Source: a virus. Taken from it: a stretch of DNA of 37,992 nucleotides. The stretch is from positions 1-37,992 of the IMG/VR virus record IMGVR_UViG_3300010410_000003. One strand, written 5' to 3'. This document shows, one piece after another, positions 1 through 37,992 of the stretch. Positions within the stretch are counted from its first letter, which is position 1, and each line of letters opens with the position of its first letter. Position numbers and translations under genes: made by a program. Under the pieces are notes generated by a model, which did not search any database, was not told where the DNA came from, and worked only from the letters and a program-made list of their open reading frames with translations.

Positions 1-99
1 CTGCTCAGGAAGGTTATTGTCTTCAGTCGCACGTTATCCACGAAAGCGATGACGGTATTCTCGCACTTTCCGCAGGTTCGTTCAAACTGACAACCCAGA
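1..99. repeat. Terminal direct repeat, left copy
   Basis: Bases 1-99 are identical to 37894-37992. One reading frame continues across the join when one copy is removed. This is the signature of a circular or circularly permuted genome assembled with a fixed overlap. It is probably an assembly artefact and not a biological terminal repeat. Unique length is 37,893 bp. Confidence 0.95.
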
Positions 100-440
100 C
101 GGCAGACTTCACAGCGACCAATTCGGTTAACGCCGGGCAGTTTATCCTTACGGGTGACGGCACGTATAATCCGACCTGCACTGCTGGAAGATTCTGCGGG
201 GTAGAGATTACCGTCGAATCCTACGTAACTGGAGTTGATGCAGTCCTTCACCTTTCAAACGCCGGAACTAACACGGATTGTATGCTTGAAGTTGATGCAG
301 GAGAAGCTACTTACCTGATGGACATTGCAGGCACGACCATTGTCGAAGCTGCTGACGTAACAAGCGGAAAGACCTGCGTTGCAGGTGCACGCTGTTATAT
401 TAACGGCGCAGTAGGAGTAATCCCCTTCTACGAGGATTGA
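1..440 (+). CDS. DUF2190-like head protein, C-terminal part (continues from 37155)
   Basis: This is the 3' end of the gene that starts at 37155 and crosses the artificial contig ends. Codons here begin at position 3, and the stop is TGA at 438-440. Joined across the 99-base overlap, the gene encodes about 392 aa. This part is a glycine-, alanine- and threonine-rich, beta-strand-type sequence without motifs I recognise. It forms the C-terminal extension beyond the DUF2190 region. It probably sits on the capsid surface, because the gene lies between the protease/scaffold gene and the major capsid gene. The following gene probably starts at 446, so the two are nearly contiguous. Confidence 0.8.
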   Translation, partial: AQEGYCLQSHVIHESDDGILALSAGSFKLTTQTADFTATNSVNAGQFILTGDGTYNPTCTAGRFCGVEITVESYVTGVDAVLHLSNAGTNTDCMLEVDAGEATYLMDIAGTTIVEAADVTSGKTCVAGARCYINGAVGVIPFYED

Positions 441-445
441 TATCT

Positions 446-790
446 GTGCGAAGACTTGACCTAACTAAGTATATGATCACTCAGGAAGTGGTCAACCAAA
501 AGAATCCGTTTGAACCGCTTAAGATAGAGATCCCGTACAACCTCAAGGATTCGATCATCGCGTTGATGTTCATTCCAGAACTTAAATTGTCCGGGCTTGA
601 ACTCCTCAAACAAAATGCACTCGCACTCAAAATTGAAGGGTGCAAAGAGGGTTGCATTATGCTTGAGGAAACGGAGTGGGAACGCATAAAGCGGGCCGTT
701 GACACCTTCCAGGGGTTCACCCGAAAGGACGTTGGTCTGGTTGAGCGAGTCACAAATGCAGAACAAATTGACATTAACAACAGAGGATAA
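446..790 (+). CDS. Conserved small head-module protein, unknown function
   Basis: A soluble protein of about 115 aa with no membrane segment and no motif I recognise. I chose GTG at 446 because the GAGG at 432-435 is then about 10 nt upstream. The alternative TTG at 437 overlaps the previous stop but leaves almost no space after the ribosome site. The gene lies directly upstream of the major capsid gene with a 3-nt gap, so co-translation and a role in head assembly are likely. The middle contains an alternating hydrophobic stretch followed by a CxxxC pair (EGCKEGC). Function is inferred from position only. Confidence 0.7.
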   Translation: MRRLDLTKYMITQEVVNQKNPFEPLKIEIPYNLKDSIIALMFIPELKLSGLELLKQNALALKIEGCKEGCIMLEETEWERIKRAVDTFQGFTRKDVGLVERVTNAEQIDINNRG

Positions 791-793
791 AAA

Positions 794-1930
794 ATGGCAG
801 AATTCTTAGAATTCATGGAAGACTGGACTGGATATCAGGGAGTCAAACCAAAACTGAACGAGATGGCACTGGCCCGGACGATTGACCTTATCGTAAATAA
901 GGAACGACTTTCCCCGATTCAGCATGCCGCGAAAATGGAAGAGGCGATCACCACCTCTGACTTCCCGTATCTGCTTGGCACCGTAATGGATCGGCAGCTG
1001 CTTGCGAACTATCGCGCAATGGAAGACCCTCTTTATGCCTGGAAAGACTACATGAAGATCGGGTCTGTTGCAGACTTCAGAACGGTAAGTAAAGAAAAAC
1101 TCGTTGGCAAGGACCCACTTCTCCCCGAGGTTCCGGAGAAAGGAGAGTATCAGCCATTCAAACCGGTGAACTGCCGGTATGAATATTCTGTGAAAAAGTA
1201 TGGTAAACAGTTTGATGTTTCCTATGAGTCTATCGTAAATGACGTTTTAGGCGCATTTAACGACATACCTGCGGAGATGGCAAACGGAGCGAAAGACACC
1301 GAAGCACACTTCGCCACCTCACTCATTGCAAGTGCAACTGCACCGAATCCGCTGCTCTACGGCGACACCATCACCGATTGCGGGCAGGAAGTGACAAATC
1401 TTGGCGCACTGCCGCTCACGATTGCAAACCTTGAGGCAACCATCGCACTAATGAAAGCCCAGACTGCACCGGTAACAGGAAAGATCCTCAGAGTCAGGCC
1501 TCGATATCTCGTTGTGCCGCCTCAGCTTGAGATGACTGCCCGTGCAATTCTTACGTCTGCATTTAAGACGTACATCCCAGATTCCACAGCAGCAGCAAGC
1601 GTTCCGATGCCGACAGCAAATGTCGTTCCTCAGGCAGGGATCCAGCTCAGGGTAAATGAGTGGCTCCCGTATATCGACACCACCGCAGGAGATTCCACTT
1701 GGTATCTGTTCGCAGAGCCATCCCGTGGGGCAGCAGTTGAAGTCGGATACCTAAGAGGCCACGAAACCCCAGAAGTTGTGATGAAAGCATCTGATAAAAC
1801 CAGCGTTGGTGGTGGACTTACCAGTCCATTCAGCGGGGATTTCGCTACAGATAACATATTCTACCGCGTGCGTGATGTTGTTGGCGGGACCCAGATGGAC
1901 CCCCGTATGACATACGCGCAGGTGGGATGA
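794..1930 (+). CDS. Major capsid protein, HK97 fold
   Basis: A 378-aa protein that forms the icosahedral shell. The N-terminal helical stretch, central charged segment (near residues 85-120, KLVGKDPLLPEVPEKGEY) and C-terminal section with strand-rich sequence ending near a TPEVVMKASDK-type segment resemble Mu gpT-like/HK97-type capsid proteins. It lacks a long N-terminal delta domain, and a separate scaffold domain is supplied by the protease gene at 36013, which fits this family. Position after the protease-scaffold and DUF2190 genes and before the connector genes is the normal order. A seven-T tract follows the stop and could cut transcription downstream. The assignment combines sequence impression and synteny. 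Confidence 0.85.
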   Translation: MAEFLEFMEDWTGYQGVKPKLNEMALARTIDLIVNKERLSPIQHAAKMEEAITTSDFPYLLGTVMDRQLLANYRAMEDPLYAWKDYMKIGSVADFRTVSKEKLVGKDPLLPEVPEKGEYQPFKPVNCRYEYSVKKYGKQFDVSYESIVNDVLGAFNDIPAEMANGAKDTEAHFATSLIASATAPNPLLYGDTITDCGQEVTNLGALPLTIANLEATIALMKAQTAPVTGKILRVRPRYLVVPPQLEMTARAILTSAFKTYIPDSTAAASVPMPTANVVPQAGIQLRVNEWLPYIDTTAGDSTWYLFAEPSRGAAVEVGYLRGHETPEVVMKASDKTSVGGGLTSPFSGDFATDNIFYRVRDVVGGTQMDPRMTYAQVG

Positions 1931-1940
1931 TCATCTCATC

Positions 1941-1947
1941 TTTTTTT
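1941..1947 (+). terminator. T-tract terminator after the capsid gene
   Basis: Seven consecutive T residues start 10 bases after the capsid stop codon. Archaeal RNA polymerase terminates at such tracts without a hairpin. Partial termination here would raise capsid transcript over the genes that follow. No hairpin is visible. Confidence 0.45.
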
Positions 1948-1959
1948 GAGGTATGAGGC

Positions 1960-2124
1960 ATGGTAGGCGCAAGTTACGGCGTGCAGTCTTACACCGGCAG
2001 AACGGCAATCACTGATGCGACGGTGTTTATTGAGTCCTTAGGAGCAAACACCCTTGTAGATCTTGAATGCTGGGCTGAGGCTGAGAATACCCGGGTTATG
2101 ATAGTTTACACGGTGTCGCTTTAA
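1960..2124 (+). CDS. Small unknown head-module protein
   Basis: A 54-aa protein starting at ATG 1960 with GAGG nine bases upstream and ending in TAA at 2122-2124. The sequence is short and rich in small polar residues and strand-forming stretches, with no motif or membrane segment. It lies between the capsid gene and a large structural gene, in the same orientation and with a 9-bp gap to the next start. It may be a minor decoration or stabilising protein. That role is only suggested by position. Confidence 0.55.
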   Translation: MVGASYGVQSYTGRTAITDATVFIESLGANTLVDLECWAEAENTRVMIVYTVSL

Positions 2125-2133
2125 GGGGTAGAT

Positions 2134-3246
2134 ATGGCAGGTAGTGTATTTGACAGGGTGAATGGCGTTCTGATAGATCGAGTCATCCTCGTTGATGCCG
2201 ACGCCGAACCCGTCACAGCAACAAACCGGGTGCCTATAGAGTTGCCCGATGAACAAGCCCCGCCCGCTGCAATCACAAATTACGCTCTTGAGACGGAGGG
2301 TAATTTAGCAGACGTCAAGACAAACTCTGATTCACTACCCCTCATCAAAGCGCAGACAGACAACATACCTGCACAGGGACAAGCACCCGCAGCCACATCC
2401 TTACCCGTTGTTCTTCCGGTCTTGCAGGCAGCAGACCTCAAGATTGTCACCATAAAGGACAATCCTCTGACGCTGGATAGCAAGCTCATGGTGAACTCAA
2501 AGCCATATGGCTTTGACATCGCACAGCGAAACCTCGCCGGGCATCTTCCATTCTCAAAGCTTGGTTTTAATCCGGATGTGGATGCTGATGAAGAGGATCT
2601 CTGGGCTGTTGGGGGGAAGTATGTATGGCCAGCAGCAGGGCAGCGCATGGAAGTTGTATCCTCAAGCGGGGATGATGCCGCATTAGGTACTGGTGCACGC
2701 ACCGTCCTTCTGACATATCTTGATTCTGACTTTGTAGAGCACACCGAAATAATTATTCTCGCGGGATTGACACCAGTCGCAACAGAAGCAACCGACATCT
2801 ACCGGATTAATTATTTCTGGGTGCTGACTGCCGGTACTGGAGGCAAAGCTGCGGGTAACATAGACATCCGTAACCTCGCAGACACTCCGATATACTCGCG
2901 CATACCTACGGGCCTGACACGGGCAAGAAACGTAATCTTCACCGTGCCTGCAGGCGTCTGCCTGTATATTTCACAAATCACATACTCTATAGGTTCATCG
3001 AAAGGAGGGGTTTTTGGGCGGTTCTCTTTTAGGGCAAACTATAATGAGCTGACAGATCTACCCACCTTGGTGATGTACCCATATTCAGAAATTGGGATCG
3101 ACTCGCAGGCATTCACAGTGAGTTTAACCGTGCCGATGAGGTTCTGTTCAGGCGTTGATCTGATAGTGTCTGTACAAGGGGATGCAACCAACGCCGATGC
3201 TGTTTGCAGTTGTCAGTATAGGGGATGGACGGAGGCCGAAGCATGA
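2134..3246 (+). CDS. Structural beta-rich protein, probable head decoration or adaptor
   Basis: A 370-aa protein. The first about 120 residues look like an extended linker with repeated A/P/T-rich segments. Residues about 140-250 have a pattern I associate with a structural protein family of marine phages: a segment with DEEDLWAVGG and WPAAG, then SSS/GDDA, GTGARTVLL, LDSDF and TAGTGGKAAGNI. The C-terminal third is a beta-sandwich-like sequence. No membrane segment or enzyme motif is present. Position between the capsid and connector genes supports a virion component, perhaps a decoration or neck protein. The family match is from memory. The exact role is unknown. Confidence 0.65.
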   Translation: MAGSVFDRVNGVLIDRVILVDADAEPVTATNRVPIELPDEQAPPAAITNYALETEGNLADVKTNSDSLPLIKAQTDNIPAQGQAPAATSLPVVLPVLQAADLKIVTIKDNPLTLDSKLMVNSKPYGFDIAQRNLAGHLPFSKLGFNPDVDADEEDLWAVGGKYVWPAAGQRMEVVSSSGDDAALGTGARTVLLTYLDSDFVEHTEIIILAGLTPVATEATDIYRINYFWVLTAGTGGKAAGNIDIRNLADTPIYSRIPTGLTRARNVIFTVPAGVCLYISQITYSIGSSKGGVFGRFSFRANYNELTDLPTLVMYPYSEIGIDSQAFTVSLTVPMRFCSGVDLIVSVQGDATNADAVCSCQYRGWTEAEA

Positions 3247-3395
3247 AACTCATATGTAGGCTCGGCATTCACAAGACCAAACGAGACAAGCAGTGGATCA
3301 TAGACGGCGTGCCTATGATCGGAGCATACTGCCAGCGGTGCGGCACGTTCATACCGAAGGAGGATAAAAAGCATGGCATACTGCACGACAGATGA
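3243..3395 (+). CDS. Small Cys-containing protein, possible zinc knuckle
   Basis: A 50-aa basic protein whose ATG overlaps the previous stop (ATGA at 3243-3246). Its end overlaps the next gene's start at 3373 by 23 bases. It carries a CQRC pair at residues 30-33 and a further Cys at residue 5, with His at residues 10, 44 and 48, so a small metal site is possible. Many tiny CxxC proteins occur in this genome. Position within the head operon could mean a host-interaction gene carried along, or simply a minor protein. Function is unknown. Confidence 0.55.
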   Translation: MKLICRLGIHKTKRDKQWIIDGVPMIGAYCQRCGTFIPKEDKKHGILHDR

Positions 3396-3786
3396 CGTAT
3401 ACTTGGAGGCTGGCACCAGTGTAGGAACGGCAACAGAAGCAAACATCACAGACATGATCACGCGGTCGGATAAGGAGATCAACTCCAAGCTGCGGTCACT
3501 TGGAATTACAAGTTACCCAGAATCAGATGACGACCTTGAGACGGCATCGATCTTTCTGACAGTCGCAAAGATCAAAAGACGACAGGCGCACGAACTCAGC
3601 AGGCCGGGATCACTCAAACTTGGGAACGACATCGCATTCAGCACGGCACCAGAAGCAGAGGCAAAAGCAGCAGAGGATAAAGCGTATGATGCTATATCAC
3701 AGTATGCCGACTATGCAGGCGGTTCCGGTCTGTACATAGTGCCGAATCCAGATGATCCCTGGCTTGATGTAAGGGAGACGATCTGA
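3373..3786 (+). CDS. Head-tail connector protein (gp6-like)
   Basis: A 137-aa, mostly helical protein. Its opening (MAYCTTDDVYLEAG, then DMITRSDKEINSKL and an alternating helix with AKIKRRQAHEL) fits the HK97 gp6/DUF1320-type adaptor family, which forms a ring under the portal. The C-terminal segment with NPDDPWLD is also typical of the family's extended end. It is preceded by AAGGAGGA at 3357-3364, a strong ribosome site. It overlaps the head closure gene by one base. The assignment relies on family pattern and gene order. Confidence 0.7.
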   Translation: MAYCTTDDVYLEAGTSVGTATEANITDMITRSDKEINSKLRSLGITSYPESDDDLETASIFLTVAKIKRRQAHELSRPGSLKLGNDIAFSTAPEAEAKAAEDKAYDAISQYADYAGGSGLYIVPNPDDPWLDVRETI

Positions 3787-4136
3787 TGGTCCTTCCAACG
3801 GTTTTTTTGATACATTCGGCCACAATCCGGCATACCACAGGGACGACTGAGGATAGTTACGGCAACCTGATACCTACAACGAGCGACACTGTGGTGTCCT
3901 GCCGCTTTGTAGCATCAAAGGAGGTGATGAGTTCGGGTAGTAGTGATCTTGGGTATATTTCATCTGTGCCCCGTATCCTGCTACCTGCAGGCACGACAAT
4001 TGAGGACGAAGATAAGATCATATCCACGGTGGCGGGATTCGCACAGACTTATACAGTCACGGCCAAAAACATCATTTATGAAGCTGCGGTCAACCAAATC
4101 TCACATATTAACTGTGAGTTGGCGGCGGTGGTATGA
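3786..4136 (+). CDS. Head-tail joining/closure protein
   Basis: A 116-aa beta-rich protein with a pattern common to head closure (stopper) proteins: a short N-terminal strand, a TTGTTEDSYGN turn, C-R-F in the middle, and a late VTAKNIIYE strand. It follows the connector gene directly and overlaps the next gene by four bases. A strong internal Shine-Dalgarno-like sequence precedes Met-48 at 3927 but overlaps that codon, so an internal start is unlikely. The role is closing the portal channel and providing the tail docking surface. Identification is mainly by size and order. Confidence 0.6.
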   Translation: MVLPTVFLIHSATIRHTTGTTEDSYGNLIPTTSDTVVSCRFVASKEVMSSGSSDLGYISSVPRILLPAGTTIEDEDKIISTVAGFAQTYTVTAKNIIYEAAVNQISHINCELAAVV

Positions 4137-4486
4137 TGGATGAATGTAGTTCATCCAGCACGGACCGTGAAGAACTACGGGACATCACGACCGAGACCCG
4201 CGCTGATGTGCGGCACATGAATGAGACGCTCAAAATGTTTATCGCTCGTATGGAAGAGTGTGATCAGCGAGTGAGGAATCTTGAGATATACGGGGGGACA
4301 CTAAGTCAAAAAAGTGCAAAAGAAATTGATTCCCTTGAAAATAGGGTCAATAACATTGAAAGTGATTTCGATATTATCCGTGGTGCAGAAAAACAGGCAG
4401 GACGGGTTGCCGCGATTGTCGCAGGGATCATATCGATTGGAACAGGTATTGTTGGTGTGATTGTGTCTTTACTGATGGTGAGATGA
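4133..4486 (+). CDS. Coiled-coil protein with C-terminal membrane segment, XhlA/holin-like
   Basis: A 117-aa protein. The first about 85 residues form a charged heptad-rich helix, including ETRADVRHMNETLKMFIARM and SLENRVNNIESDF. A single hydrophobic helix near residues 93-115 (VAAIVAGIISIGTGIVGVIVSL) is followed by a short basic end. This layout matches XhlA-type holin accessory proteins, in which the coiled coil faces the cytoplasm and the helix sits in the membrane. Such genes normally lie in lysis modules, so its place in the head-tail joining operon is odd. It could instead be a membrane-tethered assembly factor. No endolysin neighbour is seen. Confidence 0.55.
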   Translation: MMDECSSSSTDREELRDITTETRADVRHMNETLKMFIARMEECDQRVRNLEIYGGTLSQKSAKEIDSLENRVNNIESDFDIIRGAEKQAGRVAAIVAGIISIGTGIVGVIVSLLMVR

Positions 4487-4848
4487 TGGCAGACAGTATC
4501 AAAGGTCTGAAGAACGTGCAGATGACATTCAAGGCACTTGCAAAGGAGATTGAGAAAAAGCAGAAAACAGCATTAAAACTTGCGGCGGTTGCATACCAGA
4601 ACGATGTGAAGAAGAAAGCACCATACCTGACAGGCACATACCGGCGCTCAATCCATACACAGATGGTATCCTCAAGCAGAGCATTAGTAGGCACTAACCT
4701 GCCATATGGCAAGAGGCTTGAGTATGGCTATGCAGACACCGACAAGCTTGGCAGAACTTACAATCAGGTAGCACAACCGCATTTCAGGCCCGCAATGGAC
4801 GAAGGGATAGACAGGTATGTTAAGATTTATCTTGAGGGGTTATACTGA
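4483..4848 (+). CDS. HK97 gp10-like head-tail/tail component
   Basis: A 121-aa basic protein with the signature of HK97 gp10-type tail completion proteins: an N-terminal helix rich in Lys, then KKKAPYLTGTYRRSIH, an LPYGKRLEYG segment, and AQPHFRPAMDEG near the C-terminus. The family completes the tail end or the joining interface. The ATG overlaps the previous stop (ATGA at 4483-4486), and the stop overlaps the next start. Neighbouring DUF3168-like and major tail genes confirm the context. Confidence 0.8.
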   Translation: MMADSIKGLKNVQMTFKALAKEIEKKQKTALKLAAVAYQNDVKKKAPYLTGTYRRSIHTQMVSSSRALVGTNLPYGKRLEYGYADTDKLGRTYNQVAQPHFRPAMDEGIDRYVKIYLEGLY

Positions 4849-5258
4849 TGCGTGACGTAGTTTATGCGCTTATCACGCTGCTTAAGGCTGACTCAAAGGT
4901 GGCCGCAGTTGCAGGCACCAAAGTTTACAGAAAGAAGCTGCCACTTAATCCCACGTTCCCAGCGATCACAGTTTCAAAGGTTGATGGTATCAGAGATGAG
5001 ATCACCAACACAGGGGGGTATGCCCATTCTCGGGTGCAGGTCACTACATGGGCAGAGACGCCAGGACCTGAAGAAGACCTTGCAGAAACCTGTGCCAATG
5101 TGTTGCACAGACTGACGAACAAAACGGTATTATATGGCACTAATCAATGGGTGCGTATAATATCCGTGAGAGACGCCGGGAGTATCCCGGATGACAATGC
5201 AGAGATCCCGCTCTATATGGAGCACCGGGATTTTATGATCCACTACGATTACCAATGA
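4848..5258 (+). CDS. Tail terminator/completion protein (DUF3168-like)
   Basis: A 136-aa protein that fits the DUF3168/lambda gpU-like tail terminator group: an N-terminal helix (DVVYALITLLKAD), the VAGTKVYRKKLP segment, PAITVSKVDG, then RVQVTTWAETP and a C-terminal HRDFMIHYDYQ strand. Such proteins cap the tail tube and attach it to the head. The start overlaps the previous gene's stop (TGATG). It precedes the major tail gene, the usual order. No unusual features are seen. Confidence 0.75.
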   Translation: MRDVVYALITLLKADSKVAAVAGTKVYRKKLPLNPTFPAITVSKVDGIRDEITNTGGYAHSRVQVTTWAETPGPEEDLAETCANVLHRLTNKTVLYGTNQWVRIISVRDAGSIPDDNAEIPLYMEHRDFMIHYDYQ

Positions 5259-5271
5259 GGTAAATGAAAAA

Positions 5272-6015
5272 ATGACAGAAGAAGCACAATGCGCAATTGG
5301 AACAACCATTCTCCGAAATGGGCTCGCACTTGGCGAGATGCACGAGCCATCTATGCCAGACACTACTGGCGATTTGAACGACACCAACTCACAGAACAAC
5401 GTCGGCGGGGTTAAGACCACCTGCGTGGGATGGATTGGGAACGGTGTTCTCGGCTTCAAACTATTCTATACCGGAAGCACGGCGCAGGAAACACTGAGGG
5501 CAGCGATCTACGACCGGGCCTTTGACATCTGGGAAGTTGTTATGCCGATGAACTTCAACGACGGGAAGAACGGGTTTACCTGGTCAGGTCAGATCAGCAA
5601 ATGCAGCCTGATGAATGACGGCAGCGCATCCCCATACCTCGACATGGAAGTGACTGTGAACGGGAAGATCACCGCAACTTCAACAGCATCTGCCGGGCTT
5701 ACCACAGGATTCTTCTCTATCGCAGACGATGGGGCCAATGCACTCGCGCCATCCCCAGCGGCATCGGGATCGGTATATGAGTATACTGTCGAGGCATACT
5801 CGGACAGCCTAACCGTAGCGATCACACCAACGGCGACCGCAGGAACTATCCGGGTGAATGGTGTTGTTGTTGCAACAGGTGCGGCATCAGCTGCAATTAC
5901 ACTCAACACCGGGACTGGTGCAGTTACAATGATCCCCATCACGGTCAAAGAGCTGAACAAAACCTCAAAGATATACTGGCTACGGTTTGTCATTGGAACG
6001 ACAGCACAGCCCTGA
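5272..6015 (+). CDS. Major tail protein with C-terminal Ig-like domain
   Basis: A 247-aa tube protein. Residues 1-about 145 contain the tube fold, with FDIWEVVMPMNF and KNGFTWSGQISKCSLMND resembling tail tube strands and the ending DMEVTVNGKITAT. Residues about 160-247 form an added beta-sandwich domain (YTVEAYSDSLTVAITPTA, then TIRVNGVVV and TVKELNKTSKIYWLRFVIG), like cadherin-like/Big domains added to siphovirus tube subunits. The decoration would project from the tail and may bind cell surfaces. GAGGT lies upstream of ATG 5272. It is followed by the tail chaperone genes, as expected. Confidence 0.75.
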   Translation: MTEEAQCAIGTTILRNGLALGEMHEPSMPDTTGDLNDTNSQNNVGGVKTTCVGWIGNGVLGFKLFYTGSTAQETLRAAIYDRAFDIWEVVMPMNFNDGKNGFTWSGQISKCSLMNDGSASPYLDMEVTVNGKITATSTASAGLTTGFFSIADDGANALAPSPAASGSVYEYTVEAYSDSLTVAITPTATAGTIRVNGVVVATGAASAAITLNTGTGAVTMIPITVKELNKTSKIYWLRFVIGTTAQP

Positions 6016-6026
6016 GAGTGAGCTAA

Positions 6027-6422
6027 ATGGATGGACGTAAACACTCAGTAATTGAGGCAGGCGGGAAGGTGTACAACCTCCGTGCCTCTTTTAACGCGAT
6101 GGCAATGTTTGAGGAAAACATTGGGCCAATCCAGATGCTTACAGGCAAAGAGGCAAAAACCATTGTTGGATTCCGGGGGTTAGTCTGGGCAACGGCTAAT
6201 GCTTGTGGCACCAGCATCACACTGGATCAGGCAGGGGATATCTGCGAGGACTATGCAGATGAAAACGGATATGAAGCTTTTGTGAAGAAGATGCAGAGCG
6301 TCATAAACGAGAGCGGGTGGATGGGTAACAAGAATGGGGCCGATACAAAAAACGCACAGGTCAAACCCAAAAATGCCTCAAAGAAATTATCAGAGACTAT
6401 GAGCGAATTGCCTACGGAATAG
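6027..6422 (+). CDS. Tail assembly chaperone, short form (gpG-like)
   Basis: A 131-aa protein between the major tail and tape measure genes, the fixed location of tail chaperones. The sequence begins with a strand-rich section (GGKVYNLRASFNAMAMFEENI) and continues with helices, the usual pattern. The Lys/Asn-rich tail (residues about 102-125) is encoded over a run of adenines that contains the shift site at 6347-6353. The short form ends at TAG 6420-6422. It binds the tape measure protein and tube subunits during assembly. Functional assignment is by synteny and pattern. Confidence 0.7.
   Translation: MDGRKHSVIEAGGKVYNLRASFNAMAMFEENIGPIQMLTGKEAKTIVGFRGLVWATANACGTSITLDQAGDICEDYADENGYEAFVKKMQSVINESGWMGNKNGADTKNAQVKPKNASKKLSETMSELPTE
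6347..6353 (+). promoter_or_regulatory. -1 programmed frameshift site, A AAA AAC
   Basis: In the zero frame of the chaperone gene the codons are ACA AAA AAC, giving the heptamer A-AAA-AAC (X XXY YYZ rule). Moving back one base enters an open frame running without a stop to 6727. That frame encodes a chaperone-like extension. No clear downstream stem was identified by eye. Confidence 0.7.
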
Positions 6423-6727
6423 GCGACCTCAAACCTTTTGAGTTTTGGGCGATGACCCCTGCAGAGATTGAGCCTTATATCAATGCACGAGTTAAGCGAG
6501 AGGAGGAAAAAACAAAGATGGAAAATGAAAGAATCGGGCTAATCTGCTCAGTGATTCAAAATGGCGTCCCGATTGGATACGCGAAGAGTGGTGCAAAGAA
6601 GCATAAGCCATCTGACTATTTTGGATCGTCTGAGCCAAAGACTGAGAAGAAAGACCCGACACAACAGATATTCGAGACTATGAATGCTTGGTGCAGCGCA
6701 ACGAAAGGGTGTGGTATAAGTGGCTGA
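6353..6727 (+). CDS. Tail assembly chaperone extension (gpT-like), made by -1 frameshift
   Basis: This frame is the 3' half of a gpGT-type fusion. It stays open from the heptamer at 6347 to the TGA at 6725-6727, giving about 124 residues and a fused product of about 233 aa. The start of the extension (KEIIRDYERIAYGIGDL) and the segment FWAMTPAEIEPYINARVKREE is typical of second-half chaperone domains and carries conserved Trp and acidic residues. The ATG at 6452 lies inside this conserved region, so independent initiation there would truncate it. The gene overlaps the GTG start of the tape measure gene at 6720. The long form recruits tube subunits to the tape measure. Confidence 0.7.
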   Translation, partial: RTGQTQKCLKEIIRDYERIAYGIGDLKPFEFWAMTPAEIEPYINARVKREEEKTKMENERIGLICSVIQNGVPIGYAKSGAKKHKPSDYFGSSEPKTEKKDPTQQIFETMNAWCSATKGCGISG

Positions 6728-8693
6728 TCTGAGTGCATTCTCTGAAGGAATTGAAATACCAATCACCGGGGATATCACAGGATTAACCACCGCACTTGAT
6801 GATGCAAACACAGAACTTGATACATTCTCTGGCAAGGTTGAAAAGAATAAAGGCATTATCCAGGGCGCGGGCATAGCCGCAACCGCAGTCGGCGGGACTA
6901 TTGTTGGTGGATTCGCCCTTGCCACGAACGCGGCCGTAGACTTTGAAACCGGAATGAGTGAGGTATTCACTCTGCTGCCTGGTCTGTCTGCAGATGCTAT
7001 GGGTGAGATGTCAGATGATGTACACAGTTTTTCTGTAGAAGCGGGGCGCACAACAGACGAAGTAATGCCTGCACTTTATCAGTCGATATCTGCAGGCGTT
7101 CCAAAAGAGAACGTGTTCACATTCCTTGAAACCGCAAATCAAGCCGCAGTTGGTGGGGTAACTGATCTCGAGACTGCGGTGGATGGCATATCCTCTGTGG
7201 TCAATGCCTATGGTGATGATGTAGTCAGCGCAACAGAAGCATCTGATCTGATGTTTACAGCAGTTAAACTTGGTAAAACAAACTTTGAAGAGTTGTCTGG
7301 TAGTCTTTTCAACGTTATACCAACAGCTGCTGCACTTGGGGTAGAGTTTGGCGATGTCACTGCGGCAATATCGTCTATCACAGCACAAGGTACGCCAACA
7401 AGTGTGGCCACCACTCAGATACGTTCTGCCTTGGTTGAGATGTCAACTGCTGGGAGTGATGCATCTGATATGTTCACTGAAGTTGCTGGCGTCGGATTCA
7501 AAGAGTTCATTGCACAGGGGGGGAATCTGCAAGATGCTTTAGGGGTAATGTCTACAGCAGCAGAAAATCATAATGTTGCCATTAATGATCTTTTTGGATC
7601 TGTTGAAGCAGGCAGCGCAGTCCTTGCACTGACAGGGAAAGGATCTGAAAAGTTTGCATCTGATCTTGAAGCAATGGGCACCTCCACGGGCGCAACATCT
7701 GAAGCGTTTGGGACGATGGATGAGACATCTGCAAGGTCGATGGACAAGATCATGGCAATGATCGAGGATTTCCAGTTGGAAATTGGGGATGTATTTCTTC
7801 CGATTCTTAAAGATGATATCTTACCCGCGCTCAAAGGTCTGCTTGATATGTTTGATGGTATCCCAGACAGTGCCAAACCATTTATTGTTGCAGTGGGCAT
7901 AATTGGAGCGGGCCTGGTGATCATAGGGCCTTTACTTGTGGCATTGCCTGCAATTATCGGGGGGGTTGGTGCGGCATTTACTTTGCTATCTGCAAACCCT
8001 ATCGTGCTGGTTGTCGGCGGGCTTATCCTGCTGTTTGTGCTCTTGCAGACAAAGTTTGATATCATCGGCAAGGCGGCAGACATTCTCGGCAAAGGATTTG
8101 AATGGTTATCAGGTACTGTCTCAGACCTGATTGACTGGATCACAGATGCGGTTGATTGGTCTGATGTCCTCGGCACAGCGTTTAAGATCCTCCTTGGCCC
8201 GATTGGCTGGGTAATGACCGCCATGGAGCACTTTGGCGTATCATGGGATGATGTCTGGCAAGGTATGCTCAGCATTGCGCAGAGGGTATCAGGATTTATC
8301 GTTGGAATCTTTGATAGTATTGTGGGCACCGTGAGAACATCTATAAACTGGGTCATTGATGGTATCAACACCATGATCAGAGGACTTAACCGCCTCAGCT
8401 TTGATGTGCCCGACTGGGTGCCGGGTATCGGCGGCGAGAGCATAGGATTCAGCCTGAACGAATTGCCACACTTTGCAGACGGGGGAATTGTCACTGAGCC
8501 AACCCTCGCAGTTGTCGGTGAAGCAGGCCCGGAGGCTATTGTGCCTTTATCTGGAAGCAATGCAGGGGGCATGGGTAGCGTGACTATCAATGTGGAGTCA
8601 ATGAATGTCAGAGACGATCAGGACATTAAGAAGATCGCAACACAGCTCTACTCTATCATAGACCGGAAGAATGGTGCAAGAGGTATCAGATGA
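6720..8693 (+). CDS. Tail tape measure protein
   Basis: A 657-aa protein starting at GTG 6720 inside the previous gene's end. An N-terminal hydrophobic helix (IAATAVGGTIVGGFALATNA) is followed by the TP901-type tape measure region (FETGMSEVFTLLPG, EAGRTTDEVMPALYQSIS, TDLETAVDGISSVVNAYG). Residues about 386-440 contain several hydrophobic helices that could insert into the host membrane. The C-terminus has PTLAVVGEAGPEAIVPL, a motif common at the end of tape measures. By the usual rule of about 0.15 nm per residue the tail would be near 100 nm. It sets tail length and travels through the tube at DNA ejection. Confidence 0.9.
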   Translation: MADLSAFSEGIEIPITGDITGLTTALDDANTELDTFSGKVEKNKGIIQGAGIAATAVGGTIVGGFALATNAAVDFETGMSEVFTLLPGLSADAMGEMSDDVHSFSVEAGRTTDEVMPALYQSISAGVPKENVFTFLETANQAAVGGVTDLETAVDGISSVVNAYGDDVVSATEASDLMFTAVKLGKTNFEELSGSLFNVIPTAAALGVEFGDVTAAISSITAQGTPTSVATTQIRSALVEMSTAGSDASDMFTEVAGVGFKEFIAQGGNLQDALGVMSTAAENHNVAINDLFGSVEAGSAVLALTGKGSEKFASDLEAMGTSTGATSEAFGTMDETSARSMDKIMAMIEDFQLEIGDVFLPILKDDILPALKGLLDMFDGIPDSAKPFIVAVGIIGAGLVIIGPLLVALPAIIGGVGAAFTLLSANPIVLVVGGLILLFVLLQTKFDIIGKAADILGKGFEWLSGTVSDLIDWITDAVDWSDVLGTAFKILLGPIGWVMTAMEHFGVSWDDVWQGMLSIAQRVSGFIVGIFDSIVGTVRTSINWVIDGINTMIRGLNRLSFDVPDWVPGIGGESIGFSLNELPHFADGGIVTEPTLAVVGEAGPEAIVPLSGSNAGGMGSVTINVESMNVRDDQDIKKIATQLYSIIDRKNGARGIR

Positions 8694-9271
8694 CGGACAA
8701 CGGCGGATTTAAACTGAATGGTGTGCCTGTGAGCACATACGGGGTAACTCTCATGTATGCACCAGGTCAGCCGATGCTGCCGGGCACACGTGACAGAACT
8801 GCGGATGTGCTTAACAGAGCGGGTCAGTATTGGATTGACTCTGAACTTGGTACGCGGGAGTTTTCTCTCCCCTGCCAGTTTTACGATTGTGATTCAGCGG
8901 CGGAACTGGACGCAAAGATCCGGGCATTTGCGCGGTTGTTTGTGGATGAAACAGGCAGGCCAAAAACGCTTAAACTTGAGTTTGACGACTGCGAAGGCTG
9001 GTTCTACACGGTCAGATACAACGGGGTGATACCGTTTGATAGGGCATGGGTTGGTGCGATTGACTTTACACTTGAGCTTATTGCAGACGACCCGTATGCA
9101 TACGGCACAAGTGAGGAGTATGACTATGATACGATCACGACATCGCCGGGATCATTAGAGATCACAAGTGATGGCAACGTCTCCACGCCAGCGATTGTCT
9201 GTGTGGAAAACACAGGGGCAACAGAGATTACGGGCGGATTCTCGTTATCAATCCAGTATGAGGTGGACTAA
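8690..9271 (+). CDS. Distal tail protein (Dit-like)
   Basis: A 193-aa protein whose start overlaps the tape measure stop (ATGA). The sequence has the features of the Dit/siphovirus tail component family: an N-terminal strand with LNGVPVSTYGV, the segment LGTREFSLPCQFYDCDSAAELDAKIRAF, then LKLEFDDCEGWFYTVRYNG, and the ending IDFTLELIADDPYAYG. This protein forms the hexameric hub at the tail tip on which fibres are placed. The order tape measure then Dit is standard in siphoviruses with receptor-binding baseplates. Confidence 0.85.
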   Translation: MTDNGGFKLNGVPVSTYGVTLMYAPGQPMLPGTRDRTADVLNRAGQYWIDSELGTREFSLPCQFYDCDSAAELDAKIRAFARLFVDETGRPKTLKLEFDDCEGWFYTVRYNGVIPFDRAWVGAIDFTLELIADDPYAYGTSEEYDYDTITTSPGSLEITSDGNVSTPAIVCVENTGATEITGGFSLSIQYEVD

Positions 9272-9678
9272 TGGGATACGTAGGAATGAGCGATTACGCG
9301 CTTAATGCGATGCTAAAACATTTGCACAATGAGGAAACATACACGCCACCGAGCACATATCTGGCGGCGTTTATTGGCAACCCCCTCAGCATAGGAACAG
9401 AAGTCAGCGGTGGAGGATATGCACGGCAGGCAGTCACATGGGACGGAGTGACGAGCGGAACAAACGAGTACACGGACGGCAACAGCGCAGAGATTGCATT
9501 CCCGGAGGCGACCGCAGACCTTGGTATTATCACGCACTGCGCAACTTATGACGCGCTGACTGTGGGCAACATGCTTGAGGTGTTTGAACTTGCAACGGCC
9601 CGCAATGTCGTCACTGGTGGTATACTAAAAGTAGCAGCAGGAGACCTTGATTCTGCCATTAAGCGGGAGTCAATCTGA
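9271..9678 (+). CDS. Phage tail protein of unknown subfamily
   Basis: A 135-aa protein resembling a family found in many phages, with a pattern such as TPPSTYLAAFIGNPLSIGTEVSGGGYARQAVTWDG. These usually occur near tail tip or fibre genes, and their exact role is not settled. The gene overlaps the Dit gene's stop and the next gene's start by one base each (TAATG and TGATG). No membrane segment. It is probably a minor tail tip component. The family recognition is from memory. Confidence 0.6.
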   Translation: MGYVGMSDYALNAMLKHLHNEETYTPPSTYLAAFIGNPLSIGTEVSGGGYARQAVTWDGVTSGTNEYTDGNSAEIAFPEATADLGIITHCATYDALTVGNMLEVFELATARNVVTGGILKVAAGDLDSAIKRESI

Positions 9679-10088
9679 TGGGATTTAATCGCGGATTAGG
9701 GGGATTTAACCGTTCAAAGTTTAACTCAGATACCTTCAGCAACGTGTTATATTCTACACAGTCTGCGAGCACAACTACCGAGGGCACGATCACGGCGTGC
9801 ATAGACTTCTATGTTGAGTGCGCATCTGATTCACTTACCGCAGGATCTGCTATCTCAAAGCTCCTGCAGTCTTTGACTATGGAGTATAGCGGAGCGCTGT
9901 CAGTAGGCAAAAAAGTTTGTATTAACGCAAATAATTTTACTGTGACACTTGACGGGGCAAACACCATTGATAAATTTGATGGGCTATTTCCAGAAGTATT
10001 TCCGGTAAACTGCTCCGTAGTTTATGAGGATTCGGAGGTTAGCAGAACGGTAAAAGTGATCGTGTCCCGGAGGGACAGAAAGATATGA
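9678..10088 (+). CDS. Tail tip protein, unknown
   Basis: A 136-aa protein beginning with repeats of GFNR/GGFNRSKFN, an N-terminal pattern seen on small phage tail proteins. The remainder is beta-rich, with GALSVGKKVCINANNFTVTL and CSVVYEDSEVSRTVKVIVSRRDRK at the end. That C-terminal pattern is like phage distal tail proteins that carry a strand pair. It precedes the variable tail protein and may connect it to the Dit hub. No catalytic motifs. Function is inferred from place. Confidence 0.55.
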   Translation: MGFNRGLGGFNRSKFNSDTFSNVLYSTQSASTTTEGTITACIDFYVECASDSLTAGSAISKLLQSLTMEYSGALSVGKKVCINANNFTVTLDGANTIDKFDGLFPEVFPVNCSVVYEDSEVSRTVKVIVSRRDRKI

Positions 10089-10098
10089 GGTATAAATA

Positions 10099-11910
10099 AT
10101 GGTAGCAAACGGGTATTATCCAGCAATACAGAATAGCCTAGAGGGGCAGACAACTGCACTTATCAGCGATAGTGCAACGACTATCCCGGTTGATTTCTGC
10201 CAGTATTATATCCCGGCAGGGTGGGCATATGATGATGTATCGTATAATGCGCCAGTATTGGCGGTGCTCGGTCCGGACAACTCAGATTACACTTATCCTG
10301 AGACAGTGAAGATCACAGGGATCAGTGTTGCATCAGGGGCAGGCAACCTCACAGTATCGCGAGGGATTGGTGCAACATCAACAGCAGGGTATGCGCGAAC
10401 ATGGGCAAGTGGCACAAAGATCGCACCTATACTCACTGCACAGCACATCACACAGATACAGGGCGGGTTGGCCGCACTGTCCCGGGATATTGTTGTAGGG
10501 ATCAAGATTGACAATAGCAGCTCAAATCCATCACTGACCTATGTTGATATCGACAAGCAGGCGATCACACTTGATGCCGCAGATTTCAATGCCTCAAAGA
10601 TCTGGGGCAGTATCAGAAAGTGTGTGATTGACCCAGCGACAAACAAGATCACATATGGAAGCAATGCCAGGGGAGATGGTCTTGATCTGACTGGTGCCTC
10701 TGGTGATGTCATGGTAGAGTATCAGCCATTCTATTGGGCTGCTGAGAGAGATGGCGACATTGAGTATCAGTGGGGGTCACCATACCCATATGCGGGCCTG
10801 CCAATCCATCCTTGGTTTGTCCAGAGGGGGGGGTATGTTTCGCCGATGTATCTTGGTGCTTATGGTGCCTGCCTGCTGGATGATGATGGCACTCTCAAGC
10901 TGGTATCAAAAACCGGAGAGCAACCTATCACAGGCGGCGAGATGTGGGCACTTGCCTATACATCTGGCTCAACTGAGTTCACCGTTGGGGAAACTTTGAC
11001 TGGAGCTACAAGCGGGGCAACCGGCGATGTTGTGACCTATCATCTTACATCCGGAACCTGGAGTGCTGGCGACGCTGCGGGCACAGTGTATGTCAAGCAG
11101 CATGACTATGCAACAACCCCGTATCAAGCAGAGGATATCAACGGGACAACTGCCGGGGCAAACTGTTGTAGTATTGCTGATGCTGGATCAGGACTAGGTT
11201 TTGTCATTGCAGACAGCGAGAGCATGGGAAACGCCAAAGGCTCTGGATGGGGATCTGCATGTTGGTGGTCTTGGCATGCTCGTATGTTCCTGATGTATGC
11301 AGATCTTGGGACACGCGATGCACAGACTGCCCTTGGGCAGGGCGTTGTTAATCTGGCATCTGGAACCGGGTATGCAGGTCTTGAAAACGGCGCGGATTCA
11401 TCTGACACCAACATCGGCACAAACGGAACTGGAAGCGGAACTGGCACAGATGGACAAACACCAGTAGTATGGCGTGGATTACAAGATCCATATGGCAACT
11501 GGTGGGAGTTTGTGACAGGTTGGCTTGCAGTTAACGCGGGATACCAGATTGTCAACAGGGCGGGTCTTGCCTCTGCGGTGATGCCAGCGGGGACTTTCAG
11601 TGATGCATCAGAGTATGAGCAGAGTGTAACTGCACCGATCACCGTAGATGGATATATCAAGGGCTATGTTTATGCAGATACGTTACTGCTCGGCCTGTTC
11701 ACACCATCTGACACAACTGGTAGCAGCGATACATACGCGTGTGACTACCTGTATGCACATGATTCTGGAGAGACAAACATCCGCCTGGGCGGGGGCTATT
11801 GGATTACTGGCGGTATTGCGGGTCCCGGCTGTCTGGCTGCGAATAACGGCTCATCGGGTTCCACTCGTACTATCGGTGCCCGCCTCGAGTTCAAGCCGCA
11901 AAATGGATAA
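10099..11910 (+). CDS. DGR target: variable tail/receptor-binding protein, C-type-lectin-like (FGE) fold
   Basis: A 603-aa protein. Residues 1-about 125 resemble a virion attachment domain. Residues about 140-603 show the pattern of a formylglycine-generating-enzyme/C-type lectin-like domain: a WWSWHARMFLMYADLGTRDA helix, WRGLQDPYGNWWEFVTGW near 458-475, and a GGG-W...IGARLEF end. The last 35 codons (residues about 563-597) are the VR of the retroelement. Compared with the TR, 13 residues have been altered there, such as Asn to Tyr, Ile, Thr, Ala or Gly. In known DGRs this surface binds the receptor. The start has GAGGT upstream at 10087-10091. Confidence 0.88.
   Translation: MVANGYYPAIQNSLEGQTTALISDSATTIPVDFCQYYIPAGWAYDDVSYNAPVLAVLGPDNSDYTYPETVKITGISVASGAGNLTVSRGIGATSTAGYARTWASGTKIAPILTAQHITQIQGGLAALSRDIVVGIKIDNSSSNPSLTYVDIDKQAITLDAADFNASKIWGSIRKCVIDPATNKITYGSNARGDGLDLTGASGDVMVEYQPFYWAAERDGDIEYQWGSPYPYAGLPIHPWFVQRGGYVSPMYLGAYGACLLDDDGTLKLVSKTGEQPITGGEMWALAYTSGSTEFTVGETLTGATSGATGDVVTYHLTSGTWSAGDAAGTVYVKQHDYATTPYQAEDINGTTAGANCCSIADAGSGLGFVIADSESMGNAKGSGWGSACWWSWHARMFLMYADLGTRDAQTALGQGVVNLASGTGYAGLENGADSSDTNIGTNGTGSGTGTDGQTPVVWRGLQDPYGNWWEFVTGWLAVNAGYQIVNRAGLASAVMPAGTFSDASEYEQSVTAPITVDGYIKGYVYADTLLLGLFTPSDTTGSSDTYACDYLYAHDSGETNIRLGGGYWITGGIAGPGCLAANNGSSGSTRTIGARLEFKPQNG
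11784..11889 (+). repeat. DGR variable repeat (VR)
   Basis: This 106-base segment aligns without gaps to 12267-12372. It differs at 16 positions, and every one is A in the TR copy (8 A to G, 5 A to C, 3 A to T). All 77 non-A positions agree. It encodes the last variable surface of the tail protein. At both ends the identity stops, at CCTG on the left and CTCGAG on the right. Confidence 0.95.
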
Positions 11911-12217
11911 GATGGAGGACGATAACACGATACCAAAGTTTGCGGATTTTGCAGATCACGGGGGGCGACTGGACGGGGAGAAACTAAAAATAGAAGAGGT
12001 TCTGGGGAAAGAACTCATTATTCTTTCTTTTTCTGTCAGACCGAGCCGGTATGAAAACGACTATTTAACCATCCAATTTCAGTATGAAACAGGTGGGGAA
12101 CATCACGTCGTGTTCACTGGTTCAACTGTGTTATCTGAACAGCTCAAGCAGTATTCAGAAAAGTTGCCATTTGCCGCAGCAATACAAAAAATAGGCAAAT
12201 ACTATAGTTTTGTATGA
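11903..12217 (+). CDS. Small beta-rich protein within the DGR cassette, unknown function
   Basis: A 104-aa protein starting at ATG 11903, which overlaps the end of the variable protein gene in another frame. An upstream reading in the same frame (from 11648) is only a shadow of that gene. After an acidic start the sequence has alternating strands (KELIILSFSVRPSR, LTIQFQYETGG, EHHVVFTGS), then a helix, and ends PFAAAIQKIGKYYSFV. The end resembles small OB-fold-type ssDNA-binding proteins of some phages, from memory. It lies between VR and TR, where the Avd accessory gene often sits, but Avd is a helical bundle and this is not. A role in retrohoming or nucleic acid binding is only a hypothesis. 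Confidence 0.7.
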   Translation: MDKMEDDNTIPKFADFADHGGRLDGEKLKIEEVLGKELIILSFSVRPSRYENDYLTIQFQYETGGEHHVVFTGSTVLSEQLKQYSEKLPFAAAIQKIGKYYSFV

Positions 12218-12512
12218 CTATGACTATAAGGACATGCTGCGTATGGTGGGCGGCGCTGGTTTTCCTCCTGGGCGGGGGCAATTGGAATAATGGCAGTAAT
12301 GCGGGTCCCAGCTATCTGAATGCGAATAACGAATCATCGAATTCCAATCGTAATATCGGTGCCCACCTCGAGCTCAGATTGAGCGGCTCTGAACAGCAGC
12401 ATATCCTGCACCGGGGTATCCGGTCAAACACGTTACACTCTCTCTGGCCTGTGTTGGTAGGCTCGCCGAAGATTCAGGCTAAGAGACAGAGCATCTATTT
12501 TTGGAGTTCAGC
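12218..12512 (+). ncRNA. DGR template-RNA region (noncoding), contains TR
   Basis: The 295 bases between the small DGR gene and the reverse transcriptase contain the TR and its flanks. A frame open from 12214 to 12516 is probably not translated, since its TR portion reads as the Asn-rich translation typical of template repeats. A weak TATA-like sequence at 12222-12230 could start an RNA near 12250. RNA ends are not determined. In known DGRs the RNA spans the TR and the region up to the RT gene. Confidence 0.5.
12267..12372 (+). repeat. DGR template repeat (TR)
   Basis: A 106-base copy of the VR with 29 adenines, of which 16 are changed in the VR. In the VR frame it reads with many AAT/AAC codons (segments such as NWNNG and NRN), the classic design that allows the greatest amino-acid variety and excludes stops. 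It lies 141 bases before the reverse transcriptase start. The right-hand flank after CTCGAG differs from that of VR, as expected for IMH-star versus IMH. Confidence 0.95.
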
Positions 12513-13574
12513 ATGAAGAGATATGGCAACCTCTATACTCAGATATGCGCAAAGGACAACCTTTACAGAGCACACCTGAACGCACGGAAAGGTAAGTCAC
12601 ACTATGTTGAGGTGCAAGCGGTCAATGCTGACCCCAAGCCCTACATCGACGCCCTGCATGAGATGTTGGTCAACAAGACATATCGCACAGCAGAGTATCA
12701 GACAAAACAGATATATGAGCCCAAGCAGCGAACCATCTACAAGCTGCCATACTACCCTGACCGGATCGTGCATCACGCGATCATGCAGGTGCTACAGCCG
12801 ATATGGGACAAGCAGTTTATTTATGATCTCTACTCTGCAATACCGGGCAAGGGACTGCATGCAGGCTCATATCGCCTGCGAGAGTTCCTGAAAGATACTC
12901 CTAACACACGATACTGTCTTAAGATGGATATCGCTAAGTATTATCCATCGGTTAGACATGACGTACTCATTGACCAGATCAAACACACGATCAAGTGCCC
13001 GGACACGCTCTGGCTCTTGGAAGAGATCATCCGTTCCCCTAGGGGGGAGACAAACATCCCGATCGGGAATTATTTGTCTCAGTACTTCTCGAACATTTAT
13101 TTATCAGAACTAGACCATCTGATCAAAGAGAAGTATCGGATGAAATACTATATCCGATACTGTGATGATGCTGTCGTCCTACATAGTGACAAGGCAGTAC
13201 TCAAAGATCTCCTTGAAGAGCTCACGGAACGCCTTGAACCTATGGGACTGCAGCTGAACAAAAAGACACAGATCTTCCCGGTCGATGCACGAGGTATTGA
13301 CTTCCTCGGATATCGGCACTTCCGAGGGTATACCCTTCTGAGATCCTCTTCTGCCCGGAGACTGAAACGCAGGCTTCGGGGTATCGTCTCACATCCAGAA
13401 CGATACGATGCACAGACCATCATTAGTTCAGTGATGGCATATGCCGGATGGCTGAAACACTGCAACTCATACAACCTACAGCAGACCTGCCTGCTCACTC
13501 CTGCCATACAGGACGTTATGCGGGCCTCAGCTGCATCACTGGGGATATGCAACCCCATGGAGAAACTATCATGA
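12513..13574 (+). CDS. DGR reverse transcriptase
   Basis: A 353-aa group-II-intron-like reverse transcriptase that copies the TR RNA into mutagenised cDNA. ATG 12513 has GGAG about six bases upstream. The TTG at 12501 is less likely. Motif A is KMDIAKYYPSVRHD (Asp-139), motif B contains IGNYLSQ at 184-190, the [ILV]GxxxSQ signature of DGR enzymes, and motif C is YCDD at 216-219. Motif D/E segments include GLQLNKKTQ and GIDFLGYRHF. There is no maturase or endonuclease domain, and the length suits the DGR class. A stop overlap (ATGA) joins it to the next gene. All motifs look intact, so it is likely active. Confidence 0.95.
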   Translation: MKRYGNLYTQICAKDNLYRAHLNARKGKSHYVEVQAVNADPKPYIDALHEMLVNKTYRTAEYQTKQIYEPKQRTIYKLPYYPDRIVHHAIMQVLQPIWDKQFIYDLYSAIPGKGLHAGSYRLREFLKDTPNTRYCLKMDIAKYYPSVRHDVLIDQIKHTIKCPDTLWLLEEIIRSPRGETNIPIGNYLSQYFSNIYLSELDHLIKEKYRMKYYIRYCDDAVVLHSDKAVLKDLLEELTERLEPMGLQLNKKTQIFPVDARGIDFLGYRHFRGYTLLRSSSARRLKRRLRGIVSHPERYDAQTIISSVMAYAGWLKHCNSYNLQQTCLLTPAIQDVMRASAASLGICNPMEKLS

Positions 13575-13840
13575 CAGAAAGTACAATCAGGCCACAGGCC
13601 ATAGAGATCAACACGATCAAAAAAGGTGTTGCTGAGATACTTGCACACTGGGATATCGTGCAGATTGAGCGCGAAGATGAGATGAGCGGTGAGACACAGA
13701 CAATATATCAGTATGAAGAGTGCCGCATGAAATGGGTACTTGAAGGAGACTTTGAAACACGTGAAGATGCGCAGACATATCTGGATGCAAACAGTGAGGA
13801 AATTCTGAGGTTTGCGAAACCAACGAAAGTGGCACTATGA
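13571..13840 (+). CDS. Small acidic unknown protein after the RT
   Basis: An 89-aa protein starting at ATG 13571, overlapping the RT stop by four bases. It contains helical and strand segments, a YQYEECRMKW segment and a C-terminal helix with EDAQTYLDANSEEILRFA. It is not an Avd-like helical bundle. Small proteins of this general pattern occur in tail or fibre operons, but I cannot name a family. The tight overlap with the RT suggests it is co-translated with it. The next gene also overlaps by four bases. Confidence 0.6.
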   Translation: MTESTIRPQAIEINTIKKGVAEILAHWDIVQIEREDEMSGETQTIYQYEECRMKWVLEGDFETREDAQTYLDANSEEILRFAKPTKVAL

Positions 13841-14160
13841 AAGACGAAAAAGAAGAGTGGACGCAGGGGGAGATGGTTGGCACATTTGCCAACACCCCCC
13901 ACGAGCGGCACTCTATAATGGTTGGGTTTGCGAATGGGTTAAGCGAAGGTTCAAAGTTTACCTGCAGCACAAAGTATGAAGATGAAGCGCAGTACTATGC
14001 TTTGGGGTGGTCACTTGGGGAGATCATAGATCGGATTAAAAACAACAATCCTGATGACACTCGTGTGGCACTGGCGCAGTCAGCAGGTGTTATAATCAAA
14101 TATGCATCGATTGTGCTGGTTGCGGTTATCGGGTGCTGGATAAAAATGAGGGGGATATGA
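13837..14160 (+). CDS. Small protein with C-terminal membrane helix
   Basis: A 107-aa protein with a charged soluble N-terminal two thirds and one hydrophobic helix near residues 85-103 (VIIKYASIVLVAVIGCWIKM), then a short basic end. The layout resembles a tail-anchored membrane protein. It lies between the DGR and the tail hub gene, so it may aid lysis, host-membrane interaction or superinfection control. It overlaps both neighbours (ATGA at each side). No lysis-protein signature is certain. Confidence 0.6.
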   Translation: MKDEKEEWTQGEMVGTFANTPHERHSIMVGFANGLSEGSKFTCSTKYEDEAQYYALGWSLGEIIDRIKNNNPDDTRVALAQSAGVIIKYASIVLVAVIGCWIKMRGI

Positions 14161-17100
14161 GTTACAGGATTGATCTGTTTGATGCAACCGGCGCACGGGT
14201 TGCGATACTGCAAGAGGCGATACTGACCACACTGTATCTTGACACATCAACAGATGCAGCGCCAACTTTGACTTTATCCCTGCCGGTTGAGGATCCTAAG
14301 TCTGCGTATATCTCGCCACTCTACTATCTTAAGGTTTGGAACACACAGACCTCTGCGTATGAGTTCTCTGTGTTTAAACTGCTCAATCCAGAGATTGACG
14401 ACAGCAGCAGCACGTTGGAGATCAAGGCAACATATCAGGGCATACTAACCCGGTTATCCGATGAGCATATCGAGGCATACGACACCACCAGCGTAGGTGA
14501 TACCTTTGCAAACGTGATCACCGACCTGTTGGCGTTCCAGGTCAACAGCCCGGCGATCACCGTGGGCACGCTTGAGATATCCCCAACGGTTGCAATTGCC
14601 ATCGAATCTGGCAATATTTACTCGGCACTAAATTCTATCCGAGATGCGTATGGAGGGTGGTTTGAGGTAGATGCTAACTATCAACTCAACTGGTTTGCAG
14701 ACAACACAGACAATCCTAAGAGGCGCATAGAGCGACGCAAGAACCTTAAAGCCATGACATACACCCCACAATATGATCAAATTGTGAACCGTGTTTATGC
14801 ATATGGAAAAGGCGAAACAGATTCGCGGGTCACTCTTGTTGATGCGGGGGAGGCTAACGAGTATATCGATGACGCTGCATCTCAGGCACTTTATGGTGTG
14901 GTCGCACGGCAGTATATTGACAAGAGCATAACACATCCGACCACCCTGCTAAACTACGCTGAGCGCATCCTCGCACAGTACAAAGATCCGCCCTATCAGT
15001 ACAGTGTGGATGTGCTCAACCTTGCAGAGGTTGATGGGTTTGATTACAGCTTTGAGAGTTTAGGACTCGATACCCGGGTGCGGGTGATTGATGATTTGCT
15101 TAGCATTGATGTCAACACCTCAATTGTGAGCATGAGTATTAATCTGCTCAACCCCGAAGAGATCAGCATTGAACTCAGCACGATCAAAAACGATTTATCA
15201 GATCTGTTTGGCGACATCCTCAACCTGCAGGACATCAGCAATTCAGTAGCCACACAGATCGGTGCCGGGCAGGTCACGGTCCTCGGCACGTTTGTTGTCG
15301 AGGACTGGGTTACCGCCGGGACTACTACTATCGATGGCGGCAACATCACAGCAAACACGATCACGGTAGATCAGATACAGGCAGGAGTGTTGGGGAACAA
15401 AACATATAGACAGGCAGCAGAACCGGCATCACCTGATACAGGCGACATATGGATCGACTCTGATGACGGCAACCTGATGTATCGGTATGATGGCGCGGCA
15501 TGGGTTGAGACTCAGGACGCTGAGATCGGGGATGCCATAACCGCAGCTGCAACCGCACAGAGCACTGCTGATCTCAGGATCACCACGTTTTATCAGACAG
15601 ATATACCGACATCTCTCGCAGTTGGGGATCTCTGGGTAGACACTGACGACGACAACAAGCTATACCGTGCTGAGAGCATAGGTGCGGATCAAATCACTGC
15701 AGGCGAGTGGGTGATTGCCAGAGACGACGGGATCGGTCAGGCAATATCAGATGCTGCAGGAGCGCAATCCACAGCTGACAGTAAGGTGGTAACATTTGCA
15801 CAGGCAGGTATCCCAACGAGCACCGATATAGGGGATCTGTGGGTAGATACCGATGACGACAACAAGCTATATAGGGCTGCAATTATCGGTGCAGACCAGA
15901 TCACAGCAGGAGAGTGGGAACTCGTCAGAGACGATGGGATCGCGCAAGCTCTATCTGATGCATCACAGGCGATATCAGACGCGGCAACGGCACAAGGCAC
16001 AGCTGACGGCAAGGTCACGACCTTTTACCAGATTGGCGAACCAACAGCAGAGGGTGTCGGCGATCTATGGGTTGACACTGACGATGGAAACAAGCTGTAT
16101 AGGTGGTCTGGGTCTGCATGGGTTGAAGTCCAGGATGCAGGGATCGCATCCGCTATTGCTGATGCAGCAACCGCTCAGACTACGGCAGACGGCAAGATAG
16201 TATCATTTTACCAGGATACCGCGCCAACTGCAGAGGGAGAAGGTGATCTCTGGGTCGATACCGACGATGGAAACAAACTCTATCGGTGGTCTGGGTCTGC
16301 ATGGGTGACTGTCCGAGATGTTGACATCGCGCAGGCAATCTCTGATGCGGCAACAGCACAGGCCACCGCAGACGGCAAGGTCACTACGTTCTACCAGATT
16401 GCTGCTCCGACTGCAGAGGGTGTTGGTGATCTTTGGGTAGATACTGACGATGGAAACAAGCTATACCGCTGGGATGGGTCTGCATGGGTAGAAGTCCAGG
16501 ACGCAGGGATTGCGCAGGCGATATCTGACGCTGCGACTGCCCAGACGACCGCAGACGGTAAGATTGTCACATTCTATCAGGATACTGAACCCACTGCAGA
16601 AGGAGTGGGAGACATCTGGTTTGATACTGATGCAGGCAATGAGCAGTATCGATGGTCTGGGTCTGCATGGGTTAAAGCAGCGGTTACCCCTGCACAGACC
16701 ATCGCAACGATCAACCTTGATGGCGGCACCGTGCAGATCAACGGCGAACAGATCGAGTTTAACGGGACAGTTGGAAGCGGCGATGCGCTTGATTCTGGGA
16801 ATTATGTTGCGGCTACGTCAGGATGGAAGATCAACGGCGCTGGTGATGCTGAGTTTAACAACGTAACTGTGCGCGGGAACTTGGCCGCGTGCACGATTGA
16901 AGCTGGGCAATCCCTTAATGTTACTGGAACTGGGCAAGTCAAATTGATTGGAACCGATGCAAAATTCTCAATGTTTTACGCAGATAGTGACACTTACCCA
17001 TTGTACCAAGTAACAATAATATCGGATCAACCAAATATTATCCTTAGAGATGACGGTTCATCATCAGATGTAAGATTGCAAATTAATGATGGATTTATTT

Positions 17101-17423
17101 CCCAAAATGCCTCTGATAGTGATGCAAAGATTCAGCTCGTAGAGGGCGAAATATTATATTGTATATATGCGGATGGTACTACCGCAGTAAGTTTAAATTC
17201 CCTCACAGGGGTGGTAAAATTAGCAGAACTGTCATCATCTGGTGGTTCAGGGGCATCAATAATTGTAAATAATAATTTATATATGCCCACGAAAGATATA
17301 ATCTGCAATAGCCTAACAAATACCTCAGGTATCATGTACATGGGGGATTCGACCAGCTACATATTCAAATCTGGTAATGACTTATACTGGCATGCAAATT
17401 CAACAAACACAAAACTAAACTGA
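14157..17423 (+). CDS. Tail hub/fibre protein with Tal-like N-terminus and seven repeats
   Basis: A 1088-aa protein. The N-terminal about 400 residues follow the pattern of tail-associated hub (Tal/gp27-like) proteins: ATGARVAILQEAI, SPLYYLKVWNTQTSAYEF, YGGWFEVDANYQLNWF and QIVNRVYAYGKG. Residues about 415-840 hold seven repeats of about 60 aa, each with GDLWVDTDDGNKLYRW, SAWVEVQD and a helix ending in DAATAQTTADGK. The last about 170 residues are a different beta-rich region encoded by AT-richer DNA. The start is ATG 14157 (ATGA overlap). It probably anchors and extends from the tail tip and contacts the host cell. Confidence 0.8.
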   Translation: MSYRIDLFDATGARVAILQEAILTTLYLDTSTDAAPTLTLSLPVEDPKSAYISPLYYLKVWNTQTSAYEFSVFKLLNPEIDDSSSTLEIKATYQGILTRLSDEHIEAYDTTSVGDTFANVITDLLAFQVNSPAITVGTLEISPTVAIAIESGNIYSALNSIRDAYGGWFEVDANYQLNWFADNTDNPKRRIERRKNLKAMTYTPQYDQIVNRVYAYGKGETDSRVTLVDAGEANEYIDDAASQALYGVVARQYIDKSITHPTTLLNYAERILAQYKDPPYQYSVDVLNLAEVDGFDYSFESLGLDTRVRVIDDLLSIDVNTSIVSMSINLLNPEEISIELSTIKNDLSDLFGDILNLQDISNSVATQIGAGQVTVLGTFVVEDWVTAGTTTIDGGNITANTITVDQIQAGVLGNKTYRQAAEPASPDTGDIWIDSDDGNLMYRYDGAAWVETQDAEIGDAITAAATAQSTADLRITTFYQTDIPTSLAVGDLWVDTDDDNKLYRAESIGADQITAGEWVIARDDGIGQAISDAAGAQSTADSKVVTFAQAGIPTSTDIGDLWVDTDDDNKLYRAAIIGADQITAGEWELVRDDGIAQALSDASQAISDAATAQGTADGKVTTFYQIGEPTAEGVGDLWVDTDDGNKLYRWSGSAWVEVQDAGIASAIADAATAQTTADGKIVSFYQDTAPTAEGEGDLWVDTDDGNKLYRWSGSAWVTVRDVDIAQAISDAATAQATADGKVTTFYQIAAPTAEGVGDLWVDTDDGNKLYRWDGSAWVEVQDAGIAQAISDAATAQTTADGKIVTFYQDTEPTAEGVGDIWFDTDAGNEQYRWSGSAWVKAAVTPAQTIATINLDGGTVQINGEQIEFNGTVGSGDALDSGNYVAATSGWKINGAGDAEFNNVTVRGNLAACTIEAGQSLNVTGTGQVKLIGTDAKFSMFYADSDTYPLYQVTIISDQPNIILRDDGSSSDVRLQINDGFISQNASDSDAKIQLVEGEILYCIYADGTTAVSLNSLTGVVKLAELSSSGGSGASIIVNNNLYMPTKDIICNSLTNTSGIMYMGDSTSYIFKSGNDLYWHANSTNTKLN
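15399..16680 (+). repeat. Seven tandem repeats within the tail hub gene
   Basis: Seven units of about 180 bases. Each encodes a Tyr/Trp-containing beta section and an Ala/Thr-rich helix. The last four are closely similar, and units 2 and 3 carry extra residues (GADQITAGEW) in place of the SAW section. Homologous recombination between units could change copy number. Confidence 0.85.
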
Positions 17424-17433
17424 GGAAACAAAA

Positions 17434-17583
17434 ATGGAACTAAAACAATTTAATTTGGTTGTCGCAGGAGACCAGATGAGCACGTCAGGCAACATGACGC
17501 TAAACGAAGTTGCATCTGCACTTATTACTCTGGCTCATGCACAAGGTATACAGGACGGGGCGAAACCAGAACCCAAAGACTAA
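17434..17583 (+). CDS. Small unknown protein at end of the structural operon
   Basis: A 49-aa protein starting at ATG 17434 with GAGG about nine bases upstream, ending TAA at 17581-17583. It begins with a strand (KQFNLVVAGD) and continues with a short helix (LNEVASALITLAHAQG) and an acidic/proline end. It lies right after the tail fibre gene and before the T-tract. It could be a fibre-assembly partner, but I know no family. Small size makes this less certain than the neighbours. Confidence 0.5.
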   Translation: MELKQFNLVVAGDQMSTSGNMTLNEVASALITLAHAQGIQDGAKPEPKD

Positions 17584-17586
17584 CTC

Positions 17587-17592
17587 TTTTTT
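17587..17592 (+). terminator. T-tract terminator ending the late operon
   Basis: Six T residues follow closely after the last structural gene and precede a promoter-like TATA box. No hairpin is obvious. This fits archaeal termination. Confidence 0.5.
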
Positions 17593-17597
17593 GAGAT

Positions 17598-17608
17598 ACT
17601 TATATATG
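17598..17608 (+). promoter_or_regulatory. Archaeal TATA box, early promoter
   Basis: The sequence around 17598-17608 (ACTTATATATG) is a TATA box about 45 nt before ATG 17650. The transcript would carry a short leader with an SD-like AAGGAGA at 17634-17640. A perfect inverted repeat, GATAC-CAT-GTATC at 17615-17627, falls between the TATA box and the expected start and could be a repressor site. Confidence 0.55.
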
Positions 17609-17649
17609 TATGTAGATACCATGTATCATATACAAGGAGACAAGACAAC

Positions 17650-17988
17650 ATGACAGTAACAAAAGTTATGGGCGTATTTTGCAACCTTCCCGCAAAAGTC
17701 GCACTGAACGAAAAGAAGATCGCTGAATTTAAGGAAAGCCTGAAATTCACTGTGCCTCTTGCAGAGTCTCACCGATACGGGAACGCAGCACTCAGCGAGG
17801 TTGGCAGGAAGTTCAACATGAGAAACATCAACGGCATCATGCACGTGAGACCCAAAGATGTTGAAGGAGTCAGGGCACTGATCACAGAACAGCTTACAAG
17901 TGGGCGGCACACATACTGGCCTGCAATTAGGGATTTTGAGGCAGCCCTGCGCGTGCTTGACGGCGAACAAATCGTAAAAGAGTTTTGA
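17650..17988 (+). CDS. First early gene, unknown
   Basis: A 112-aa soluble protein, the first gene after the early TATA box and with a strong SD (AAGGAGA). The sequence is mixed helix and strand, with NMRNINGIMHVRPKDVEGVRAL and an aromatic HTYWPAIRDFE section. I recognise no domain. An early promoter-proximal gene often encodes a host-takeover or regulatory function, but nothing here proves that. The next gene follows after an 11-nt gap, with GAGGTG close to its ATG. Confidence 0.65.
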   Translation: MTVTKVMGVFCNLPAKVALNEKKIAEFKESLKFTVPLAESHRYGNAALSEVGRKFNMRNINGIMHVRPKDVEGVRALITEQLTSGRHTYWPAIRDFEAALRVLDGEQIVKEF

Positions 17989-17999
17989 GGTGCAAAAAC

Positions 18000-18389
18000 A
18001 TGACAACAATGAAAGAACTGATCGCAGCATGGGACAAGAAAGACATCAACGAGCTGCGTGACCTCGTGGCTCTTGCAGGCGATGACCTTGACCTATCTGA
18101 CTTGCCCTCTGCAGTGTCGATACCAGACAGCATTGCAGCATATCCGGTATGGTCTATGGACGTACTGGGCCGGGCACTTGTCGGTCCTGCTGCTGATGAG
18201 GTCGAAGAGTTAGCAGAGATCATCAAGTGGTGCGCAACGAAAAACGAGAACCTACTGAAGACCTACACGATTCGGGGATACTGGTCAACGGAGAAGATCG
18301 TCGGCCCAGGTAACAGATCATCCAGCCGCGTGAACCTGCCGGCACACTGGAGAGGAAAGAGGGTGCAGGTTATCCTGCTGGACCACTGA
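18000..18389 (+). CDS. Unknown protein with C-terminal DUF2080-like segment
   Basis: A 129-aa protein. I chose ATG 18000 because GAGGTG lies eight bases before it. The TTG at 17985 would include that SD inside the gene. The N-terminal part is acidic and helical (KELIAAWDKKDINELRDLV, DEVEELAEIIKW). The last about 25 residues (SSRVNLPAHWRGKRVQVILLD) match the pattern of DUF2080, a short beta segment in archaeal and transposon-linked proteins that may bind nucleic acid. It ends before the terminator at 18428. Family identification is from memory. Confidence 0.6.
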   Translation: MTTMKELIAAWDKKDINELRDLVALAGDDLDLSDLPSAVSIPDSIAAYPVWSMDVLGRALVGPAADEVEELAEIIKWCATKNENLLKTYTIRGYWSTEKIVGPGNRSSSRVNLPAHWRGKRVQVILLDH

Positions 18390-18427
18390 ACAACACAACC
18401 CTAACCCCGCATCAATACTAAATTTTA

Positions 18428-18475
18428 ACCTGCGCCGTTTGCCATTCGGTGCGGGTCTTTTTTATCTCTTTTTGT
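18428..18475 (+). terminator. Hairpin plus T-tract terminator
   Basis: Arms at 18428-18436 and 18448-18456 can pair over nine positions, including two G-U wobbles, around an 11-base loop. A run of six T follows at 18458-18463 and more T later. It separates the first two early genes from a new promoter at 18491. Confidence 0.6.
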
Positions 18476-18490
18476 CTGACACTGTATGAC

Positions 18491-18508
18491 AAAGTATATA
18501 TGTATAGG
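18491..18508 (+). promoter_or_regulatory. Archaeal TATA box for the second early operon
   Basis: AAAGTATATATGTATAGG centres about 30 bases before ATG 18528. This spacing suggests a leaderless transcript beginning at or near that ATG. It argues against the upstream ATG at 18486, which would place the TATA box inside the gene. Confidence 0.6.
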
Positions 18509-18527
18509 TGCCCTATTTACAGTACAG

Positions 18528-18725
18528 ATGAGTGAAAAAGTAACTGTCACAGCGCGCCCGTGCGGTCGTGTGCGCCGTGAGCTTATGAGCAAATACGAGA
18601 TGGTTAAGGCGGCCGGGTATACCGACACTGAGATCATCAACGAGGGTATACGCACCCTCTCAAGGCGGGCCAAGACTCGCAGCAAACCGCAGGAGTTACC
18701 CCTCTGTGAGGGTGAAACAAGTTGA
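18528..18725 (+). CDS. Probable ribbon-helix-helix DNA-binding protein
   Basis: A 65-aa basic protein. It opens with a strand (KVTVTARPC), then RRELMSKYEMVKAAG and TDTEIINEGIRTLSRR, the ribbon-helix-helix order seen in small regulators, followed by a basic tail. The proposed start at 18528 is set by the TATA box at 18491 and gives a leaderless message. It heads the replication operon, so it may regulate that operon or the late promoter. RHH assignment is by pattern only. Confidence 0.6.
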   Translation: MSEKVTVTARPCGRVRRELMSKYEMVKAAGYTDTEIINEGIRTLSRRAKTRSKPQELPLCEGETS

Positions 18726-18740
18726 GAAAAACGTGATAAA

Positions 18741-19124
18741 ATGAGTTTAGAAAAGGAAATGTCCGGCGACCTGTTGGCCCGGACGATGTATTGTGCCCCA
18801 CCTAACGAGGGTGCGCTGAGAGGTATGTCCCCCCGGGTATCAGAGACAAAGATCGTAACGTGCACGATGTGCGGCAAACGTGTTAAGATCCCAAGGGCCG
18901 CTATACTGCCGATGGGATGGACAACGGTAAAATATGATCTGAATCTCGGTGAGGATTTCCCGACAGATATTGTCGACAAGTTGCAGTGGTACGGTGAGAG
19001 TCATGTCTGCTGCTCTGATGCGTGCAGGGAGGCACTCAAGATTGAATTCCTGCGTGGCCTGAAGAACAGGCTTATCGTACATATTGCAAGGTGCAATGAG
19101 GCACTCAGTCAGGTGATGCACTGA
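18741..19124 (+). CDS. Zinc-ribbon-type protein, unknown
   Basis: A 127-aa protein with a CTMC pair and a CCSDAC cluster that could bind zinc. The pairs are about 50 residues apart, so the fold is not a simple short ribbon. The N-terminal 35 residues are polar, and the final 30 form a helix. ATG 18741 overlaps no gene. The stop overlaps the next start (TGATG at 19122-19126). Position before the recombination genes suggests a role in replication or regulation. Confidence 0.6.
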   Translation: MSLEKEMSGDLLARTMYCAPPNEGALRGMSPRVSETKIVTCTMCGKRVKIPRAAILPMGWTTVKYDLNLGEDFPTDIVDKLQWYGESHVCCSDACREALKIEFLRGLKNRLIVHIARCNEALSQVMH

Positions 19125-19639
19125 TGTCTGATTACACTGTTATCGCAGGCAAACCGGAAAATATTCCTGAGGATAAACTGCTCCAGGCTGCAGACGAGTG
19201 CAACATCAAGATCAAAGAGTGTGAAGTAACTATCTCCCGCATGCGTGAGCAGATGGAATCTGACCCTGAGTATCTCGCTGCTAAGGAAGTGCTCGATGGG
19301 TTTGAGTCACTCTACAAGGAGGCAACATTGCCGTCACAAGTATGGATCGCTGACCTACAGCAGGCACGCGAAGAACTGATCGCACGGGCTATGAGTCTCG
19401 GTATCGAGTCACAGAAGGGCAGATTGGGTATGTATCGCATCAAGCAGCGCAAGGTCAGGAAGATCATCCCTGCACTATTCTATGAGAAGTTTGGGGCTGA
19501 TGTGTTTGTCCAGGTGGCCACCATCAAGATCAAAGACGCTGAGGCACTTGTCGCCAAGAAGCAGCTTAACGATGTCGTGGAGACTGAACTGCAGGGTACG
19601 CCATCAGTTGAGTACAAGCTTGAGAAGGTGAAGGCATGA
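19124..19639 (+). CDS. Gp157/Gam-like coiled-coil recombination accessory protein
   Basis: A 171-aa protein. Residues about 22-90 form a long charged helix, and the second half has MSLGIESQKGRLGMYRIKQRKVRKI then a short ending with ALVAKKQLNDVVE. This order of a coiled coil then a strand-rich resistance-type tail recalls phage Gp157 and Gam-like genes that stand next to Bet/RecT genes. The similarity is weak and made by eye. Its place two genes before the Bet-like protein supports it. It overlaps neighbours at both ends. Confidence 0.5.
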   Translation: MSDYTVIAGKPENIPEDKLLQAADECNIKIKECEVTISRMREQMESDPEYLAAKEVLDGFESLYKEATLPSQVWIADLQQAREELIARAMSLGIESQKGRLGMYRIKQRKVRKIIPALFYEKFGADVFVQVATIKIKDAEALVAKKQLNDVVETELQGTPSVEYKLEKVKA

Positions 19640-19899
19640 CCCTGACGGGCATAGTCGCACAGGCAGAACGCAGGGGCGAGTCCCTGTTTCAGGCTGATCC
19701 TACTCTTTCAACGGACCTCCGAAAAGGAGACGTTGTTTCAGATCTTGAACACGCACGCTGTCATATCCGGAGCGCGATGGCAAAGATCGAGGATTATCCA
19801 TACCAGGACAAAGCGGTCCGGGCGGAGATCATCGAGTATCTGTCGATGGACCTGAAACGGCTCGGGCAGACAATTGTCAAGTACAGGAGGGCGCACTGA
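19636..19899 (+). CDS. Small unknown protein before Bet
   Basis: An 87-aa soluble protein of mostly helical type: the middle HARCHIRSAMAKIEDY and the end MDLKRLGQTIVKYRRAH look like amphipathic helices. It starts in a four-base overlap with the previous gene (ATGA) and its stop overlaps the Bet-like start at 19899 (TGATG). It may form part of a recombination complex because of this location. No known family was recognised. Confidence 0.55.
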   Translation: MTLTGIVAQAERRGESLFQADPTLSTDLRKGDVVSDLEHARCHIRSAMAKIEDYPYQDKAVRAEIIEYLSMDLKRLGQTIVKYRRAH

Positions 19900-21086
19900 T
19901 GTCACCCCCCACACCTGCTGTTGTATCAGATGAACCACAGGTCAACCCGGCACTTATTCAGCGCATGTATGCACAGAACTGCACGCAGGACGAGTTTGTG
20001 GTGTTTCTGACACTTGCCCATAAATACGGGCTTGACCCAAGTCTGAAACAGATCTGGGCCATCAAGTACCCGGGCGGCGGGCCTGCGACGATCATTGTCT
20101 CCCGTGACGGACTCTTAGATATCGCTCACCGCAACGCCAACTTTGACGGACTGGAGAGCGGCACGGATGGCAGCGTCGCAGATGGCAACCTTACGGGATG
20201 GTGCAAGGTCTACCGCAAGGACATGAGCCACCCCTTCACCGTGACGGTGCACTATGATGAGTATGTGCAGCGGAAAAACAGCGGTGAGATCACAAAGTTC
20301 TGGAAAGACAAGCCCCGGACCATGATCGCTAAGGTCGCAGAAGCACAGACTCTGCGTAAAGCGTTCAGGGTGCAGGGCATCTACTCAGAGGATGAGATGC
20401 CATCCGGGCCAAAGGAGATCCCGGACACATCTGTGCCATTGGTCAGCGCAAACAAATGTGTTTCCTGTGGCAACCAGATCAACTCAGAACACATCGAGGC
20501 CATCCTGAAACATACCGCCGGGGTGCCGATGTGTGATGCATGCTTCTCTGACTGGTATCGCAAAGAGTGCGCGGCAAAGATTGAGGCAGCACCTGCTGTT
20601 GAAGTGGATGGACCTGTTGTTGGTACTGCGCCGGAACCTGAGCCTGTGACGCTTGTCATGTGCGCTGAGTGCGGCAACGGTGTTGAGCCAGCGTATGTTG
20701 AGTTTAGCAAGGAGAAGTCGGGCCGGGCACTGTGCCAGAAGTGTTTCGAGGCATGGTCCCAAGCACAGCAGGCCGCCAAGAAGCCTGCACCGAAGCCAAA
20801 GCCAGCACCTAAACCTGCTGCACCTGTGGCACCCAGGACTCTCTGCGTTGTGTGCAGCAAAGAGATCGCAGCAGGCACAACACACTGTCAGGCTTGCATC
20901 GAGAAGGAGATTGGGGAGAAGGCACCTGCTGCTGATACTGCCAAGGTTGTTGCAGAGTTTGGGTGTTGTGATGTCTGCGGGGATCCTGTGACCAAGAAGG
21001 ACAAGACTATGAGCCAGGTATGTTTTGACCCAGGGACTCTGCTGTGTGCGGACTGCATGGCGAAGAGACAGAGGGGCGAGATATGA
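19899..21086 (+). CDS. bet: Bet/RecT-type ssDNA-annealing protein fused to four zinc ribbons
   Basis: A 395-aa protein. Residues about 15-170 match the phage Bet/RecT pattern: FLTLAHKYGLDPSLKQIWAI, ATIIVSRDGLLDIAHRN, the FWKDKPRTMIAKVAEAQTLRKAF region and IYSEDEMP. It would anneal ssDNA during recombination-dependent replication. The rest holds four Cys-pair ribbons: C187/C190 with C212/C215, C255/C258 with C279/C282, C316/C319 with C330/C333, and C357/C360 with C383/C386. A Lys-Pro-Ala linker spans 294-312. Normal Bet proteins are about 200-260 aa and lack such a zinc-rich end. The zinc section may give DNA or partner binding. Confidence 0.85.
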   Translation: MSPPTPAVVSDEPQVNPALIQRMYAQNCTQDEFVVFLTLAHKYGLDPSLKQIWAIKYPGGGPATIIVSRDGLLDIAHRNANFDGLESGTDGSVADGNLTGWCKVYRKDMSHPFTVTVHYDEYVQRKNSGEITKFWKDKPRTMIAKVAEAQTLRKAFRVQGIYSEDEMPSGPKEIPDTSVPLVSANKCVSCGNQINSEHIEAILKHTAGVPMCDACFSDWYRKECAAKIEAAPAVEVDGPVVGTAPEPEPVTLVMCAECGNGVEPAYVEFSKEKSGRALCQKCFEAWSQAQQAAKKPAPKPKPAPKPAAPVAPRTLCVVCSKEIAAGTTHCQACIEKEIGEKAPAADTAKVVAEFGCCDVCGDPVTKKDKTMSQVCFDPGTLLCADCMAKRQRGEI

Positions 21087-21511
21087 ACCGCAGGTGTAAG
21101 GTATGCGGTGGTGAGATATCTGATATCTTATCCCACCCCCGTGCAAACTACTGCCCGGCGTGCAGGAACGTTGACCGGACCCCCCACGTAACCCGGGGGA
21201 TTGATGGCGATCAGATCGTGCGTGAGTATCTTGACCGCAACGGGTGGCCGCAGTTCGTCCGGCCCAGGTATATGATCGAGTCTGATCCTATTGTCCGGGC
21301 CGCACTCGGTATCGTAGAAGCTGACATCTCTTCAGGGAGTGCAAAGTGCTCGCAGAAACTATCTTCATGCCTGCGTGTAGTCTCTGCTGGCGTGCGTGAT
21401 ATTGTCGGTCCGAACGGAGAGAGATATGTCCGGTGGGGCAGGACCAGCAAGGCGTATGTGATGGTGCAACCTGGTGCTGCGTGCCCGCAGCAAGGTGAGG
21501 TTGAAGCATGA
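21083..21511 (+). CDS. Zinc-ribbon protein, paralogue A
   Basis: A 142-aa protein starting at ATG 21083, overlapping the Bet stop by four bases. An N-terminal ribbon (CKVCGGEI with CPAC) is followed by a helix-rich section (YLDRNGWPQFVRPRYMIESDPIVRAALGIVEADI) and RDIVGPNGERYVRW. The gene after it has the same order, so the two are tandem paralogues that diverged. The C-terminal segment may bind nucleic acid, but I know no named family. The upstream in-frame start at 21044 lies inside Bet and is not used. Confidence 0.65.
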   Translation: MNRRCKVCGGEISDILSHPRANYCPACRNVDRTPHVTRGIDGDQIVREYLDRNGWPQFVRPRYMIESDPIVRAALGIVEADISSGSAKCSQKLSSCLRVVSAGVRDIVGPNGERYVRWGRTSKAYVMVQPGAACPQQGEVEA

Positions 21512-21969
21512 CGCTGATATGTGAGATCTGTGGCGGGGAGATCACCGACAAACCTGATACATCCTCTGCAAGATTGTGTCTGCACTGCAGGTATATCAGC
21601 AGACGGCAGGATCGCGTGCCTCACTACTGTCGCAGGTGCGGGGCTGTCGTCACCGACCGTGCGCAGCACAAAAACGCCAAGCTCTGCCAGGAGTGCCGGG
21701 TCATAGCCCGACGGGTTGGATTTGATTTGTTGGATCGGTATATCCCTGAGATCGAAAAGTATCTGAACGATCACCGGTGGCCGGCATACATCAACGCGCG
21801 CAAGATGGTGGATATCTATCCGGACATTCTGACGGCCCCTGAGATCAAGACCCAGTACCGTAAGCAGCAGATCGTTGCGGCAATCATAAGGAAGATCCGC
21901 GACCCGGACGGAAGGCACTATATGCCATACAACACTCAGCAGTATGTTCTCACGGAGGCCGATGCATGA
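21508..21969 (+). CDS. Zinc-ribbon protein, paralogue B
   Basis: A 153-aa protein starting at ATG 21508, overlapping the previous stop (ATGA). It has two Cys-pair ribbons at the N-terminus (CEICGGEI with CLHC, then CRRCGAVV with CQEC), one more than paralogue A. The C-terminal part has EKYLNDHRWPAYINARKMVDIYP and KIRDPDGRHYMPYNTQQYVL, closely parallel to paralogue A. Tandem duplication and the retained C-terminus suggest a DNA-associated role. No enzyme motif. Confidence 0.65.
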   Translation: MTLICEICGGEITDKPDTSSARLCLHCRYISRRQDRVPHYCRRCGAVVTDRAQHKNAKLCQECRVIARRVGFDLLDRYIPEIEKYLNDHRWPAYINARKMVDIYPDILTAPEIKTQYRKQQIVAAIIRKIRDPDGRHYMPYNTQQYVLTEADA

Positions 21970-22211
21970 AAACATTACAGTATAGATCGACAAAAAAGGC
22001 CATGATAACGGACGAGCGCGAATATATCGATGCTCAAGAACGTCTGGTCGGTAAGCGCGTGCAGGCTGATCTGCCATGCAGCAAGGGAGGATATCAGAGA
22101 GGGTATGTCAGGCAGCTAACACGTGACAGACAGACACTCGTTGAGTGTGATGGTAGCTATGGTATAATCTGGTGCGATCTGAGTCTGATCACGATACTGG
22201 AGCAGCACTGA
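21966..22211 (+). CDS. Small unknown protein, SH3-like pattern
   Basis: An 81-aa protein overlapping both neighbours. After a basic N-terminus it has a strand-rich section (LVGKRVQADLPCSKGGYQRGYVRQL, then LVECDGSYGIIWCDLSLITIL) like a small barrel. This resembles SH3-type or modifier domains but no family is certain. The stop and the next start share the TGATG sequence. Co-translation is likely. Confidence 0.55.
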   Translation: MKTLQYRSTKKAMITDEREYIDAQERLVGKRVQADLPCSKGGYQRGYVRQLTRDRQTLVECDGSYGIIWCDLSLITILEQH

Positions 22212-22381
22212 TGGCCCGCATCAAAGACTGTGGGTGGCGGGCCACTCCAAAAAAGTGCATCAATCCTTTGCGATTAGGGCGGCCAAATCGGGTGTGGTCA
22301 TACTGCCCGCATGATGGTCGGGAGTCATCGGATAAGTGCCCGCTTTTCGACGATGTGGATCATACCCAGGAGGAGGACTGA
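22211..22381 (+). CDS. Tiny Cys-containing protein
   Basis: A 56-aa protein starting at ATG 22211, overlapping the previous stop (TGATG). An upstream in-frame ATG at 22172 lies inside the previous gene and is not needed. It contains four Cys (C7, C16, C32, C43) and two late His, and it is basic at the beginning and acidic at the end. It could be a small metal-binding protein. Its stop overlaps the ATG of the following gene. Confidence 0.55.
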   Translation: MARIKDCGWRATPKKCINPLRLGRPNRVWSYCPHDGRESSDKCPLFDDVDHTQEED

Positions 22382-22788
22382 TGTCTGATAAACTTAAGAT
22401 CATGGTGCGCGAGACCAAGACCGAACGCCGAGCACTGACTCGCGTTGAAGCGTATGCAATGGCAACTGCAGGGATAAAATATCCTACCCCTGAAATGACA
22501 TGGAACCCCACAATAGACGATGCCCGAGCGTTCCTTCGTGGTCACCTGTTTGTATGTGGGTCATACATCAACTCGAAAAAGGCACCGCAATGGGGCAAGT
22601 ATGGATCTGCCGAGTTCGCTATCGAGGATGAACGAGATGCCGCCCCTGAGGAGGTGGATGCATGGCATGCGCTCCAGATTGGGTATATCATTGCCGATGG
22701 GTTTGCAGCATGGAACATAATGGTAGATGATGCTAAACATATCCTCAAGGACAAAGAGATCATACTTGAAGTGATCTACGACAAATAA
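22381..22788 (+). CDS. Unknown protein, last gene of the second early operon
   Basis: A 135-aa acidic protein starting at ATG 22381, just after an SD-like AGGAGGA. It has helical and aromatic sections (WNPTIDDARAFLRGHLFVCG, AWHALQIGYIIADGFAAW) and no membrane segment. The longer in-frame reading from 22336 lies inside the previous gene and is not used. The gene is followed by a seven-T tract. No recognised family. Confidence 0.6.
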   Translation: MSDKLKIMVRETKTERRALTRVEAYAMATAGIKYPTPEMTWNPTIDDARAFLRGHLFVCGSYINSKKAPQWGKYGSAEFAIEDERDAAPEEVDAWHALQIGYIIADGFAAWNIMVDDAKHILKDKEIILEVIYDK

Positions 22789-22798
22789 TCCCAACCAC

Positions 22799-22805
22799 TT
22801 TTTTT
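22799..22805 (+). terminator. T-tract terminator
   Basis: Seven T residues about ten bases after the stop of the preceding gene, with no hairpin seen. The next promoter lies 16 bases further on. Confidence 0.5.
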
Positions 22806-22820
22806 CATCGAATACCAAAT

Positions 22821-22830
22821 GATTATATGT
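22821..22830 (+). promoter_or_regulatory. Archaeal TATA box for the primase operon
   Basis: GATTATATGT centres about 26 bases before ATG 22852, predicting a leaderless mRNA. It follows directly after the T-tract of the previous operon. Confidence 0.6.
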
Positions 22831-22836
22831 AATTAA

Positions 22837-22851
22837 ACCATAGGTAATGGT
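22837..22851 (+). promoter_or_regulatory. Operator-like inverted repeat before the RHH gene
   Basis: ACCAT-AGGTA-ATGGT is a perfect five-base inverted repeat ending one base before the start codon. It covers the predicted transcription start. RHH proteins normally bind such sites and may repress their own gene. Confidence 0.5.
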
Positions 22852-23031
22852 ATGATACGAACAACCCGGGCAGGTAAGTCCTATGAACAGACCTGTATTC
22901 TGATACCGCTTGACATGAAGCAAGCCGCAAAGGATGCGGGCATCAACCTGGCAGGCACCTTTAGGAAGGCGCTGATAGCAGAACTTGAGGCACGAGGGAT
23001 CATAGTAGAGGACGAAGCCGAGGTGCAGTGA
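22852..23031 (+). CDS. Ribbon-helix-helix regulator (CopG/CcdA-like)
   Basis: A 59-aa protein. The strand TCILIPLDM, then KQAAKDAGI and NLAGTFRKALIAELEARG match the ribbon-helix-helix order, like the short CopG/CcdA family. The start is ATG 22852, placed by the TATA box at 22821. Its stop shares bases with the primase start (TGATG at 23029-23033). With the inverted repeat at 22837 it probably autoregulates the primase operon. No partner toxin is seen, so a plain regulator is more likely than an antitoxin. Confidence 0.65.
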   Translation: MIRTTRAGKSYEQTCILIPLDMKQAAKDAGINLAGTFRKALIAELEARGIIVEDEAEVQ

Positions 23032-25487
23032 TGGAAGCCGAGGCAAAACCCGGTGATCCCTCAGATGATGTGCCAACGTATTACAAGGGCGAGATGATAT
23101 CACGCGCTGAAGCTGCACGACGCAGGGAAGGTAATGAGGTTGTGCCGGATATTATCCCGCATCAGCTGTTCGGGTGTCGGTTTGTATTGGTCCGTGACAA
23201 AGATAAACGCGCATTTGAAACTGGGTGGAACGATACCAAGAACTACGCCCACGACTCTGACCGCCTGCAGCAGCACATAAAAACAGAGACGAACTATGGT
23301 GTGATGGTCGCTGGTGGTCTCTGCGTGCTGGATTGCGATAACGTCCTCGGTCTTTACAATGATCCTTTTTTCTCAGACGTTCTCATGCAGACGTTTGCGG
23401 TTAAGACCGGGAGGGCTGGCACGGTGGGTGCGCACTTTTACTTTAAGTGCCCTGATCTACCTGCGGCGAAGTATTCGCTGGTGAGAGATGATGGCGCCGA
23501 CCTGGGCGACCTCCGGGGGAGTGGGTCTAAGTTTTATGTAGTCGGACCTGGGAGCACCCACCCATCAGGCAACCAGTATAAGATCACGAACGATGTTGAA
23601 CCTCTTACGGTGCCCCTTGTAGAGGTTGAGGCATTTATTGCAAGATACCAGACAAGGCCAAAGGCTATTGTGTTACCTCACAACGTGTCCGCGAGAGGCA
23701 CTATTGTTGATCAGTTAGGGCTGAATGTATCTGATTTCCTGATGCCAGATGAACCAAGGGCGCGAGAACATCAGATCGAGGGAATCCACCCGGTGCACGG
23801 AAGCAGCACGGGTTCAAACCTGATCATAGACCCACATGAAAACAAATGGTATTGTCGCCGGCACTCTACGGGTGGTGGCCCGCTTGAAGCTCTCGCAGTC
23901 GCAGAAGGTATTATTCAGTGTGAAGAGGTGCATGGGGGTTGTCTGCACGGGCACTGGCCTGCTGTATTTGATGATCTTAAGAAAAGAGGATATGGTAAAC
24001 AGTTGGCAGAGATGGAGCGTGAGAAGCAGACAAAGGCGTGCACGCCCCGTGCACCTGCAATTAACACACAGCATGGACCATCGTCTGCACCTATTGAAGA
24101 ACCTCAGAAAAAAGAGATTATGCCGGACTCATCCGGAGAAGAGTTCGCTTTCACTGATGCGGGGAATTCTGATCGGTTGATTCATCAGCATGGTGAGAAC
24201 GTGCGGCACTGCCAGACGTTCAGCGCGTGGTATACCTGGACTGGTAAGGTGTGGGAAAAAGATGTTACAAACCGGATGCTTGACTTATCCACAAGGACGG
24301 CCCGTTCAATCCTGATTGAGAGCCTATATTATGGGACTGATAAAGCGCAGGCGTGCGGTAAGTGGGCGCTCACATCCCAGAGTTTGGCCCGGAGGAACGC
24401 CATGGTAGATGGTGCAACATATCAAGTGGCCGTTAAACCTGATACGTGGGACAAGCCAGAAAAACTGTTGAACTGTCAGAACGGCACGCTCGAACTCGAT
24501 ACACTGACATTTAGGAAACATCACCGCGATGATCTCATAACTAAGATCATGGGTGTGGATTATGATCCTGTTGCTAAGTGCCCACAGTGGGAAGAGCATG
24601 TTAAGATGGTGCTTGCAGATGATGATGATCTCATCAGAGGTTTTCAGGAGGTCTGTGGGTATACGCTGCTTGCAAAAAATCCAGAGCAGGTAATCTTTAT
24701 TTTATACGGCACCGGCAAGAACGGCAAGAATGTCACCATGGACACGCTCAGCTATATCATGGGTGATTATGCAACCCACATCGCTGCAGAGTCCCTGATG
24801 GTTAAGAGAGGGGAGTCGCCCCGGTCTGATCTTGCTCGGCTTGTTGGGTCTCGTATGGTGACGGCATCTGAACCCGCTGAGAATGCAGCCCTTGCTGAGA
24901 CTGTTATCAAGCAGCTGACAGGGGACGCCCGTGTCACGGTCCGCCGTCTGTATGAGAATGAGTTCGAGTTTGAGCCGGGGGGGAAAATCTGGTTAGCAAC
25001 GAATTACCAGCCCCGTATTGTAGGTACAGACGAGGGTATCTGGCGGCGCATATGGTTGATCCCGTTCACGTATACCATCCCCGAAAAACGGCGCCTGCTT
25101 GGGTATGAGGCAGTGTTGCAGGCAGAAGGATCGGGCATACTAAACTGGTGTCTCGAAGGGTATCTGAGTTGGATGAAAAAAGGAAAACTTGTGCAGCCTG
25201 CGGCGGTTAAATTCGCAACTGCGCAATACCGAAAAGAGGCTGATACTGTAGCCGCCTGGATGGCTGAAAAAGTCATGATTGACCCGGGCAGACAGGTCTC
25301 CAGAAAGGAGGTGAGATCATCATATGAGGTGTGGTGTGAGGACGCTGGAGAGCGCCCGGTAAGTGCACGAAAACTGGCCCAAGAACTGAGGGCCAGAGGT
25401 ATCATTGATGGGAGTATATCCATGGGCACACGGGCCTGGTCTGGGTTGAGATGGAAGAGTATAGAAGAGCAAGAGGGAGAGTTATGA
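23031..25487 (+). CDS. Primase-polymerase fused to SF3 helicase (phage/plasmid primase family)
   Basis: An 818-aa replication protein. The N-terminal archaeo-eukaryotic primase (Prim-Pol) carries DCD (Asp-101, Asp-103) in LCVLDCDN, His-135 in AHFYF and the STHPSG strand near 175-180. A likely zinc site, HPVHG (253-257) with CRRH (275-278), follows, as in archaeal primases. The C-terminal half is a D5-type SF3 helicase: LLNCQNGTLELD, Walker A GTGKNGKN at 560-567 and late IWLATNYQP and RRIWLIPF. It would open and prime DNA at the origin. ATG 23031 is chosen over GTG 23028. Confidence 0.92.
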   Translation: MEAEAKPGDPSDDVPTYYKGEMISRAEAARRREGNEVVPDIIPHQLFGCRFVLVRDKDKRAFETGWNDTKNYAHDSDRLQQHIKTETNYGVMVAGGLCVLDCDNVLGLYNDPFFSDVLMQTFAVKTGRAGTVGAHFYFKCPDLPAAKYSLVRDDGADLGDLRGSGSKFYVVGPGSTHPSGNQYKITNDVEPLTVPLVEVEAFIARYQTRPKAIVLPHNVSARGTIVDQLGLNVSDFLMPDEPRAREHQIEGIHPVHGSSTGSNLIIDPHENKWYCRRHSTGGGPLEALAVAEGIIQCEEVHGGCLHGHWPAVFDDLKKRGYGKQLAEMEREKQTKACTPRAPAINTQHGPSSAPIEEPQKKEIMPDSSGEEFAFTDAGNSDRLIHQHGENVRHCQTFSAWYTWTGKVWEKDVTNRMLDLSTRTARSILIESLYYGTDKAQACGKWALTSQSLARRNAMVDGATYQVAVKPDTWDKPEKLLNCQNGTLELDTLTFRKHHRDDLITKIMGVDYDPVAKCPQWEEHVKMVLADDDDLIRGFQEVCGYTLLAKNPEQVIFILYGTGKNGKNVTMDTLSYIMGDYATHIAAESLMVKRGESPRSDLARLVGSRMVTASEPAENAALAETVIKQLTGDARVTVRRLYENEFEFEPGGKIWLATNYQPRIVGTDEGIWRRIWLIPFTYTIPEKRRLLGYEAVLQAEGSGILNWCLEGYLSWMKKGKLVQPAAVKFATAQYRKEADTVAAWMAEKVMIDPGRQVSRKEVRSSYEVWCEDAGERPVSARKLAQELRARGIIDGSISMGTRAWSGLRWKSIEEQEGEL

Positions 25488-25819
25488 AATACCTGTTAGT
25501 GCACAAGGTGCACCAAATTACAAACCTTTCTGAGTGTAGTAAATGGTTTGATTCATGCAGACATGTGCACTGTTTTTGTGATACTATAAAAAGGATTATG
25601 CAAAAAACACATAGGTTCACTATTTACAAGACTTTCTATAGTGATTTCTCATATAGGGACTTTGTAAACAAGTGCACCTATGTGCACCGCAACTGTATTT
25701 GTACGAAAAACAGATCGAATTCTGATGCAATTACACCAGCACACATGCTGGTGATAATCGCAATCATCGGGGCAATATTTTTGTGCGTTCTGGGCATCAC
25801 AATGGAGGCAATGATATGA
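25484..25819 (+). CDS. Doubtful gene: Cys-rich start, C-terminal membrane helix
   Basis: An open frame of 111 codons starting at ATG 25484 (ATGA overlap with the primase). The first about 85 residues have odd composition, with VH pairs and Cys coming from GTGCAC sites in AT-rich DNA. The last about 22 residues (AHMLVIIAIIGAIFLCVLG...) form a clear membrane helix. The stop overlaps the next gene's start, which supports translation of the 3' end. An alternative is a short membrane peptide from ATG 25747 and an untranslated control region before it. Confidence 0.4.
   Translation: MKYLLVHKVHQITNLSECSKWFDSCRHVHCFCDTIKRIMQKTHRFTIYKTFYSDFSYRDFVNKCTYVHRNCICTKNRSNSDAITPAHMLVIIAIIGAIFLCVLGITMEAMI
25499..25687. 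repeat. Five GTGCAC palindromes, possible operator or origin
   Basis: GTGCAC occurs at 25499, 25508, 25565, 25672 and 25682, with pairs spaced 9 and 10 bases apart. The surrounding DNA is AT-rich. A TATA-like ACTATAAAAAGG lies at 25583-25594. Such clusters suit binding of a regulator or replication initiator just after the primase gene. Confidence 0.5.
25734..25753. repeat. Perfect inverted repeat, 8-bp stem with CACA loop
   Basis: CACCAGCA-CACA-TGCTGGTG pairs perfectly. It lies 47 bases after the last GTGCAC palindrome, near the start of the hydrophobic coding segment. It may be a replication-related hairpin or a regulator site. Confidence 0.55.
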
Positions 25820-26151
25820 CTCTCGACACATACACGATCTGGTATAACTCGACGCTGAAGGAGTGCCGGGAAGATGGCACCTGTGCGACGTATGATGTGG
25901 ATGCAAGATGGTGCAAATATGGGGGCGTCGATGCCCGGAGCTGCAGTTATGATACATGTCCTCGCAGGTGCAAACCCAAGGCCAGTGAAACATACTTAAA
26001 AACGGATGGATCATGTACGGTGAGGAAGGAAGCCGGCAGAAATGTTGAGCTGATCTTTTTTGACATTCCGATGACACTGACAATATCGGAAGACCGGGTG
26101 CGATTCCTGGCAAAATGCTTAAATGAGATCTGCGACACCTTAAAAAAGTAG
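25816..26151 (+). CDS. Cys-rich small protein
   Basis: A 111-aa protein. ATG 25816 follows GGAGG and overlaps the previous stop, so an earlier in-frame ATG at 25783 is less likely. The N-terminal 60 residues contain eight Cys (including CREDGTC, WCKYGG and CSYDTCPRRC) and probably bind metal. The C-terminal half has VELIFFDIPMTLTIS and a helix RVRFLAKCLNEICDTL. No known family. It begins a long series of small genes after the primase. Confidence 0.6.
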   Translation: MTLDTYTIWYNSTLKECREDGTCATYDVDARWCKYGGVDARSCSYDTCPRRCKPKASETYLKTDGSCTVRKEAGRNVELIFFDIPMTLTISEDRVRFLAKCLNEICDTLKK

Positions 26152-26160
26152 GCTTGTTTT

Positions 26161-26316
26161 ATGACAGAAAAAATTGTTATACGGGCAAAAAAGAATGTGA
26201 ACCTGACCGAAGCTGAGGGGTCACAGATTCGTGATGAACTTATCAAGGCATATCATGTAGCTCACACCGAGATAGAGGAACGGTGGGGCGTCAGTATCGT
26301 TCTGGAGACGATTTGA
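26161..26316 (+). CDS. Tiny unknown protein
   Basis: A 51-aa protein with ATG 26161 and TGA 26314-26316, directly adjacent to the next start. The sequence starts with a short strand (KIVIRAKK), then an amphipathic helix (TEAEGSQIRDELIKAYHVAHTEI), a short-domain pattern compatible with a small DNA-binding or adaptor protein. No conserved motif can be named. The next gene follows without a gap. Confidence 0.5.
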   Translation: MTEKIVIRAKKNVNLTEAEGSQIRDELIKAYHVAHTEIEERWGVSIVLETI

Positions 26317-26832
26317 ATGACTGAGTGGGAAACAACACAGGACAGGGTTGAGATGATACACAAGGCAGCCAGAGAGCAGAACTTCCTTGACTCGATGGAG
26401 TATGGCGAGAAGATCGGGCATGCTCAGTATCTTGACCGGAAAGACGCAACTGATATGATGTGGAGTGGGGTGGAATCGTTTGAGCCAACCCCATTAAACA
26501 CCATGTTTGGGTTTGACAGCGAAGGTAAATCTGTTGTGTTTGGGGGGCATTCAGGAGAAAACATATGGGCAAAGCATATCGTTCTGGACAAATCTGGGAC
26601 TCCCTTGAATCTGGACCGGAAACCAACAGATAGAAGATCAAATATTGAGCGGATCATTGACCTGAGCAATGAGCTTGGGGTTTGCATGGCAGGATACATG
26701 CAGAGAAGATCTACAGACGAAACCCGGCTTTACAACGCAGGTGGGCTGCCGGTTGAGTTGACCCTGCCCAAGGGAGAACATGAGAAAGACCCATGTTTCC
26801 AGAATAAACTGATAAACCTGGTGATGAAATGA
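26317..26832 (+). CDS. Unknown 171-aa protein
   Basis: A mostly soluble protein with an acidic N-terminal helix, then a mixed region with WSGVESFEPTPLNTMFGFDSEG and GHSGENIWAKHIVL and a late helix IERIIDLSNELGVCM. No enzyme motif or membrane segment. It starts directly after the previous stop and its own stop overlaps the next gene (ATGA). It is one of many early genes without a family I know. Confidence 0.6.
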   Translation: MTEWETTQDRVEMIHKAAREQNFLDSMEYGEKIGHAQYLDRKDATDMMWSGVESFEPTPLNTMFGFDSEGKSVVFGGHSGENIWAKHIVLDKSGTPLNLDRKPTDRRSNIERIIDLSNELGVCMAGYMQRRSTDETRLYNAGGLPVELTLPKGEHEKDPCFQNKLINLVMK

Positions 26833-26954
26833 GTGATAAAACAAACCTACTTGAGATAAAACAAATTTTATTTTGTATTCTCGTGGTGTTGGCTTGTGAC
26901 CTTGGCATGAGGGTGTGGCCTGATGTGGCTGGTCTGCTGCTGGAGGTGCTGTGA
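26829..26954 (+). CDS. Single-pass membrane miniprotein
   Basis: A 41-aa protein starting in an ATGA overlap with the previous gene. The hydrophobic section (ILFCILVVLACDLGMRV) is long enough for one membrane helix, with a charged start and a short polar end. It ends with a TGATG overlap to the nuclease-like gene at 26954. Short membrane peptides occur in host-control or lysis roles, but none is shown here. Confidence 0.5.
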   Translation: MSDKTNLLEIKQILFCILVVLACDLGMRVWPDVAGLLLEVL

Positions 26955-27358
26955 TGGTAGCGGGTAGCACGGCAAGCGCCAAAGCCAAGGCAAGACTCCA
27001 CCAGCAGTTTGTGGCGACAGAAATACAAGATGCATTTGATCTGCCTGAAGAGGACGTGGTGAGTGTGCCGATGGGTTCCCCTGGGCTTGATATCCTACTG
27101 AGTGCCCGGGCAAGAGAAGAGTTCCCTTATGGGGTGGAGTGCAAGAGGGTTGAGAAGTTATCGATACCGGCATGGTGGGCACAGTGCAGGACAAATGCTG
27201 AGAAGGAAGGACTAAGGCCACTCCTGGTATACCGGCGCAGCCGGGAGGGCCCGATGGTGGTTATGAGGTGGTTTGATTTCATCGAGATCGCAGCAAAAGC
27301 CCGCGAATGGGATGCAGAACTGGATGCTGAAGTGGCGAAGGTGATCGATGCTATATGA
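26954..27358 (+). CDS. PD-(D/E)XK nuclease, probable Holliday-junction resolvase
   Basis: A 134-aa protein with the pattern of an archaeal/phage PD-(D/E)XK nuclease: GSPGLDILL (the Asp of the motif), then VECKRVE with Glu and Lys, followed by WWAQCRTNAEKEGLRPLLVYRRS. That layout is typical for resolvases that trim or resolve recombination joints. It fits with the Bet protein and primase in this region. ATG 26954 is the chosen start. GTG 26951 is an alternative. Family recognition is by motif only. Confidence 0.75.
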   Translation: MVAGSTASAKAKARLHQQFVATEIQDAFDLPEEDVVSVPMGSPGLDILLSARAREEFPYGVECKRVEKLSIPAWWAQCRTNAEKEGLRPLLVYRRSREGPMVVMRWFDFIEIAAKAREWDAELDAEVAKVIDAI

Positions 27359-27504
27359 TCCCCCCAGAACACCTCCCCGCCGTGGATGCATGCTGTGACT
27401 ATATCATCCATGCAGCATACTCAACCATGGCAGAGCCGCACGAGATGGTGGCGTATATCCGTGAGAGACTGCGTACTGAGTATGTGTACCCTGAGGTGGA
27501 ATGA
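27355..27504 (+). CDS. Tiny unknown protein
   Basis: A 49-aa protein with a start overlapping the nuclease stop (ATGA at 27355-27358). It is mostly helical (LPAVDACCDYIIHAAYSTM and EMVAYIRERLRTEYVY) with a Cys pair and no motif. It ends by overlapping the next gene's start. Such close packing suggests a real gene despite the short size. Confidence 0.5.
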   Translation: MIPPEHLPAVDACCDYIIHAAYSTMAEPHEMVAYIRERLRTEYVYPEVE

Positions 27505-27926
27505 TGGCCCTTACTGATTTCCTATCCCGCGCCCTACCGGATGTCGTGCCCATGGCAGACCTCGACACTAAGGACATACCAGAACCGACCGAACCGCAGT
27601 ATGTCATCCGGCACAACCCCGGTGGGCTCTGCTGGCACACACCGCAGGGCAGTCATTACGCCGATGTGATGGAGGTCAACAGCATGATGACAACAGGAGA
27701 CATGATCCGGCCTCTGCCTATGCCAAGCACCCTTGCAGGTGACGACACAATGCCTGAGGCGAACGTCGTCCGTGATGCTGAAAGCAGGATCGTTGGCCTG
27801 GTGGAGTATATCGGGCCGATGTACTACGTGAGTCAGTGGTATGAGGTGCACCGGCTGTTGACGGGGCAGATTGATGTGGCTGCACTTGTTCCGACTAATG
27901 CAGGGCAGTTCAGGGAGCTGATATGA
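27501..27926 (+). CDS. Unknown 141-aa protein
   Basis: A soluble protein starting at ATG 27501 or 27504, overlapping the previous stop. The first 40 residues are acidic and polar, then CWHTPQGSHYADVMEVNSMM and later strands (RIVGLVEYIGPMYYVSQWYEVH). No catalytic motif was recognised. It is tightly coupled with the next gene through ATGATG. It may be a host-modifying early protein, but nothing in the sequence tests that. Confidence 0.55.
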   Translation: MMALTDFLSRALPDVVPMADLDTKDIPEPTEPQYVIRHNPGGLCWHTPQGSHYADVMEVNSMMTTGDMIRPLPMPSTLAGDDTMPEANVVRDAESRIVGLVEYIGPMYYVSQWYEVHRLLTGQIDVAALVPTNAGQFRELI

Positions 27927-28096
27927 TGGCCCGGACAAAGAGAGCATACAACCGCAAGACCTGGCACGGGCACTATCATCCGTATCAGGTCATGTGCATG
28001 GGCAACTGCAAGGCGTGCAAGGACCCTATGGTCTCAAAGCGTCGGCGACTGCAGGATGAAGCAGAGGTTAGGCGTAGCAAAGTATGGTGGAGTTGA
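27923..28096 (+). CDS. Small basic protein
   Basis: A 57-aa strongly basic protein starting at ATG 27923 (or 27926) in overlap with the previous stop. It has Arg/Lys-rich segments (RTKRAYNRKT, SKRRRLQDEAEVRRSK) and one CKAC pair near the middle. It could bind nucleic acid. No family is recognised. The next start follows the stop by one base. Confidence 0.5.
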   Translation: MMARTKRAYNRKTWHGHYHPYQVMCMGNCKACKDPMVSKRRRLQDEAEVRRSKVWWS

Positions 28097-28097
28097 T

Positions 28098-28268
28098 ATG
28101 ATGCGACAAACAACAACCGACAACGCAACCAGAGTCTACGCACACAATGTGGCCATGATTTGGCCACAATCTGCAGACATGCCATGGCTTGAGGGTATGC
28201 TTGCGGCCATCCCGGACGATGTGTTGCTTGCAGAAGTTACGAGGAGGGGCATTGTGTGGAAACGATGA
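28098..28268 (+). CDS. Small unknown protein
   Basis: A 56-aa protein beginning at ATG 28098 (a second ATG follows at 28101). The sequence is polar at the start, followed by an amphipathic section (PWLEGMLAAIPDDVLLAEVTRRG). A longer in-frame reading from 28056 lies inside the previous gene. No motif or membrane helix was seen. The gap of about 47 bases before the next gene contains an SD-like GGTGAT but no strong promoter. Confidence 0.45.
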   Translation: MMRQTTTDNATRVYAHNVAMIWPQSADMPWLEGMLAAIPDDVLLAEVTRRGIVWKR

Positions 28269-28315
28269 ACCGATACTACTAATACTATTGATGATAATAT
28301 GTTGTTGGTGATGCA

Positions 28316-28504
28316 ATGGGACTAATTTATGTAGATATTGTCGTAAAAATCCTTGACTTTGGTATGGGTCGGCAGTCTCAGGTGGTTGAAACGCGGAACA
28401 GACACACAAACCGGCTAATATACTCGACGATTGAAAGGGTTCCTCGTGAAATGGCAATCAATCCAATGTGCAGGTGTTACAATGATAAGAATCAAACCGA
28501 ATGA
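28316..28504 (+). CDS. Uncertain small protein
   Basis: A 62-codon frame starting at ATG 28316, with GGTGAT a few bases upstream. The amino-acid sequence has no recognisable motif and its last part overlaps the better-supported gene at 28482. It may be real in this otherwise 213-base gap (28269-28481), or the gap may hold only a weak promoter. I see nothing else in the gap. Confidence 0.35.
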   Translation: MGLIYVDIVVKILDFGMGRQSQVVETRNRHTNRLIYSTIERVPREMAINPMCRCYNDKNQTE

Positions 28505-28658
28505 ACTAATTAACGCGCGCATATCCTGGGTAGATGTAGAACCTACCGACGAATACGGCGACGACATCCTGACGGTATACGCGATGACGGTCAAAGGTGT
28601 GCGTGTGAAGATCTCAAACTACGGGGTTGATGCGATGAAGGTGGAAGCGGATGACTAA
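28482..28658 (+). CDS. Small beta-type protein, paralogue 1
   Basis: A 58-aa protein beginning at ATG 28482 with AGGTG upstream. The sequence IKPNELINARISWVDVE followed by TVKGVRVKISNYGVDAM parallels the N-terminus of the next gene. The pair looks like a tandem duplication. It is probably a small strand-rich domain. No family is known to me. The longer reading from 28431 lacks an SD and is not preferred. Confidence 0.5.
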   Translation: MIRIKPNELINARISWVDVEPTDEYGDDILTVYAMTVKGVRVKISNYGVDAMKVEADD

Positions 28659-29001
28659 AATGAAACCAGGCGACCTTTCAGGGGCGCGCGTATCATGGAT
28701 AGATACTAACAGCGATGGAATAACCGGGATATACTTAACCCTGCAGGACGGGCGCATAGTTAAGATTTATACGCCGCTTGAGGATGCCATGCATGTGAGG
28801 TTAGAGGGAAATCACCGGAATGATCATGACATTGAAGGATTTGATTGTCTCGGCGGCAAAAAACCTTATTTTGAGTGCGGCGGTAGGTGCTGTGGGCATC
28901 ATGACGATCATATTGGATTTAGGAAACTGTGTGCGTGGTTTGCGTTCGTGTGTTTCTGCGTTGCTCTGTCGTGCCATTTTTGGTTTTGGGTGTTTTCATG
29001 A
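28651..29001 (+). CDS. Small beta-type protein with Cys-rich region and membrane tail, paralogue 2
   Basis: A 116-aa protein overlapping the previous gene by eight bases. Residues 1-50 are similar to paralogue 1 (MKPGDLSGARVSWIDT, then GRIVKIYTPLEDAMHV). The next section has CLGG, YFECGGRCCGHHDDH and several His/Cys, possibly metal-binding. The last 25 residues form a hydrophobic helix (LCAWFAFVCFCVALSCHFWF). The stop overlaps the next start (ATGA at 28998). The C-terminal helix is an addition not present in paralogue 1. Confidence 0.5.
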   Translation: MTKMKPGDLSGARVSWIDTNSDGITGIYLTLQDGRIVKIYTPLEDAMHVRLEGNHRNDHDIEGFDCLGGKKPYFECGGRCCGHHDDHIGFRKLCAWFAFVCFCVALSCHFWFWVFS

Positions 29002-29156
29002 AGACTGAAGAAGACCTGCACCAGAGGCACCAGCATCTGCACCACCTTTTGGTTGGTATGCCAAAGTGGCCTCTCTCATCACAACGTCGAGAGGCCCGCA
29101 TAGCTGAAATAAAGGCACAGATGAACATGATAGAGTGGGTGCTGAATGAAAACTGA
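28998..29156 (+). CDS. Tiny helical protein
   Basis: A 52-aa protein starting at ATG 28998 (ATGA overlap). It opens with His-rich QRHQHLHHLLVGM and continues with an amphipathic helix (RREARIAEIKAQMNMIEWVL). An upstream in-frame reading from 28929 lies inside the previous gene. Function is unknown; the His cluster suggests possible metal binding. The next gene starts ten bases before this one ends. Confidence 0.45.
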   Translation: MKTEEDLHQRHQHLHHLLVGMPKWPLSSQRREARIAEIKAQMNMIEWVLNEN

Positions 29157-29322
29157 GATTGAGCACTGTAAGCACTTTGACGTGGTGGCTATGGATAGAT
29201 CAAAAACATGTGTCCGGGTATCAGATTGCGTGGATTATGATGGCCATACCTGTGCATATGGGCGATCACGGTGCATCAAGCACGAGAATAAAAATAAAAT
29301 GTGGGAATGTTATGAAGACTGA
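29146..29322 (+). CDS. Small Cys/His protein
   Basis: A 58-aa protein with ATG 29146, five Cys and several His (EHCKHFD, CVRVSDCVD, CAYGRSRC, ECYED). It probably binds metal. It overlaps both neighbours by about ten bases each. The sequence spacing does not match a named zinc finger. It belongs to the run of small Cys-rich genes here. Confidence 0.5.
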   Translation: MKTEIEHCKHFDVVAMDRSKTCVRVSDCVDYDGHTCAYGRSRCIKHENKNKMWECYED

Positions 29323-29446
29323 AGGCGTAAAAACAACCTGCCCCAGGTGCGGCAATATCTGGATATACAAGCGCAGGAGCAACGGCATGTATACCACCTG
29401 TCCTGCGTGCCGGTATCTGTTCAAAAATCCAGAGGTAAAGCAATGA
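29312..29446 (+). CDS. Zinc ribbon miniprotein
   Basis: A 44-aa protein starting at ATG 29312. The sequence TCPRCGNIWIY, then TTCPACRYLF is a compact zinc ribbon with two CxxC pairs. It resembles single-domain zinc ribbons in archaeal genomes and the protein at 34877. A role as an RNA polymerase or transcription partner is possible but unproven. Its stop overlaps the next start (ATGA at 29443). Confidence 0.6.
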   Translation: MKTEGVKTTCPRCGNIWIYKRRSNGMYTTCPACRYLFKNPEVKQ

Positions 29447-29628
29447 GGCGCAAGTTTACCGTGGTAAAACCCGGCGTTGATGTTGTCTGCGGTGGCGTTG
29501 GATATGAGTATGAGGTTTACGTTACGGCAAGAGACAAATCCTCTTGTTCGTCATTTCACGCGAACAGAGAACAACTGATCTGGCTCAAAGAAAGCATTGA
29601 CACAGCATTGAAGGAGGAGAAACAATGA
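29443..29628 (+). CDS. Small strand-rich unknown protein
   Basis: A 61-aa protein beginning in an ATGA overlap. It has FTVVKPGVDVVCGG, YEYEVYVTARDKSSCSSFHA and a final helix (REQLIWLKESIDTALKEE). The pattern is a small alpha/beta fold, perhaps nucleic-acid binding, but no family is certain. The gene is coupled to the next with another ATGA overlap. Confidence 0.5.
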   Translation: MRRKFTVVKPGVDVVCGGVGYEYEVYVTARDKSSCSSFHANREQLIWLKESIDTALKEEKQ

Positions 29629-29894
29629 GAAAACAAATCGAGTTTGAAATAATAGAGGCGGATCACTTCGCCTCATTGCAGGAAGTTGTCGGACTGTCAA
29701 AAGACCAAACATATGTGATATATGCAGACATCAAAGAGAGATTTGAGACTGGCGTGAGAGTTGACCAACTGCTAAAGCAGGTGTTGACTGACTATGATGG
29801 AGCAGAGATGGTGATGGCGCTTATTATGTTTGGGGTGGCACAGCAGCACAACAATGCCATGAAGCACCAGCTTGGGGTAATGTCAGATGACTGA
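29625..29894 (+). CDS. Unknown, last gene of the early region
   Basis: An 89-aa soluble, mostly helical protein with an opening strand (QIEFEIIEADHF) then a helix with VVGLSKDQTYVIYADIKERF and an alternating helix (EMVMALIMFGVAQQHNNAM). It ends at 29894, just before the promoter of the late genes. No motif is recognised. It could affect timing of the late switch through its position, though that is speculation. Confidence 0.55.
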   Translation: MRKQIEFEIIEADHFASLQEVVGLSKDQTYVIYADIKERFETGVRVDQLLKQVLTDYDGAEMVMALIMFGVAQQHNNAMKHQLGVMSDD

Positions 29895-29930
29895 AGAAGA
29901 TCCCGCAGAATAACCCAAACCCACTATTTT

Positions 29931-29942
29931 ATTAATATATAA
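29931..29942 (+). promoter_or_regulatory. Late promoter, archaeal TATA box
   Basis: ATTAATATATAA lies about 22 bases before ATG 29958 and follows a short T-rich stretch. It heads the packaging and head genes, so it is probably a main late promoter with a leaderless transcript. Confidence 0.6.
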
Positions 29943-29947
29943 GGCGA

Positions 29948-29965
29948 ATGGTCATGCATGACCAT
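29948..29965. promoter_or_regulatory. 18-base perfect palindrome over the late gene start, probable operator
   Basis: ATGGTCATGCATGACCAT reads the same on both strands. It lies just after the TATA box and covers the first gene's ATG (29958). A dimeric regulator such as an RHH protein could hold late transcription off from here. Confidence 0.6.
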
Positions 29966-30629
29966 CACACCAGAGGTGATAATCGCCATTGCATTTGCAC
30001 TATTGGGGTACATTGGCACAATATACCAAGGATACAAGGCAAAGAACTACAAGGCCGTAGCAGAGGCCGGTTGTGCTCTTGTGTCTGAAGTGATTGATTT
30101 CTTTGACCCAGAACTGCCAGAGAAAAACATTGCACCAGCCGAGGTAGAAGAAAGATTCGGGGCGACTGTTCCGCTCGTAGCATCAACCGGGCTGAGCGTC
30201 GGTGATGTGACTGTTGTTGGCATATACAAGTCCTGGGTGAAGTATGAGAAGTCAAAGCAGATATACCTCAATACCATCGCAGCCGGGGAAAATGTTTCCG
30301 TTATCCTGGAAAGTGTCCGGGCCGGGAGTGCCATTATCGGCCTGAAGATTGATGGTGCAGTCTACGACATGAAAGGATTAGATGTCAGGGACGACATGAT
30401 CCGACCGGCAGGCAGCACTGCACACGAGGACACATACCGGATGTGGTATGTGCTGAAAGTGCCGTCAACCATCGCAGCAGGAGAACACACCTTCAGCGTC
30501 GTGGAAGGGTATGACGTGCCTGACATTGACTACAAAGATCAGGTCTGCTGGTTTGAGGAGTCTTTCCCCGTGCAGGTCACGGTGACTGCGTCGGGCGCCT
30601 TTGTGGAACGGACATTCATTACAACCTAA
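29958..30629 (+). CDS. N-terminally anchored protein, first late gene, unknown
   Basis: A 223-aa protein. The N-terminal helix (VIIAIAFALLGYIGTIY) can anchor it in the membrane. The rest is beta-rich, with VPLVASTGLSVGDVTVVGIYKSW, VSVILESVRAGSAIIGLKIDG and WYVLKVPSTIAAGEHTFSVVEGY, suggesting one or two extracellular sandwich domains. It is the first gene after the late promoter. It may be a host surface protein or structural protein. No lysis motif is visible. ATG 29958 is set by the TATA box at 29931. Confidence 0.6.
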   Translation: MTITPEVIIAIAFALLGYIGTIYQGYKAKNYKAVAEAGCALVSEVIDFFDPELPEKNIAPAEVEERFGATVPLVASTGLSVGDVTVVGIYKSWVKYEKSKQIYLNTIAAGENVSVILESVRAGSAIIGLKIDGAVYDMKGLDVRDDMIRPAGSTAHEDTYRMWYVLKVPSTIAAGEHTFSVVEGYDVPDIDYKDQVCWFEESFPVQVTVTASGAFVERTFITT

Positions 30630-30630
30630 C

Positions 30631-30636
30631 TTTTTT
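30631..30636 (+). terminator. T-tract before the terminase genes
   Basis: Six T residues follow the stop of the previous gene by one base. This may reduce read-through into the terminase genes. No separate promoter is visible after it, so termination is likely only partial. Confidence 0.3.
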
Positions 30637-30649
30637 ATCAGGAGTTGAT

Positions 30650-31102
30650 ATCATCGCTGCCAAAAGTGGGCCAAAGACAAAGTACAACAAACTCACCCAT
30701 CCTATACTGATCGCTGGACTGGCTAAGCGCGGGTATACTGACGCACAGATGGCCAAAGTATTGAACATCAACCGAGCCACCCTCGACCGATGGCGAAAGA
30801 GGTATCCCGAGCTGAAAGAGGCCAGTGATTCAGGCAAAGAGGTTGCCGACGATGTAATCGTGGGATCGCTATACGCCCGGGCAAAGGGTAGCATCACAAC
30901 AGACAAGAAAACAATCACAAACGCTGATATGTCGGTGCGAGTAGAAGAGACGGTTAAGGAAATCCCTCCAGACACCACCGCCTGTATCTTCTGGCTGAAG
31001 AACCGGCGACCTGCAGAGTGGAGAGATAAGCAGCAGACCGAGATCACCGGGGCAGAAGGAAAAAGCATTGAGATCACACTGGTTGACCCATCTAAAAAAT
31101 AA
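30650..31102 (+). CDS. terS: Terminase small subunit, probable non-ATG start
   Basis: About 150 aa. The region before the first ATG (30749) already encodes a typical TerS N-terminus: SGPKTKYNKLTHPILIAGLAKRG, then a helix-turn-helix (AQMAKVLNINRATLDRWRKRYPEL). AGGAG at 30640-30644 points to ATC at 30650 or 30653 as the start, as no ATG, GTG or TTG fits. Starting at 30749 would remove most of the DNA-binding domain. The C-terminal end (IPPDTTACIFWLKNRRPAEWRDKQ) is a known TerS section. TerS binds the packaging site and feeds DNA to TerL. Confidence 0.7.
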   Translation: MIAAKSGPKTKYNKLTHPILIAGLAKRGYTDAQMAKVLNINRATLDRWRKRYPELKEASDSGKEVADDVIVGSLYARAKGSITTDKKTITNADMSVRVEETVKEIPPDTTACIFWLKNRRPAEWRDKQQTEITGAEGKSIEITLVDPSKK

Positions 31103-32301
31103 TGACGAAATTCACGCAGATTAATCGCCGGTTTTATGACGGGGTTCGGGCCGCACCCGATAAACGGTATTATGTATTTTATGGCGGGGCCGGGTCTGGC
31201 AAATCAATTTTTGTTATGCAGTGGCTTCTGAAGACAGCAGCAGAACTGGCGGTCAATATCCTTGTGCTCAGACAGTGGAGAGAAGTGGTGCGAGAGTCTG
31301 TTATTGAACCGTTTCACCAGGTTGTGTCGGCGTTTGGCTTGGTGTGGGATGATCTTTACCACAAGTCTGAACGGACGTTCACCATTGGCAAATCCCGCAT
31401 TGTTTTTGGTGGTCTGGACAACGTGGAAAAGTACAAAGGTACCAACTGGGGATATGTCTGGATTGAAGAGGCAACCGATATCACCGAGAAGGACCTTGAC
31501 CTGCTGAATCTCCGTTTGGGAAGGGATGCAGAAAACGCAAAGTTCGTTCTCACGTTCAATCCGATTGATGCAAACCACTGGATTATCAAGCGGTTCGTGA
31601 ATAACCCCCCCGGTGATGCACTGGTGCACCACTCCACATACCTTGACAACTACGCTTTTTTATCTCAGCAGTTTATCACACAGATAGAAGATCTGATTTC
31701 AAAAGATGAGAACCTATACCGGGTATATGCGCTTGGTATCCCGGGCGTTCTGCAGAATATTATTTATTCCAAATGGCGCGTCGAACCCATCACAGAACAA
31801 CCTCAGTGGCACTGTGCCGGACTGGATTTTGGGTATAATAACCCCTCAGCTATGGTTTATATTCAGCAGCGTGCTGATGGGTATAACGTGCATGAAGTGT
31901 TGTATCAGTCCGGGATGACCAACACGGACCTGATTGCATGGCTGCGTCAGTATCACCCCCGGAACATACTCATTTATGCAGACTCAGCTGAACCGCAGAG
32001 GATAGAGGAGATCCGGCAAGCAGGATTCCGAATCACCGGAGCGAACAAGAGCGTTAAGGATGGCATAGACTTCTGTAAAGCGCAGACGCTGCTTATCACC
32101 CCTCAGTCTGATAACCTACTGAAAGAGATCCGAGGGTATAAGTGGAAGGAGCTTAAAGGCGGTGGTGCAATTGATGAACCTGTTAAGGCGAATGACCACG
32201 CCATTGATGCGATGAGATACGCCATGCGAACGCATTTCGGGATGCACGAAGAGATACCCACGCAAAAGGTATATGTGCTGCAGGACGACTATGAGATTTA
32301 A
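31102..32301 (+). CDS. terL: Terminase large subunit (Terminase_3/PBSX type)
   Basis: A 399-aa packaging motor. The ATPase part has Walker A GGAGSGKS (28-35) and Walker B YVWIEEA with Glu-122/123. The nuclease part has LDFGYNNPSA (Asp-242), YADSAEP (Asp-294) and NDHAIDAMRY (Asp-365, Asp-369). This set matches the PBSX/SPP1-like family that packages by headful cutting. It starts by overlapping the TerS stop (TAATG). Headful packaging would also explain a circularly permuted genome and the circular assembly. Confidence 0.93.
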   Translation: MTKFTQINRRFYDGVRAAPDKRYYVFYGGAGSGKSIFVMQWLLKTAAELAVNILVLRQWREVVRESVIEPFHQVVSAFGLVWDDLYHKSERTFTIGKSRIVFGGLDNVEKYKGTNWGYVWIEEATDITEKDLDLLNLRLGRDAENAKFVLTFNPIDANHWIIKRFVNNPPGDALVHHSTYLDNYAFLSQQFITQIEDLISKDENLYRVYALGIPGVLQNIIYSKWRVEPITEQPQWHCAGLDFGYNNPSAMVYIQQRADGYNVHEVLYQSGMTNTDLIAWLRQYHPRNILIYADSAEPQRIEEIRQAGFRITGANKSVKDGIDFCKAQTLLITPQSDNLLKEIRGYKWKELKGGGAIDEPVKANDHAIDAMRYAMRTHFGMHEEIPTQKVYVLQDDYEI

Positions 32302-32313
32302 GGATTTGATATA

Positions 32314-32556
32314 ATGGCAGATGACGTAACAACGATCAAGATCGCCCGGGCCACAAAGGACCGGCTCACGGGACTGAAAGAACAGCTGAACATTGCAGAC
32401 TATGAAAGCGTGGTGGCACATCTCATTGAAACGCATCAACCTAAGTCCGATGATGCCACGGTATGTCTTGAGATGAACAGTAGTAAATATCGGTGGCTGC
32501 TGGCACAGCAGAACAAGTGCGACTGTAGGAAGCTGCTTGAGAGGTCGAAGACATGA
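32314..32556 (+). CDS. Small ribbon-helix-helix-like protein
   Basis: An 80-aa protein between TerL and portal. The N-terminal half, TTIKIARATKDRL, GLKEQLNIADYESVVAHLIE, follows the strand-helix-helix pattern of RHH proteins. The rest has a CDCR pair near the end and ends in an overlap with the portal start. An RHH protein in a packaging operon may regulate late genes, for example at the palindrome at 29948, but this is only inference. It could alternatively be an uncharacterised head factor. Confidence 0.55.
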   Translation: MADDVTTIKIARATKDRLTGLKEQLNIADYESVVAHLIETHQPKSDDATVCLEMNSSKYRWLLAQQNKCDCRKLLERSKT

Positions 32557-34037
32557 GCGACAAACTCGCAAAGATAAACGAACGCCTGATGGCACAGATC
32601 AACAACCTGCAGCTTGAGGTTGACGAAGTCATGACCCACGCGGACGAGGCATATGGTAGTCTTGACTGGGCCAACCGTATTGATAGAGATTACCTGTGGA
32701 TACGGACAAGCGGTGCCACGTCCCCGCAGTTCAGGTACATGACAAAGGAGACCATCGATACCTACACAGACATATGCAACTTCATGGCAGTGTATAATCC
32801 GCTGATTAAGCGTATTGTAGATGTCAAAACGATGTTCACTTTTTCCCGTGGTGTGACTGTCATATCCGACAACCCTGCGGTAGACAAGATCCAGAAAGAT
32901 GATCTCAACAAACAGGCATTCTTTTCTCATCAGGCGCTGGGGGAGATTGATGCCGAGCTGCAGAAGTCCGGCAACGTCTTCATACCGATCTGGAAGGGCG
33001 GGCAGCGGGTGAGGGCATGGTCATCGTATGAGATACGGGATATCGTCTTTGATGAAGAGGACTCAAACCGGCCTGTATTCTATATCCGGGTGTGGCAGGA
33101 TGCAGAAGGCAAAGAGCACAAACGTGCATACCCGTCCGTGTTTGCCCAACCTGCTGATATCCCGTCCGGAAAGACGCAGTTATCTTACATGGGACAGACC
33201 TATGACGTGAGTCGTGACATCACGGTGTACCACATGAGCACAACCAAACCGCTGAAGGCAAAGTTTGCACTCACGGAACTGGTATCGGCGTGCAGATGGG
33301 CAAAACCTCATGAAAAGTTCCTTGAGGACTTTGCAGCTATTGTCTCAGCGGTCCGCAAGTATACGCACTCGTTCACAGCGAAGACTACCGGAGGCGCAGC
33401 AGCACTCCGGACACAACTGCAAGGGAATACCGATTACATGGGCACCCCTATGCAGAGCAACCCGGCAGGAAGCGCAGTAGTTGCCCAGGAAGACACCCAG
33501 TTTAAGGTTGTGGATGCTGGGTCAAACAAGATCGTAGGGCCTGCAGATAGCAGATACTTCCTAAACATGGTGTGCGCCGGGTCCGGCGTGCCCGAGACTC
33601 TCCTGACTGGGGATCCTTCAACCGGCAACCTTGCAACCGCAAAGGATCTCTCTGAGAGCTTTTTGATCCTTGTTGAAAAACGCCAGACCATGTGGACGGA
33701 TGCGTTGACGATCATATTCAAGACCCTGCTTGACTCAGACGACTTTGAGATCTCGTTCCCTTCTATCAGGTCAAAGGATGCCATCGCGTATATCGACGCA
33801 CTGCTGGCAACGGCAACCCTTAACAGCCCGGGGGTGTGGGCCGGGAGCATGGATGCAGGCAGCTTTGTGGCTGCTGCATATGAGGCGCTCGACCTGCAGC
33901 TGGAAGATGATATCAAAGAGGAGCTTATCACCAATCTGACGATGGGTATGGGGGAGATCACCCCCGACGCTGATGCCAACCTTGCACAGTTAGCACAGGC
34001 GGCAGCAGGACTTGCAGAAGCAACACGGGCAAAATGA
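32553..34037 (+). CDS. Portal protein
   Basis: A 494-aa protein in the place of the portal, after TerL. The patterns include YMTKETIDTYTDICNFMAVYNPLIKRIVDVKTMF, GNVFIPIWKGGQRVR, a later CAGSGVPETLLTGDPSTGNLATAKDLSES and a final helical Ala-rich region. The central GVPETLLTGD segment is common in SPP1/HK97-type portals. The twelve-subunit ring would serve as the DNA gate and tail-attachment point. It overlaps the next gene by four bases. Confidence 0.88.
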   Translation: MSDKLAKINERLMAQINNLQLEVDEVMTHADEAYGSLDWANRIDRDYLWIRTSGATSPQFRYMTKETIDTYTDICNFMAVYNPLIKRIVDVKTMFTFSRGVTVISDNPAVDKIQKDDLNKQAFFSHQALGEIDAELQKSGNVFIPIWKGGQRVRAWSSYEIRDIVFDEEDSNRPVFYIRVWQDAEGKEHKRAYPSVFAQPADIPSGKTQLSYMGQTYDVSRDITVYHMSTTKPLKAKFALTELVSACRWAKPHEKFLEDFAAIVSAVRKYTHSFTAKTTGGAAALRTQLQGNTDYMGTPMQSNPAGSAVVAQEDTQFKVVDAGSNKIVGPADSRYFLNMVCAGSGVPETLLTGDPSTGNLATAKDLSESFLILVEKRQTMWTDALTIIFKTLLDSDDFEISFPSIRSKDAIAYIDALLATATLNSPGVWAGSMDAGSFVAAAYEALDLQLEDDIKEELITNLTMGMGEITPDADANLAQLAQAAAGLAEATRAK

Positions 34038-34843
34038 CACTATACGAAGCAGCCTCACGCCTGAAGTATGCTGCCATCGGTGCCAAGAAGACTAGAGATG
34101 TCAACCGGCTGGCCCGCAAACACCGGGGCAAGATGTCGGCATTCTTCCGGAAGCAGCGGGGCATGGTTCTGGATGCCCTTCAGGAAAAACAATACCTTTT
34201 TACCGAGTCTTATCGTAGGCTGGCAGAGACGCAGTATAAACTGAGTGACTTCAATTCCGCATGGGATGACATCGCAGGGCTGACACAGGATGAACTGCAG
34301 GTGATCATCACACAGATGGAAGCCGAGGGCCTCACAAAGGGGGCGTCTGTGGCTGAGAGTATGTTTGTGCCGGGCAAAGGAGGTTCGTTTGATTTGATGA
34401 ATCCTCGTGCAACAAATTGGTTTCTTGAGCATGGCGGAAATTTTGACTACATCGAGAACATAAACCGCACCACCGGCAAACAGCTTAAGACCATCATCGT
34501 TGACGCACTTGAAAACCAGCGCACCTATGGGCAGACCGCGAAGGCAATAACAGATAAATTCACCGACTTCTCCCGGCAGCGTGCCCAGAACATCGCGGTA
34601 TACGAGACCGCACAGGGGTATGAGTCCGGGAATCGGATGCTCATTGATAGTGTGGCTGATGCAGGGGTCAAGATGGAAAAGGCGTGGATGAACTCAGGGG
34701 ACGAAAAGGTCTCAGATGGGTGCCTTACCAACTCAGCAGATGGGTGGATACCTCTTAAACAGGCCCATACCTCTGGGCACCAGCAACCCCCCAGGATGTT
34801 AAAATGTCGGTGTTACGAAATATTCAGAGAGATCCAAGCATAA
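34034..34843 (+). CDS. Minor head protein, Mu F/SPP1 gp7-like
   Basis: A 269-aa protein following the portal. The C-terminal part (VKMEKAWMNSGDEKVSDGC, DGWIPLKQA and PPRMLKCRCYEIF) is the signature of the Mu F family: a Trp followed by D/V patterns and a PP-x-CRC ending. The N-terminal half is helical and basic. Such proteins are packaged in small copy number and help DNA entry or head assembly. It starts in a four-base overlap with the portal stop. Confidence 0.8.
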   Translation: MTLYEAASRLKYAAIGAKKTRDVNRLARKHRGKMSAFFRKQRGMVLDALQEKQYLFTESYRRLAETQYKLSDFNSAWDDIAGLTQDELQVIITQMEAEGLTKGASVAESMFVPGKGGSFDLMNPRATNWFLEHGGNFDYIENINRTTGKQLKTIIVDALENQRTYGQTAKAITDKFTDFSRQRAQNIAVYETAQGYESGNRMLIDSVADAGVKMEKAWMNSGDEKVSDGCLTNSADGWIPLKQAHTSGHQQPPRMLKCRCYEIFREIQA

Positions 34844-34844
34844 C

Positions 34845-34853
34845 CTTTATACT
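34845..34853 (+). promoter_or_regulatory. TATA box of the accessory cassette
   Basis: CTTTATACT lies about 28 bases before ATG 34877 and begins immediately after the stop of the head gene. It gives a leaderless start. It indicates separate control of the five-gene cassette. Confidence 0.55.
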
Positions 34854-34876
34854 CTTTTATGATAATACGTTAGGGT

Positions 34877-35002
34877 ATGGAAATACACGAGTTAAAGTGT
34901 AAACGCTGTGGGCACACATGGTACCCACGGTCTGAGAAGCAGCCGGTATTGTGCCCGAAGTGTAAAAGCCCTTATTGGAACCGTGAGCGGGTGAGGAAAT
35001 GA
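34877..35002 (+). CDS. Zinc ribbon miniprotein of the accessory cassette
   Basis: A 41-aa protein: KCKRCGHTWYPR, then PVLCPKCKSPYWNR is a clean two-pair zinc ribbon. It is similar in design to the protein at 29312. It starts at the TATA-set ATG 34877 and overlaps the next gene by four bases (ATGA). It may bind nucleic acid or host RNA polymerase. Its place inside the head operon is unusual for such a gene. Confidence 0.65.
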   Translation: MEIHELKCKRCGHTWYPRSEKQPVLCPKCKSPYWNRERVRK

Positions 35003-35352
35003 CAAAGCAGATTAGACTGAAAGACCACGTGCTGCGGGTAAAAAAGTGTAGCATGTGCCCTGCTGCAAACCGTGCCTCTTGGGGCGTGTTCTGCAGTATC
35101 GATGGCCGCACATTAGATAATATGAAGATACCTGATTGGTGCTCGCTGGAGGATGCAGGAACACCCGTTATTACGCCAGAAGAGATTACTATGTTCGTGA
35201 TGGAACAGACATCATATGCTGCAAAACGTCGGCGTTCAAACTGGACTGGTAATTATGCAGATGTCCTCCCTCGGTTGCTTGAGCGAGAGATCCTTGACTA
35301 CAACACGCGGTTGATGGATCGCTTTGTGGTGAAGAAGGAGGATGCAGAATGA
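34999..35352 (+). CDS. Unknown cassette protein with Cys cluster
   Basis: A 117-aa protein. The N-terminus has VKKCSMCPAANRASWGVFCSIDGR and a later PDWCSLED, four Cys that could bind metal. The C-terminal half is a long helix with many Arg (AKRRRSNWTGNYADVLPRLLEREILDYNTRL). It overlaps its neighbours by four bases each (ATGA). Function is unknown. The Cys cluster resembles other early-region proteins more than head proteins. Confidence 0.6.
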   Translation: MTKQIRLKDHVLRVKKCSMCPAANRASWGVFCSIDGRTLDNMKIPDWCSLEDAGTPVITPEEITMFVMEQTSYAAKRRRSNWTGNYADVLPRLLEREILDYNTRLMDRFVVKKEDAE

Positions 35353-35534
35353 AATACAAATACATAGGCCCAGATGAGTTTTTGACCGCGTGCAGGTTCA
35401 AAGATGACGGGTATTATGGTGTGTGTGATGATGGTTCCTGCTCCGGCCATGTGATGGGTACGTGCCCGTTTACTCACAAACACGTGCCGTTCCCCGAATT
35501 CGATGGGTTCTTTGTTGAGGTGCACGATGAGTAA
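35349..35534 (+). CDS. Small Cys-rich cassette protein
   Basis: A 61-aa protein starting in an ATGA overlap. It has four Cys (positions 15, 26, 31 and 39) around YYGVCDDGSCSGHVMGTCPF and two His after them, giving a possible metal site, and an aromatic end (HVPFPEFDGFFVEVHDE). No known family. It continues the cassette between the head morphogenesis and protease genes. Confidence 0.5.
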   Translation: MKYKYIGPDEFLTACRFKDDGYYGVCDDGSCSGHVMGTCPFTHKHVPFPEFDGFFVEVHDE

Positions 35535-35769
35535 AGGTTACTTTTGTGTCATCTGCTTTAAGGGGCATGGTGGGATTGAGTGCAAGCAGATAGCAGAAGA
35601 GACTAAAGAACAGACACAGATCAGTGTCAGGCATTTCACAAACCAGTTAAACCACGACAGGATGCGGGTGTCATATAAATCAGGCATTCACGAGATGACT
35701 CCCGATAATGTGAGCCACTCCCAGAAGATTGCAGATACTTTCTGCAAATGCAATAGGGGGGCATTATGA
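35527..35769 (+). CDS. Small Cys-containing cassette protein
   Basis: An 80-aa protein starting at ATG 35527, eight bases before the previous stop. A first reading from 35503 lies in the previous gene. The N-terminus has YFCVICFKGHGGIEC and the end FCKCNRG, suggestive of a zinc site. The middle is helical with many Gln/His. No recognised family. It overlaps the next gene by four bases. Confidence 0.5.
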   Translation: MSKGYFCVICFKGHGGIECKQIAEETKEQTQISVRHFTNQLNHDRMRVSYKSGIHEMTPDNVSHSQKIADTFCKCNRGAL

Positions 35770-35960
35770 CTGAATACAGTCTGATCTGCATCCTCGAAGG
35801 GTCAGTCAAAGGTGACGACGTGATCAAGGCCCGCAGGATTGTCGAAGATGTGATCAGTGCCGCATTTGAAACGCCGATAGATAGCAACCCGGTAATGACG
35901 CGGATGAAAATCTCTGTTGGTGGCGGCTCTGTGACGCTGAACAGAAAAGATACTCAATAA
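35766..35960 (+). CDS. Small unknown, last gene of the accessory cassette
   Basis: A 64-aa protein beginning in an ATGA overlap. It starts with a strand (YSLICILEGSVKG), then a helix (VIKARRIVEDVISAAFE) and another strand pair (TRMKISVGGGSVTL). It resembles a small alpha/beta domain without a named family. A new TATA box follows, so the cassette has its own beginning and end. Confidence 0.5.
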   Translation: MTEYSLICILEGSVKGDDVIKARRIVEDVISAAFETPIDSNPVMTRMKISVGGGSVTLNRKDTQ

Positions 35961-35980
35961 CTCGGTATACCACCACAATC

Positions 35981-35990
35981 TTTTTATATG
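35981..35990 (+). promoter_or_regulatory. TATA box for the protease-capsid operon
   Basis: TTTTTATATG lies about 27 bases before ATG 36013 and gives a leaderless start. It would drive the protease, DUF2190 and capsid genes. Confidence 0.6.
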
Positions 35991-36012
35991 CCATTAAAAT
36001 AAATTAATTCTG

Positions 36013-37152
36013 ATGGCAGCCTCTTTTGAATCAATTGTGCTTGACAGCACTGCTGCTCATTTCAAACTCTTAGAAGCCAATGCCAACGGCCTAACCATTG
36101 ACATTCACATCATCTCTCCTGGCTGGGGATCGTCCGGCTACTATTCGGAATCAGTTTTGCAGAAGGCGTGCACAGATGGCGTATACCCGCAAGGGATGCA
36201 CATGCACATCGACCACCCTACCCGCGAATCTGAGAAGAGCCAGCCTGCACGAACCATCAAAGGTGTATCGCCTCTTGCGGCAGTTTTTGAAGAGGCTGCT
36301 CACTATGAGGCGGCAGGATGGGATGGCCCCGGCCCGTATACCATTGCAAGAGTCCTGCCTCAGTACGTGGAGGACCTTAAGGCGATGGGCGGGCACATCG
36401 GCATATCACATTATGTGTCTGGTGTGGCAAAAGCCGGGGAAGCTGAAGGGCGCAAGGGCCAGATCATCACAGAACTGCTGGCAGATGCGCTGAACACAGT
36501 GGACTTTGTAACGGTTCCCGGCGCTGGCGGTCACTACAAGACTCTGGGAGAAGCGTTTGAACGGCGCAGAGACGACGAACAAAAAAGCGAAGGAAAGAAC
36601 ATGGCAGACGAACCCAAAAGACTCACGCTCAAGGAGATCCAGACGGATTATCCTGAGTATGTGAAACAGATCGCAGAGCAGGCCATTATTGGTCTGGAAT
36701 CTGACAAACGCCTCGCAGAGCAGGCAAAGAAGCTCACTGAGGCAGAAGGAAAGCTAAAAGAACAGGCGGATGAGATCAAGACTCTCAAGGCCAAAGCAGC
36801 AGAGGCAAAGGCAACCGAGTATGTCGCCGCTGAGATTGGCAAAGCAAAGCTCCCGGAAGCATCTGCAAAGATCCTCACTGAAAGCCTGGTGAAGCAGGTT
36901 ATCATAGCAGAGGACGGCGGTATTGATGCACTGAAGTTTGCTGAGGTTGTAAAAGCAGCCATCGAAGCAAAGACCGCTGAGGTTGAAGCCATCCGAAAAG
37001 AGTCCGGCATCAGAGGCAACGGCGGCAGCGCACCTGCTACGGAAGACGGCCACAAGGCACTCGTTGAGTCGCTCATTTCCATGTATCTCATGACCGGGAA
37101 GAGCAAAGAGGAAGCTGCACAGCTCGCAGAGCTTGCCGCAGGAGGTAGATAA
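36013..37152 (+). CDS. Prohead protease fused to scaffold domain
   Basis: A 379-aa protein. Residues about 25-175 are a head maturation protease with the segment GMHMHIDHPT (His-65 or His-68) and HIGISHYVSG with Ser-132, the likely catalytic His and Ser. Residues about 198-330 are a charged coiled coil (KRLAEQAKKLTEAEGKLKEQADEIKTL) that acts as a scaffold during head assembly. A start at Met-197 may express the scaffold alone. The order protease-scaffold, DUF2190, capsid is common in phages. The ATG is set by the TATA box at 35981. Confidence 0.82.
   Translation: MAASFESIVLDSTAAHFKLLEANANGLTIDIHIISPGWGSSGYYSESVLQKACTDGVYPQGMHMHIDHPTRESEKSQPARTIKGVSPLAAVFEEAAHYEAAGWDGPGPYTIARVLPQYVEDLKAMGGHIGISHYVSGVAKAGEAEGRKGQIITELLADALNTVDFVTVPGAGGHYKTLGEAFERRRDDEQKSEGKNMADEPKRLTLKEIQTDYPEYVKQIAEQAIIGLESDKRLAEQAKKLTEAEGKLKEQADEIKTLKAKAAEAKATEYVAAEIGKAKLPEASAKILTESLVKQVIIAEDGGIDALKFAEVVKAAIEAKTAEVEAIRKESGIRGNGGSAPATEDGHKALVESLISMYLMTGKSKEEAAQLAELAAGGR
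36601..37152 (+). CDS. Possible nested scaffold protein from an internal start
   Basis: ATG 36601 is in frame with the protease gene and lies just after an SD-like AAGGAAAG. It would yield a separate 183-aa scaffold (start MADEPKRLTLKEIQ), comparable to Nu3 inside gene C of lambda. The domain boundary falls exactly at this point, as the protease section ends near residue 195. Evidence is sequence position and SD only. Confidence 0.5.
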   Translation: MADEPKRLTLKEIQTDYPEYVKQIAEQAIIGLESDKRLAEQAKKLTEAEGKLKEQADEIKTLKAKAAEAKATEYVAAEIGKAKLPEASAKILTESLVKQVIIAEDGGIDALKFAEVVKAAIEAKTAEVEAIRKESGIRGNGGSAPATEDGHKALVESLISMYLMTGKSKEEAAQLAELAAGGR

Positions 37153-37154
37153 AC

Positions 37155-37992
37155 ATGACATACGCATACCCTACTGCGGATGCTGGAACCGCAGGCGATG
37201 AAGTGTCTTCAACTTACGAAGGAAGGCATATTTCAGTACTTGAAAGTCAGATTACCCACCCGTCGCACACTGATGGATTCGTCGATAAAGGCGACCCCTG
37301 TATTGTCGGCGGCGTGGTTGTTGGTGTAGCTTTTACCTCAGCAGCGGCGGCGACAGACCTCATTGCACTTGATACCGAAGGGATCTGGGTGCAGGACGTT
37401 TACGCCGCTGATGGTGCTGGTAACAGTGCGGTAGCTTACGGCGATCCACTGTATATTGACGCAACCACCTGCGCAATCTCAAAGATCGCGACCGGCGTTC
37501 ATTTCGGATACGCACTTGGTATCATCACTGCGGGCAATACCGATACAATCGCCGTTAAAGTCCACTTTGATCCTAAAGACGACAACGTAGAGGACGACGT
37601 TCAGTTTAAGATCGGTTCGACTCAGGCAACCGCCGCAACGATGATCACCGCAGAGTTTGACGAAACGACCACCGGCATTGGTATCTACCAGCAGGGCACG
37701 TCTGGAGTGCCACAGGTGCTCAATACTAACCCCGGCGCTGCGGTAATCGCTAACACGGTTCACATCAACCATTCCGCAGGAGCGGGCGATTGTGACGACC
37801 TGATCGCAGCATACCAGAAAGTCACCGTTTCAGGCGATGGAGATTCCGGCCTTACCGCCGTAGGAACTGCGCCACGCCTTACCATTGGCGGCGCTGCTCA
37901 GGAAGGTTATTGTCTTCAGTCGCACGTTATCCACGAAAGCGATGACGGTATTCTCGCACTTTCCGCAGGTTCGTTCAAACTGACAACCCAGA
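37155..37992 (+). CDS. DUF2190-like head protein, N-terminal part (crosses the contig end)
   Basis: The gene starts at ATG 37155 two bases after the protease stop and continues over the join to TGA 438-440, giving about 392 aa. The N-terminus (HISVLESQITHPSHTDGFVDKGDPCIVGGVVVGVAF, and DTEGIWVQDVY...GDPLYID) has the DUF2190 pattern of head decoration proteins. Usual DUF2190 proteins are about 110-140 aa, so more than 250 further residues form an extra C-terminal region. The last 99 bases repeat the window start. It probably decorates the capsid. The N-terminal match is by memory of the family. Confidence 0.75.
   Translation, partial: MTYAYPTADAGTAGDEVSSTYEGRHISVLESQITHPSHTDGFVDKGDPCIVGGVVVGVAFTSAAAATDLIALDTEGIWVQDVYAADGAGNSAVAYGDPLYIDATTCAISKIATGVHFGYALGIITAGNTDTIAVKVHFDPKDDNVEDDVQFKIGSTQATAATMITAEFDETTTGIGIYQQGTSGVPQVLNTNPGAAVIANTVHINHSAGAGDCDDLIAAYQKVTVSGDGDSGLTAVGTAPRLTIGGAAQEGYCLQSHVIHESDDGILALSAGSFKLTTQ
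37894..37992. repeat. Terminal direct repeat, right copy
   Basis: Identical to bases 1-99. Removing one copy joins the reading frame of the DUF2190-like gene without a break and gives a closed circle of 37,893 bp. Confidence 0.95.

Follow-up and report, generated by a model that had tools for sequence, protein, structure and literature searches.

The 37,992-nucleotide stretch analysed here (positions 1 to 37,992 of IMG/VR virus record IMGVR_UViG_3300010410_000003; hereafter, the window) carries a genuine diversity-generating retroelement (DGR) with a complete set of core parts. Taken as a whole, we think it quite likely that this is a complete DGR of what is probably a methanogen virus, in which a small protein, orf104, serves as an alternative accessory, probably with an OB fold, instead of Avd. 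The template and variable repeats (TR and VR), the reverse transcriptase (RT) and the CLec target are seen directly, as are the lack of a detectable Avd and the linkage of both orf104 and a spacer RNA to the RT. That DGRs exist as systems, and that one occurs in an archaeal virus, was already established. The features discussed below are the following:

10099-11910, + strand: DGR target gene encoding a 603-aa tail protein, with the VR in its C-terminal CLec (FGE-type) domain (phrog_5302, 6.5e-38)
11784-11889, + strand: VR, differing from the TR by 16 substitutions, each at a TR adenine
11903-12217, + strand: orf104, a 104-aa accessory protein that occupies the avd position, with a predicted OB-like fold (DGR RT adjoining in 59 of 61 homologous loci)
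12267-12372, + strand: TR, an ungapped match to the VR, with 29 adenines
12409-12487, + strand: folded RNA element between TR and RT (covariation across 47 divergent loci)
12513-13574, + strand: DGR reverse transcriptase, 353 aa (PF00078, 81 bits; phrog_1423 reverse transcriptase, 3e-124)
13571-13840, + strand: small gene behind the cassette, probably part of the tail module and not of the DGR (in the related virus L035, a relative directly follows the target gene)

The DGR cassette and the activity of related cassettes

TR and VR had been predicted to be repeats of 106 bases each that align without gaps, and this is what we find, with an offset of 483 between them and the VR lying at the end of the tail-protein gene. 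Over a 102-bp core that holds the 29 adenines, 16 of 16 mismatches are at TR adenines (chance p ~3.6e-11), the changes from TR to VR being eight A>G, five A>C and three A>T; this is the only pair of such type in the window. At their 3' ends, where IMH and IMH* would lie, both repeats read CCTCGAG, after which the sequences diverge. Seventeen TR codons are variable, 10 of them AAY, so that about 1.2e16 proteins are possible. The RT motifs named in the original prediction are present as well (IGNYLSQ at aa 184 and YCDD at aa 216). We place the start of the RT at ATG 12513, the start in the ORF list being TTG 12501, and a 100-aa ORF that runs across the TR (12214-12516) was taken as non-coding.

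For the target protein, an AF2 model of residues 133-603 with 20 relatives (pTM 0.75, mean pLDDT 65, weak in places) matched TaqVP, the DGR variable protein of Thermus aquaticus (5vf4), with a Z of 22.1, far ahead of all others; next came FGE-type proteins, TvpA (2y3c, Z 9.4) and Mtd (1yu3, Z 9.4). These structural matches therefore place the VR within the fold that usually serves as DGR scaffold, a CLec domain. Searching viral contigs and phages with the target protein itself gave no direct match, and its relatives were reached via the RT. With adenine-only TR/VR differences, a DGR-type RT and a CLec target all present, the claim of a DGR is borne out. The tail gene, TR and RT that had been described as consecutive are indeed all there, but the ORF at 11903-12217, between VR and TR, had gone unmentioned.

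One may also consider decay or inactivity of the cassette in the window virus, with the VR as a fossil, especially since no inverted repeat of at least 6 bp (a hairpin) was found downstream of the VR. Nevertheless, the reading frames are all intact, none of the variable TR codons can yield a stop codon in the VR frame, TR and VR differ at adenines only, and activity is seen in related cassettes of this type. We regard decay as highly unlikely. The activity of related cassettes was observed by comparing near-identical contig pairs from different samples, all of them with orf104 and without Avd, and none of them being the window virus. In one such pair (L070/L072), 18 of 38 adenine-templated VR sites differ, whereas no difference is found at 87 other VR positions, 125 TR positions or 1424 flanking positions. 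Flanks were likewise identical in L044/L046 (0/1519, versus 14/29 adenine-templated VR sites that differ) and in L061/L062 (0/1485 versus 17/35), and differed at 11 of 1374 positions in L131/L134, versus 17 of 32 adenine-templated VR sites. These comparisons show that Avd-less cassettes of the orf104 type diversify in nature, a result that applies to related contigs and not to the window's own virus.

orf104 and Avd

orf104 sits between VR and TR and overlaps the stop codon of the target gene. It matches nothing in Pfam, NCBIfam, PADLOC or among PDB sequences, and the sole family match is a weak one of 13 out of 22 orf104 members to phrog_19665, which is unnamed. When loci were selected by orf104 only, viral contigs gave 56, of which 54 had an adjoining DGR-type RT, usually 5-56 bp upstream, and ~85,000 bacterial and archaeal species genomes gave five, every one with a DGR RT; viral and bacterial loci together thus give the 59 of 61 listed above. 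Because searches with orf104 alone lead to a DGR RT at nearly every locus, the protein is tied to DGRs and not to tails generally. As side observations, one contig has a second orf104 copy without an RT (L079, 4001-4297) and ends in an RT-orf104 pair (L091), and in L158 RT and orf104 are fused in frame, which could be an indel.

Avd was sought with a profile built from 10 Avd proteins, which recognises BPP-1, BalMu-1 and other annotated cases, and none was found in the window. Among 109 RT-selected loci 68 had orf104, 13 had Avd, 28 had neither and none had both; nor did any of the 61 orf104-selected loci have Avd. Since orf104-type RTs were abundant among the RT queries, the proportions among the 109 loci are biased, the zero overlap less so, and since the Avd loci represent few tree lineages, only a small number of independent switches underlies the mutual exclusion. 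The 28 loci with neither gene imply that an accessory may be dispensable, or may be unrecognised, at some loci. Complete-looking DGRs of the same RT group that lack both Avd and orf104 are L004, L008, L102, L106, L108-L111, L116, L120-L122, L130, L135, L151 and L163. That orf104 is itself a remote Avd was ruled out by the missing profile match and the different predicted fold.

An alternative explanation accepts the DGR as real and holds that orf104 plays no part in retrohoming, being a gene of the virion or the tail module that hitch-hikes close to DGR targets. The placement of orf104 among tail genes would fit this, as would its being missing from the 28 of 109 related RT loci that have neither accessory, and one contig (L087) on which orf104 is present and no RT is visible. 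However, orf104 is almost never found in tail modules that lack a DGR: the window protein matched only two of 50,697 phage records, vir525 and ANMV-1, and both are DGR carriers. Its place also shifts, from upstream of the TR to downstream of the RT, while it stays with the RT; the order target-orf104-TR-RT is seen in the window and in L055, L057, L098-L101, L104, L105 and L107, and elsewhere orf104 is behind the RT. Moreover, the RT of hankyphages is fused to an orf104-like domain, and orf104 and Avd never occur together. Hitch-hiking therefore appears very unlikely, and we prefer to see orf104 as a DGR accessory.

What such an accessory might do is suggested by its predicted structure. The AF2 model of orf104 is a confident one (pLDDT 88.6) and has a strand-helix order as in the OB fold. 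VIA-align returned mostly OB folds (SSB, Rim1, PriB and a RuvBL2 domain), the best Z being only 6.9, in the range (Z <=7) where common arrangements score too. Foldseek gave no significant match for the model in the PDB, and its best matches among viral models were RT proteins. The window protein is acidic (pI 5.1), the family median pI is 8.4, and Avd is basic. Judging by a median dN/dS of ~0.06 over 162 non-independent pairs, orf104 is under strong purifying selection. We infer that orf104 is probably a nucleic-acid-binding partner of the RT with an OB fold and a role like that of Avd in BPP-1. Among the few papers that mention both DGRs and an OB fold or ssDNA binding, none, judging by title and abstract, describes such an accessory.

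An RNA element between TR and RT

In the window, the spacer element consists of hairpin A, the sequence CAAAnAC, and an outer helix around GTGTTGGTA, hairpin C and GAAGATTC. We derived a consensus from 47 spacer loci, the window and 46 others, that had been picked via the motif GTGTTRGTA, independently of the hairpins: hairpin A is TGCC-NCTT-GGCA, with variants, followed by CAAAACAC and then by the outer helix, which encloses GTGTTRGTA, hairpin C and GAANGCTC. Pairs 1 and 2 of hairpin C are formed in 46 and 43 of the 47 loci, compared with at best 40 and 33 in 2000 shuffles, and are seen as G-C, C-G, A-U, U-A and G-U versions. Outer-helix stems of at least 5 are found in 32 of 47 loci (mean 16 and maximum 24 when cross-paired). 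The element is common to orf104-type and accessory-less DGR loci, none of 11 Avd-type spacers has the GTGTTRGTA motif at <=1 mismatch, and Rfam holds no match to it. We propose the spacer RNA as a candidate element for docking or priming within the DGR RNA.

In the mechanism that we propose, the RT would copy the RNA containing the TR, with its folded spacer element, making errors at adenines, and the cDNA would replace the VR. Because it is the mutated cDNA that replaces the VR, the receptor-binding tip of the tail protein would vary, with up to ~1e16 proteins. orf104 would take over the job of Avd: as a partner of the RT that binds nucleic acid through an OB fold, it would aid the priming, protection or homing of the cDNA. 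There is perhaps an even chance that this describes a large second class of DGRs, Avd-less and present in archaeal and bacterial viruses, in which an OB-fold helper, separate or fused, and the spacer RNA prime or protect the mutagenic cDNA, unlike the Avd barrel. The DGR mechanism is known mainly from the RT-Avd system of BPP-1, and a widespread, active class without Avd would be a direct route to the essential parts of mutagenic retrohoming. About a quarter of DGRs have been reported without an accessory gene, according to a figure cited in PMC7290462, and orf104 may account for some of these. For directed evolution, a smaller or single-chain (RT-fused) machine would be on offer.

Relation to known DGRs

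The cassette resembles that of Bordetella phage BPP-1 in its layout (mtd-avd-TR-144 bp-brt there, target-orf104-TR-140 bp-RT in the window), and both have adenine-only TR/VR differences, a CLec target and a DGR RT. They differ in the accessory, avd in BPP-1 and orf104 in the window being unrelated by HMM, and in the spacer RNA.

In a tree composed of DGR RTs only, including BPP-1, the window RT falls into a group with L098-L107 (support values 91-94, not starred). The original prediction had suggested a tree with ANMV-1; the RT does fall among DGR RTs, within the limits of such a tree, but not with ANMV-1. Holding window, ANMV-1 and vir525 to a single archaeal DGR lineage gives a tree that the AU test rejects (p 2.6e-9), long branches being involved. 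Since the window RT groups with neither ANMV-1 nor vir525, "archaeal DGR" does not denote one lineage, and archaeal viruses thus seem to use the same arms-race device with RTs from several separate lineages. A statement in a 2015 study has ANMV-1 and nanoarchaeal RTs as one group (PMC4372165).

ANMV-1 (KP703175) likewise has a tail-protein DGR in an archaeal virus (Paul et al. 2015, PMC4372165), with an orf104 homologue (AJP62065.1, deposited as a hypothetical protein) directly behind the RT. It differs from the window in that orf104 is downstream of the RT and in the RT itself, which is ~34% identical and lies elsewhere in the tree. A figure legend in the same paper draws an Avd ORF (PMC4372165); our Avd profile found nothing on ANMV-1, which now gains a sequence-supported accessory candidate in its orf104 homologue. 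vir525 (BK063673), a Methanosarcinales virus, is similar in its adenine-variable TR/VR, its RT (46% identical) and its orf104 homologue (41%), whereas its gene order is target-TR-RT-orf104 and its RT belongs to another clade. Hankyphage p00 of Bacteroides (PMC6199706) has an orf104-like domain and no Avd by profile. There the domain is the C-terminus of the RT gene (L180, 2501-3805; 26 bits), in contrast to the separate gene of the window, the RT is distant, and the host is bacterial. In LoVEphage, a related orf104-like domain is a separate hypothetical protein.

As related in PMC10053308, the survey of Wu et al. 2018 proposed, besides HRDC and MSL, one DGR-linked protein outside the Pfam and CDD families. 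Going by that description, it resembles orf104 in being small, DGR-associated and outside Pfam, and the two may be the same protein. If so, the association of orf104 with DGRs was already known, and what would still be new is the exclusivity with Avd, the RT fusion, the predicted fold, the covarying spacer RNA, the population activity and the presence in archaeal viruses. Their Pfam-less protein is reportedly named CH1.

The virus and its host

A 99-bp direct repeat is common to both ends of the record, so the genome looks complete, circular or terminally redundant. Ten of its ORFs match Methanoculleus virus Blf4, a lytic methanogen virus that has been isolated (PMC8540584); these include portal, Mu-F-like, protease/scaffold, two head-tail genes and a PDDEXK nuclease, and Blf4 is the best named match of both the primase (54% identical) and the capsid (36%). 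Capsid, portal, scaffold, primase and nuclease genes are collinear with those of Blf4 (Pungoviridae). The terminase differs and has no Blf4 match, and no RT or DGR is annotated in Blf4, relative to which the cassette is therefore an addition.

The earlier description of a probable archaeal tailed virus gains support from these genes, which lie outside the cassette. An archaeal host is likely because the core genes match Blf4, and their similarity points to a methane-producing, Methanomicrobiales-like archaeon as the probable host. Alternatively, the host could be a bacterium, with the archaeal-virus-like genes acquired by exchange. In its favour, bacterial MAGs and phages contain relatives of the RT and of orf104, the closest named records to the terminase are bacterial phages, and no TBP-like (TATA-binding protein) gene was recognised when the ORFs were scanned. 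Yet exchange would have to account for capsid, portal, Mu-F-like, protease/scaffold, primase and nuclease genes that all match a methanogen virus, two of them with no better named match, and we consider a bacterial host rather unlikely. No tRNA genes were found in the window, and the scanned ORFs yielded no recognisable lysis gene.

In the nearest relative by terminase (L022/L035, 66%) no RT was found. Its contig opens within the VR-like end of a target gene, and what comes next is a relative of gene 13571-13840, with no cassette separating the two (L035, 1-400); because of that starting point a loss of the cassette is not separable from a broken assembly. Many accessory-less DGR loci have a look-alike of this small gene downstream of their RT. 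Further downstream, the tail protein at 14133-17423 of the window contains about five repeats of roughly 57 aa each (PTAEGVGDLWVDTDDGNKLYRWSGSAWVEVQDAGIAQAISDAATAQ).

Follow-up and report, generated by a model that had tools for sequence, protein, structure and literature searches.

Diversity-generating retroelement in a tailed-virus genome, with a predicted OB-fold protein gene in the avd position and a covarying RNA hairpin

Genome and tail module

The window, that is, the whole stretch of DNA analysed, was a 37,992-base viral record. Its two 99-bp ends (positions 1–99 and 37894–37992) were identical. It is probably a complete genome, circularly permuted or terminally redundant, which was assembled with an overlap. 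The best matches of the major capsid and portal proteins were those of Methanoculleus virus Blf4, and a methanogenic archaeon is the likely host as judged from sequence comparisons; on the other hand, the best matches of the terminase were those of bacterial phages, which leaves the host uncertain. A Bet-family single-strand annealing protein was encoded at 19899–21086.

The target gene of the cassette described here was an open frame on the forward strand (10099–11910) coding for a tail protein of 603 aa, with the variable repeat (VR) at its 3' end, in the codons near the end of the frame. The protein matched the tail protein phrog_5302 (E 6.5e-38, residues 134–601), and the gene was located inside a tail module, together with a gene of the gp80 fibre family (9271–9678) and a prophage tail endopeptidase gene (14133–17423). 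The latter, a tail-tip gene, also contained three 183-bp direct-repeat modules, at 15966–16631. The AF2 model of the target protein had a pLDDT of 31 and did not confirm a C-type lectin fold. A match to FGE-sulfatase was obtained for one of six target homologs and was weak (E 0.067); the C-type lectin fold is common among the targets of diversity-generating retroelements (DGRs), not defining for them. An inverted repeat downstream of VR raises the efficiency of the BPP-1 element and is not strictly required (PMC12875486). Within the 100 bp downstream of VR of the window, no inverted repeat with a stem of 6 or more was found.

Variable and template repeats

VR (11784–11889) and the template repeat (TR, 12267–12372), both on the forward strand, were 106-bp repeats in the same orientation with an offset of +483 (106 aligned bases), and the limits of their identity were set by T/G (11783) and C/T (11890). 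All 16 mismatches coincided with adenines of TR (eight A>G, five A>C, three A>T); none of the 77 TR positions other than the 29 adenines differed from VR. The same had been stated in the first-pass annotation, whose counts were correct in every detail. The probability that 16 of 16 mismatches land by chance on 29 adenines among 106 positions was 1.8e-11, and a tandem duplication or a chance repeat as the source of the pair was rejected on this basis. Residues were altered in 13 codons, eight of them AAT in TR, in agreement with the earlier statement that 13 residues change, mainly at Asn codons; TR holds 10 AAY codons in the frame of VR. Both strands of the window were scanned for a second VR and none was found, the next best site being rejected with its 38 non-A mismatches. 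A mechanically predicted ORF spanning TR (12214–12516) was also rejected as a gene.

Among the loci of relatives, a repeat finder run by privileged base detected pairs for A in 66 of 79 loci, for G in 19, and for C and T in none; the 19 G-privileged pairs correspond to A>G changes read from the side of VR. When 68 repeat pairs of relatives were pooled, 1256 of the 1289 mismatches were at A, a count that is descriptive, as the repeat finder favours pairs with A mismatches. The nearest relatives kept the TR peptide pattern NWNN..NAG..Y.NANN..SNSNRN, and their VRs differed. A search of IMG/VR with the exact TR pattern (A as N) gave no matches, and no record of the same species was found.

Adenine-specific mutagenic retrohoming, as already proposed for this locus, is well supported at the sequence level as the origin of the VR/TR differences, with an intact reverse transcriptase adjoining the repeats and the same one-base signature in the 66 loci of relatives. 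The earlier suggestion of recent retrohoming, drawn from the lack of drift, agrees with the data and goes no further than that. The absence of non-A differences caps the divergence outside adenines at less than about 3.8% (95%). Zero non-A differences were also seen in roughly two thirds of the repeat pairs of related cassettes, so the lack of drift is normal for such elements.

Reverse transcriptase

A DGR-type reverse transcriptase (RT) of 353 aa was encoded on the forward strand at 12513–13574, with TR upstream at a distance of 141 bases. It matched RVT_1 (1.3e-22) and phrog_1423 (3e-124), and its best match among solved structures was a chain of 8ub7, with eight sister entries (‘Reverse transcriptase’, E 3.5e-43); we take this chain to be the bRT of BPP-1. 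The RT frame and the catalytic YCDD were intact and the SQ motif was present as IGNYLSQ. Residues R73 and I184 aligned with R74 and I181 of BPP-1, which control adenine errors. On the sequence evidence of an adenine-only VR/TR pair and an intact DGR-type RT adjoining it, the cassette is a DGR, which in itself is ordinary.

Predicted OB-fold accessory protein

Between VR and TR, an accessory ORF of about 104 aa was located on the forward strand at 11903–12217 (analysed as 11906–12217), and its ATG (11903) overlapped the stop codon of the target gene (ATGGATAA). Neither this ORF nor the RNA hairpin described below was included in the first-pass annotation. No match was obtained for the ORF in Pfam, PHROGs, NCBIfam or PADLOC. 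Seven of ten members of its family weakly matched phrog_19665 (function unknown; best E 3.3e-8), the protein of the window itself being unmatched; in the PHROGs library, this entry is tied neither to a function nor to DGRs. The protein of the window was acidic (pI 5.1), and several family members were neutral to basic.

The AF2 model, based on a 10-row alignment, had a pLDDT of 85, and its strands and helix followed each other as in an OB fold: strands 36–46, 52–59 and 67–71, helix 74–82, and strands 89–96 and 99–102, that is, a five-stranded barrel with a helix between strands 3 and 4. When compared with solved structures, the model was similar to bacterial and mitochondrial SSB and to PriB (Z 5–6.4, about 68 residues), a range in which similarity can reflect merely a common arrangement (fold Z < 8), and a PDB fold search with the model gave nothing at E < 0.001. 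The closest viral models were RT-domain proteins (top) and phage ssDNA-binding proteins. The modest similarity of the model to SSB and PriB indicates the type of fold, not the function. The family is widespread, apparently undescribed and, judged from the model, of nucleic-acid-binding type; it accompanies DGR cassettes in which Avd, the usual helper, is lacking.

A distant OB relative (25 bits) formed the C-terminal portion of a protein of 297 aa (L042, 838–1728) in a 3.2-kb locus without an RT, and may give a hint at the origin of the family.

Linkage to the reverse transcriptase

Homologs selected by the OB protein alone belonged to 15 locus groups, all of them adjoining a DGR-type RT. They were found in IMG/VR, in two phage records (ANMV-1 and Methanosarcinales virus vir525) and in four bacterial genomes, and every full-length homolog was located beside a DGR-type RT, including those of Treponema, Desulfobacterales and alphaproteobacterial MAGs. 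The genome scans gave no OB homolog with alignment A2 and three with alignment A6. In the reverse test, with loci selected by RT alone, the OB protein was present in 63 of 79 loci, 62 of them with the gene near the RT and one (L048) with the gene further from it, detected only when the whole record was searched. In the other 16 close RT loci it was undetected on searching the record, many of these records being fragments, and thus the OB protein is not universal.

The order VR-ORF-TR-RT was present in the window and in L043, L046, L049, L052, L053 and L071, while the order VR-TR-RT-ORF was found in most other OB loci, frequently with overlapping start and stop codons. In L112 (3788–5170), RT and OB domain were encoded in a single uninterrupted open frame, in which the OB domain is cut by the contig end. 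Both the linkage of the OB protein and its fusion to the RT are thus seen in the sequences themselves.

Two further cassettes had unusual arrangements. In L022 (5691–6294), an internal deletion had left the RT with only its first ~86 residues; the OB gene immediately downstream was intact, and a VR/TR pair with largely adenine-only differences was retained. In L044 (3382–6355), the OB gene and TR were located upstream of the RT and the target homolog near the far end, downstream of the RT, which corresponds to a shuffled cassette.

Avd is needed for the retrohoming of BPP-1. The Avd models NF033474 and PF05635 had no match in the window, and NF033474 had none in the 12 OB-positive records or in the 78 RT-selected records, as a result of profile searches, which a divergent Avd could escape; in the search that covered the OB-positive records, NF033474 detected Avd, below the curated cut-off, in six other DGR records without OB protein. 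The ORF in the slot was itself rejected as an Avd, a four-helix bundle, given its OB-type beta barrel in the AF2 model and the lack of an Avd profile match. In the RT tree, the OB-positive cassettes were placed apart from the Avd-positive ones, with the exception of ANMV-1 (long branch), and four OB-negative RTs were nested among the OB-positive RTs. This nesting suggests that the OB gene was lost in some lineages. The accessories named for DGRs in the searchable literature are Avd, HRDC and MSL (PMC10053308).

One alternative is that the cassette is an ordinary Avd-less DGR and the 104-aa ORF a passenger gene of the tail module. About a quarter of DGRs have been reported without an accessory gene and Avd-less lineages have been noted (PMC7290462), and the ORF is missing from some close RT loci. 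Nevertheless, this alternative is unlikely: the ORF stays with the RT despite the two gene orders, in archaeal viruses as well as in bacterial genomes, and it shares one open frame with the RT in L112. Moreover, 72,556 plasmid records contained no match to it, and all its occurrences among 50,697 phage records were next to DGR RTs.

Alternatively, the OB protein could have a general viral function in ssDNA binding or replication and be linked to DGRs solely because it aids recombination. The modelled OB fold is in accordance with such a role, as are the L042 relative, which is part of a larger protein in a locus without an RT, and the Bet annealing protein encoded by the same virus; we consider it improbable, however, since all full-length members found adjoin an RT.

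RNA hairpin in the TR-RT spacer

The spacer between TR and RT contained a conserved RNA hairpin with an RGUA/GAA internal loop (12448–12478, forward strand), which was recognised by covariation and scored 31.9 bits with the covariance model R1. In the spacer alignment (eight cassettes, of which seven were related to the window), compensatory changes were present in seven of the nine hairpin pairs; the covariation score was reached by none of 500 shuffles, and slid versions collapsed. The GUA/GAA internal loop was invariant and has the form characteristic of a bulged-G (loop E) motif. Folded as a single sequence, the spacer did not stand out (z -1.4), the structure being visible only from the alignment, and the window had no match in Rfam.

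Model R1 was built from 15 sequences and searched over 100 sources. At E up to 0.05 the search returned 40 matches, each of them located just upstream of an RT start; 25 of them were outside the model-building set, and ANMV-1 was among the 40. The hairpin was detected in none of four Avd-type loci.

That the cassette is an inactive or fossil DGR is very improbable, for, although a single VR sequence was at hand, the RT frame and YCDD are intact, non-A drift is absent (0 of 77), TR keeps its 10 AAY codons and the RNA hairpin is intact.

Proposed mechanism

We consider it likely that the cassette is a DGR of a tailed virus, with a probable methanogen host, in which an OB-fold protein takes the place of Avd and acts with the RT. 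The sequences themselves show a VR/TR pair with the adenine signature, an intact RT, an OB protein linked and in one case fused to the RT, no detectable Avd, and a covarying hairpin. From these we infer current activity, receptor binding and the biochemical role of the OB protein.

RNA comprising TR and the spacer would be recognised by the RT via the spacer hairpin and copied with misincorporation opposite template adenines. The resulting cDNA would replace VR at the 3' end of the target gene, giving a diversified, putative receptor-binding end of the tail protein. Two steps of this scheme, mutagenesis at adenines as directed by the template and the transfer to VR, are well supported. The OB protein would act with the RT, binding the hairpin RNA of the spacer and/or the single-stranded cDNA, and might prime, stabilise or deliver the cDNA, the role held by Avd in BPP-1. 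As a speculation, the Bet-type annealing protein could aid the capture of the cDNA.

If this mechanism is correct, the combination of a linked OB protein in the Avd slot and a defined RNA element would account for the function of many accessory-less DGRs and would provide compact new parts for targeted mutagenesis. Additionally, what the accessory protein does could be tested directly by a comparison of two unrelated solutions.

Comparison with known systems

The DGR of BPP-1 (mtd, avd, TR, brt) has the same gene order as the window if the OB ORF fills the avd slot, and both have homologous RTs, adenine-specific VR/TR changes and a tail target. They differ in that the window has no detected Avd and an acidic OB-fold protein in that slot, has no inverted repeat directly after VR, and shows YCDD at the RT active site instead of the YMDD of BPP-1.

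The Avd-less DGRs of crAss-like phages (RT lineage 3, PMC7290462) are arranged as Target-VR-TR-RT without avd, with related RTs (about 42% identity). In contrast to the window, the records of crAss-like phages yielded no OB homolog at the sensitivity used.

The DGR of ANMV-1 (adtA; Paul et al. 2015, PMC4372165) belongs, as in the window, to an archaeal-type tailed virus and has a tail target and adenine-only VR/TR differences. ANMV-1 carries an OB protein, AJP62065 (‘hypothetical’), directly after the RT, as well as the RNA hairpin, and differs from the window in its RT, only 34% identical, and in the position of the OB gene downstream of the RT. A figure of that paper draws an Avd ORF without further detail, and its correspondence to AJP62065 is not evident from the text available (PMC4372165). 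ANMV-1 (L024) also has a 116-bp near-identical direct repeat outside its known DGR (2431–2546 and 7360–7475); with six mismatches, and reading equally well when reversed, this repeat is not DGR-like and was rejected as a second TR/VR pair.

The DGR itself is of a known kind, and the OB accessory and the hairpin constitute a variant for which no description was found in the searchable literature on DGRs, an earlier description being possible. On balance, we favour the view that the window belongs to a large clade of DGRs from viruses and bacteria that lacks Avd and has parts in common with ANMV-1, the first DGR of an archaeal virus. This clade would work with a machinery of another kind, comprising an OB-fold accessory protein, a conserved template-RNA hairpin with a loop-E-like RGUA/GAA and, sometimes, an RT-OB fusion.
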